This document shows positions 1-41,444 of a DNA stretch of 41,444 nt, piece after piece. The DNA is taken from positions 1 through 41,444 of IMG/VR virus record IMGVR_UViG_3300010411_000003. One strand, written 5' to 3'. Source of the stretch: a virus. The notes below the pieces were generated by a model that had not been told where the DNA came from, did not search any database, and worked only from the letters and a program-made list of their open reading frames with translations. The position numbers and the translations under genes are program-made. Numbering within the stretch: position 1 is the stretch's first letter; each line of letters opens with the position of its first letter.

Positions 1-61
1 ATGTTATACTGTATATACACCCATTTTTTAAAGGTGTCAACAAAAAAGAACAAGGTATAAA

Positions 62-220
62 TTATTTTAATTGCCCTGTGTCAACAAGGAAGTCATAGAT
101 ATGTAATGCTGCTCTATAACTATCAGTTGTTAATTGGATAATAATCTGGATACAGGTTTCAACTGGTACATTACAGTTCTTGTAAAGTGAAATTACTCGG
201 TTGTAATCAGCTTTTTTCAT
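62..220 (-). CDS. small hypothetical protein (52 aa)
   Basis: A 52-residue reading frame beginning MKKADYNRVISLYKN and ending TGQLK. It has a near-perfect Shine-Dalgarno (AAGGAGGT) five bases before its ATG. Its start overlaps the end of the upstream gene by 14 bases, as is usual in this leftward operon. The protein is mostly predicted helical, with two cysteines, and I recognise no family. It is the last complete leftward gene before the left window edge; bases 1-61 hold no further gene that I can support. The strong ribosome site and operon position are the evidence that it is real. Confidence 0.6.
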   Translation of the reverse strand: MKKADYNRVISLYKNCNVPVETCIQIIIQLTTDSYRAALHIYDFLVDTGQLK

Positions 221-431
221 CAGTTACCTCCTTTACTTCATATATAGTTAAATCTTCTAATCTGGCATCTCTCCATCCAGTATGCCATTGAGTATCTATC
301 CTCCAACCTGTGTAAATTGTGTCAAGCCATGTTACTTCAACTTGAAGAATTAAAAGTGGTTTCCCTTCTGACCAGAATATTCTATATCTCCTTTTGCCTG
401 TTAGTTCTTTATTCTCACTGCCACTGCACAT
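207..431 (-). CDS. hypothetical early protein (74 aa)
   Basis: A 74-residue protein beginning MCSGSENKELTGKRRYRIF. The ATG is preceded by AAAGGAGGTG at good spacing, and this site lies inside the 3' end of the ligase gene, so the two overlap by 31 bases. The sequence is rich in Trp and Arg/Glu with a likely beta-rich middle; no motif identifies a function. It probably belongs to the same leftward early transcript as the ligase and the 52-residue protein downstream, whose start it overlaps. Confidence 0.6.
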   Translation of the reverse strand: MCSGSENKELTGKRRYRIFWSEGKPLLILQVEVTWLDTIYTGWRIDTQWHTGWRDARLEDLTIYEVKEVTDEKS

Positions 432-1259
432 TCTGGAACACCTCCTTTCGTTTTAGTTGGTTCGTGTTTTACTTCAAGCATTTTACCTGGAAGATCACCT
501 CTTGATCTCCAGAGTTGTTCACGCTTCTTATGTGTCATTTTACCAGCTCCAACATTAAAGACAATTCCTTCTCTGTCCATGACAGTAAAGCCGCCCACCA
601 TTCCCTTAGAAACTCCTTCCTGGGAGATTGCTTCATAAGCTTCAACAATTCTGTACTCGTCTATTTCAGTTGGCTTGATCTTGATAAGTCCAACATCACG
701 CTTTGGTCGGTATAAAGCAATAGGTGAGCGGAGGATTATCCCTTCATAGCCTTCTTGAACATATTCTGTCATGTATGGAAGCCAGTCATCTGAATAGATT
801 ACACTGGTTTCTGACATAACAAGTGGAGTTCCTCTGAAGCAGCCAATGTCTTTTAGGTTATTAAGATAATGAATCCTTGCCCACTGGCTTTTATCTTCCC
901 ACTGAATATCAAAGATGTAGAATTTCATAGCTTTGTATTCAGGATGAATATTCTCTCGTCTGGAGCAAATAGAGTGGATTCCATCAGGGCCATCAAAGGA
1001 TCTGCCGTGGTCATAAAGTTCTCCATCAAATGGAGTTTTATCCTCTACAAACTGCATTAATGCAGCATTTATATGTGGAAGCTGTGTAAATTCATTACCA
1101 TAGCTGGAGAGAAGGACAGGCCCCCCCCCCAAACCACTCAACCCGACAGCGTTCTCCCTTGTATTTGGGCTGGGCGAAAACACGGTCTCCAAGTCGAGAT
1201 ATTCTTCCATCATCTCCAGGGTAGGCAAGCATAATTCCAGTTCTTTTAGGTCGCTCCAT
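401..1259 (-). CDS. ATP-dependent DNA ligase, reading frame broken at a G10 tract
   Basis: Seals nicks in duplex DNA using ATP, probably during phage replication. Reading from the ATG at 1259 gives MERPKRTGIMLAYPGDDGR and then motif I, QPKYKGERCRV, with the presumed adenylated lysine in KxxG. At the homopolymer at 1121-1130 the frame runs into a stop at 1095-1097 after 54 residues. The rest of the ligase lies in another frame and is open to 401: motif III-like FDGELYDHG, motif IV EGYEGIILRSP, motif V LIKIKP, then an OB-fold-like C-terminus. Removing one G joins both halves into a 285-residue protein of normal size for compact phage ligases. An ATG at 1228 would open only the second frame and would lack motif I, so it is not a plausible ligase start. 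The tract may be a sequencing error, a real mutation or a slippage site. The gene start overlaps the HNH-type gene by 14 bases. Confidence 0.85.
1121..1130 (-). repeat. G10 homopolymer within the ligase gene
   Basis: Ten consecutive C on the plus strand (G10 in the coding strand). It lies just after the codons for VEWF. Nine Gs would keep the ligase in frame and ten break it. Such a tract is conspicuous in this AT-rich sequence. Confidence 0.95.
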
Positions 1260-1734
1260 TAATAGCCTCCTTCCATAAATATTTAGCTTTATCTACAATT
1301 TCTTTATTAGATAATCCTTGTTTTATTCTCCAGTACTGTAATGATCCTCTGTTTATTCCATATCTTTTAGATAAATCTCCTTCTGACATAGGTTTATCAT
1401 TAACAATAAAGGTGATAGCTTTTCTTGTATTTAAGCACTGGTTTTTCCATGTTTCCCATTTACAGTTTTCAGGAGTATAGTCTCCATTGTTATCTATTCT
1501 TTCAAGACTATGCTTTGCAGATGGTTTTTCTCCCATATCAGCTAAGAAATTGATAAAACTACAATTCCACCTTTCACATACTTTGATTCCTCTTTTCCCA
1601 TAGTTACAATGTTTTAAGTCATTGCATCTTTTCTTCATGTTTATCCATGCTTGATATTCAGGTGTCTTTTTGTCTTTACAAGCATGTCCATGATATTCCC
1701 TTCCATAGTATTCCCTTTTGGGTCTTTCAGTCAT
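1246..1734 (-). CDS. HNH-type homing endonuclease-like protein
   Basis: A 162-residue protein of the phage family often annotated as HNH endonuclease. The diagnostic stretch is YGKRGIKVCERW, then FLADMGEKPS, then HSLERIDNNGDYTPENCKW with a following NQCLNTR. The C-terminal part (about residues 105-160) contains a helix-turn-helix-like segment, LSKRYGINRGSLQYW, a typical DNA-binding tail of free-standing homing enzymes. AAGGAGGT lies seven bases before the ATG. It sits directly upstream of the ligase, overlapping its start by 14 bases, and its first residues (ERPKR) match those of the ligase. It is probably a selfish insertion. Nuclease activity is inferred from the family only. Confidence 0.75.
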   Translation of the reverse strand: MTERPKREYYGREYHGHACKDKKTPEYQAWINMKKRCNDLKHCNYGKRGIKVCERWNCSFINFLADMGEKPSAKHSLERIDNNGDYTPENCKWETWKNQCLNTRKAITFIVNDKPMSEGDLSKRYGINRGSLQYWRIKQGLSNKEIVDKAKYLWKEAINGAT

Positions 1735-1739
1735 TTTAA

Positions 1740-1940
1740 TTACCTCCTTTTATAGTTAAAATTTTCCCTTCTCTCCTCAACTTCTTCAATAGTTGTCCAG
1801 CGATATCCACAATCAAGACATTCCCTTCTCCGCCTGACACAATTCAAGGTAGCCCTGATTGGAGCTATAGATCGGGTGGATTCATTTGGCTTGGTGTTTA
1901 TTACCTTGTGGTTTAATGACTCGCATTTAAGACAGAACAT
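1740..1940 (-). CDS. NrdR-like zinc-ribbon protein (no ATP-cone)
   Basis: A 66-residue protein starting [13 protein letters not shown]. It has two CxxC pairs (CLKC and CLDC) and the segment [21 protein letters not shown], which closely resembles the N-terminal zinc ribbon of the bacterial regulator NrdR (RRRRECxxCGxRFTTYExVE). The ATP-cone that follows in NrdR is absent, so it is a free-standing zinc ribbon; DNA or RNA binding is likely but the target is unknown. I chose the ATG at 1940 because GGGAGGT lies about seven bases upstream and the start overlaps the previous stop as TAATG. An in-frame ATG at 1955 lacks a ribosome site. Confidence 0.75.
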
Positions 1941-2200
1941 TATTGTACCTCCCATTTGTCAATCCTGATAAAATCAACCTCATTTTGCCAGTACTCAACA
2001 GTTTGAGGCGTTGATGCATGCTGAACTATTGGATCTTTGACCATTATAAATACGTCTGCGTTTCCTCGGTAAAAGATTTCATTGTGTATAGTAGCAAGTT
2101 CAACAGCAAAGACATTAGCGCGCCATATATACTCAAAGACTGCTTCAATTTTTGAAACTCCATTTATTTCTCCAGTAACTACAATAAATACTTCATTCAT
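1940..2200 (-). CDS. hypothetical protein (86 aa)
   Basis: An 86-residue protein beginning [22 protein letters not shown]. The pattern of a hydrophobic beta strand followed by a helix ([19 protein letters not shown]) suggests a small alpha/beta fold; I recognise no family. AAAGGAGA precedes the ATG. It overlaps the small membrane protein upstream by eight bases and is coupled to the zinc-ribbon gene downstream through TAATG. Confidence 0.7.
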
Positions 2201-2372
2201 GTTCTTTCTCCTTTATTACTGTGTGAAATGTATGTATTAGTAATCCTATTACAGTGCAACCTATACAAGAAAGAAGACTAATTACTGATTTAGTAGCAGA
2301 ATAAAAATACAGGTTAATTACACCAAGTGCATAACAAAATATCCCTCTATAAACATTAGCTTTTATAATCAT
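2193..2372 (-). CDS. small membrane protein (59 aa)
   Basis: A 59-residue protein beginning MIIKANVYRGIFCYALGV. It has two hydrophobic segments, about residues 10-25 and 30-47, separated by SATKS, and ends in a charged tail (KEKEHE). This is the shape of a two-pass inner-membrane peptide. The start overlaps the stop of the upstream gene as TAATG, and the AAGGAGGT within that gene's last codons can serve it. A host-takeover or superinfection role is possible but nothing in the sequence shows it. Confidence 0.6.
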   Translation of the reverse strand: MIIKANVYRGIFCYALGVINLYFYSATKSVISLLSCIGCTVIGLLIHTFHTVIKEKEHE

Positions 2373-2821
2373 TATTCATTTACCTCCTTTTCCTTTTGTT
2401 TAAGTATTATCAACTCATCTGGAGATAGCTCTCCCTCAATTTCCTGAATTTGCTCAACTGAAAGTCCATCCTGAATCATAAGTCTGAGTCGTCTTGATCT
2501 TTCACTATCAAAATCAAACTGTATCCTTTCAACCTCTCCATCCCTGCCTTTCTTGAATGCAGTTGTAGGTGATGCAGATACCTTCTTTAAGACAACCCAA
2601 AGGCGGTGGCTTTTGAATGCTCCATGAACAATCAGCGAAGATGCAGTAACTGGGTCAATTCTCTCCAGGATTCTAATTTCTTGGATAACAGTTCTTAAAA
2701 GATGCATCTGATCATTGCGTGATTCAGCTGGAATATAAAGCTCCTCATCAAAGTCAAGATCAATTGCTTCTTTAAGATACCGTATTACCAAGCTGCGCTT
2801 GTCTTGTAACTTTATTGTCAA
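2372..2821 (-). CDS. hypothetical protein, paralogue of the gene at 3214-3636
   Basis: A 149-residue acidic, helical protein. The start is a TTG codon with AAGGAG six bases upstream. It shares its layout with the 140-residue protein two genes upstream: a strand with IP and an acidic/polar turn (ELYIPAESR versus SIVIPCKDF), a helix with paired arginines (HLLRTVIQEI versus VRVALYRELN), a basic strand motif (WVVLKKV versus AVALTRV), and a C-terminal helical hairpin (MIQDGLSVEQIQEIE versus LMKDDGYTREEIEAYK). The two are probably diverged duplicates. Function unknown; the small-domain size and basic strands would fit nucleic-acid or protein binding (inference). Confidence 0.75.
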   Translation of the reverse strand: MTIKLQDKRSLVIRYLKEAIDLDFDEELYIPAESRNDQMHLLRTVIQEIRILERIDPVTASSLIVHGAFKSHRLWVVLKKVSASPTTAFKKGRDGEVERIQFDFDSERSRRLRLMIQDGLSVEQIQEIEGELSPDELIILKQKEKEVNE

Positions 2822-2948
2822 TTTCTTCTCCTTGTTCTAAAGTATCTTCTGTATCATCTATTTCTGTAGGCTGATAATAGTATTTCCTTGGGCACTTTCT
2901 GTAATCAGTTATACCTTCATCTGTTATATATTCATCAAGTTTTTTCAT
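2772..2948 (-). CDS. small hypothetical protein (58 aa)
   Basis: A reading frame starting MKKLDEYITDEGITDYRKC, with AGAGGTG five bases before the ATG. The start codon overlaps, as ATGA, the stop of the UGA-interrupted zinc-finger frame upstream. It overlaps the next gene by 50 bases, more than usual here, which lowers confidence. The protein is strongly acidic in its middle (EIDDTEDTLEQGEEID). No family is recognised. Confidence 0.45.
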   Translation of the reverse strand: MKKLDEYITDEGITDYRKCPRKYYYQPTEIDDTEDTLEQGEEIDNKVTRQAQLGNTVS

Positions 2949-3217
2949 ATAACACCTCTTATCTTGTCTGCTGTGTTATCAAATAGTCCTTCCTTTTTCT
3001 TTCTGTGATAATAACAATATTTACCACGGAAGGTTGGATATTGTCAGGTTATTTTATCTTTCTCTTCCTCTGTTGCTCTTTTCAATACTACCTTTTGAAG
3101 CGGAGCTTCCCTGTCCACATGGATTTCAGCTGGTTCTTTGCACTGATCCATTGTTCCAGCTCCATATTGACACCTTGTTTCTCTGTACCAGCTTAGATAT
3201 TCAGGGCTTAGTTTCAT
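2945..3217 (-). pseudogene. zinc-finger protein gene interrupted by an in-frame UGA
   Basis: From the ATG at 3217, which overlaps the upstream stop as ATGA, the frame encodes MKLSPEYLSWYRETRCQYG, a CKEPA segment and a charged linker, then meets TGA at 3044-3046 after 57 residues. The same frame continues QYPTFRGKYCYYHRKKKEGLF and ends at 2945 in an ATGA overlap with the next gene, the normal junction in this operon. In the Cx(8)CxxH pattern common to small phage zinc fingers, the TGA occupies the place of the first cysteine, one base from TGT or TGC. So the full 90-residue protein is probably ancestral and the TGA is either a nonsense mutation, a sequencing error or a recoded codon. TGA is used as an ordinary stop elsewhere in this genome. 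Confidence 0.65.
3015..3043 (-). other. hairpin directly after the in-frame UGA
   Basis: Immediately 3' of the UGA on the minus strand, CAATAT pairs with ATATTG, and inside it CCA pairs with TGG, leaving a three-base bulge and an eight-base loop. It resembles the position, but not the known loop sequence, of a bacterial selenocysteine element. It may be chance in AT-rich DNA. Confidence 0.4.
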
Positions 3218-3636
3218 TCCTTTTCCTCCTTCTCTATCTGCGGAATTGAATTTGCTTCATTAGCTTTATAAGCTTCTATCTCTTCCCTTGTATAACCATC
3301 ATCTTTCATTAACTGCTCTATCCTCTCCAGCTCTTTATCCTTACCTTTAGTCACTTCCCTGATCTTCCCATTTCCTGTAATCAAAAATGCTGAAGTAACT
3401 ACTCCAGGCACTCTTGTCAGTGCGACGGCATAATTACTGCCTTTATTAATACGAGAAACTCTTATTTCATCAGCTATCTCAGTTGATATCCTTCGGAGTT
3501 TATTTAACTCCCTATAAAGAGCTACTCTTACTCTTTCTACTTCTCTAAAATCCTTGCATGGGATGACTATAGAATCCTCAGGCTCCAGATCAAAAGCTGC
3601 TTGGAAGAGGTCTTTTAAGTCGTATTTGATAGGCAT
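3214..3636 (-). CDS. hypothetical protein, paralogue of the gene at 2372-2821
   Basis: A 140-residue charged protein starting MPIKYDLKDLFQAAFDLEP. Its order of elements matches the gene at 2372-2821: IPCKDF turn, a long basic helix (VERVRVALYRELNKLRRIS), a basic strand with YAVALTRV, a short variable loop, and a C-terminal helical hairpin (ERIEQLMKDDGYTREEIEAY). The start overlaps the previous stop as TAATG, and its own stop overlaps the next start as ATGA, so it is translationally coupled on both sides. Function unknown. Confidence 0.75.
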   Translation of the reverse strand: MPIKYDLKDLFQAAFDLEPEDSIVIPCKDFREVERVRVALYRELNKLRRISTEIADEIRVSRINKGSNYAVALTRVPGVVTSAFLITGNGKIREVTKGKDKELERIEQLMKDDGYTREEIEAYKANEANSIPQIEKEEKE

Positions 3637-3887
3637 TAAAATCTCCTCTTAACATCTTCTCTCCATAAATTTCCAAGTATAGATGGACAACCAACTCCAA
3701 CTCCTAAATTCTCCATCTTCTCAGGATTATCAATTATCTCCTGGCACCAATATCTACCTTTGTACCAGAAGAGCTTCTCACAAATCCTAGAGGGATTGTA
3801 GTGCCAGCCATGTTGAGCTGCCCTGAAGCACGGAGCTGAAATGCAACAGTATCCACAGCCAACACATGGTGGGAATTTTTCTTTCAT
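3636..3887 (-). CDS. CxxCxxCC-motif metal-binding protein (83 aa)
   Basis: An 83-residue protein whose N-terminus carries CVGCGYCCISAPC, followed by further cysteines at ICEK, WCQE and VGCPS. The CxxCxxCC signature resembles the YkgJ/UPF0153 group of putative zinc- or iron-binding proteins. The tail is basic (REDVKRRF). It is coupled to the next gene by TAATG and to the previous one by ATGA. Metal binding is well supported by the cysteine pattern; the biological role is not. Confidence 0.7.
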   Translation of the reverse strand: MKEKFPPCVGCGYCCISAPCFRAAQHGWHYNPSRICEKLFWYKGRYWCQEIIDNPEKMENLGVGVGCPSILGNLWREDVKRRF

Positions 3888-4084
3888 TTTGTTACCTTTT
3901 CTAAAATAGCAGCTGCTAAGGAAGTTATACTACATTCTTCTAAAGATCCAATATACCAAGCACAAAGCTCTTTGAGACATTCTAACTCAGTTATCGCTTC
4001 CTCCTCTTTCCTGGCAATAGCTACTCTGATATAAGCCAATTCTGCTTTATTTCTTCCTATCATTAGTAATGGACAAATCTTCAT
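3884..4084 (-). CDS. small Cys-containing phage protein (66 aa)
   Basis: A 66-residue protein starting MKICPLLMIGRNK. It shows four spaced cysteines in the pattern ICPLL, ECLKELCAWYI, ECSITSLAAAI, which I associate with small conserved phage proteins of unknown function. A strong GAGGAGG site precedes the ATG. The copy of the dispersed palindrome at 4106-4131 lies just upstream, so the gene opens a new segment of the operon. A zinc-bound fold is plausible. Confidence 0.7.
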   Translation of the reverse strand: MKICPLLMIGRNKAELAYIRVAIARKEEEAITELECLKELCAWYIGSLEECSITSLAAAILEKVTK

Positions 4085-4105
4085 TTAGTTTCCTCCTCTT
4101 TTATT

Positions 4106-4131
4106 AAGTTTGATAATTAATTATTCAAACT
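4106..4131. repeat. dispersed palindrome, copy 1
   Basis: Arms AGTTTGA and TCAAACT around an AT-rich centre. It overlaps the stop codon of the HTH/zinc gene and lies 5' of the gene starting at 4084 on the transcribed (minus) strand. Confidence 0.85.
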
Positions 4132-4425
4132 GTAGTTGATTGAGTAAATCTTTTCTCCATCTCCTCTTTTATAGCAAGTTAAACATAGCCTTGTCAAGTT
4201 AACTCCTTCGACTGGATAAATTGGGACAATCCGCCTGTGGCAACAGGAGCAGAGTTTAAATCCTGATTCCTTGACTGCTTTTATTTGGTCAAGTGGGATT
4301 ATACAGTTCCCATAGATTACCTTGATAATTGTGGAAGCAGGAATGTCTACTTCTTTAGCTATCTTCTGAATAGGCATCTCTGCTTTGCAAAGTTTAAAGA
4401 TTTCTTTAAATGGTAGCTTTTTCAT
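4117..4425 (-). CDS. HTH plus zinc-ribbon regulatory-type protein (102 aa)
   Basis: The N-terminal half (about residues 5-50) reads as a helix-turn-helix: FKLCKAEMPIQKIAKEVDIP followed by STIIKVIYG. The second half holds a short zinc ribbon made by CSCCHRR and LCLTCYKRGDG. The combination suggests a small DNA-binding protein, perhaps a regulator of early genes or a host-transcription modulator (inference). AGGAAA precedes the ATG, which follows the upstream TGA directly. The end of the gene runs into the dispersed palindrome at 4106-4131, so its last codons (SLNN) are dictated by that element. Confidence 0.7.
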   Translation of the reverse strand: MKKLPFKEIFKLCKAEMPIQKIAKEVDIPASTIIKVIYGNCIIPLDQIKAVKESGFKLCSCCHRRIVPIYPVEGVNLTRLCLTCYKRGDGEKIYSINYSLNN

Positions 4426-4617
4426 TCAGTTTCCTGTGTTACTCTTTATGTCTGCCTCAGCCTTAACTAATGTTTCACATATTAAGTCAAGCCATCTCAT
4501 TATTTCTGGTACAGGTCTTTTACCTATTAACTCATTACGCTCTTGGTACGTTAAGTGCTCAACTTCTATATTCTTCCATTCTCCATCTCTTTTTACTCTT
4601 AAATAAGCTCCTGTCAT
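4426..4617 (-). CDS. hypothetical protein (63 aa)
   Basis: A 63-residue protein starting MTGAYLRVKRDGEWKNIEVEH. Two N-terminal strands with WKNIEVEHLT are followed by helices (ERNELIGKRP and a longer C-terminal one). The ATG directly follows the upstream TAA and the preceding GAGGATTAA can act as ribosome site. The pattern GEWKxIEVEHLTxxER recalls small phage proteins of unknown role; I cannot name a family. Confidence 0.65.
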   Translation of the reverse strand: MTGAYLRVKRDGEWKNIEVEHLTYQERNELIGKRPVPEIMRWLDLICETLVKAEADIKSNTGN

Positions 4618-4809
4618 TTAATCCTCCTTTGTTATATTAAACCTATCTTTAGTTGTTCTTGTAAAGTAAACACGGACTGAGCCTTGGCTTCTGCCTAACT
4701 TAGTAGCAAGGCGAGCTATCATGTTCCTTCTGGCTTTAGCTTCTGAAGAAGCATGAGTCCATAAAGTGTGTAGCTCACCATGCCAGTTGAACTTTCCGCA
4801 GTATTTCAT
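4618..4809 (-). CDS. small basic phage protein (63 aa)
   Basis: A 63-residue basic protein, MKYCGKFNWHGELHTLWTHA at its start, then a helix with AKARRNMIARLATKLGR and a final strand (SVRVYFTRTTKDRFNI). This beta-helix-beta layout with KYxGKFNWxGE is a recurring small phage protein type with no known function. AAGGAA precedes the ATG and its stop touches the next ATG. Confidence 0.65.
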   Translation of the reverse strand: MKYCGKFNWHGELHTLWTHASSEAKARRNMIARLATKLGRSQGSVRVYFTRTTKDRFNITKED

Positions 4810-4810
4810 T

Positions 4811-4909
4811 TTATTCCTTAATACTCCGGACTTGTTTTTCTAGGAACTTAATTTTTTCCTCAAGGTATTGTATGTATAGATTCTTTCTTACTTCTCTTAT
4901 AGCACTCAT
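4811..4909 (-). CDS. micro-ORF, 32-residue helical peptide
   Basis: Starts MSAIREVRKNLYIQ and continues as an amphipathic helix with IKFLEKQV. It has an excellent GAAGGAGGAACA site before the ATG, and it fits exactly between its neighbours, ending one base before the next start. The small size keeps confidence moderate. Confidence 0.5.
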   Translation of the reverse strand: MSAIREVRKNLYIQYLEEKIKFLEKQVRSIKE

Positions 4910-4920
4910 TGTTCCTCCTT

Positions 4921-5079
4921 CTACATCCCAAGGTTACTATAATAAACTGCCATTGCTGCTTGATGAGCACCTATTCCTTCAATGAATAAGTATCCACAGT
5001 AAAGAGATACTATAAACATAATTACTGCGAACCACCATTTCCTACATAGGTGCAGGATTGCCATTATGTAAAGTCCCAT
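4921..5079 (-). CDS. small membrane protein (52 aa)
   Basis: Starts MGLYIMAILHLCRKWWF, with a long hydrophobic helix (about residues 15-35, AVIMFIVSLYCGYLF) and a short polar tail with AHQAAMAVYYSN. AAAGGAGA lies about seven bases before the ATG, and TAG ends the frame just before the next gene's ribosome site. A single-pass membrane peptide; function unknown. Confidence 0.6.
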   Translation of the reverse strand: MGLYIMAILHLCRKWWFAVIMFIVSLYCGYLFIEGIGAHQAAMAVYYSNLGM

Positions 5080-5096
5080 TTTGTTTATCTCCTTTC

Positions 5097-5363
5097 CTAA
5101 AAGTAAAGTAATTCATCAACTATCTTATGTACTAACTGGCGACCAAAGAGTGTGCATGGATAAACTTCACTTGTACTATATGCAATACCTCTTTTTCCAA
5201 TACGTTTGGTAAACCTTTTTATTCTGGAACAATTAAACAGATTATCTGCACATCTGAACGGTATATATTTAAGTCTCCAGTAAGGCCTTAAATATCCATA
5301 CTTATTTCTGTGAGCCTCAAGTTCTTTTGCTTGTCTTTTTCTGATTTGTGTATCAAAATCCAT
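5097..5363 (-). CDS. hypothetical basic protein (88 aa)
   Basis: An 88-residue, strongly basic protein starting MDFDTQIRKRQAKELEAHR. I chose the ATG at 5363 because GGAGGT lies six bases upstream and it is four bases after the preceding stop; an upstream start at 5417 would overlap the neighbour and has no ribosome site. The middle (CADNLFNCSRIKRFTKRIG) has two cysteines and many Arg/Lys, compatible with nucleic-acid binding. No family is recognised. Confidence 0.65.
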   Translation of the reverse strand: MDFDTQIRKRQAKELEAHRNKYGYLRPYWRLKYIPFRCADNLFNCSRIKRFTKRIGKRGIAYSTSEVYPCTLFGRQLVHKIVDELLYF

Positions 5364-5367
5364 TTTC

Positions 5368-5814
5368 TTACCTCCATTTACATTCACAAAGATGAGCTTT
5401 GTTGAGGAGCTTCTCAATCAGCTCCTCTTTGGTTTTCTCCAATAATCTTGTCTTACACACAATACAGTAAGGTCTTGAGTGTAGCTCCCTTTTAGCACCA
5501 GCCTGTCTTGCTTCTTGAACTGTACAGCCATGTGCTCGCAAGTGTGGCTCACCCTTCTTCCTGTCATAATTGACAGCTTTCATATGATAAGCCTCCTCTG
5601 ACAGGTGTCCACATAGTTTACATTTAATATGAGCTATAACATGGTATTCTTTTAATGTAGCATAAGCCTTTTGCTGCCTTGGCTTGGGTGGGGTCTTGGG
5701 CTTAGTAGGGGAGGCTGGTTTAAATCCCATCTTCTTGGCCATTGCTTGCTCAGTTACAGACAGGACATCCCAGTTCTCTTTCTTGATAGTCCTTGAGATT
5801 GTTTCCTCTGTCAT
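5368..5814 (-). CDS. putative zinc-binding protein (148 aa)
   Basis: A 148-residue protein with three parts: an N-terminal helix, a Lys/Pro linker (PASPTKPKTPPKPRQQK), and a Cys/His-rich domain. The CxxC pairs are CKLCG and CIVCK, with further Cys/His at HGCT and HLCEC. The first pair starts a treble-clef or zinc-ribbon-like unit, AHIKCKLCGHLSEEAYHM. AAAGGAGC lies before the ATG. Function unknown; nucleic-acid binding is a reasonable guess from the fold type and basic linker. Confidence 0.65.
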   Translation of the reverse strand: MTEETISRTIKKENWDVLSVTEQAMAKKMGFKPASPTKPKTPPKPRQQKAYATLKEYHVIAHIKCKLCGHLSEEAYHMKAVNYDRKKGEPHLRAHGCTVQEARQAGAKRELHSRPYCIVCKTRLLEKTKEELIEKLLNKAHLCECKWR

Positions 5815-5827
5815 GGTTGCTCCTTTC

Positions 5828-5971
5828 TTAATTCCTAAGAACTTCTATTAAATTCTTATAAACCTCTTGTGCTCTTTTATATTGCTCCATCACTTCCTCT
5901 TCAGAGGAGCCAGTAAAGATAATCTTCGCTCCCAAGAGGACAGCAAGGAGTAGGTTATAGGCGGGAATCAT
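5828..5971 (-). CDS. small membrane-anchored helical protein (47 aa)
   Basis: Starts MIPAYNLLLAVLLGAKIIF, a hydrophobic segment, followed by an acidic helix (SSEEEVMEQYKRAQEVY). GGAGGT lies ten bases before the ATG and the frame ends shortly before the next gene's ribosome site. A 12-codon frame starting just upstream overlaps its ribosome site and is probably meaningless. Function unknown. Confidence 0.55.
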   Translation of the reverse strand: MIPAYNLLLAVLLGAKIIFTGSSEEEVMEQYKRAQEVYKNLIEVLRN

Positions 5972-5994
5972 TATACTCTGACCTCCATTTCATT

Positions 5995-6165
5995 TTATTC
6001 AGTCTCCTCATAATGTATCTTTACAAGTTTAACATCCTTCTTATCGAATACTATAGAGCAGCTGCAACCATAAGGTTTAACTCTGATACCTTTATTATCT
6101 ATGGCCATAATTCTTCCAAGACCATATCCAGGTACAACAGCTTCTTGTCCTATTATAGGTTTCAT
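5995..6165 (-). CDS. small beta-barrel-like protein (56 aa)
   Basis: A 56-residue protein starting MKPIIGQEAVVPGYGLGRI. The pattern of short strands (GQEAVVPGYGLGRI, GIRVKPYG, SIVFDKKDVKLV) resembles a KOW/SH3-like or CarD N-terminal-like barrel. AAAGGAGA lies before the ATG. CSC in the middle may be incidental. The role could be nucleic-acid or RNA-polymerase contact, but this is only a fold-level inference. Confidence 0.6.
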   Translation of the reverse strand: MKPIIGQEAVVPGYGLGRIMAIDNKGIRVKPYGCSCSIVFDKKDVKLVKIHYEETE

Positions 6166-6195
6166 AGTTGTTCTCCTTTTATTTAAAGTTATTTA

Positions 6196-6375
6196 TTAAC
6201 TAAAACTCCTAAACCTTACATCACCAACAATCCTGCGGCACATGAATAGCTGTTGTACCCAACGACTCCTTGGATGATGTCCAGACACTCCTATCACAAA
6301 CCTGGCAATATCCCACCTGTTGCGTGCAAGCCAGCGGCGGGCAGACTTTACTTTAATTGTTCTTTTCTTTTTCAT
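6196..6375 (-). CDS. small Arg-rich basic protein (59 aa)
   Basis: Starts MKKKRTIKVKSARRWLARN; very rich in Arg, Lys and Trp, ending DVRFRSFS. GGAGAG lies about eight bases before the ATG at 6375, within the last codons of the upstream gene. A TTG two codons earlier overlaps the upstream stop and is less likely. Strong positive charge suggests nucleic-acid binding (inference). The stop overlaps a small palindrome, AGTTA-N5-TAACT. Confidence 0.6.
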   Translation of the reverse strand: MKKKRTIKVKSARRWLARNRWDIARFVIGVSGHHPRSRWVQQLFMCRRIVGDVRFRSFS

Positions 6376-6377
6376 GA

Positions 6378-6578
6378 TCAAACTCTCCAGTCTTCAAATC
6401 CAGGCATTCTGCTATCAAGTTTTGCAGCTTTGCCTATCATTACTTTATAAGCAATTCCCTTACCACGTCTGAATTTGGAGGCTTGTCGAACTGTTGTCTT
6501 AACATTAGCCATTATACAAGCTTTACCAAATATGCTGTCTTTGTTTCTAAACTGAGTATTTGTTAATCTGTTTTTCAT
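6378..6578 (-). CDS. small basic protein (66 aa)
   Basis: Starts MKNRLTNTQFRNKDSIFGKA; a basic protein with VRQASKFRRGKGIAYKV in the centre. AAAGGAGA lies before the ATG. The dispersed palindrome at 6597-6623 lies just upstream on the transcribed strand, so it heads a segment of the leftward unit. No family recognised. Confidence 0.65.
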   Translation of the reverse strand: MKNRLTNTQFRNKDSIFGKACIMANVKTTVRQASKFRRGKGIAYKVMIGKAAKLDSRMPGFEDWRV

Positions 6579-6596
6579 AGTTTCTCCTTTCCTTTT

Positions 6597-6623
6597 AAGA
6601 TTGATTAATAATTGTTCAAACTT
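6597..6623. repeat. dispersed palindrome, copy 2
   Basis: AAGATTGA and TCAAACTT around an AT-rich centre, one mismatch in the arms. Intergenic, 5' of the gene starting at 6578 on the minus strand. Confidence 0.8.
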
Positions 6624-6640
6624 GGTTATTACATATTACC

Positions 6641-6847
6641 TTATTTACTGGGTACTCTGAACCAAAACTTATCACTTATTTTATCATAATACTTTGCGTA
6701 TTTGCAGATATGTGATAAGCCCATAAATCTTGCTGCCTCAACTCCGCTTTTAATGGTGGGCGGGTTGATCTTACCAAGTTTGCAGCGTCTTATTGAATAG
6801 CTGTAATGCTCACACTTCGAACACTTCCTTATTTCTCTTTCAGTCAT
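6641..6847 (-). CDS. small Cys-rich protein, first gene of the leftward operon (68 aa)
   Basis: A 68-residue basic protein starting MTEREIRKCSKCEHYSYS. The cysteines (CSKC, RCKLG, HICKY) form a pattern like small phage zinc proteins where CxxCxHYxxSIRRCKLG binds metal. GAAAGGAGC precedes the ATG. It is the first gene downstream of the predicted promoter at 6912-6940, so it is likely expressed very early. Function unknown. Confidence 0.7.
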   Translation of the reverse strand: MTEREIRKCSKCEHYSYSIRRCKLGKINPPTIKSGVEAARFMGLSHICKYAKYYDKISDKFWFRVPSK

Positions 6848-6869
6848 TGTTTGCTCCTTTCATTTTGTT

Positions 6870-6897
6870 AAGATTAATCAATTTATTGATTCAGTTT
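6870..6897. repeat. degenerate dispersed palindrome
   Basis: Contains the perfect inverted repeat AATCAA-N4-TTGATT (6876-6891) in the same context as the better copies, 5' of a minus-strand gene. The outer arms differ from the consensus. Confidence 0.5.
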
Positions 6898-6911
6898 CAT
6901 TTTCTACCATT

Positions 6912-6940
6912 ACTCTATCATAAAAAATCCCAGATGTCAA
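6912..6940 (-). promoter_or_regulatory. sigma70-like promoter for the leftward operon
   Basis: On the minus strand, TTGACA (6935-6940), a 17-base spacer and TAGAGT (6912-6917). It lies about 65 bases before the first gene of the leftward operon. The -35 is perfect and the -10 matches four of six. Confidence 0.55.
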
Positions 6941-6960
6941 CCCAAATCAACCAGGCATGG

Positions 6961-7436
6961 TGTACGCATGTACGAAAATTTATTTTTCATAATAAAATCA
7001 ACATGTTACAACCCAGCTTGTACGCTGTACGTGTAGGTGTACGGTGTACGGTGTACAATGGTCCCGTTTTGTTAATCAAACTTAGATAATGTAGCTTAAA
7101 TACTCTAAGTACCATATTTTTCCTTAGTCTTATTAAGATATATATTATAATATATTTATATATATATACTTAAAGGTAAAGGGCTTAAAGGGATTAAGCT
7201 TACAGCTTCTAAGTTTGATTACTAAAACAAAAGGGTATGTGTTAGGACGGTGTACACCGTACAAACGTACAACGTACAACTTAGAACAAATATCCAATAA
7301 AATCAATACGTTACGCCCATTTCGTACACCGTACAAAAATACACGGAAACGGCTTGGTATGCCTCCTTAGCCATAACCCATTGAAATCATTGAATAAATT
7401 GCATTCCCGTACATATGTACACATTGTACACCGTAC
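6961..7436. other. GTAC repeat array around an AT-rich core; candidate replication origin
   Basis: This non-coding stretch carries about 17 GTAC-centred sites in clusters with 7-8 base spacing: 6962-6973, 7020-7056, 7252-7277, 7324-7334 and 7409-7436. The clearest unit is GGTGTAC, present as three perfect tandem copies at 7036-7056. Right of the core the same unit appears mainly in the opposite orientation, as GTACACCGTACA. Between the two sides lies an extremely AT-rich run (about 7131-7172). Iterons flanking an easily melted core are typical of replication origins that bind an initiator; an operator array is the alternative. No protein-coding gene is supported between 6848 and 7522. Confidence 0.6.
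7073..7221. repeat. 14-base inverted repeat enclosing the AT-rich core
   Basis: TAATCAAACTTAGA at 7073-7086 is the exact reverse complement of TCTAAGTTTGATTA at 7208-7221. The two arms look like the halves of the dispersed palindrome, in outward order, and enclose the AT-rich segment of the putative origin. Confidence 0.7.
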
Positions 7437-7453
7437 AGGCTTAGTTAGTTATT

Positions 7454-7480
7454 AAGATTGAATAATTATTGTTCAAACTT
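7454..7480. repeat. dispersed palindrome, copy 3
   Basis: AAGATTGA and TCAAACTT around an AT-rich centre. It lies between the stop of the gene at 7523 and the GTAC array. Confidence 0.8.
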
Positions 7481-7522
7481 ATTTATCCCGTCCCTGAGTA
7501 GCCACGCCCGCTGTTGGTTTAA

Positions 7523-7924
7523 TTACTTGGTTTGGTACAGCTTGTCATACATTACCTGGGCCTGTTCCTCAGTTAATTCCAACTTCGCCGCTTCCTCAAA
7601 GAACACCTCAAACGTGGGCTTTCTGACACCGCCGCCGCTGCCGCCTGGTTTGTTCCACTGTCCTGCTACAAGCCTGTCGTAAGTCTCAGTCATGTCTTTA
7701 ATCTTCATTTCGTCACTGGCCCCTTTACCAATACCTGCAATGGAGTCAGCAAGTTTCTGCTTCAGGCCGTAGTAGGTAACCATTTGCTGGGCTTCTGTCA
7801 TGTTCTTGAAGTCAGGGAATAGGGCGATTAGGTCAAACTTTGCCGGCTTACCCTGTACTCCAGTGTACATTGCGTAGCTCCCATCTAACTTCCAACTTGC
7901 CTTCTTCTTGGTTTCTGTAGTCAT
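7523..7924 (-). CDS. hypothetical early protein with its own strong promoter (133 aa)
   Basis: A 133-residue soluble protein starting MTTETKKKASWKLDGSYAMY. It is mostly helical, with a Gly-rich linker (NKPGGSGGGVRKP) near residues 90-100 and a C-terminal helical hairpin (FFEEAAKLELTEEQAQVMYD). I cannot name a family. GGAGGT lies five bases before the ATG and a near-consensus promoter lies about 90 bases upstream, so it is probably made early and abundantly. Its place beside the candidate origin would suit a DNA-binding or replication-accessory protein (inference from position only). It is more GC-rich than the neighbouring early genes. Confidence 0.75.
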   Translation of the reverse strand: MTTETKKKASWKLDGSYAMYTGVQGKPAKFDLIALFPDFKNMTEAQQMVTYYGLKQKLADSIAGIGKGASDEMKIKDMTETYDRLVAGQWNKPGGSGGGVRKPTFEVFFEEAAKLELTEEQAQVMYDKLYQTK

Positions 7925-8016
7925 AGTTTACCTCCATAGTTAGTGCAGGCTATGACTACTCAGGCATAGGATAAATAATTTAAATTTTCAAAGAGCAATT
8001 TTGATCATTTGTCTCA

Positions 8017-8045
8017 ATCATACCAGCAATTTTTCAATTTGTCAA
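8017..8045 (-). promoter_or_regulatory. strong extended -10 sigma70 promoter, leftward
   Basis: On the minus strand, TTGACA (8040-8045), 17 bases, then TGG-TATGAT with the -10 at 8017-8022. A perfect -35, an extended -10 TGn and a five-of-six -10. It drives the gene at 7523-7924. Confidence 0.75.
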
Positions 8046-8262
8046 GTTATTTTTTAACTTATTGAAATCATTGGATATTCTCACGAGTGTTACATTGTGG
8101 TACATGGTGAAATGCCTGGCATAACTACCAGCAATTAGGTATAATTACATATAATTATCCAAGGCCCCTATGACCCCCTTAGGCACTTTCGCTTTATATT
8201 GATACGGTACTCTTTTACACAAGCATAGAAAATAAAATGAGTTACTTAGTTCCAATACAAGC

Positions 8263-8279
8263 ATCAAAATAATTTTGAT
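8263..8279. promoter_or_regulatory. 17-bp perfect palindrome, possible operator
   Basis: ATCAAAAT-A-ATTTTGAT, a perfect inverted repeat 16 bases upstream of the -35 of the rightward promoter. The placement suits an activator or repressor site. The rest of the 464-base gap between 7925 and 8388 holds only promoters and AT-rich sequence. Confidence 0.5.
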
Positions 8280-8295
8280 AGGTGGTGGATTTTGC

Positions 8296-8324
8296 TTGAC
8301 TCCTTGGATATTTTATGCTATATA
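8296..8324 (+). promoter_or_regulatory. sigma70-like promoter for the late genes
   Basis: TTGACT (8296-8301), a 17-base spacer and TATATA (8319-8324), about 65 bases before the first rightward gene. It is the best rightward promoter in the gap. Confidence 0.6.
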
Positions 8325-8388
8325 GGAGTATGAATGATGTAAGCTTTAATGAACTAATGACTACATGAATTGATGAAGAGAGAACTGG

Positions 8389-8850
8389 ATGGGTAAGAAT
8401 CTAATAGATGTAGACCCTGAGACCCTTTGGGACCTTGGAATGAGGGGCCTGACGCAGAAGCAAGCTTCGCAAGAGCTGGGGATTTCTGAATCAACTCTGT
8501 CGAGAAGGCTGGCTAATATTCAAACAAAGCAAGGCCTCCTCATGAAATATAGAGCTCTCCAATCGCTGCAACTAACTGAGCTTCAAGCAAGAGTCCTTGA
8601 AGCAATTACTCCAGGAAAGATCAACGAAGCCCCGCTGAAAGATTTAATTACTTGTTTTAAAATCCTGAAAGATAAAGAGCTTGTTATTGAGGGAAAGCCC
8701 TCAGAGATTAAGGGATTGGTAGGTTATCTGGTAGAATTGGAGAAGAAAGAGTTTGAGCTGAATGTTAAAGTGGACAGTAAAGCTGTTGATGAAGTCATTG
8801 AGATGAGTAAGGATATTAACAATGAAGATTATATTCCAGATCTAGATTAA
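8389..8850 (+). CDS. putative small terminase subunit (HTH protein, 153 aa)
   Basis: Likely recognises the phage packaging site and hands DNA to the large terminase. The N-terminus (about residues 15-45) is a helix-turn-helix, GLTQKQASQELGISESTLSR, followed by long charged helices suited to oligomerisation and an acidic tail (INNEDYIPDLD). Length, HTH plus helical core, and its position as the first late gene two genes before the large terminase all fit a small terminase. The family cannot be fixed by eye, and a transcriptional regulator is the alternative. The ribosome site (GAAGAGAGAAC) is weak. Confidence 0.6.
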   Translation: MGKNLIDVDPETLWDLGMRGLTQKQASQELGISESTLSRRLANIQTKQGLLMKYRALQSLQLTELQARVLEAITPGKINEAPLKDLITCFKILKDKELVIEGKPSEIKGLVGYLVELEKKEFELNVKVDSKAVDEVIEMSKDINNEDYIPDLD

Positions 8851-8858
8851 TCTTCAGT

Positions 8859-8874
8859 CGGTGTGTTTACACCG
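8859..8874 (+). other. short GC-rich hairpin
   Basis: CGGTGT-GTTT-ACACCG, a six-base perfect stem eight bases after the stop of the terminase-like gene. No T-run follows, so it is probably not a terminator. Its arms resemble the GGTGTAC unit of the origin array. Confidence 0.4.
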
Positions 8875-8907
8875 CTTTTATTCGGTACCATAAAGGAAAT
8901 TATTTCT

Positions 8908-9063
8908 GTGCCAAAGAAAGCAGAAAAACAACTGAGGAAGCAAGGAATTGCTAAAGGCCTTTCAGGAGAAAGGCTATCTGCTTACATCTATGGAACGCTG
9001 AGAAAGAAGTTTGGTTGGAAGCCTTCAAAGGGAAGAAAGAAGCTGGCTAAGCCTGGGAGATAA
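8908..9063 (+). CDS. small basic phage protein (51 aa)
   Basis: A short basic protein read from a GTG at 8908 (VPKKAEKQLRKQGIAKG, then a helix with ERLSAYIYGTLRKKFG and a Lys-rich end). It resembles the tiny basic KKAEKxLxKQG proteins common in phage late regions, whose function is unknown. AAAGGAAAT precedes the GTG. A longer version from a GTG at 8863 would start inside a hairpin without a ribosome site and adds a poorly charged, unlikely leader. It sits between the small-terminase candidate and the lysozyme gene. Confidence 0.6.
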   Translation: MPKKAEKQLRKQGIAKGLSGERLSAYIYGTLRKKFGWKPSKGRKKLAKPGR

Positions 9064-9065
9064 AG

Positions 9066-9569
9066 TTGCCAAGAGTAAAGCATATTCCAAGAAGCGATAC
9101 GAAGTATATTAGTTATCAGGATCTTCGGCCTTATGCTACTGAAAGAAGTAACAAGTCCGGAAAATACTTCCGTCCTCTTCTTCAGGGAATAGTCAAGGCA
9201 TCTCAACAAGAAGGAGTTAATCCATACGAAATGCTCGGCTTGGCTCTTCAGGAAACAAATTTTGGTCAGACCTTACCACATCAAGGAAGAAGTGGAGATG
9301 TCTTCAATATCCAGACTGGGAATAAATCTAATCTAAATTATGCTGCTAAGTTTTTGAAGGAAAAGGAAAGAAATGCTAACTCGTTTTTCCAGGGAAAGTT
9401 TGGAAGACCTGCTACAAGAGCTGAGGTTCTTCAATTCTGGGAAGGGCGAGGATATACTCCCTCTGGTAAGCTTGGATGGAGAGATATTCCAACTGGTAAG
9501 GTGATAATGGATCATATAGAGTCACTTAAGAAAAATCCAGGAATAACTAAATTGCTGATGAGACGCTGA
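9066..9569 (+). CDS. virion-associated lysozyme-like transglycosylase
   Basis: Probably cleaves peptidoglycan locally while DNA is injected. Read from a TTG at 9066 with GGGAG just upstream. The lysozyme-fold signature is NPYEMLGLALQETNFGQ, with E63 as the presumed catalytic acid, followed by a GDVFNIQTG segment typical of SLT/glucosaminidase-like enzymes and a second motif, FWEGRGYTPSGKLGW. It lacks a signal peptide, as expected for an enzyme packed into the particle, and lies in the packaging cluster and not with the lysis genes. In T7 an equivalent activity is part of gp16; here it is separate. Exact bond specificity cannot be told. Confidence 0.7.
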   Translation: MPRVKHIPRSDTKYISYQDLRPYATERSNKSGKYFRPLLQGIVKASQQEGVNPYEMLGLALQETNFGQTLPHQGRSGDVFNIQTGNKSNLNYAAKFLKEKERNANSFFQGKFGRPATRAEVLQFWEGRGYTPSGKLGWRDIPTGKVIMDHIESLKKNPGITKLLMRR

Positions 9570-9602
9570 TAGGTTTCAATGAAATAAGTAAGAAATCTAA
9601 AG

Positions 9603-9628
9603 AGTTCGAAAAATAATTAATCAAACTT
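9603..9628. repeat. dispersed palindrome, copy 4, abutting the terminase start
   Basis: AGTTCGA and TCAAACT around an AT-rich centre, ending directly at the ATG of the large terminase gene and occupying the place of a Shine-Dalgarno. Confidence 0.8.
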
Positions 9629-12133
9629 ATGAATCCGAGAATACTTGAAAAGTTAGCACTGTGGAAGCAAAGCCCATTGACATTTGTCACTGAGGCAATT
9701 GGAGCTACGCCTTCTGAGCAGCAGATTGAAGCGCTGGTTAACTTTCCTAAGACCAAACGGCTGACAATCAGGAGTGGTCATGGTTGCCATGCTGCAGGTA
9801 CTATTGTACTTATGGCTAATGGTACTTGTAAATTAGTTGAGGATGTTAAGATTGGTGATCAACTTATGGGGAATGATAGTGCATCAAGAAATGTACTGGA
9901 ACTATATAGAGGAAGAGAACAGATGTATAGAATCCAGTATTATGATGGGACTTATTATGATGTAAATGCTTCGCATAAATTGGCTTTAAGAGCTTGTAGA
10001 GATAAGAACGGATTTAAGAAAGGGGATATAACTGTAGTTACTGTTAAAGATTATCTTAATTGGAATGAAACTGATAAAAGAACTAATCTTGGGTTTAAAG
10101 AAGCAGTTGAACTTCCGGAAATACCAGTGATAATTCCTCCTTATATTCTGGGTTTATGGCTTGGTGATGGGTGGCATAATAGACCAGCATTTACTTCAGT
10201 TGATAAAGATATTATAAGAATTCTTAGGTTATACGCAGGAGATCTTGGATTAAACTTTGAAACAAGAGACGATGGTAAAAGCCATTATATAAGTCCTGGG
10301 TTAATTGGAAAAGCTGGACAAAATGTATTCTTGGAAGGTCTTAAAGCATATGATCTTATTGGTAATAAGCATATACCAATACATTATTTGCTTAATTCAA
10401 AGGAGAATAGATTACATCTGCTTGCAGGACTTTTGGATAGCGATGGGTGGCTTGATCCTAGAAATAAAAGAGTATTTGAAATTACTCAAAAAAGAGAAGA
10501 TCTTGCTCAAGATATACTGTTTCTTGCTCAATCAGTTGGATGTCATGCTACTGTTAAAGCTGTAACTAAAACTTGGAGAAGCAATGGAGAGTTACAGCAA
10601 AATACTTATTATAGAATAAACATATCAAGAAATACAGATATAATTCCTACACAACTTTTGAGAAAAAAGGCTGTTCAAACCGAGTTTGGGTCAAATCTTA
10701 ATTTTGGTTTTAAAGTTATTCCTTTAGAGGAAGATAATTATTATGGCTTTGAGGTTGACGGGAATCATCTTTATATGTTAGCAGATTTTACTGTTACAAG
10801 AAATACAGGAAAGGATGCCTGTGCAAGTTGGATTGTTCTCTGGTTCATGACTACCAGGGCATACCCGAAAGTTGTCTGTACAGCACCCACAGCTAGGCAG
10901 CTTGCGGATATTCTCTGGAGTGAGATCTCGAAGTGGTTAAGAAAGTCTATTCTAACTGATGAATTTATCCTTCAGAAAGACAAAATGTTCCATAAAGATG
11001 CTCCTAAGGAATGGTGGTGCAGAGCAGTTAGTCCTTCAGTAAAGGCGAGTAAGGAGGAGCAGGCTGAAACTCTAGCTGGGTTTCACGGGGATCATCTGTT
11101 GATTATTGCTGATGAGGCAAGTGGTATTCCTGATCCTGTTTATATCCCACTGGAAGGTGCCATGACGCAGGAGGATAATAAAGTCTTGCTGATTGGAAAC
11201 ATGACTCGAAATACAGGATATTTTTATGACACTCACTTTCATAATGAAATTAGGAAAGATTGGAAAAGATTGCACTGGGATAGTCGTTATTCCTCTAATG
11301 TTGATCCCTCTTATCCCAAGTATATGGCTACTAAATACGGCGAGGAAAGTAATGTATTCAGGATTAGGGTCACTGGAGATCCTCCCCTTGATGCTGAGAA
11401 TACCCTTATTCCGCTTGCTTGGGCTCTTCAGTGTATTGGAAATGAGACTCTTGATAATCCAGAGGAGCCTCTTTACCTCGGTGTGGACGTTGCAAGGTAT
11501 GGAGAAGATAAGTCCATTATACTTCCGAGGCAGGGATTAAAGATTTTGCCTTGGGAAGAATTCAGTGGAATGAATACAATAAGTTTAGCTGGTCATGTTG
11601 TTAAGACATTTAACGAACTTAAAGCTGAAGGTGCTGGCGTAGATGAAATTGGTGTAGGCGCTGGGGTTATTGACTGGCTTCATAAGAAACCTGATGGACA
11701 CAGAATCTTTCATGGTATTAGTACTTCTAATTCAAGTAGTGATATTACTAAGTATAACAGATTAAGAGATGAGCTCTGGGTAATGATGAGGGAGAAGTGC
11801 ATGAAGATGCAATATTCATTTCCAGCTGGAACTAAGCTTGAAGAGGAAATGAGTAATGAGCTCTGTAATGAATTGGCTGCTCCAACTTATGACTTTAATC
11901 TTCAAGGTGGGTATAAGGTGGAAAGTAAAAGGCAGATGAAGATAAGGGGAGTTGCAAGTCCAAATATTGCAGATGCTTTAGGTTTAACAGAATATTTCTA
12001 TAATATAGCTTTTAATTTATGGGGAAAGCTGAATATTCATGAGAGGAAGAAGAAATCAGTCCAGCCTGTGCCAAGTAATTATGGGAAGCCAGGACCTGGG
12101 TCAAAGAAAGATAGAAATTGGATGGCTGCATAA
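9629..12133 (+). CDS. terL: large terminase subunit, interrupted by an intein
   Basis: ATP-driven motor and nuclease that packages phage DNA through the portal. The precursor is 834 residues. Residues 1-52 and 393-834 are terminase, giving a normal 494-residue enzyme after splicing. The intein splits the Walker A loop: GHG before it joins TGKDA after it. Further motifs are Walker B (LLIIADEASG, about residue 490) and a RNase H-like nuclease with LGVDVARYGEDKS (about 617), DEIGVGAGV and a final ADALGLTEYF (about 780). Unlike most genes here it has no Shine-Dalgarno; a palindrome lies directly against the ATG, and an in-frame TAA upstream excludes an earlier start. The protein groups by eye with terminases of P22/Bcep22-like podoviruses, but a search is needed to place it. 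Confidence 0.92.
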   Translation: MNPRILEKLALWKQSPLTFVTEAIGATPSEQQIEALVNFPKTKRLTIRSGHGCHAAGTIVLMANGTCKLVEDVKIGDQLMGNDSASRNVLELYRGREQMYRIQYYDGTYYDVNASHKLALRACRDKNGFKKGDITVVTVKDYLNWNETDKRTNLGFKEAVELPEIPVIIPPYILGLWLGDGWHNRPAFTSVDKDIIRILRLYAGDLGLNFETRDDGKSHYISPGLIGKAGQNVFLEGLKAYDLIGNKHIPIHYLLNSKENRLHLLAGLLDSDGWLDPRNKRVFEITQKREDLAQDILFLAQSVGCHATVKAVTKTWRSNGELQQNTYYRINISRNTDIIPTQLLRKKAVQTEFGSNLNFGFKVIPLEEDNYYGFEVDGNHLYMLADFTVTRNTGKDACASWIVLWFMTTRAYPKVVCTAPTARQLADILWSEISKWLRKSILTDEFILQKDKMFHKDAPKEWWCRAVSPSVKASKEEQAETLAGFHGDHLLIIADEASGIPDPVYIPLEGAMTQEDNKVLLIGNMTRNTGYFYDTHFHNEIRKDWKRLHWDSRYSSNVDPSYPKYMATKYGEESNVFRIRVTGDPPLDAENTLIPLAWALQCIGNETLDNPEEPLYLGVDVARYGEDKSIILPRQGLKILPWEEFSGMNTISLAGHVVKTFNELKAEGAGVDEIGVGAGVIDWLHKKPDGHRIFHGISTSNSSSDITKYNRLRDELWVMMREKCMKMQYSFPAGTKLEEEMSNELCNELAAPTYDFNLQGGYKVESKRQMKIRGVASPNIADALGLTEYFYNIAFNLWGKLNIHERKKKSVQPVPSNYGKPGPGSKKDRNWMAA
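9785..10804 (+). mobile_element. LAGLIDADG intein in the terminase Walker A loop (340 aa)
   Basis: Self-splicing protein element with a homing endonuclease. It starts at C53 (CHAAGTIVLMANGTCKLVED, block A) with a block B histidine in NASHKLAL. Two LAGLIDADG motifs follow, ILGLWLGDG (about residue 173) and LLAGLLDSDG (about 264). It ends in block F/G, GFEVDGNHLYMLADFTVTRN, with the terminal Asn and Thr as the +1 residue. The penultimate residue is Arg in place of the usual His, which occurs in some active inteins but can slow splicing. Both endonuclease acidic residues are present, so it could still be mobile. Confidence 0.92.
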
Positions 12134-12144
12134 AGGAATAAACT

Positions 12145-14019
12145 ATGCCTAAAGCAGAAAGACTAAATTTTAAAGAGCTTCATGCTAATGATCCTGAGCA
12201 TGCAAAAGTGCTGGAGTGGCTACGGAATGCCGAGAATTCTACTCCTGAGACTACTTATAGAGAAGAGAGTATTGAAGATTATAAATTTTATGCTGGGGAT
12301 CAGGATGATGAAAATGTATTAGCTAAATTGAAGGAAGAAAAACGTCCTAATCCTGTCTTTAATGAAGTTAAGCCAAAGGTTGATATGCTCGTCGGCCTTG
12401 CTGCTCAGACAAAACATGATCCTAATGTACTTCCAGTTGGTATGGAAGACGAGCCGCTGGCAGAAATTGCACAGCATGCACTTAAACATTTTCATAGGAA
12501 GTTGAAAATTTCTGATAAAGAAATTGACTGCTTTGATCATACTGTTCAGTCAGGACGAAGTCTACTCCATTTCTATATAGATACTTCTAATCCATTCAAG
12601 CCACAGATTAAGTGCCAGAGGTTTGCTGGAAATAACTTCTATCTTGATCCTGAAGGAACTGAGATGGATGGAAGTGATCATAGATTCAGATTTATTGAGA
12701 AATACTTAACTGAAGAGGAGATAAAAGTCTTTTGGCCTGATGTTGATATTAACCAGATAGCAAATTTTGGTAAGCGATTTGGAACTGATTTCTCCTTTTT
12801 TAATGAGGCTAGTGAGAAGTACAGAATTGTTGAGTGCTGGTACAAGAAATATGTAAAGGTTAAGTATTTCATAAATCCAATGACCGGAAAAGATGAATAT
12901 CTTACCCCTGCTGAGTTTAATAAATTTGTTGTTGCTATTCAAGAGGGAATTAGGGATCCTGAAACTGATGAAGTAATTTTTCAGGATGAAAGTGGAGTTA
13001 CCGGGATTAACTCAGTTGTTCAAGAAATCTGGTACATGATTTTCACTGCAGATATAAAACTGGAGGGAGGGAAGTCACCTTTCAGATGGAAGGATTTTCC
13101 AAATGTAGTTTTTGCTGCTTATAAAGATACTGATAAAAACAACTGGTTTAGTGCTATCAAGGCTATGAAAGACCCGCAGGATGCACATAATACTATGTAT
13201 AGGCAGTTGATGCATTTAATTCAGACGCTTCCTAAAGGTCTGCTTAAACATGAAGTAGGCTCTATCCTGAATATAGAGGAGTATGAAGAGGGAAGCTCAC
13301 GGCCGAATTTCCACTTGGAAATTGCTAAAGGGCAATTTGACAAGGTTGGCTTTGAGAAGCAACCACCGATTTCTCCTGTATATCAATACTTAATATCAGC
13401 TTTCTCACAAAGCATCAAAAATGCTTCGGGAATACAAGATTCCATGATGGCTATAAGTGAGGGAACAAGAGAAGCTGGTGTAACACGGCGGATGAAGCTA
13501 GAGACAGGAATTGCTGTTCTATTTAGGCTATATGATAATTTTAGAAAGGCAAGGCTGAGAGTTAGTGAATTAATGCTTTCTTTGATTCAGCAGTACATAA
13601 CAGATACTACTGTCATCAGGATTGAAGGAGAGCAGGGAGCTCAGCTTGCTGAGATAAACTCCCAGATGAATCCTCAAGTTGAAGGATTTAATGATATAAC
13701 AGCTGCTGAATTTGATCTGGTTGTTGATGAGTCTGTTGAAAATGCTACAATTAGGCTGACTATTGCACAGATCTTAACTGAGTTCAGCCATAACAATCCT
13801 GGATCAATTCCGCCAGATATTATCCTTGAGTACTCTGATATGCCTTATACTGTAAAGCAGAGAGTCAAAGCATTTTATCAGCAAATGCAGGAGCAGGAAC
13901 AGGCTAATAAAGAACGTGAGTTTGAACTGAAGGAGAGAGAAATAGCTGCAAAGATAGGAGTTGCACAGATAGGAAGCGAAGCAAAGGAAGAAACTGAAAC
14001 AAAGAGGGAGGAAAAGTAA
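12145..14019 (+). CDS. portal protein (P22 gp1-like)
   Basis: Forms the dodecameric channel at the capsid vertex through which DNA is packaged and ejected. At 624 residues it fits the P22-type portal family. Supporting segments are an N-terminal EDYKFYAGDQ followed by RPNPVFNEVKPKVDMLVGL, the motif typical of these portals, a central SGRSLLHFYID, and a C-terminal long charged helix (QQMQEQEQANKEREFELKER) like the barrel or tail of P22 gp1. AAAGGAA lies before the ATG and the gene is 11 bases after the terminase. It ends adjacent to the scaffold start. Confidence 0.85.
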   Translation: MPKAERLNFKELHANDPEHAKVLEWLRNAENSTPETTYREESIEDYKFYAGDQDDENVLAKLKEEKRPNPVFNEVKPKVDMLVGLAAQTKHDPNVLPVGMEDEPLAEIAQHALKHFHRKLKISDKEIDCFDHTVQSGRSLLHFYIDTSNPFKPQIKCQRFAGNNFYLDPEGTEMDGSDHRFRFIEKYLTEEEIKVFWPDVDINQIANFGKRFGTDFSFFNEASEKYRIVECWYKKYVKVKYFINPMTGKDEYLTPAEFNKFVVAIQEGIRDPETDEVIFQDESGVTGINSVVQEIWYMIFTADIKLEGGKSPFRWKDFPNVVFAAYKDTDKNNWFSAIKAMKDPQDAHNTMYRQLMHLIQTLPKGLLKHEVGSILNIEEYEEGSSRPNFHLEIAKGQFDKVGFEKQPPISPVYQYLISAFSQSIKNASGIQDSMMAISEGTREAGVTRRMKLETGIAVLFRLYDNFRKARLRVSELMLSLIQQYITDTTVIRIEGEQGAQLAEINSQMNPQVEGFNDITAAEFDLVVDESVENATIRLTIAQILTEFSHNNPGSIPPDIILEYSDMPYTVKQRVKAFYQQMQEQEQANKEREFELKEREIAAKIGVAQIGSEAKEETETKREEK

Positions 14020-14949
14020 ATGGCTAATGCACCAGAGTTAGTTCCGCAAGAGGCTGATAAAGAAGTCGAAGTTGAAGTCGAAGTTGATGAATTAACAGCA
14101 GCGCTTGAGGGAACACAAGAGACTGATAAACCTAAGGCTGAGGAAAGCAAGGTTGAGACAACTAAAAAAGAAGGGGAAGAAGGGGAAGAAGGGAAAGAAG
14201 GTGAAGAAGGTGAAGTCAAAACTGAAGGTGAGGAAGGTAAGACAAAGACTGAGAAAGAACCTACTGAAGTAGATCCACTTGAAGAAATGAGGTTGGAGAA
14301 CAGAGAACTTCGCTCGATTCTGCGGCAGACAAAGAAGGATATGTCATTGCTTAAAGCTCAAGTTGGAAGGGCTGATCAGAAAGCAACCGCAGCGCTTGAT
14401 GAAGACGGAGAAGTGGTATATAAAGAAGAGTTCACTCCAGTCGAACAACTCACGTCAGCAATTCAGCAGATTGGTGATGAAAGGGGAGCTCAGTTAGATT
14501 TGTTAGCTGAGACAATGTCAGAAATGACTAAATATGCTGACATCTATGAAGTTTGCTCACCAGATAATTTTGCTGATATGTTTGATGCTATTGGTAGAGG
14601 AATTGCTCAGGAGCAAGGTATTTCACTTGAAGAAGCTGCTCTCAGAGCTGAATATACTGTATGGCAACAGAAGAACCCATACAAGTACATGTATAACATT
14701 ATCAAAGAGCATCATCCTAAGTATGCCAAAACAGAGACTACACCTGTTGCTAAACCTGCTGCTGAGGCTAAGGAAGTAAAGTCTGAAAAGAAACCTACTG
14801 AAGCACCTGCAAGTATTGCAGGAATGGGAGGAGGTGATACATCTAAAAGTGGCTGGACAGCTGCTAAAATAGATGCACTTCCAGAGGAAGAACTTGACAA
14901 GGTTCCTGCAGATGTTTATAATAAGTATTTGCAGGGAACTCTTAAATAA
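14020..14949 (+). CDS. scaffold-like capsid assembly protein
   Basis: A 309-residue, acidic, highly charged protein between portal and major capsid, the usual place for the scaffold that templates procapsid assembly. Residues about 15-95 are low-complexity Glu/Gly/Lys/Val (repeats such as GEEGEEGKEG), then a coiled-coil segment (LEEMRLENRELRSILRQTKK), then a helical region, a Pro/Ala/Lys linker and a helical C-terminus, KIDALPEEELDKVPADVY. The ATG directly follows the portal TAA. The assignment rests on position and composition, as scaffolds diverge quickly. Confidence 0.75.
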   Translation: MANAPELVPQEADKEVEVEVEVDELTAALEGTQETDKPKAEESKVETTKKEGEEGEEGKEGEEGEVKTEGEEGKTKTEKEPTEVDPLEEMRLENRELRSILRQTKKDMSLLKAQVGRADQKATAALDEDGEVVYKEEFTPVEQLTSAIQQIGDERGAQLDLLAETMSEMTKYADIYEVCSPDNFADMFDAIGRGIAQEQGISLEEAALRAEYTVWQQKNPYKYMYNIIKEHHPKYAKTETTPVAKPAAEAKEVKSEKKPTEAPASIAGMGGGDTSKSGWTAAKIDALPEEELDKVPADVYNKYLQGTLK

Positions 14950-14961
14950 CAGGAGGCTTAA

Positions 14962-16014
14962 ATGACCGCACCTAAAACTGTATTTTTAACAAATGATAAT
15001 CTAACTCGGAAGCGGTGGGCCAAGGATCTTTTTAAGATAATTCTCCCGCAGGTTGAATTTAACGACCTTGTTGGAAAAGGATCTGATGCTATAGTTCAAA
15101 GCAGAACTGAGTTAGGTAAAGGAGAAGGTGATACAATCACTTTTGGTATCCGCCTTCCATTGACTGGAGAAGGTATCATTGGTAACAACACTGTTGAAGG
15201 AAATGAAGAAGAACTGCGCTTCAAGGATTTCAGCATGACAATTGAAGAGCTCAACCATGCCGTTGATACTGGTGGTAAGATGGAAGAGCAAAGGATTCCC
15301 TGGGATCTGATGGCTGAAGGTCGTGATGCACTTGGTGATTGGTGGGCAGATAAATTGAGTGATCTTGTAATAGCTACACTATGTGGTGACAGCACGTTTA
15401 AGATTGCTGGTGAAGACTTTGCTCAAGCGATTACTGAGCCAGACACGGGACACCACCTGAAAGTTAATGATGTTGCTGAAGCAAGTATGACTGGTGCTGA
15501 TGTGCTCGACCTAAGTTTTCTTGACAGAATGAAGCAAAGAGCTGAGATGCCTGCAACGGGCTGTTATAAATTGCGTCCGCTTAAGAAAGGAGGCAAGAAT
15601 TATTTCAGAGTTTACCTTCACACTTACGTCTTTGACGCTTTGAGGCGAAATACTAACGTCGGTCAGTGGGGTGACCTGCAGAGAGCAGCTGGAAAACTTC
15701 AAGTTCCTAATGTAGAGATTGAGTACAACGGAATGATGATCTCTAAATCAGAAAGAATTCGTATGGTTCAGGGAACTGCTTCCACTGGTGGAGTTTATAG
15801 AAATATTCTGCTTGGTTGCCAAGCTGCTTGTTGGGCGTGGGGCGGAGCTGGTGAGACCAAGTCCAGCGTAATGGCCTTTGTTCCTTATGAGCGTGACGCA
15901 AAACGCTTTGTCATGATCAGAGGTGGTGGTATCTTTGGTGTGAAGAAAACTTATTTTGACAGCAAAGACTATGGAGTTATAACAGGATCTGCTTGGGGCG
16001 CTCCTCTAAGCTAA
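14962..16014 (+). CDS. major capsid protein (N4 gp56 / DUF4043 type)
   Basis: Builds the icosahedral shell with an HK97-like fold. The 350-residue sequence shows the signature of the N4 gp56 family: GDTITFGIRLPLTGEGIIG, VEGNEEELRFKDF, then IEELNHAVDTGGKMEEQRIP and ALGDWWADKLSDL. The last third contains FVPYERDAKRFVMIRGGG and KKTYFDSKDYGVI, the conserved C-terminal part. CAGGAGGC is at good spacing. It is expected to be one of the most abundant proteins. The neighbours before and after (scaffold, small accessory proteins) agree. Confidence 0.88.
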   Translation: MTAPKTVFLTNDNLTRKRWAKDLFKIILPQVEFNDLVGKGSDAIVQSRTELGKGEGDTITFGIRLPLTGEGIIGNNTVEGNEEELRFKDFSMTIEELNHAVDTGGKMEEQRIPWDLMAEGRDALGDWWADKLSDLVIATLCGDSTFKIAGEDFAQAITEPDTGHHLKVNDVAEASMTGADVLDLSFLDRMKQRAEMPATGCYKLRPLKKGGKNYFRVYLHTYVFDALRRNTNVGQWGDLQRAAGKLQVPNVEIEYNGMMISKSERIRMVQGTASTGGVYRNILLGCQAACWAWGGAGETKSSVMAFVPYERDAKRFVMIRGGGIFGVKKTYFDSKDYGVITGSAWGAPLS

Positions 16015-16030
16015 ACCAAGGAGGTATTAA

Positions 16031-16429
16031 ATGACAACTGATATTATAAGTGTCAAAGCCGCAGATAATTATAGAATCGGCAAGAGCAGAACAATCCTAA
16101 CTCCAAGTGCAGACACCTATTGGCTTTATAGGTTTCCAAGGTACACCTTTGTAACTGATGTCTGGCTGCTTGTCCCAACTGCTGGATCAAGCGATACTGT
16201 TTCAATCGGCTGGGCAGGGAATGGAGAAACTGCACAGGCTGCAGGTTTTCTGTCTGTTGATATTGCTGCTGTAATGGAAACTGGTATGAAACGAGCTCGG
16301 CATGATACACTGGTAGCTTTTGAAGGTAAATACTTTGATGATGCAAGCGGATTGCTCACAATGACAGTTGGGACAACACAGACAACTGGAGAGTTCCATG
16401 TCTTTGTCCAGTATTCTATAATTCACTAA
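16031..16429 (+). CDS. putative capsid accessory protein (132 aa)
   Basis: A 132-residue beta-rich protein starting MTTDIISVKAADNYRIGKS, with strands such as FVTDVWLLVPTAGSSDTVSIG and a final EFHVFVQYSIIH. CAAGGAGGT precedes the ATG. It lies directly after the major capsid gene, where decoration or head-stabilising proteins usually map, and its overall plan (long beta protein, T/A/G rich) resembles that of the next gene. I cannot assign a family. Confidence 0.65.
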   Translation: MTTDIISVKAADNYRIGKSRTILTPSADTYWLYRFPRYTFVTDVWLLVPTAGSSDTVSIGWAGNGETAQAAGFLSVDIAAVMETGMKRARHDTLVAFEGKYFDDASGLLTMTVGTTQTTGEFHVFVQYSIIH

Positions 16430-16460
16430 TAACCCTTAAACTTTTAAGGAGATCTAACAA

Positions 16461-16997
16461 ATGACTACTGCAACAATTCTTGATCTTAGAAGAACAGATC
16501 TGAGAAGGAATACTTTGTCTAATCCTTACTGGATTACATCAGGGCAAATTACTAAGGACTGTGATGACCTTGGTGCTTTGCTCTTTTCTTTTCCAATTAC
16601 CAAATCAGTTTCTCCTGGATATAATCCATTTTACATCTTGGGAGTTGTATTCCAGGTTGAAACACTATTTGCAGGAGGTACTATTTCTCTAACTATTGCT
16701 CTTGGTACTCTTGCAACTGATGCCGTAACTACTGCTGGAGATGTAACTGAAGTAGATGCAGATGAATTTATGCTATCAGATGATATTACCAGTGGAACTG
16801 TAGGTTACTATGCAGCTGGTGGAACCGGTACAGATAGTGACTGGGTAACTGCTGCGGCCTTATCTGATGGTGCATCACCCTTCTTTATCACTCCTGCAGA
16901 TACAACTGTACCTGCAATTTATGCACTGTTAACTTCAGATGATACAATTACAGCAGGTGCTGGAAGGCTTCACCTGCTTATTGCTGAAGTACCGTAA
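16461..16997 (+). CDS. putative capsid accessory protein (178 aa)
   Basis: A 178-residue beta-rich protein starting MTTATILDLRRTDLRRNTL. The middle is rich in Thr, Ala and Gly (GGTISLTIALGTLATDAVTT) and the end, AGAGRLHLLIAEVP, forms a strand pair similar in style to that of the preceding gene, so the two may share a fold. AAGGAG precedes the ATG. It is the last gene of the head module; the dispersed palindrome at 17003-17028 follows at once. Confidence 0.65.
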   Translation: MTTATILDLRRTDLRRNTLSNPYWITSGQITKDCDDLGALLFSFPITKSVSPGYNPFYILGVVFQVETLFAGGTISLTIALGTLATDAVTTAGDVTEVDADEFMLSDDITSGTVGYYAAGGTGTDSDWVTAAALSDGASPFFITPADTTVPAIYALLTSDDTITAGAGRLHLLIAEVP

Positions 16998-17002
16998 CAT
17001 TT

Positions 17003-17028
17003 AAGTTTGATTAATTTTTGTTCAAACT
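17003..17028. repeat. dispersed palindrome, copy 5
   Basis: AAGTTTGA and TCAAACT around an AT-rich centre, between the head module and the neck/tail module, 12 bases before the next ATG. Confidence 0.88.
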
Positions 17029-17040
17029 GGGGATTTTGGT

Positions 17041-17703
17041 ATGAACTTAGGAGATATGATAACTGAAGTTGACAATATTGTAGATGAAGAAGGGTTTACT
17101 TCAGATATAATTAAGGACTATATAAATCAGGCTGTGCAATACACTGCAGCTCAGGTTGATTTGCCAGACTTGAAGAAGTTAATAACTGCTCAGACAGTTG
17201 TTGGACAGCCTTATTGCTCACTTGCTGGAGTTACTGGAGGTTTCTCTGGCAGGCTCGTACGTGCAAGTGATTCAGGAATTGCTATATATTCCAATCTTCA
17301 GCTGATGATGGACGAGTATGTCAGTGATGATTATCTTGATCTGACTCAGGTTGGAGATGTAGAGGCAATTACTCTTGAGGGGAGAACACTTTGGTATCAG
17401 TATGTCCCTGATGAGATAACTGATATAATTCTTCTGGTTTACCAAAACCCCAGTTCTTTAACTGCAAACGCAGATATTCCAAGTGACTTTCCTGATCATG
17501 TTCATAGGAGCTTGTTTGTACATGGAGCTGCATGGATGATGTATAATGTGATGGAAGATGGGCTTGAAGGGAGTAAGCCTAATACCGCAGCTCAATTCTC
17601 TTTGTCTTTTGATGAGAGTAATAGGCATTCAGGTATTACTAAACTGAGGGAATGGATAGGAAAGAATAGAAAGCACTGGAAGAGTAGTGTTTGGAGTTGG
17701 TAA
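17041..17703 (+). CDS. head-tail adaptor/connector protein (220 aa)
   Basis: Probably binds below the portal to join head and tail. The 220-residue protein begins MNLGDMITEVDNIVDEEGFT, followed by IIKDYINQAVQYTAAQVDLP, the N-terminal helical signature of phage adaptor proteins, then strands, and the late helical segment FPDHVHRSLFVHGAAWMMY seen in these connectors. The ribosome site is weak (GGGGATTTT). The stop overlaps the next start as TAATG. Confidence 0.72.
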   Translation: MNLGDMITEVDNIVDEEGFTSDIIKDYINQAVQYTAAQVDLPDLKKLITAQTVVGQPYCSLAGVTGGFSGRLVRASDSGIAIYSNLQLMMDEYVSDDYLDLTQVGDVEAITLEGRTLWYQYVPDEITDIILLVYQNPSSLTANADIPSDFPDHVHRSLFVHGAAWMMYNVMEDGLEGSKPNTAAQFSLSFDESNRHSGITKLREWIGKNRKHWKSSVWSW

Positions 17704-18641
17704 TGATTAAAGTCTTTAAATTATTAAGTAAGACTACAGGCCTTAATACAAAAGTTGATCCAGTTGAGATTGGATATGATCTAGAGACTGGTATTCAGGA
17801 TTTAGCTGTTGCTTACAATGTTGATATAAGTGATGGAGGAAGACTGAGTCGTAGGAAGGGGTTTACTCCAAGAGTGAGTGCTGACTGTCACAGTGTATTT
17901 TGTGATGGAGGTGCTTGTTTATATGTAACTGGTGATGCTTTGACTTTGTTAAGGACTGATTATTCAACAAAGGCGCTGAGGAATGTCCAGCCTGGAGCAA
18001 GGATGAGATATGCTCAGGTTGATGATGAAACTTATTATTGTAATGGCTGGCAAACTGGAAGGGTTGCTGGTGAAGTAAGTATGTCCTGGGTAATGGCAGA
18101 TACAAGGTATGGGCCTGATACCAAAAGGGTATACTCTGATCCTCCTGTGGGAACAGATGTAGCTTTCCATGCTGGGAGAATGTGGGTTGCTGAGGGAGAC
18201 ACCGTCTGGTACAGTGAACCTTTTGGGTTTAATTACTTTGATCTTGGCGGCTGTTACTTTAAATTTAATTCGCAGGTCAGAACTATCAGACCTGTTAAAG
18301 AAGGTATCTTCTTCAGTGATGAAGTTGCTACTTATTTTTTCAAGGGAATTGGTGATCCTAAAGAGTATTATAAAATTAAGGTTGCTGATTACCCTATTGT
18401 TAAGTATTCTGATGTTAGGTTCTTTGGAAAAATGGTATTTTATCAAGGGGGAGGAGAGGGTATTGATTGCTCCTTTGGTGACATGTCAGCTATGTGGATG
18501 TCTGAAAGGGGAGTTTGCTATGGTGGATATGATGGTACTTTTAAGAACTTAACTATGAATAAGATAGAAAAGTTACCAGCAGCTTTGACCGGATCTGGGC
18601 TTTTTTATAGAGGAAATTATATTGGTTTACTTGATCCTTAA
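17703..18641 (+). CDS. beta-propeller-like neck/tail protein (312 aa)
   Basis: A 312-residue beta-rich protein starting MIKVFKLLSKTTGLNTKVDP. It carries repeated short strands ending in aromatic-Gly turns (GRLSRRKGFTP, GRMWVAEGDTVWYSEPF, GFNYFDLGG), the style of propeller tail proteins in podoviruses such as the T7 gp12/P22 gp10 position. I start at the ATG at 17703 because it overlaps the previous stop; a TTG at 17691 lacks a ribosome site. It probably forms part of the tail tube or hub (inference from order and fold type). Confidence 0.65.
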   Translation: MIKVFKLLSKTTGLNTKVDPVEIGYDLETGIQDLAVAYNVDISDGGRLSRRKGFTPRVSADCHSVFCDGGACLYVTGDALTLLRTDYSTKALRNVQPGARMRYAQVDDETYYCNGWQTGRVAGEVSMSWVMADTRYGPDTKRVYSDPPVGTDVAFHAGRMWVAEGDTVWYSEPFGFNYFDLGGCYFKFNSQVRTIRPVKEGIFFSDEVATYFFKGIGDPKEYYKIKVADYPIVKYSDVRFFGKMVFYQGGGEGIDCSFGDMSAMWMSERGVCYGGYDGTFKNLTMNKIEKLPAALTGSGLFYRGNYIGLLDP

Positions 18642-18653
18642 AGGAGAAGGAAA

Positions 18654-19409
18654 ATGACTATTCGATTAAGTACAAAGTTAAGAAATGATATGATGGGGAA
18701 GGAAGCGTTAATTAGCGCTATTACTTCTGGTAATGATAATACAATAGAGTTGAATATCACTGGTGGAGATGATACAATTACTAGGGATGCTGGTAGCTGG
18801 ATTACAGATGGATTTGTAGCTGGTGATATTTTGAAAGCTTATGGCTGTACTACTGGCGCCAATGATACAGCTATTACAGGGCTGAGACCAAAAACTATTG
18901 CTGCATTAACTATTACTCTTGATGGAGCTGTTTTAGATACTGACGAAGCACTTCCAGTTACTGGCGTTATTTGTGCTGCTAATGGTGGATCAATGAAAGA
19001 TGTTATGAGAAATGGCATTCTTAGGATCTACTCTGGAAGTCAGCCTGCTAATGCTGATACAGCTTACAGTGGAACAATGCTCTGTGAGTTTACTGTTAGC
19101 TCAGGTGCATGGGTTGCTGGAGCTGAAGGTAATGGCCTTGAGTTTGGTGATGAAACTGATGGTTATCTTGAGAAATGTGATGGTGAAGTTTGGTCAGGTG
19201 TTGCAGCTGCATCAGGTACTGCTGGATGGTTCAGATTCTATGCTAATGCGACTGATGCTGGCGGAGCAAGTACAATCCTTCCTAGAATTGATGGAAGTGT
19301 TGGAACAAGTGGAGCTGATTTAAATATGGCAAGCACGAGTATTACACTTGGAAATACTTATACCATTGACAGCTTTAAGTTGACCTTTCCTTATCAGTAT
19401 GGTGCGTAA
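18654..19409 (+). CDS. conserved podovirus structural protein (251 aa)
   Basis: A 251-residue beta-rich protein. Its second half has the sequence style of a virion protein I recognise from many environmental podoviruses: VMRNGILRIYSGSQPANAD, GTAGWFRFYANATDAGG, then LPRIDGSVGTSGADLNM and TIDSFKLTFP. The N-terminal half is a separate domain with GGDDTITRDAGSWITDGF and GDILKAYGC, resembling the beta-sandwich repeats of tail proteins. AAGGAGAAGG precedes the ATG. The exact location in the virion is unknown. Confidence 0.68.
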   Translation: MTIRLSTKLRNDMMGKEALISAITSGNDNTIELNITGGDDTITRDAGSWITDGFVAGDILKAYGCTTGANDTAITGLRPKTIAALTITLDGAVLDTDEALPVTGVICAANGGSMKDVMRNGILRIYSGSQPANADTAYSGTMLCEFTVSSGAWVAGAEGNGLEFGDETDGYLEKCDGEVWSGVAAASGTAGWFRFYANATDAGGASTILPRIDGSVGTSGADLNMASTSITLGNTYTIDSFKLTFPYQYGA

Positions 19410-19419
19410 GGAGTAAGTT

Positions 19420-20808
19420 ATGTCTTTTGACATATTTGGGCCTTATGATAGTAGTATCTTTAATGATTATAAGTATGGATCAGGTTATACTTATAGAGTG
19501 TGGATACCTCCAAGCTTATTGCTTAGTACTACAGGTCAATTTACTATATCTATAGGTTATTATAGTGCTAATAGCTTGTATCTTGACGCAGTTGGTGTGT
19601 GCAGTTCAGCAGGTTCAGAAGCTACTTATGAGTTCAAAGATGATGTTGCTGAACAAGTCTATTTCAGTGGAAGTACTTCTGTAACTGTTAGTGGCAGCAC
19701 AGGTGTTATAACATCTGATCCAATTGATTACATTCTTGATATAACTAATGGATTGATTATAAGTTTTGAGATTGGAGCATCTTCTTATTTTCCTACTATT
19801 AATAGCGTAGAGTTTGCAGACTGTGTTATTTATAGAGACACTGGAAACTTTGGATTAGGTGGGGCCTTTAATCCAGATACTTATTGGCTTGGTACTCTTG
19901 GTGGAATAATTGCTGGTGTTGGATATACTAGCATAACAATACTTGCTAAAGATCTTCCTCCAGTGCACGGATCATGGAAGAATCTTATTTTAGAAAGTGC
20001 AGATGCTGGTAATTACTGTAATGGTATTCTTGGGGAGATTGAATGTGAAGCTGCTGGAGGACAATCAACATCAGTTATTGGAGTTCTTCCAGCTATAGAA
20101 TGTGAAGCAACAGGAATGGAACTTGTCCATTGTAGTCTTGATGCTTCTCTTCCAGCTGTTATTGGCGAAGCATCTATTTCTCCAGGTTTAAGTCTTGATG
20201 CAAAGCTACCAGCTATTAGTTGTGAAGCATATGGTGGAAGTATTGCTGAAGGAGAACTACCAGCTATAGAGTGTGAAGGTGTTATTGGCTCAGTAACAGT
20301 TGGAAGGCTTGATAGGATGCTTCCCGGGATAAGATGTGAAGCATATTGTGGATCAAGACTTGATAGAAAGATTCCTACTGTTAGCTGTGAAGCAACAGCA
20401 AGTGGGCCTACTTTATGCTGGCTTGATAAAGAGCTCCCAGGAGTTACTTGTATTGCAACTGGAAGTGGTGGCCCTGGAGCAACACTTAATAAAGATATTC
20501 CTGTTTTAAAGTGTGAAGGAGTTATTTCATGTGATACAGTTATAACTCTTGATAAGCATCTTCCAGGGATTAGATGTATTGCATCTGGAAGGAGAGCTGG
20601 TAGTAAACTTGATGCAAGGGTTCCAGCAATTATTGGAGATGAAGATAACTTCCTGAGTGAATCACTTGTTCATGCTACACTTGATGCAATGCTTCCAGCT
20701 ATAATAATGGCTGGTGAGGGATATGGAGGTGATGGTAATGGAGGCGGAAGTATTTCTTATAGATCAAGGTTTACTGACTATATACTTAGATATGACAGGT
20801 GGGCCTAA
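19420..20808 (+). CDS. structural protein with Cys-containing LPxIxCE repeats (462 aa)
   Basis: Residues 1-200 form a beta-rich domain with a jelly-roll-like look (YRVWIPPSLLLSTTGQ, ISIGYYSANSLYLDAVG). From about residue 201 to 440 there are roughly 12 imperfect repeats of 17-24 residues, consensus LDxxLPxIxCEAxG, for example LDAKLPAISCEAYGG and LDRMLPGIRCEAYCGS. Similar LDxxLPAL repeats without the cysteine occur in other phage tail proteins. The C-terminus is Gly-rich, then RSRFTDYILRYDRWA. AAGGAGTAAG precedes the ATG. The repeats probably build an extended shaft or stacked beta units; the regularly placed Cys is unusual for a cytoplasm-assembled particle. Confidence 0.68.
   Translation: MSFDIFGPYDSSIFNDYKYGSGYTYRVWIPPSLLLSTTGQFTISIGYYSANSLYLDAVGVCSSAGSEATYEFKDDVAEQVYFSGSTSVTVSGSTGVITSDPIDYILDITNGLIISFEIGASSYFPTINSVEFADCVIYRDTGNFGLGGAFNPDTYWLGTLGGIIAGVGYTSITILAKDLPPVHGSWKNLILESADAGNYCNGILGEIECEAAGGQSTSVIGVLPAIECEATGMELVHCSLDASLPAVIGEASISPGLSLDAKLPAISCEAYGGSIAEGELPAIECEGVIGSVTVGRLDRMLPGIRCEAYCGSRLDRKIPTVSCEATASGPTLCWLDKELPGVTCIATGSGGPGATLNKDIPVLKCEGVISCDTVITLDKHLPGIRCIASGRRAGSKLDARVPAIIGDEDNFLSESLVHATLDAMLPAIIMAGEGYGGDGNGGGSISYRSRFTDYILRYDRWA
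20023..20745 (+). repeat. degenerate coding repeats, about 12 units of 51-72 bases
   Basis: The DNA encoding the LPxIxCE units shows recurring blocks such as CTTCCAGCTAT and GAATGTGAAG or TGTGAAGCA, spaced by about 60 bases. The unit length varies, so slippage alone does not explain it; the copies have diverged. Confidence 0.75.
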
Positions 20809-21284
20809 TGGCTGATGACAGATTTGGAGCTAGATTAAATTTAAAGAGAATTGCTTTAAGCCAATATGGTGGCTTCAATTTTAATAGTATGGCTGTAATG
20901 AATGGAGTTCCTATTGGAGCTAACAGAGATGGAATCTTTTCATTATTTGATGCTGAGACTGATAATGGAGCATACATCTATTCAGTTATTGAAACAGTAC
21001 TCAGCAACTTTGGAATTATATCTAAGAAGAAACCACGGCGGCTTTATGTAAGCCTTGAAGCATCAGGATCTCTTTTAATTAAGACAAAGTGTGATGATGG
21101 AGACTATAAAAATTATAGCTTTACTCCAAAAGTACTTGGACAAAAGGAGCACAGAACTCCGCTTTCAGTTACAAGCTTTCAAAAGGGTGACTACTGGATG
21201 ATTAGGATTGAGAATGTAGACGGAGCTGACTTTAGTATTGATGATCTGAGTGGACTATTTATAGTCTCTGGTATGGAGAGATAA
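20808..21284 (+). CDS. tail-associated beta protein (158 aa)
   Basis: A 158-residue protein starting MADDRFGARLNLKRIALSQ. The central and C-terminal part (KKPRRLYVSLEASGSLLIKT, then DYWMIRIENVDGADFSIDDL) matches the pattern of a conserved small structural protein seen in podovirus tail modules, where RYVYVGLEASGxL precedes YWxFxVxNxDGADFxID. The ATG overlaps the preceding TAA (TAATG); an upstream GTG at 20799 is less likely. It probably sits in the tail hub or collar. Confidence 0.65.
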   Translation: MADDRFGARLNLKRIALSQYGGFNFNSMAVMNGVPIGANRDGIFSLFDAETDNGAYIYSVIETVLSNFGIISKKKPRRLYVSLEASGSLLIKTKCDDGDYKNYSFTPKVLGQKEHRTPLSVTSFQKGDYWMIRIENVDGADFSIDDLSGLFIVSGMER

Positions 21285-23254
21285 TGCCTAAACTTGTTAA
21301 TATGTATGGTATTAAGTATCTTATTGAAGGGGATGTTGGAAGCCCTGAAGCAAAGAGACTTATGTGTGAAGCTAAGTCAGATCTTGATGTACTGAAAGAG
21401 AATAATGTTCTTGAACTTGATCATATTAGACTTGATAAACCGAATAAATATTTAATTAACAGTCAGTTTGGAGAAGATACTGTTTATATTAATATCCCAT
21501 TTAAAGAGAAAAAGAGAAGACTTGTACTAAAAAGTGAAGAGGAAAAGGTTAAGCAAGAACAAGAAACAAAATACTTGATTGCTTTTGAAGCTTACAATTC
21601 AACTGGCCAGCAAATTGGTTATGTACTTTGTACAGATGGTAAACTTGGTGGATATAAGTTTGTTCCTACAGATAATGTAATTAATCCTCATCCAATTTAT
21701 CCATTTAATCCTTATAGAGCAGATACAGACGATCCAAGTTTCATTGATGATTGGGAAGAGTGGTTCTTAGAGCAGAGAGAAAGTAGGAATTCTGATATAG
21801 TTTACCCATTTCATTTTTCAGATTGGAAATTAGGTACTGGGTGGGCAGAATATGTAGCAATAGGAGATGATTATTATGTAGGAGGTTATTACAGAGGATT
21901 TGATAATCCTGTTGATTATGTTTCATTAGCTAACCCATATCCATTAGATGAGCTTTCTTATCCACACAGCGGAAAGCCGTTTGATAAAATAGTATTTATT
22001 GATGAATCAAAGATTTATTATGATATATCTCAGGATACTAAGTTTGAAGAAAAGCTTATGAATTGGGTTCCAGAAGCTAGTGCAATAGGATTAGAAGGAT
22101 CTGAAAGAGCTTTTACTGTTTATATAACTGAAACATTATATGAACATGGTGGTGAATCTCAAATTCACTGTGAGTATTATGATCCAAGGGATAGTAGTAC
22201 TGGGCAAATAAGAGGAGTTAAAAGATCATTTGTAGATACTTATTCTCATAGAGAAAGCGCTAATACAGGAATAACTGTAACTACTAAGGATAAAGCAATT
22301 AAATTACTTGTTCCTATTGGAGAAGGTGGAATAATGACATATGCTGATCAATGGGATTATCCTTGGGTAAGTGGTATAAGGTTTTTAGGTGATGGCTCAT
22401 ATATTAGCAGTAAGTCCGGTGTTCAATATAGAACTGTTGCTGATGCAAGAGATTGGTATGTGTACAATACAATTCTTACTTATGATAATTTTATGAGTGT
22501 TGAAAATCTTGGGTATGATTATTCCCAATACCCATTCTCAACGTACACTAAGTTTTTTTATGGTGAGTTAAATTCATACTTAATTGGAGAAAACGAATCA
22601 GAATTATATTATATAGTAGCAAGTGTTGCAGAAAATGAGTCAAAATATGCTGCACTTGTAAGATATTCTAGCAGTTATTCATTATCTTACACAGATTATA
22701 CTAGAACAGGAACTCCGTGTGGTAAGTCATTTTCCCCAGAATATTATATTGGAATGCCTGATCCTGATGAAAGTGCATGTACTCACACTACTAATAGTGA
22801 TAGCGATAGCCATGAAGAGTATGAAAGTTTTCTTATTATAAATAATCAAAGAGTAGAGTTATTTGGAGAAGAGTACTTAGGTATTAGCTTTATTAGATGG
22901 TGGGAAGAGGCAGGTTGGATTGCTTTAAACTTATCATTTCTTGATTCTATCTCATATGAATCTGTTGAAGTTAAGTACCAACTTTGGAATAGTGAAACTC
23001 TTGAAAAGATAGTAGAAGTTGATTTTGATCCTATTGTTCCAACTGAAGAGTTCTTCAATGGACTTGATAGATGGGAAGAAGGTTACCAAACTAACTGGCA
23101 TAACATCCCAGATGAAAGTCAGGAAGGAGGTTTAATGCTTGAGCCTGATGGAGAACCATTAATATGCTCAGGGCATTTCAGATGTTTTAAAGTTACAACA
23201 GAAACAGATAAAGTTAAAACAAGACAAACTACAGAACTTGTAGTGGAGGAATAG
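21284..23254 (+). CDS. large hypothetical virion protein (656 aa)
   Basis: A 656-residue acidic protein rich in Tyr, Ser and Glu with almost no recognised motif. Residues 1-90 contain a helix (AKSDLDVLKENNVLELDHIR) and a charged segment (EKKRRLVLKSEEEKVKQEQE). The remainder is beta-rich with many aromatic turns (YYVGGYYRGFDNP, YLIAFEAYNSTGQQIGY). The last 20 residues are polar and Thr/Glu rich. It is coupled to both neighbours: TAATG at the start and three bases before the next ATG. A tail-tube-associated or adhesin role is plausible from position only. Confidence 0.65.
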   Translation: MPKLVNMYGIKYLIEGDVGSPEAKRLMCEAKSDLDVLKENNVLELDHIRLDKPNKYLINSQFGEDTVYINIPFKEKKRRLVLKSEEEKVKQEQETKYLIAFEAYNSTGQQIGYVLCTDGKLGGYKFVPTDNVINPHPIYPFNPYRADTDDPSFIDDWEEWFLEQRESRNSDIVYPFHFSDWKLGTGWAEYVAIGDDYYVGGYYRGFDNPVDYVSLANPYPLDELSYPHSGKPFDKIVFIDESKIYYDISQDTKFEEKLMNWVPEASAIGLEGSERAFTVYITETLYEHGGESQIHCEYYDPRDSSTGQIRGVKRSFVDTYSHRESANTGITVTTKDKAIKLLVPIGEGGIMTYADQWDYPWVSGIRFLGDGSYISSKSGVQYRTVADARDWYVYNTILTYDNFMSVENLGYDYSQYPFSTYTKFFYGELNSYLIGENESELYYIVASVAENESKYAALVRYSSSYSLSYTDYTRTGTPCGKSFSPEYYIGMPDPDESACTHTTNSDSDSHEEYESFLIINNQRVELFGEEYLGISFIRWWEEAGWIALNLSFLDSISYESVEVKYQLWNSETLEKIVEVDFDPIVPTEEFFNGLDRWEEGYQTNWHNIPDESQEGGLMLEPDGEPLICSGHFRCFKVTTETDKVKTRQTTELVVEE

Positions 23255-23256
23255 TA

Positions 23257-25269
23257 ATGGTAATAATAAGATCAGACACTGACCCTGGAGTAATAACTCA
23301 GCCAGCAGAAATAAGTTCAGCTGGAACAACTGTAAATGATAGATTTGCACAGTGTCTTGCATTTGCTACTGAAGCATGGAATTCATCACTTGACTATATT
23401 ACAGTTATGAAAAACCAGAGTTATATTGTTCCATGGACTGCTATTGATATGGCAGATATTGATCCGGCTGGTATTGATGGAATAAATCCTTCAGCACCAA
23501 GCGGAATAACTGTATCTGAAATTCCAATTACTCTTCCAGTCTTTACTGAAGAAAAACCAGTAATGGAAGATATAGAGACTAGCATAGGAGATCCTCCTGA
23601 CTTTATAGCAACAGAGCCTATTCTGAATATACCAGATCTTCCAGATGTGGCTTGGCCAATCTTTACAAAGGAAGCTCCTCTAGGAGATGAAATTGTTATT
23701 CTTGTGCCAGATATACCTGATCTACCCAATACTCCATCTCCTTCAAGTCTTGTTGTGCCTGGGCCTCCTGACTTCACAATGCCTTCATTTGAAGGAGTTG
23801 AGCCAGTATTTACTGCTGAGGCTCCTGAGCCAATGTTCTCCTGGAATGAAGTAATGTATAACAGTGATTTACTTGCGGCTCTTGAAGAGAAATTATCTGG
23901 TGATCTTGTTGCAGGAGGAAGTGGTCTTGGTGCTGATGTAGAACAAGCCATTTATGATAGAGCAATAGCTCGTCAGGCAACTAAAACAGAGAAGATGTAT
24001 AATGAGGCACTTAACTACTTTTCCTCAAGAGGACATAGTCAACCTCCTGGAGCTTTAGCTTCTGATATTCAAGTAATCAGAAACATAATCCTTCAGGCTG
24101 AAACGGATCTTAATAATGATATCTTGGTACAAGAAAGCAAACTTGCTCAGGAAAATACACACTTCATAATTGCTCAGGGAATTGCCTATGAAGGTAAGCT
24201 AATGGATCATACTAATAGCTTACAGCAAAGAGCATTTGATGCTGCTAAGTATACAGTAGAATACGCAGTTATCCTTTTTGATGTTAAGGTTAAATTGTAC
24301 ATGGCTCAACTTGAAGCCTATAAAACTTATTTTGCTGTGTTTGAAGCTAAGATAAGAGCTGAGATTGCAAAGGCTGAATTTTATAGGGCACAAATTGAAG
24401 GGGTTAAAGTTGCTGCTGAAATCCAAATGCTTAATGTAGAAATCTATAAAGCACAGATAACTGGCATTAATGCACTTGTTGATCTTTATAATGCTCAAAT
24501 GAATGGAGCTGCAATAAAGGCCCAGATCAATAAAACAAAGATTGATGGTTATGCTGTAGAAGTTGAAGCCTTTAAAGCAAAGAATGAAGCACTGGTTGCA
24601 AGATATAATGCTTACCAAGCTCAACTTGCTGGAGAGACTGAAAAAGTTAAGATGTACATGGCTCAAGCTGAAGCCTATGATGCTAGAGTAAGAGGGTATA
24701 AATCAAAGGCTGATGTTGAAATTGCTCGTGTACAGATTGAAGTTGAAAAGAACAAAGGAGAAGTTCAATCTTTCCTTGCAATGGTAGAAAAGTATAAGAG
24801 TGATATTACTGCAGCTATTGCAGCAGGTGAACTTACAGCTAAAGAGGAAGAGCTTAAAGTTGAAATTTTCAAAGCTGATACTCAAAAATATGCTGTTGAG
24901 ATAGATGCTATAGTTAAAGCCTATCTTGGAAAAATTGAAGAAGCTAAATCTCAGATTGAAATATCGTTGAAAGAGGCTGAGATTCAAGTACAGACATTAC
25001 TTGCTCAATATGAACTGAATAATCGAACCACAGAGTCTGGAGCAAAAATACTTGCTCAACTTTCTTCAAGTGCAATGACAGCAGTAAGTGCGTCTGCTCA
25101 CATTGGATACTCTGAAGGAAGAAGTGATTCAAGAAGTTGGTCTGGTCAGGAAAGTATTTCAGATCAGTTTGTAAAAACTTATTCTCATGATGTAACTAAG
25201 GAAAATGTAGGTAGAGAGTGTAGAGAAGTTCATAGTTATTCTGAGACTCCATCAGGAGGATGTGGTTAA
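23257..25269 (+). CDS. virion protein with a long helical/coiled-coil repeat region (670 aa)
   Basis: Residues 1-200 are Pro/Ile-rich with repeated acidic-proline strings (ITLPVFTEEKPVMEDIE, FIATEPILNIPDLPD, VPDIPDLPNTPSPSS), suggesting an extended arm. Residues about 225-600 are nearly all helix, with a recurring Tyr-x-Ala-Gln pattern (LYMAQLEAYKTYFAVFEAKI, FYRAQIEGVKVAAEIQM, VKMYMAQAEAYDARVRGY), the look of stacked 30-35 residue helices. The end is Ser/His/Cys-rich (SYSETPSGGCG). It could be a tail needle, a long fibre or a core protein. It closes the tail module; a dispersed palindrome follows. Confidence 0.65.
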   Translation: MVIIRSDTDPGVITQPAEISSAGTTVNDRFAQCLAFATEAWNSSLDYITVMKNQSYIVPWTAIDMADIDPAGIDGINPSAPSGITVSEIPITLPVFTEEKPVMEDIETSIGDPPDFIATEPILNIPDLPDVAWPIFTKEAPLGDEIVILVPDIPDLPNTPSPSSLVVPGPPDFTMPSFEGVEPVFTAEAPEPMFSWNEVMYNSDLLAALEEKLSGDLVAGGSGLGADVEQAIYDRAIARQATKTEKMYNEALNYFSSRGHSQPPGALASDIQVIRNIILQAETDLNNDILVQESKLAQENTHFIIAQGIAYEGKLMDHTNSLQQRAFDAAKYTVEYAVILFDVKVKLYMAQLEAYKTYFAVFEAKIRAEIAKAEFYRAQIEGVKVAAEIQMLNVEIYKAQITGINALVDLYNAQMNGAAIKAQINKTKIDGYAVEVEAFKAKNEALVARYNAYQAQLAGETEKVKMYMAQAEAYDARVRGYKSKADVEIARVQIEVEKNKGEVQSFLAMVEKYKSDITAAIAAGELTAKEEELKVEIFKADTQKYAVEIDAIVKAYLGKIEEAKSQIEISLKEAEIQVQTLLAQYELNNRTTESGAKILAQLSSSAMTAVSASAHIGYSEGRSDSRSWSGQESISDQFVKTYSHDVTKENVGRECREVHSYSETPSGGCG

Positions 25270-25270
25270 T

Positions 25271-25296
25271 AAGTTTGAATAATATTTAATCAAACT
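25271..25296. repeat. dispersed palindrome, copy 6
   Basis: AAGTTTGA and TCAAACT around an AT-rich centre, two bases after the coiled-coil gene and ten bases before the next ATG. Confidence 0.88.
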
Positions 25297-25306
25297 GGAG
25301 GATGTT

Positions 25307-26005
25307 ATGCCTAGGTATGACCCGAAGAGAAAGAAGTGGATAGATGATTGGTTTGGAGGTATAGACGGACCTGCATTAACTGATGCTCAGATTGCTCAAG
25401 CTAAAAGAGAAGCACACTATGGCCAGGATCTTAGCAATATAGCAATGCATTTACCAAGAAATGCTTCTCCAGATGTTAGAGCTGCTGTTATTGCTGATAT
25501 ACAGAAAGGATTGCAGACGCAATTCTATGGGTCAGTTGGATTACCTGGAGAGTATGTCAATAAATCAAAAGCTCTTGGAGTAGCAGGGATAAGTGCTGCT
25601 GCGTCTAATTATGCATCTGATAGAGGAGTAGAGCAATCAAGAGTAGCTGGTTCACTTGGCGCTGATATTACTGGAAGACATAGTACTGAAGCTGCAGAAT
25701 CAGAAGCATCTTCTTTTCTTAATTATTTACAGCAGAAGTACAAAACTCCAGTAAGCTTAACAACAGGTGGTGAGGGTTCTAGTCGAGTGGCTACACAAAC
25801 TCCTGCTTTACCAAGTGTCTCCAGAGGTGAGGTAGCTCCTCAGAAGTCTTTTGAAGAGCTATTAACTGATAAATATAGGATGCAGAAGAAACAGAGAGAA
25901 ATTGAAGAAAGTATATTTGGTGCAGAGGACATTTATACTCCAGGTGATTGGAGACGAGCACTTAAAAAGAAACGCATTTATAAGAGAGTTATGGAAGAAG
26001 ACTAA
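25307..26005 (+). CDS. putative internal virion protein (232 aa)
   Basis: A 232-residue basic, helical protein starting MPRYDPKRKKWIDDWFGG. The middle is Ala/Ser/Gly-rich (GVAGISAAASNYASD) and the end basic and helical (DWRRALKKKRIYKRVMEED). The gene has CTGGAGGATG before its ATG and is coupled to the 1440-residue gene through TAATG. A small basic Ala-rich protein beside a giant one is the arrangement of ejection (internal core) proteins in T7-like and P22-like phages, but there is no direct family match by eye. Confidence 0.6.
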   Translation: MPRYDPKRKKWIDDWFGGIDGPALTDAQIAQAKREAHYGQDLSNIAMHLPRNASPDVRAAVIADIQKGLQTQFYGSVGLPGEYVNKSKALGVAGISAAASNYASDRGVEQSRVAGSLGADITGRHSTEAAESEASSFLNYLQQKYKTPVSLTTGGEGSSRVATQTPALPSVSRGEVAPQKSFEELLTDKYRMQKKQREIEESIFGAEDIYTPGDWRRALKKKRIYKRVMEED

Positions 26006-29000
26006 TGGGAATCTTCAGACAGCTTTTATATAATGAGATAGAAAGAGACTTTGCTGCGGAGAGAAAGAAGGAAGATCTTCTTGCCAGTCCTGGTAAGATA
26101 GCTAAGCAGGTTGATGCTGTTACTGAGATGGTCTATCCATACAGCAAGAAACCTAAAGGTCTTTCTAAATATGTTACTAAGTTTCAAGGTTATGATGAGG
26201 CAGCTGCAAAGAAAGGAAGTGCTATGGCAGGGTTTGGTACTGAGCTTTTTGCAGCATATAGTAAAAGCTTAGCTGATCCAAGACATAGAGGAAAGGATGC
26301 AGGGGAGATACTTTCTGAAACAGCAAGAAGTTTAATGCTTAGTCCAAGAGGAGATAAGGCTCCACGCCTTGCTGAAGCTTATCAACAGAAACTACTTGCA
26401 GACACTTCAATCACTAATTTGTTTGGACTGACTGGAGAAGATACAACTATAAAGAAACTTCCTGGTGAGTTATTCGGTGCTGTAAGTTATGATCAGTATA
26501 AAGATAGAATTCTTTCAAGAAAGGCAGAAGGTGAGTATTCTACTGGTCCAGTTGAAGCAGCTACAATGGGAGCAGGATTTGCTGCACTTGGTCATGTAGG
26601 AACAAAGATACTTGCGAAGAAGGCTGCAGGTATGGCACTGGGAAGAGCAATTGGTGCTGGTATTACTGCAGCTATTCCTCTTCCTGGAGCAAGAGTTGCA
26701 GCTGCTGCTATACTGGCTATTCCAGAATTTAAGTTGTTTGACTATGCAGCTAATGCAATTGGAAGGACTGATTGGGGAAAAGCAAGAAAAGGCACCTGGA
26801 AGAAGATGGGAGCAGAGTTACTTGCTGGAGGTGCTGTTCTGGGAGGAGCATCTAAAGCAACTGGTAAGATGTTTAAGCTTGCAAGGGCAGGAATTGTAAA
26901 GGGTGAAGCTTATGACAGACTGATTCGAGCACCTAAAGCTGAAAACATAATTGACTACCATAAAGCATTAAGGAGTGAAGCTCTTTCAGTTGAAGAAACT
27001 AATAAGCTGTTTGAGTCATTAAGTCGAGATACTAAAAGGGATTTATTTAATACAAGGTTTGAAGCTGAGAAAGCAACTATTGCAAGAAGGACAGAGTCAA
27101 GGAGAACCCTTGAAGGAATTAGAAAGAAAGCTTTAGGTAAAGTTGCTGCTAAGAAAGAAGCTGAAAGAGTAAGAAGAGAAACAGCTAATACCTTTTCAAG
27201 ATTTGATGATGAAATGACTGATGCTGCTTTGTACTTTTCTAAGGAGACACTTGCAGATGGAAAAGCAAGAGGAATTGTTGCTGGAGTACAGAGAGCTAAG
27301 GAGCTTGAAGCAGCTCAAGAAGCTCAGAAGATTATTGAAAGAACTAGAGCTAGAAAAGTGACAAAGGCTCCTAAAGAAATTAAGGTAGTATCTGAGAAGA
27401 AAGTTCCATCTGCTCCAGTTGATCCTAAGTTTGGAACTGCTGAGATTGCTGGTAAATCTGAGAAAGGTTATAGCAAAGATGAAAAGCTTGCTTTTAGAAA
27501 AGTTTATATGAAAGGAAGATATAATATTCTAAAGGAAGAAGGGCTTATTGCTGGAACTAAGAAGCTTGATCCTTTTGAGATAGAGCGTGATATTCAAGGA
27601 AAAGTAAAAGGAGTTAAAGGCTATAGAGAAACTGATATACCTGCAACAGATCTCCTTAAAAAAGATGTTCTTACAAAAGAAGAAATCAAAGCTATTCATA
27701 ATGAATATACTGGGCTAAATGAATCAACTGGTGGAGGGATCTTTGAAGAAGGTGCAGATGAGATTAGTAAATCTTTTAAAGGAACAGGCAAACCTTCTGA
27801 CAACTTGTTTAAAACAATAGCTGTTATTGGTCTTGGAGTAACTGGAATGTCTGCTTTCTTAATGGCATCTCCTGATGAAGCAGAAGCAGGTATTGCAAGT
27901 GCTGTGTGGAAGCCAGGGCAGAAGTTTATTAAGGAAGTAGGCAAGGAAATGCTTACTCATTATGGAGGAATTGAAGGGTACAAAGCCGCTGTTGGAGCAG
28001 AGCTAAAGAAGGTAGGTGCTTTTGGGATTCCTGTTGAAAAGGGAGCTACTGAGTTAAAACCTGAGAACTTTGCTAAGCACATCAGAATGTCAGAGGAAGT
28101 TACAAAGAATCTTGAAGGCGGAGTTAAAGCAGCTGTTACAAGGGTTAAATCTCTTCCGCTTGGAATTGGTAGATTCTTTACTCCATATGGATTTAGTAAA
28201 ATCTTTTTTAAGGAAGGATATTCTCCTGCAGTAGAGCTTGGGCATATGATGTCAGCATATCATTCTAATAGTGCTAATTCAATTCAGGTTGTGAGGAATA
28301 TACTTAAAGAAGTTCCAGGCCTTTCTACTAAAAGTAATTATAAAGAAATAGTTAAGGCAATGGAGCCACTGGCTAAGAAGCATAGCGGAGCTGCTGTAGC
28401 AGCCGGAGTTATTGAGTCAAAGCTGATTAAGTATAATGAGCTTGCGGATAAGATACTTACAAAAAAGCCAAGGAAAGCAAATGTTGCTAAGAAGTATGCT
28501 GAGAAGGTTGATAAGCTGAGAAATGAAATAGCTAAACTTGAAGTAGCAAAGGAGCAAATTGCTCCGAAGTATAAACAATTTCTCAGTGAGCTTTCAGTAG
28601 TTGAGAAAGATCTTGCAAGTAAGTATTCTACTTCGAGGATAAGTTATGCTGCTGAAGACACAGCTGACTTTGTCCATCGCCCGTGGCTTAAGGATATGTT
28701 AACTCCAGAGGAGAAAGTTGCAGTATCAAAAATTAAAAAGTTTCATAATACATATGCTGAAAGAATGAAAGAAGCTCGTATTGATACTATAGAGCACAGG
28801 CCTTATATTCAGCATAGCAAGCATCCAGCATGGAATGTTAAAGATGCTGAAGCTATTATGAAGTCTCTTGATATTGCAGCAAGTGATGTTTACCCATTTA
28901 CTAAGTTTCATGGTAGGACTATGTTCAGTCAGCAAATGGTACCAGATATATTCACAAATATGCAGCAATATATACCTGATGCTGAGAGAAGACTTGGCTG

Positions 29001-30327
29001 GACAAGGTTCTGGGGTAGAGGAAATAATAACAGCTGGTATGCTTTAAGCAAGAGCAACACGGTTCGTGCTTCAGCAGAGCTAACTGATTTCTTTCAAAGA
29101 CTAAAAGATTCCTCTATTCCGCATCCAGGAACTACAGGAAATAAGTTAGCTAATACTTATTCAGCATTTGAGGTAATGAGGCTTCTTGCGTTCTCACCAA
29201 GTGTTGCCTTTAAGCATGTATTCAAACTGCTTGGTACCTACTCAACACTTGGATTTAAATCTGGTATGGATAACACACTTGATTCAGCTATTATGGCTTC
29301 CAGGTTATGGCGGAACAGCCCTGAAGTGAAAGCTATTTACAGTAAGTTTGGTATTAAGGGAGGAAAGAAAAAGTTACTTGATGATATGGCTCATACCTAC
29401 TTGCATCAGGGTAGGCTGTTAAACAACATTGCTGACCTTGAACTTCCAGCAATAATGAGTCAATCTTATATTGGAGCATTTGATAGAATTCTTGCTGGAA
29501 TAAATAAACCTGGATCAGTTCCTATTAGAGCAATTGAAGCTTGGGACAGGTCAGTTTCTTTTAATACTGCAATGGAAATGGCAGCAAAAAGGGGTATGAC
29601 TGCGCAGCAAGCTACTTTTGGAATTTATAATACAGTCTTGAATAATAACTTCCTGAGTGGCCCACTGAATCCTGCATGGATGCAGCATCCTAAGATTAGA
29701 GCTTTGTTCCTATTCCAGAACACAGCTTTCAAGATCATGGAACGCAGGCTTATAACAGCCATGAAAACTGGTAAGGCTGTTAAGTTGGCCTGGAAAGAAG
29801 GAAAGACTATTATTAAAAAGGATGGGATTAGAGAAGCTTTAAGTCAACTAACTGATGTGAGAAGATTTGTTAAAGGTGCTGAGAATGAACTTAAAAGAAA
29901 CCTGATTGCAGATGCTCTTGGTAGCCAGAGGGATTACTTTGGAAACTCTATAGTTAGGCAGTTCATGCGGGAGTCCTTGCTTGTAGGTGCAGTTGTAACA
30001 GGCGGAGCATATCTTGGAGTTGACTTAATGCCTCATACAGCTCATGTTCCTTTCTTTGTTCATAGCAGAACAGAACCAACTCTTGCAACATCTCCAATTA
30101 CAAGAGCTGCTATTGAATCATATAATGACTGGAAAGATGAAGAGGAAGAAGACAGAGAGTTTATTGTTACTAACTTCTTAAAGAACTGGCTTGGATCAAC
30201 ACGAGGAGTTCCACAAATGGCTAACAAAGCAATGAGAATCAGTAATGATGATATACCAGCAATTTACGAAGAAGGAAAATTTCCGTCTTGGATTAAGTAC
30301 TTATTTAGTGTTCCTGGAAGAGAATAA
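26005..30327 (+). CDS. giant internal virion/ejection protein (1440 aa)
   Basis: Likely packed in the capsid and injected with the DNA, forming a channel across the cell envelope, by analogy with T7 gp16 and other long podovirus ejection proteins. The layout is: a charged N-terminus; a Gly/Ala-rich hydrophobic region (about residues 185-250, including GAGFAALGHVG and ITAAIPLPG); a long Lys/Glu/Arg coiled coil (about 330-460); a hydrophobic segment (about 602-625, VIGLGVTGMSAFLM); a second coiled coil (about 800-870); and a C-terminal hydrophobic patch (about 1322-1345, VGAVVTGGAYLGV). The lysozyme motif of T7 gp16 is absent here and lies instead in the gene at 9066. Start and stop are TAATG-coupled to both neighbours. 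Confidence 0.72.
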   Translation: MGIFRQLLYNEIERDFAAERKKEDLLASPGKIAKQVDAVTEMVYPYSKKPKGLSKYVTKFQGYDEAAAKKGSAMAGFGTELFAAYSKSLADPRHRGKDAGEILSETARSLMLSPRGDKAPRLAEAYQQKLLADTSITNLFGLTGEDTTIKKLPGELFGAVSYDQYKDRILSRKAEGEYSTGPVEAATMGAGFAALGHVGTKILAKKAAGMALGRAIGAGITAAIPLPGARVAAAAILAIPEFKLFDYAANAIGRTDWGKARKGTWKKMGAELLAGGAVLGGASKATGKMFKLARAGIVKGEAYDRLIRAPKAENIIDYHKALRSEALSVEETNKLFESLSRDTKRDLFNTRFEAEKATIARRTESRRTLEGIRKKALGKVAAKKEAERVRRETANTFSRFDDEMTDAALYFSKETLADGKARGIVAGVQRAKELEAAQEAQKIIERTRARKVTKAPKEIKVVSEKKVPSAPVDPKFGTAEIAGKSEKGYSKDEKLAFRKVYMKGRYNILKEEGLIAGTKKLDPFEIERDIQGKVKGVKGYRETDIPATDLLKKDVLTKEEIKAIHNEYTGLNESTGGGIFEEGADEISKSFKGTGKPSDNLFKTIAVIGLGVTGMSAFLMASPDEAEAGIASAVWKPGQKFIKEVGKEMLTHYGGIEGYKAAVGAELKKVGAFGIPVEKGATELKPENFAKHIRMSEEVTKNLEGGVKAAVTRVKSLPLGIGRFFTPYGFSKIFFKEGYSPAVELGHMMSAYHSNSANSIQVVRNILKEVPGLSTKSNYKEIVKAMEPLAKKHSGAAVAAGVIESKLIKYNELADKILTKKPRKANVAKKYAEKVDKLRNEIAKLEVAKEQIAPKYKQFLSELSVVEKDLASKYSTSRISYAAEDTADFVHRPWLKDMLTPEEKVAVSKIKKFHNTYAERMKEARIDTIEHRPYIQHSKHPAWNVKDAEAIMKSLDIAASDVYPFTKFHGRTMFSQQMVPDIFTNMQQYIPDAERRLGWTRFWGRGNNNSWYALSKSNTVRASAELTDFFQRLKDSSIPHPGTTGNKLANTYSAFEVMRLLAFSPSVAFKHVFKLLGTYSTLGFKSGMDNTLDSAIMASRLWRNSPEVKAIYSKFGIKGGKKKLLDDMAHTYLHQGRLLNNIADLELPAIMSQSYIGAFDRILAGINKPGSVPIRAIEAWDRSVSFNTAMEMAAKRGMTAQQATFGIYNTVLNNNFLSGPLNPAWMQHPKIRALFLFQNTAFKIMERRLITAMKTGKAVKLAWKEGKTIIKKDGIREALSQLTDVRRFVKGAENELKRNLIADALGSQRDYFGNSIVRQFMRESLLVGAVVTGGAYLGVDLMPHTAHVPFFVHSRTEPTLATSPITRAAIESYNDWKDEEEEDREFIVTNFLKNWLGSTRGVPQMANKAMRISNDDIPAIYEEGKFPSWIKYLFSVPGRE

Positions 30328-30644
30328 TGAGATATTTTATAATAACTATTATGCTTATTACTGTACAAGGATGTGCTGGTTGGAGTGTATCAGACAAAGC
30401 TAAATTCTCAACTTTTATTGGGTTACAAGCAGTAGATACAGCACAGTCTATAGATTATATAAGAAATGATACTGAACTAAATCCTTTATTTAAAAGTAAT
30501 GAATCATTAGTTATTGTAAAGTTACTTGGTATCGGTACAATATATTTATTGTCTTCTGCTTTTCCAGAAGATAAAGATATGATACTTAATATAAGCTGTA
30601 TTATGAGTGGTGGAGTTGTTATGTGGAATCTGTCACAAGAATAA
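30327..30644 (+). CDS. small lipoprotein with two hydrophobic segments (105 aa)
   Basis: The N-terminus MRYFIITIMLITVQGCAGW is a type II signal with VQGC as lipobox, so a lipid-anchored protein of the cell envelope is predicted. The rest contains LQAVDTAQSIDYIRNDTELN, followed by NPLFKS, then two hydrophobic stretches (VIVKLLGIGTIYLLSSAF and MILNISCIMSGGVVMW). The DTxQSxxYIxNxxxELNPL pattern resembles small membrane proteins of the DUF5658 kind. It is coupled to the ejection protein by TAATG. Possible roles are superinfection exclusion or help in lysis; neither is shown. Confidence 0.62.
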   Translation: MRYFIITIMLITVQGCAGWSVSDKAKFSTFIGLQAVDTAQSIDYIRNDTELNPLFKSNESLVIVKLLGIGTIYLLSSAFPEDKDMILNISCIMSGGVVMWNLSQE

Positions 30645-30668
30645 GTTTGATAAATAATTGTTCAAACT
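30643..30668. repeat. dispersed palindrome, copy 7
   Basis: AAGTTTGA and TCAAACT around an AT-rich centre; its first bases overlap the lipoprotein stop codon. It precedes the fibre module. Confidence 0.88.
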
Positions 30669-30682
30669 GAAGGGAGAAGAAG

Positions 30683-31012
30683 ATGGCAAATACATTTGTA
30701 AGAAGCAAGTTAGTTCTTAATATTACAGATATTGATGATGATTGGCTATGGAGTGATACATGGAAGCTTCATAAAGAAGGAGTTCCTGTGTACTCAATAC
30801 ACTTTGTAGCAACAGGTGCTGCTGATAAGTGTATATTAAGAGATGGTAGTATTACTGGGCCAGTTGTATTTCACAGGATTGCTGTTGCTGTAGGTGATCA
30901 AGTACCAAGCTACTTTGGAGGTAATATTATTCAGCTGGCTCTTGATTTCAGTGAAGGAGTTTATACAGCAGACAGTATTATTGTTATAACCCTTGATAGA
31001 CCAAGAATGTAG
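30683..31012 (+). CDS. hypothetical tail-module protein (109 aa)
   Basis: A 109-residue all-beta protein starting MANTFVRSKLVLNITDIDD. The sequence is a series of short strands (VYSIHFVATGAADKCILRDG, VVFHRIAVAVGDQ, ADSIIVITLDRPRM), compatible with a compact beta sandwich. GAAGGGAGAAG precedes the ATG. It is the first gene of the fibre module, after a dispersed palindrome. The SIHFVATGAADKxxLRDGS pattern is frequent in small phage proteins next to fibre genes; function unknown. Confidence 0.65.
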   Translation: MANTFVRSKLVLNITDIDDDWLWSDTWKLHKEGVPVYSIHFVATGAADKCILRDGSITGPVVFHRIAVAVGDQVPSYFGGNIIQLALDFSEGVYTADSIIVITLDRPRM

Positions 31013-31023
31013 AGGAGTCTATT

Positions 31024-31365
31024 ATGACTCAGCTTGAAACTTACAGAGGAGATGATTGGACAAAGGTACTCTATTTTACAGATGAGAATGGAGATGCTAT
31101 TGATATTACTGGATGGACAATCTTTTTTACTGTAAAGAAAAATGAGGAAGATGCTGATGATGATGCTGTGATATCAAAAGATATTACTGTACATACTAAT
31201 CCAACTGGAGGTGTGTCATCTATAGCACTTAGTGATGATGATACAGATGTTCCGCCACGAGAGTACTGGTATGACATCCAGATAAAAAAGAATACAGGAG
31301 TAATTAGAACTGTAACTAAAGATAGGTTTGAGGTTCATACTGATATTACAAGGAGGATTGTGTAA
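31024..31365 (+). CDS. BppU-like Ig-fold tail protein (113 aa)
   Basis: A 113-residue protein resembling the N-terminal immunoglobulin-like domain of BppU-type baseplate/fibre-anchoring proteins. The signature is ETYRGDDWTKVLYFTDENGD, followed by IDITGWTIFFTVKKN, an acidic loop (EEDADDDAV), then a strand pair and EYWYDIQIKKNTGVIRTVTK. AGAGGAGTC precedes the ATG and the stop overlaps the next start as TAATG. It probably connects the receptor-binding parts to the tail. Confidence 0.68.
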   Translation: MTQLETYRGDDWTKVLYFTDENGDAIDITGWTIFFTVKKNEEDADDDAVISKDITVHTNPTGGVSSIALSDDDTDVPPREYWYDIQIKKNTGVIRTVTKDRFEVHTDITRRIV

Positions 31366-38346: not shown

Positions 38347-38977
38347 AGATCACCGGAATCTGTATTTTCATTTCTTGGTGTAGTGGAATCATTATCTCTC
38401 TCATTTGCGGATGTGCAGCCTTTGAACAGCGGAGAGTGAAAATATGTCTCCATTCTCGGACATTAGCTGTGATCACTATTTCTGTTTTGGTTGAATTTGG
38501 GAGAACAGATCGGGCTTGTTGTGGTGACCATCCGGTATTGAGTAAGTACTTGTAGTTTCTCTCTGCATGAAACACGCTATTCCACCACCAGCAGGATGCT
38601 TCCCCGTACCTAACCTGCTCATCACTACTAGGAAGTCCTATATACTCACCTTCTACAATTCCTACCCAGGGCGGAATGACAAAAGTAACTCCACCTTTAT
38701 AGTTACAATACCTTGTACTTTCTTGGGAGTAGGAAGCAAGTCTATGCCTCACTATCTCATGTGTAACTCCACGGTCACAGATAATCTTTACTGTAGCAAA
38801 GGCATGTTCGATTACAGAATGATGCCCTCGTTTTGTGACCATTTCAACAAAAGTTTTTGCTGAATTGTCTGTAATCTTATCCTCAGATTTATAACAAGTT
38901 CTTCCTGCTAACTCAATTAGCAGTAAAGGATTTATACTGACAGCCATAATTTCAAAACTTGGTTTTACTAAAATCAT
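38327..38977 (-). CDS. thyX: flavin-dependent thymidylate synthase
   Basis: Makes dTMP from dUMP with methylene-tetrahydrofolate and reduced flavin, feeding phage DNA synthesis. The ThyX motif is at residues 77-89 (RHRLASYSQESTR; RHRxxSx4SxR). Other family marks are RGHHSVIEHA near residue 50, NARS-equivalent QQARSVLPNSTKTEIV, and the C-terminal ANVREWRHIFTLRCSKAAHPQ with its active-site region. The length of 216 residues is normal. GAGGAGG lies six bases before the ATG, 12 bases after the polymerase stop. Linkage to a uracil-glycosylase-like polymerase is notable, as both deal with uracil versus thymine. Confidence 0.92.
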   Translation of the reverse strand: MILVKPSFEIMAVSINPLLLIELAGRTCYKSEDKITDNSAKTFVEMVTKRGHHSVIEHAFATVKIICDRGVTHEIVRHRLASYSQESTRYCNYKGGVTFVIPPWVGIVEGEYIGLPSSDEQVRYGEASCWWWNSVFHAERNYKYLLNTGWSPQQARSVLPNSTKTEIVITANVREWRHIFTLRCSKAAHPQMREIMIPLHQEMKIQIPVIFDDIKY

Positions 38978-38989
38978 TTTATCCTCCTC

Positions 38990-41389
38990 TTAAATTTCTT
39001 CAAGTTCTCCCCAACTTGGCCCAGCTGCAAAGTCAACATCTATAATAAATTCTACTCCTTGGTATTCAAGAGGATAGGTCATACATTCTCTAAGCATACC
39101 AATAGATTCCTCTCTGTTATGCTGGCCAAGTGGAGATAGTATATAGATAGCATCATGTAGCTGAAGAGCTATTATTCTTTCTTTACCATAGTTTTTATAG
39201 AATGTAACAAGGGATTTATTAAGGAGATCTCCTACAGTTGACTGAGGTATGTATGAATAAGCACTTCGGAATAGAGTATCTCCCCATCGATCAAGAAATC
39301 TATGGCTTCTTCCAATTAAGTTAGTTAAAGTCATGTCCTTAGCCAGTTTATTACGAATAGTAGTATGCCATATGCTTAGCTGAGGACAGATGTTATGATA
39401 AATCTGGTTAAGTTTTTTAGCTTCTGGAAGGGAGCAGCCGAGGCGATGGGCTGTTACAGCAGGACCGGCAGAATAGTTATTAGCATGACGAAGAGTCTTG
39501 CCAATTTTTCGCTGAGGTTTAGTAACAACTACTAATGGTATCTGGAACATATCTGATGCTGTATGAAGGTGAACATCAAGAAAGTTTTCTTTTCTATATT
39601 CTCTGTCTTTACCATAAGCTTGTTCAAACAGAGCTATTAATTTGTTGTCGTTAATAATGTAAGCAACAACAACTGCTTCGGCTTGGATATAGTCTGCCTG
39701 AATAAACTCATATCCTTTAGGAGCTTTATACATTGTTCGAGCGATCTTTGGGATATTCTGTAAGTTTCCAGATCCGTATGGTAGAATAATTGATTTGCTT
39801 GAAGACCACCTTCCGAAGCTTCTAAATGATTCTTCTTCATCTATAACAAGTCCTTTCTTAATCTTCTGCATTGTTGCTCCAGTTACATTATAGGAAGTAT
39901 GAACCTTTCCTTCTGGAGATATTTTGGACAAACCTGTCTTCTTGTCTTTAAGTAGAACAAAGGAATTCTTGAGTTTATCCAGTTTTTTCCACTTAATTAC
40001 TTCAAGAAGAACAGGATTATTAGTTGTCCTTGCGAGTTTGGCAAGAGCTTCTTCGTCTGCTGTTCTCTTTCTTGGATCATTTACAGACTTTCTTCTTTTG
40101 TACTGAATAGGAAGACCAAGATCCTCATAAAGTAATTCCTGAAGTTGTTTGGAAGATCTTATATTTATAGTCTTCCCAAATTCTTGCTCAAGTTTATCAC
40201 CAAGTTCTTTAAGTTCTGTATCTATCTGAGCAAGAAGATCCTTTCTTGTCTTCAGATCTATTTTAAGTCCATTAAGTTGTAGCATAACTGCAGGCTCAAT
40301 CTGAGACATTTCGTGCTCAAAGATATGATACTGGTCAAGGCGGTATAGCTCCTTCTCAATTACTTTCCAGACGCCATAAGTGTTTACTGCATCAGCACAG
40401 TTATACAGCATTGGCATTGATTCTGAAGTACCTTTCCATGGAGGAACATTTAAGCAAATGCTTGCCATAAATCCAAGGGAGCGAGGTACTTCTGGCCAAG
40501 CTACATGAGCTGCAACCATTGTATCAGCAAACATATGAGCACAGTAAATGTTATAGTGATGCCATAGAACTGCCATATCGTAACAAGCATTGTGCATGAT
40601 TACTTGCTTTTCACTAAGAACTTTAGCAAGCAACTTCCACATCTCAAGTTCTTTGTCAAAGGACATAGTTGGTTTTCTGTTAGATAGGAATCTGAAAGAC
40701 ATTCCATGTATTGGAGATTCAGCTATACCAAGTATGTCTATGTGGGTGCCAGGCTGAGTTGTTTCAATGTCTAATGTAATTGGATCTTCATGGTCGTAAA
40801 GTAGATAGTGAAGGAAGTCCATAAATTCCCTGCGCGATGGAGAAGAATTTAGAACTCTCTTGTCTACTGGAAAGTCTGGAGTAGAAGAGTTGGCCTTTGC
40901 TTTTCTCAAATCCATTACAGTAGGCCATCTTAGTTTATATTCATAATCAGTCTTTTGTGGATGATAAGTAGCAAGAACCTTAACTCCTGGAACAAGGGCG
41001 CAGTCATAGATGTATCCTCTTGCAGCTGTTATTCCCTTCTCTCCAGTTAGATGATAAGATGCTGTATCTCCAAGAGCAACTATAATATTTGGTCTGTAAA
41101 ATTTTATTTCTTCAGTAAGTTCGCCAATCCACTCCTTAAGGATAGACTTAGGCATGGTCTTTTTCTTGTCTTCGTAGAAGAAGGCTATCTTGTTGCCTGG
41201 AGGTCTTTCTCTTGCAATGTTAGCAATAAGGCATTCAGGCTTGCTCAGCCCAGCAAGATTGAGAAGTTCACTAAGAACTCTGCCAGCATTACCAACAAAG
41301 GGTTTGCCTGTTGCTGCTTCTTGTTCTCCAGGGGCTTCGCCAACAAGCATGATAGCTGCACCAGGAGGTCCTACAGTAGGCACATACAT
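38990..41389 (-). CDS. polA: UDG-like domain fused to DNA polymerase I (799 aa)
   Basis: Main phage replicative polymerase. Residues 1-170 form a family-4-type uracil-DNA glycosylase fold: GEAPGEQEAATGKPFVGNAG, then LIANIARERPPGN, ALGDTASYHLTG and TYHPQ. Residues about 195-390 are a 3'-5' exonuclease with Exo I TLDIETT, Exo II HNACYD and Exo III CADAVNTYG, all complete. The palm and fingers follow: motif A QADYIQAEAVVVAY (about 565), motif B RKIGKTLRHANNYSAG (about 626) and motif C LQLHDAIYI (about 744). In motif C the common HDE is HDA, keeping the metal-binding Asp. UDG-polymerase fusion is known from SPO1-related phages. GAGGAGG precedes the ATG, which overlaps an upstream stop as TAATG. 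Confidence 0.92.
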   Translation of the reverse strand: MYVPTVGPPGAAIMLVGEAPGEQEAATGKPFVGNAGRVLSELLNLAGLSKPECLIANIARERPPGNKIAFFYEDKKKTMPKSILKEWIGELTEEIKFYRPNIIVALGDTASYHLTGEKGITAARGYIYDCALVPGVKVLATYHPQKTDYEYKLRWPTVMDLRKAKANSSTPDFPVDKRVLNSSPSRREFMDFLHYLLYDHEDPITLDIETTQPGTHIDILGIAESPIHGMSFRFLSNRKPTMSFDKELEMWKLLAKVLSEKQVIMHNACYDMAVLWHHYNIYCAHMFADTMVAAHVAWPEVPRSLGFMASICLNVPPWKGTSESMPMLYNCADAVNTYGVWKVIEKELYRLDQYHIFEHEMSQIEPAVMLQLNGLKIDLKTRKDLLAQIDTELKELGDKLEQEFGKTINIRSSKQLQELLYEDLGLPIQYKRRKSVNDPRKRTADEEALAKLARTTNNPVLLEVIKWKKLDKLKNSFVLLKDKKTGLSKISPEGKVHTSYNVTGATMQKIKKGLVIDEEESFRSFGRWSSSKSIILPYGSGNLQNIPKIARTMYKAPKGYEFIQADYIQAEAVVVAYIINDNKLIALFEQAYGKDREYRKENFLDVHLHTASDMFQIPLVVVTKPQRKIGKTLRHANNYSAGPAVTAHRLGCSLPEAKKLNQIYHNICPQLSIWHTTIRNKLAKDMTLTNLIGRSHRFLDRWGDTLFRSAYSYIPQSTVGDLLNKSLVTFYKNYGKERIIALQLHDAIYILSPLGQHNREESIGMLRECMTYPLEYQGVEFIIDVDFAAGPSWGELEEI

Positions 41390-41444
41390 TATCTTTCCTC
41401 CTCTTCAATTTGTCTTTCTATTAAGTGATATAATATATGATGCC
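41389..41444 (-). CDS. 3' end of a gene running off the right edge
   Basis: The frame reads HHILYHLIERQIEEEER and stops at a TAA that overlaps the polymerase start as TAATG, the usual junction in this operon. The rest lies beyond the window. If the contig is circular it would continue into bases 1-60, where the frame stays open but I see no convincing start. Confidence 0.5.
   Translation of the reverse strand, partial: HHILYHLIERQIEEEER

Follow-up and report, generated by a model that had tools for sequence, protein, structure and literature searches.

The stretch analysed here, referred to as the window, is a virus record of 41,444 bases in which a dense array of GTAC sites is flanked by two leftward open reading frames (6641–6847 and 7523–7924). 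The latter, on the minus strand, encodes gp133, a small protein whose family adjoins the element and gave HMM matches in 68 reading frames. Genomes commonly carry two gp133 paralogues, of which one adjoins the element and the other lies near the ligase gene, and homologues also occur in Mel-JY34, MW202489 and VS-ABTNL-3. To the right of a divergent gap (7925–8388) lies a putative small terminase subunit (TerS; 8389–8850, plus strand), assigned from weak Pfam HTH matches, the family alignment and its position upstream of the large terminase, and composed of an N-terminal HTH followed by a conserved core. The large terminase (TerL; 9629–12133, plus strand) contains an intein at approximately 9785–10807; the corresponding residues (about 53–392), which match Hom_end_hint and LAGLIDADG domains, have no counterpart in relatives. 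The minus strand also encodes a DUF3987 ATPase ('DNA primase', phrog_14296; 36752–37981), a candidate helicase or initiator accompanying the element, and a fusion of an N-terminal uracil-DNA-glycosylase (UDG) domain with a family A DNA polymerase (PolA; 38990–41389). The interval between polymerase and ligase, about 5.7 kb long in the relative G015, is missing from the window, and an initiator gene could consequently be missing from the contig.

The array had been placed near the point where the two transcription directions diverge. It is indeed close to this point, yet it lies inside the leftward block, with the divergent gap 0.5–0.95 kb to its right. Similarly, the suggested GC-skew check located the array near a skew switch, but skew is confounded with gene direction here, so that a contribution of replication is not separable.

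Architecture of the GTAC array

The 475 bases from 6962 to 7436 hold 18 GTAC sites, in line with the approximately 17 first reported for under 500 bases. The chance expectation of about two had been set too high: the whole window contains 121 GTAC compared with 78 ± 7 in shuffled sequences, which corresponds to roughly 0.9 per 475 bases. The left outer arm (6962–7057) carries GTAC at 6962, 6970, 7020, 7027, 7039, 7046 and 7053, and includes six copies of TGTACG reading towards the core, among them the three tandem GGTGTAC copies at 7036–7056, which a direct count reproduced. The right outer arm consists of three clusters, at 7251–7279 (GTAC at 7252, 7259, 7267 and 7274), 7323–7336 (sequence CGTACACCGTACAA) and 7407–7438 (GTAC at 7409, 7417, 7426 and 7433). 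Clusters are separated by 50–143 bases, and the GTAC at 7109 is isolated. The spacing of 7–8 bases described earlier thus applies approximately within clusters, where the steps are mostly 7–9 bases, but not to the 12-base step from 7027 to 7039. Direct repeats at regular spacing, as in iteron origins, are accordingly present.

The orientation of the sites, previously called mostly inverted, proved to be stricter than that. TGTACG occurs six times on the left and CGTACA seven times on the right, with no copy facing the wrong way; outside the array, the window holds no further TGTACG and only two further CGTACA. In a contig-wide scan the array was also the best 500-base window for mirrored repeats, with 82 inverted 7-mer pairs against 29 for the runner-up. 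Rfam and tRNA scans returned no match. Just beyond the right arm a palindrome, TTGAATAATTATTGTTCAA in the window (7455–7480 and 6601–6625), was noted by eye only. The same palindrome was seen, again by eye only, in several relatives (among L053, L081, L021 and L057) as GGTCAATAATTGACC then TTTCTTAG; it is possibly an operator.

Between the arms, the run at 7131–7172 is as extremely AT-rich as first described (A/T at 40 of 42 positions) and adjoins the repeat region, as the AT-rich stretch of an iteron origin does; it is the proposed unwinding element. An inner inverted repeat, absent from the first-pass annotation, sits between the iterons and this core: the left inner arm (7066–7093, plus) pairs with its reverse complement in the right inner arm (7201–7228, minus) over 28 nt with 82% complementarity. 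In combination with the mirrored outer arms, this makes the whole element one large imperfect palindrome. When folded as single-stranded DNA, the element reached -74 kcal/mol compared with -45 ± 4.4 kcal/mol for shuffled sequences (z -6.5). CTNAG words seem enriched in the inner arms, with 8 found and 1.3 expected in G013 and 5 against 1.2 in the window; some of the elements listed below lack this enrichment.

The two inner sides differ in base composition, the 90 bases to the left of the core being pyrimidine-rich (purine fraction 0.44) and the right side purine-rich (0.59). This purine bias opposes the locally pyrimidine-rich plus strand of the leftward genes. In all 17 elements listed, the strand read from the core towards the outside is rich in purines. 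The bias of 10 of these ranks among the top 0.6% of positions in their contig, and that of the window at 4%; only its sign is informative, since mirrored arms must differ in composition.

Conservation of layout and turnover of iterons in related phages

An exact search of IMG/VR with one array word returned three stretches, and in two of them, L024/G006 and L026 (identical DNA where compared), the same architecture was found at the same place. No relative was found by a search with gp133 alone, or by blastn of the array region against named phages. Alignment of terS assembled 57 viral loci together with three contigs from metagenome-assembled bacterial genomes. In these relatives mirrored arrays recur beside the gp133-family gene, upstream of terS, built from other letters: GGTTAC in L072, GGTGAAC in L081, a GTGTAA-type word in L083, GTAAC in L047 and L053, and ATGCAG in L068. 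GTACACC, the motif suggested for a scan of related phages, is thus not conserved in its letters, and the iterons drift (GTGTAC, GGTGAAC, GGTTAC, GTAAC, ATGCAG) within a layout that stays the same.

Because GTAC density misses relatives with changed iteron letters, inverted 7-mer pairs other than AT-only words were counted in the best 500 bases of a stretch of up to 2 kb adjoining the gp133 copy near terS, and compared with 200 dinucleotide shuffles per locus. The 29 loci were our own choice of terS-proximal copies among the 68 HMM matches, after removal of duplicate loci per contig, and include G020, where the gp133 copy lies about 7 kb from terS. Fourteen of them scored above all 200 shuffles and four more at 1–3 of 200, leaving 11 that were not significant. 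For G017, one of the 14, the score stems from a smaller, adjacent mirrored repeat; the main array of this genome (47930–48290) lies on the other side of gp133, between gp133 and terS. Seven of the 11 non-significant loci had fewer than 1,000 bases available, while G005, G016 and G023 are long contigs; G005 and G016 appear mirrored by eye despite their score. Conversely, none of 10 genomes scored above all 100 shuffles at the distant gp133 paralogue, which served as the control. Checked against the refutation proposed for it, loss of the array in relatives that share the replication genes, the origin reading mostly survives, the exceptions being the 11 of 29 relatives without a significant signal, several of which are truncated.

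The best 6-mer runs one way in each arm in 15 of 17 elements, a count that is selected, because the displayed 6-mer is the best of all per element. Both the test and visual inspection guided the choice of the 17, among which are G005 (18/200 shuffles as good), G015 (2/200) and L065 (3/200). TATATA-type cores are present in most of them.

Association with the replication module

A tblastn search with the DUF3987 protein identified 23 named phage records, including the genus Jamesmcgillvirus (PaP2, 119X, PaMx41), Kuura and Mel-JY34; 12 of the 23 records were retrieved whole and two in part. Group profiles of DUF3987, PolA and the exonuclease matched nine of nine named genomes, whereas those of TerL, TerS, portal and capsid matched none of the nine at E ≤ 1. 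In the gene-free gap of these phages, a mirrored element above all 300 shuffles was detected in 9 of 11 records, with the reservation that the 11 gaps were chosen after viewing and that five of the records belong to one genus. In FBPa48, one of 300 shuffles was as good. For VS-ABTNL-3 the outcome depended on the treatment of AT-only words: with these excluded, four pairs were found and 263/300 shuffles were as good, and with these counted, 37 pairs and 0/300. Counting AT-only words weakened the result for the five Jamesmcgillvirus records (2–9/300). No element was seen in OP947158, which lies outside the 11-record shuffle test. Examples of the mirrored words are GGGCAGTT/AACTGCCC in Kuura and those of the TGCATTTT/AAAATGCA type in vir526.

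The element is thus kept where the replication genes are homologous and the packaging genes are not, and in this sense it follows the replication module. The case for an origin rests mainly on this association.

The same data bear on the nearest alternative, a genome-end or concatemer-processing site, in which the palindrome marks the terminase-made left end of the packaged genome, its hairpin may help to duplicate the terminal repeat, and the arms are conserved for their self-complementarity. A pac or cos site would be expected to be kept with its own terminase. Instead, the element is found in 9 of 11 records while the terminase profiles match 0 of 9 genomes, and a terminase recognition site would not be expected to persist, as the element does, in phages whose TerL, TerS, portal and capsid show no detectable homology. 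A hairpin, moreover, needs no tandem one-way iterons. Still, the element adjoins terS, its single strand folds strongly, the HTH of TerS is more variable than the TerS core, and in Mel-JY34 and MW202554 long inverted repeats take the place of iterons, all of which agree with a genome end.

A separate observation concerns G028, an unrelated GC-rich phage of 43.7 kb (L025 4590–4870 corresponds to G028 35450–35730), where nested mirrored arrays, the outer of TGTTCAG and the inner of GTGTAC, lie between the terminase and a gene for a Prim-Pol/VapE-like helicase. These arrays suggest that the mirrored design arose more than once.

Genome ends at or near the element

Direct terminal repeats of 606 bases have been determined with PhageTerm for the distantly related Caulobacter phage Kuura, according to the portion of the report consulted (PMC9959647). 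In the Kuura record positions 1–606 equal 43208–43813, which places the left end between the core (43141–43159) and the right iterons (43241, 43314). The start of the repeat at 43208 thus puts one mapped genome end within an element. Contig ends also cluster in this region: 12 of 26 non-circular contigs of at least 15 kb terminate in the 3 kb upstream of terS, compared with 2.8 expected (the count drew on 29 contigs of at least 15 kb, including L045 and L046, apparently the same phage). The mapped ends come from a single phage, however, and the contig ends may merely reflect repeats breaking assembly. Likewise, the first base of the PaP2, 119X and PaMx41 records falls inside the element, but it is one and the same homologous base in all three, which is therefore possibly a copied rotation. 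For Shea, a relative of PaP2, 'terminally redundant ends' by PhageTerm were reported without positions (PMC13348215), and the parts of PMC12747347 and PMC9503643 consulted name no genome ends for phages related to the window.

On balance, an element that serves only to define the packaged end is considered unlikely. In parvoviruses, the terminal hairpins combine origin and genome end in one element, and by analogy a comparable logic could apply here. Such a double function would join the association with the replication module, the Kuura end and the palindrome; it is regarded as improbable. Both readings were retained because of the mapped Kuura end inside an element and the record and contig ends of relatives nearby.

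Candidate initiator proteins

The absence of a known initiator gene, remarked on earlier, was confirmed for the window proteins searched, none of which belongs to an initiator family. DnaA boxes (TTWTNCACA) number two in the window and none in the element, with 5.2 expected, and hence do not indicate a DnaA-dependent origin. The AlphaFold2 model of gp133 (pLDDT 90.6) gave no structural match in the PDB or among viral structures at E ≤ 0.001. No gene was found that is exclusive to the two GTGTAC-type phages and thereby singles out an initiator; the frame at 5368–5814 has weak matches elsewhere.

Of the candidates, the DUF3987 protein is the one shared most widely. Its C-terminal region, which to our eye looks like a winged helix, is conserved (50% over residues 345–400), too much so for this region alone to explain the changing iteron letters. 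The PaMx41 record annotates an HHPred similarity of the DUF3987 'primase' to archaeal ORC2. At the level of sequence this similarity was not reproduced: a profile search against the sequences of solved structures, ORC/Cdc6 being the type sought, gave no ORC match at E ≤ 1. In TerS, mean identity is 45% for the HTH and 72% for the core (n = 14), and a variable HTH of this kind would also fit the turnover of the iterons. Relatives encode, in the replication block, a fusion of ParB_N, an HTH and an N6/N4 DNA methyltransferase (L086 3910–5226, minus strand), which is conserved in 12 contigs. When the HTH of this fusion, the DUF3987 C-terminus and the TerS HTH were considered for co-variation, none tracked the iterons convincingly.

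The ParB_N-methyltransferase, with its HTH conserved in 12 group contigs, is one reason to consider that the element could instead be a regulatory, partition or episome-maintenance site of the early gene block, either an operator cluster or a centromere-like array. Early leftward genes lie on both sides of the element, and Shea, reported as an episomal pseudolysogen (PMC13348215), persists as an episome. Against this, the iteron words hardly occur in the rest of the genome, no promoter-like site was found inside the element, and the HTH of the ParB-methyltransferase is no more variable than the remaining protein (47% compared with 48–53% identity). A role of this kind is judged highly improbable.

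Proposed function

The element is probably, though by no means certainly, a mirrored-iteron replication origin of the DUF3987 ATPase and UDG-PolA module, acting with a putative phage-coded initiator. The probable origin named in the first-pass annotation is thus partly supported, by layout, position and recurrence with the replication genes, whereas the Kuura end inside the element speaks against a pure origin. Protein binding, unwinding, initiation and bidirectionality at this site are inferred. A phage-coded initiator would bind the one-way iterons of both outer arms, and the two mirrored nucleoprotein arms would then strain the AT core between them until it opens. One helicase could subsequently be loaded per strand, so that two forks would leave in opposite directions.

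A more comprehensive proposal, tentative and less likely than not as a whole, is that a widespread DUF3987 ATPase and PolA module relies on a mirrored-iteron origin of constant layout, with recognition letters that differ from nearly every species to the next. The arms would change in concert, either because the palindrome lets one arm convert the other or in an arms race with origin-targeting satellites or defences, and the same site would set the packaged genome end.

No description of origins in phages with this replication module was found in the literature searched, in which subscription journals were mostly uncovered, and such origins thus appear undescribed so far. The element marks a well-defined locus at which the idea can be tested in cultivated phages, namely the Pseudomonas phages of the PaP2/PaMx41 genus, the Caulobacter phage Kuura and the Microcystis phage Mel-JY34. 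Its natural iteron variants constitute a set in which co-variation could point to the initiator, and it provides a case of an origin with fast-changing recognition letters but a stable architecture.

Comparison with known systems

Theta-plasmid and lambdoid (lambda O type) iteron origins resemble the present element in that, within a replication region, short-repeat arrays adjoin AT-rich sequence. Here, however, the iterons are 6–9 bases long, are mirrored on both sides of the core, and have no recognised initiator gene close by. Archaeal oriC places inverted ORB boxes around an unwinding element, and the mirrored boxes around an AT core are comparable in layout; the DUF3987 profile search gave no ORC relative. 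For T7 concatemers, a hairpin has reportedly been proposed to have a role in duplicating the terminal repeat, and the palindrome near the terminal-repeat boundary of Kuura recalls such a junction with direct terminal repeats. Unlike the T7 junction, the present element carries tandem iterons and is kept alongside non-homologous terminases.

Herpes simplex OriS, as described in the part of PMC12543377 consulted, has inverted initiator boxes on either side of an AT-rich spacer and is hairpin-capable, both of which are paralleled here with no homology implied; OriS has three boxes and one known helicase initiator, whereas the present element has many tandem sites and no known initiator. Changing origin iterons are shared with the PLE satellite of Vibrio cholerae, where, according to the sections consulted of PMC8263062, the iterons of the RepA/ori system change together with the DNA-binding domain of the initiator and are targets in an arms race. 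The PLE iterons described there are semi-palindromic, about 30 bp long and have a known RepA, whereas the co-varying protein was not found here. The element may accordingly be likened to the OriS, archaeal and PLE origins as an analogy of layout, rather than as a member of any of these families.
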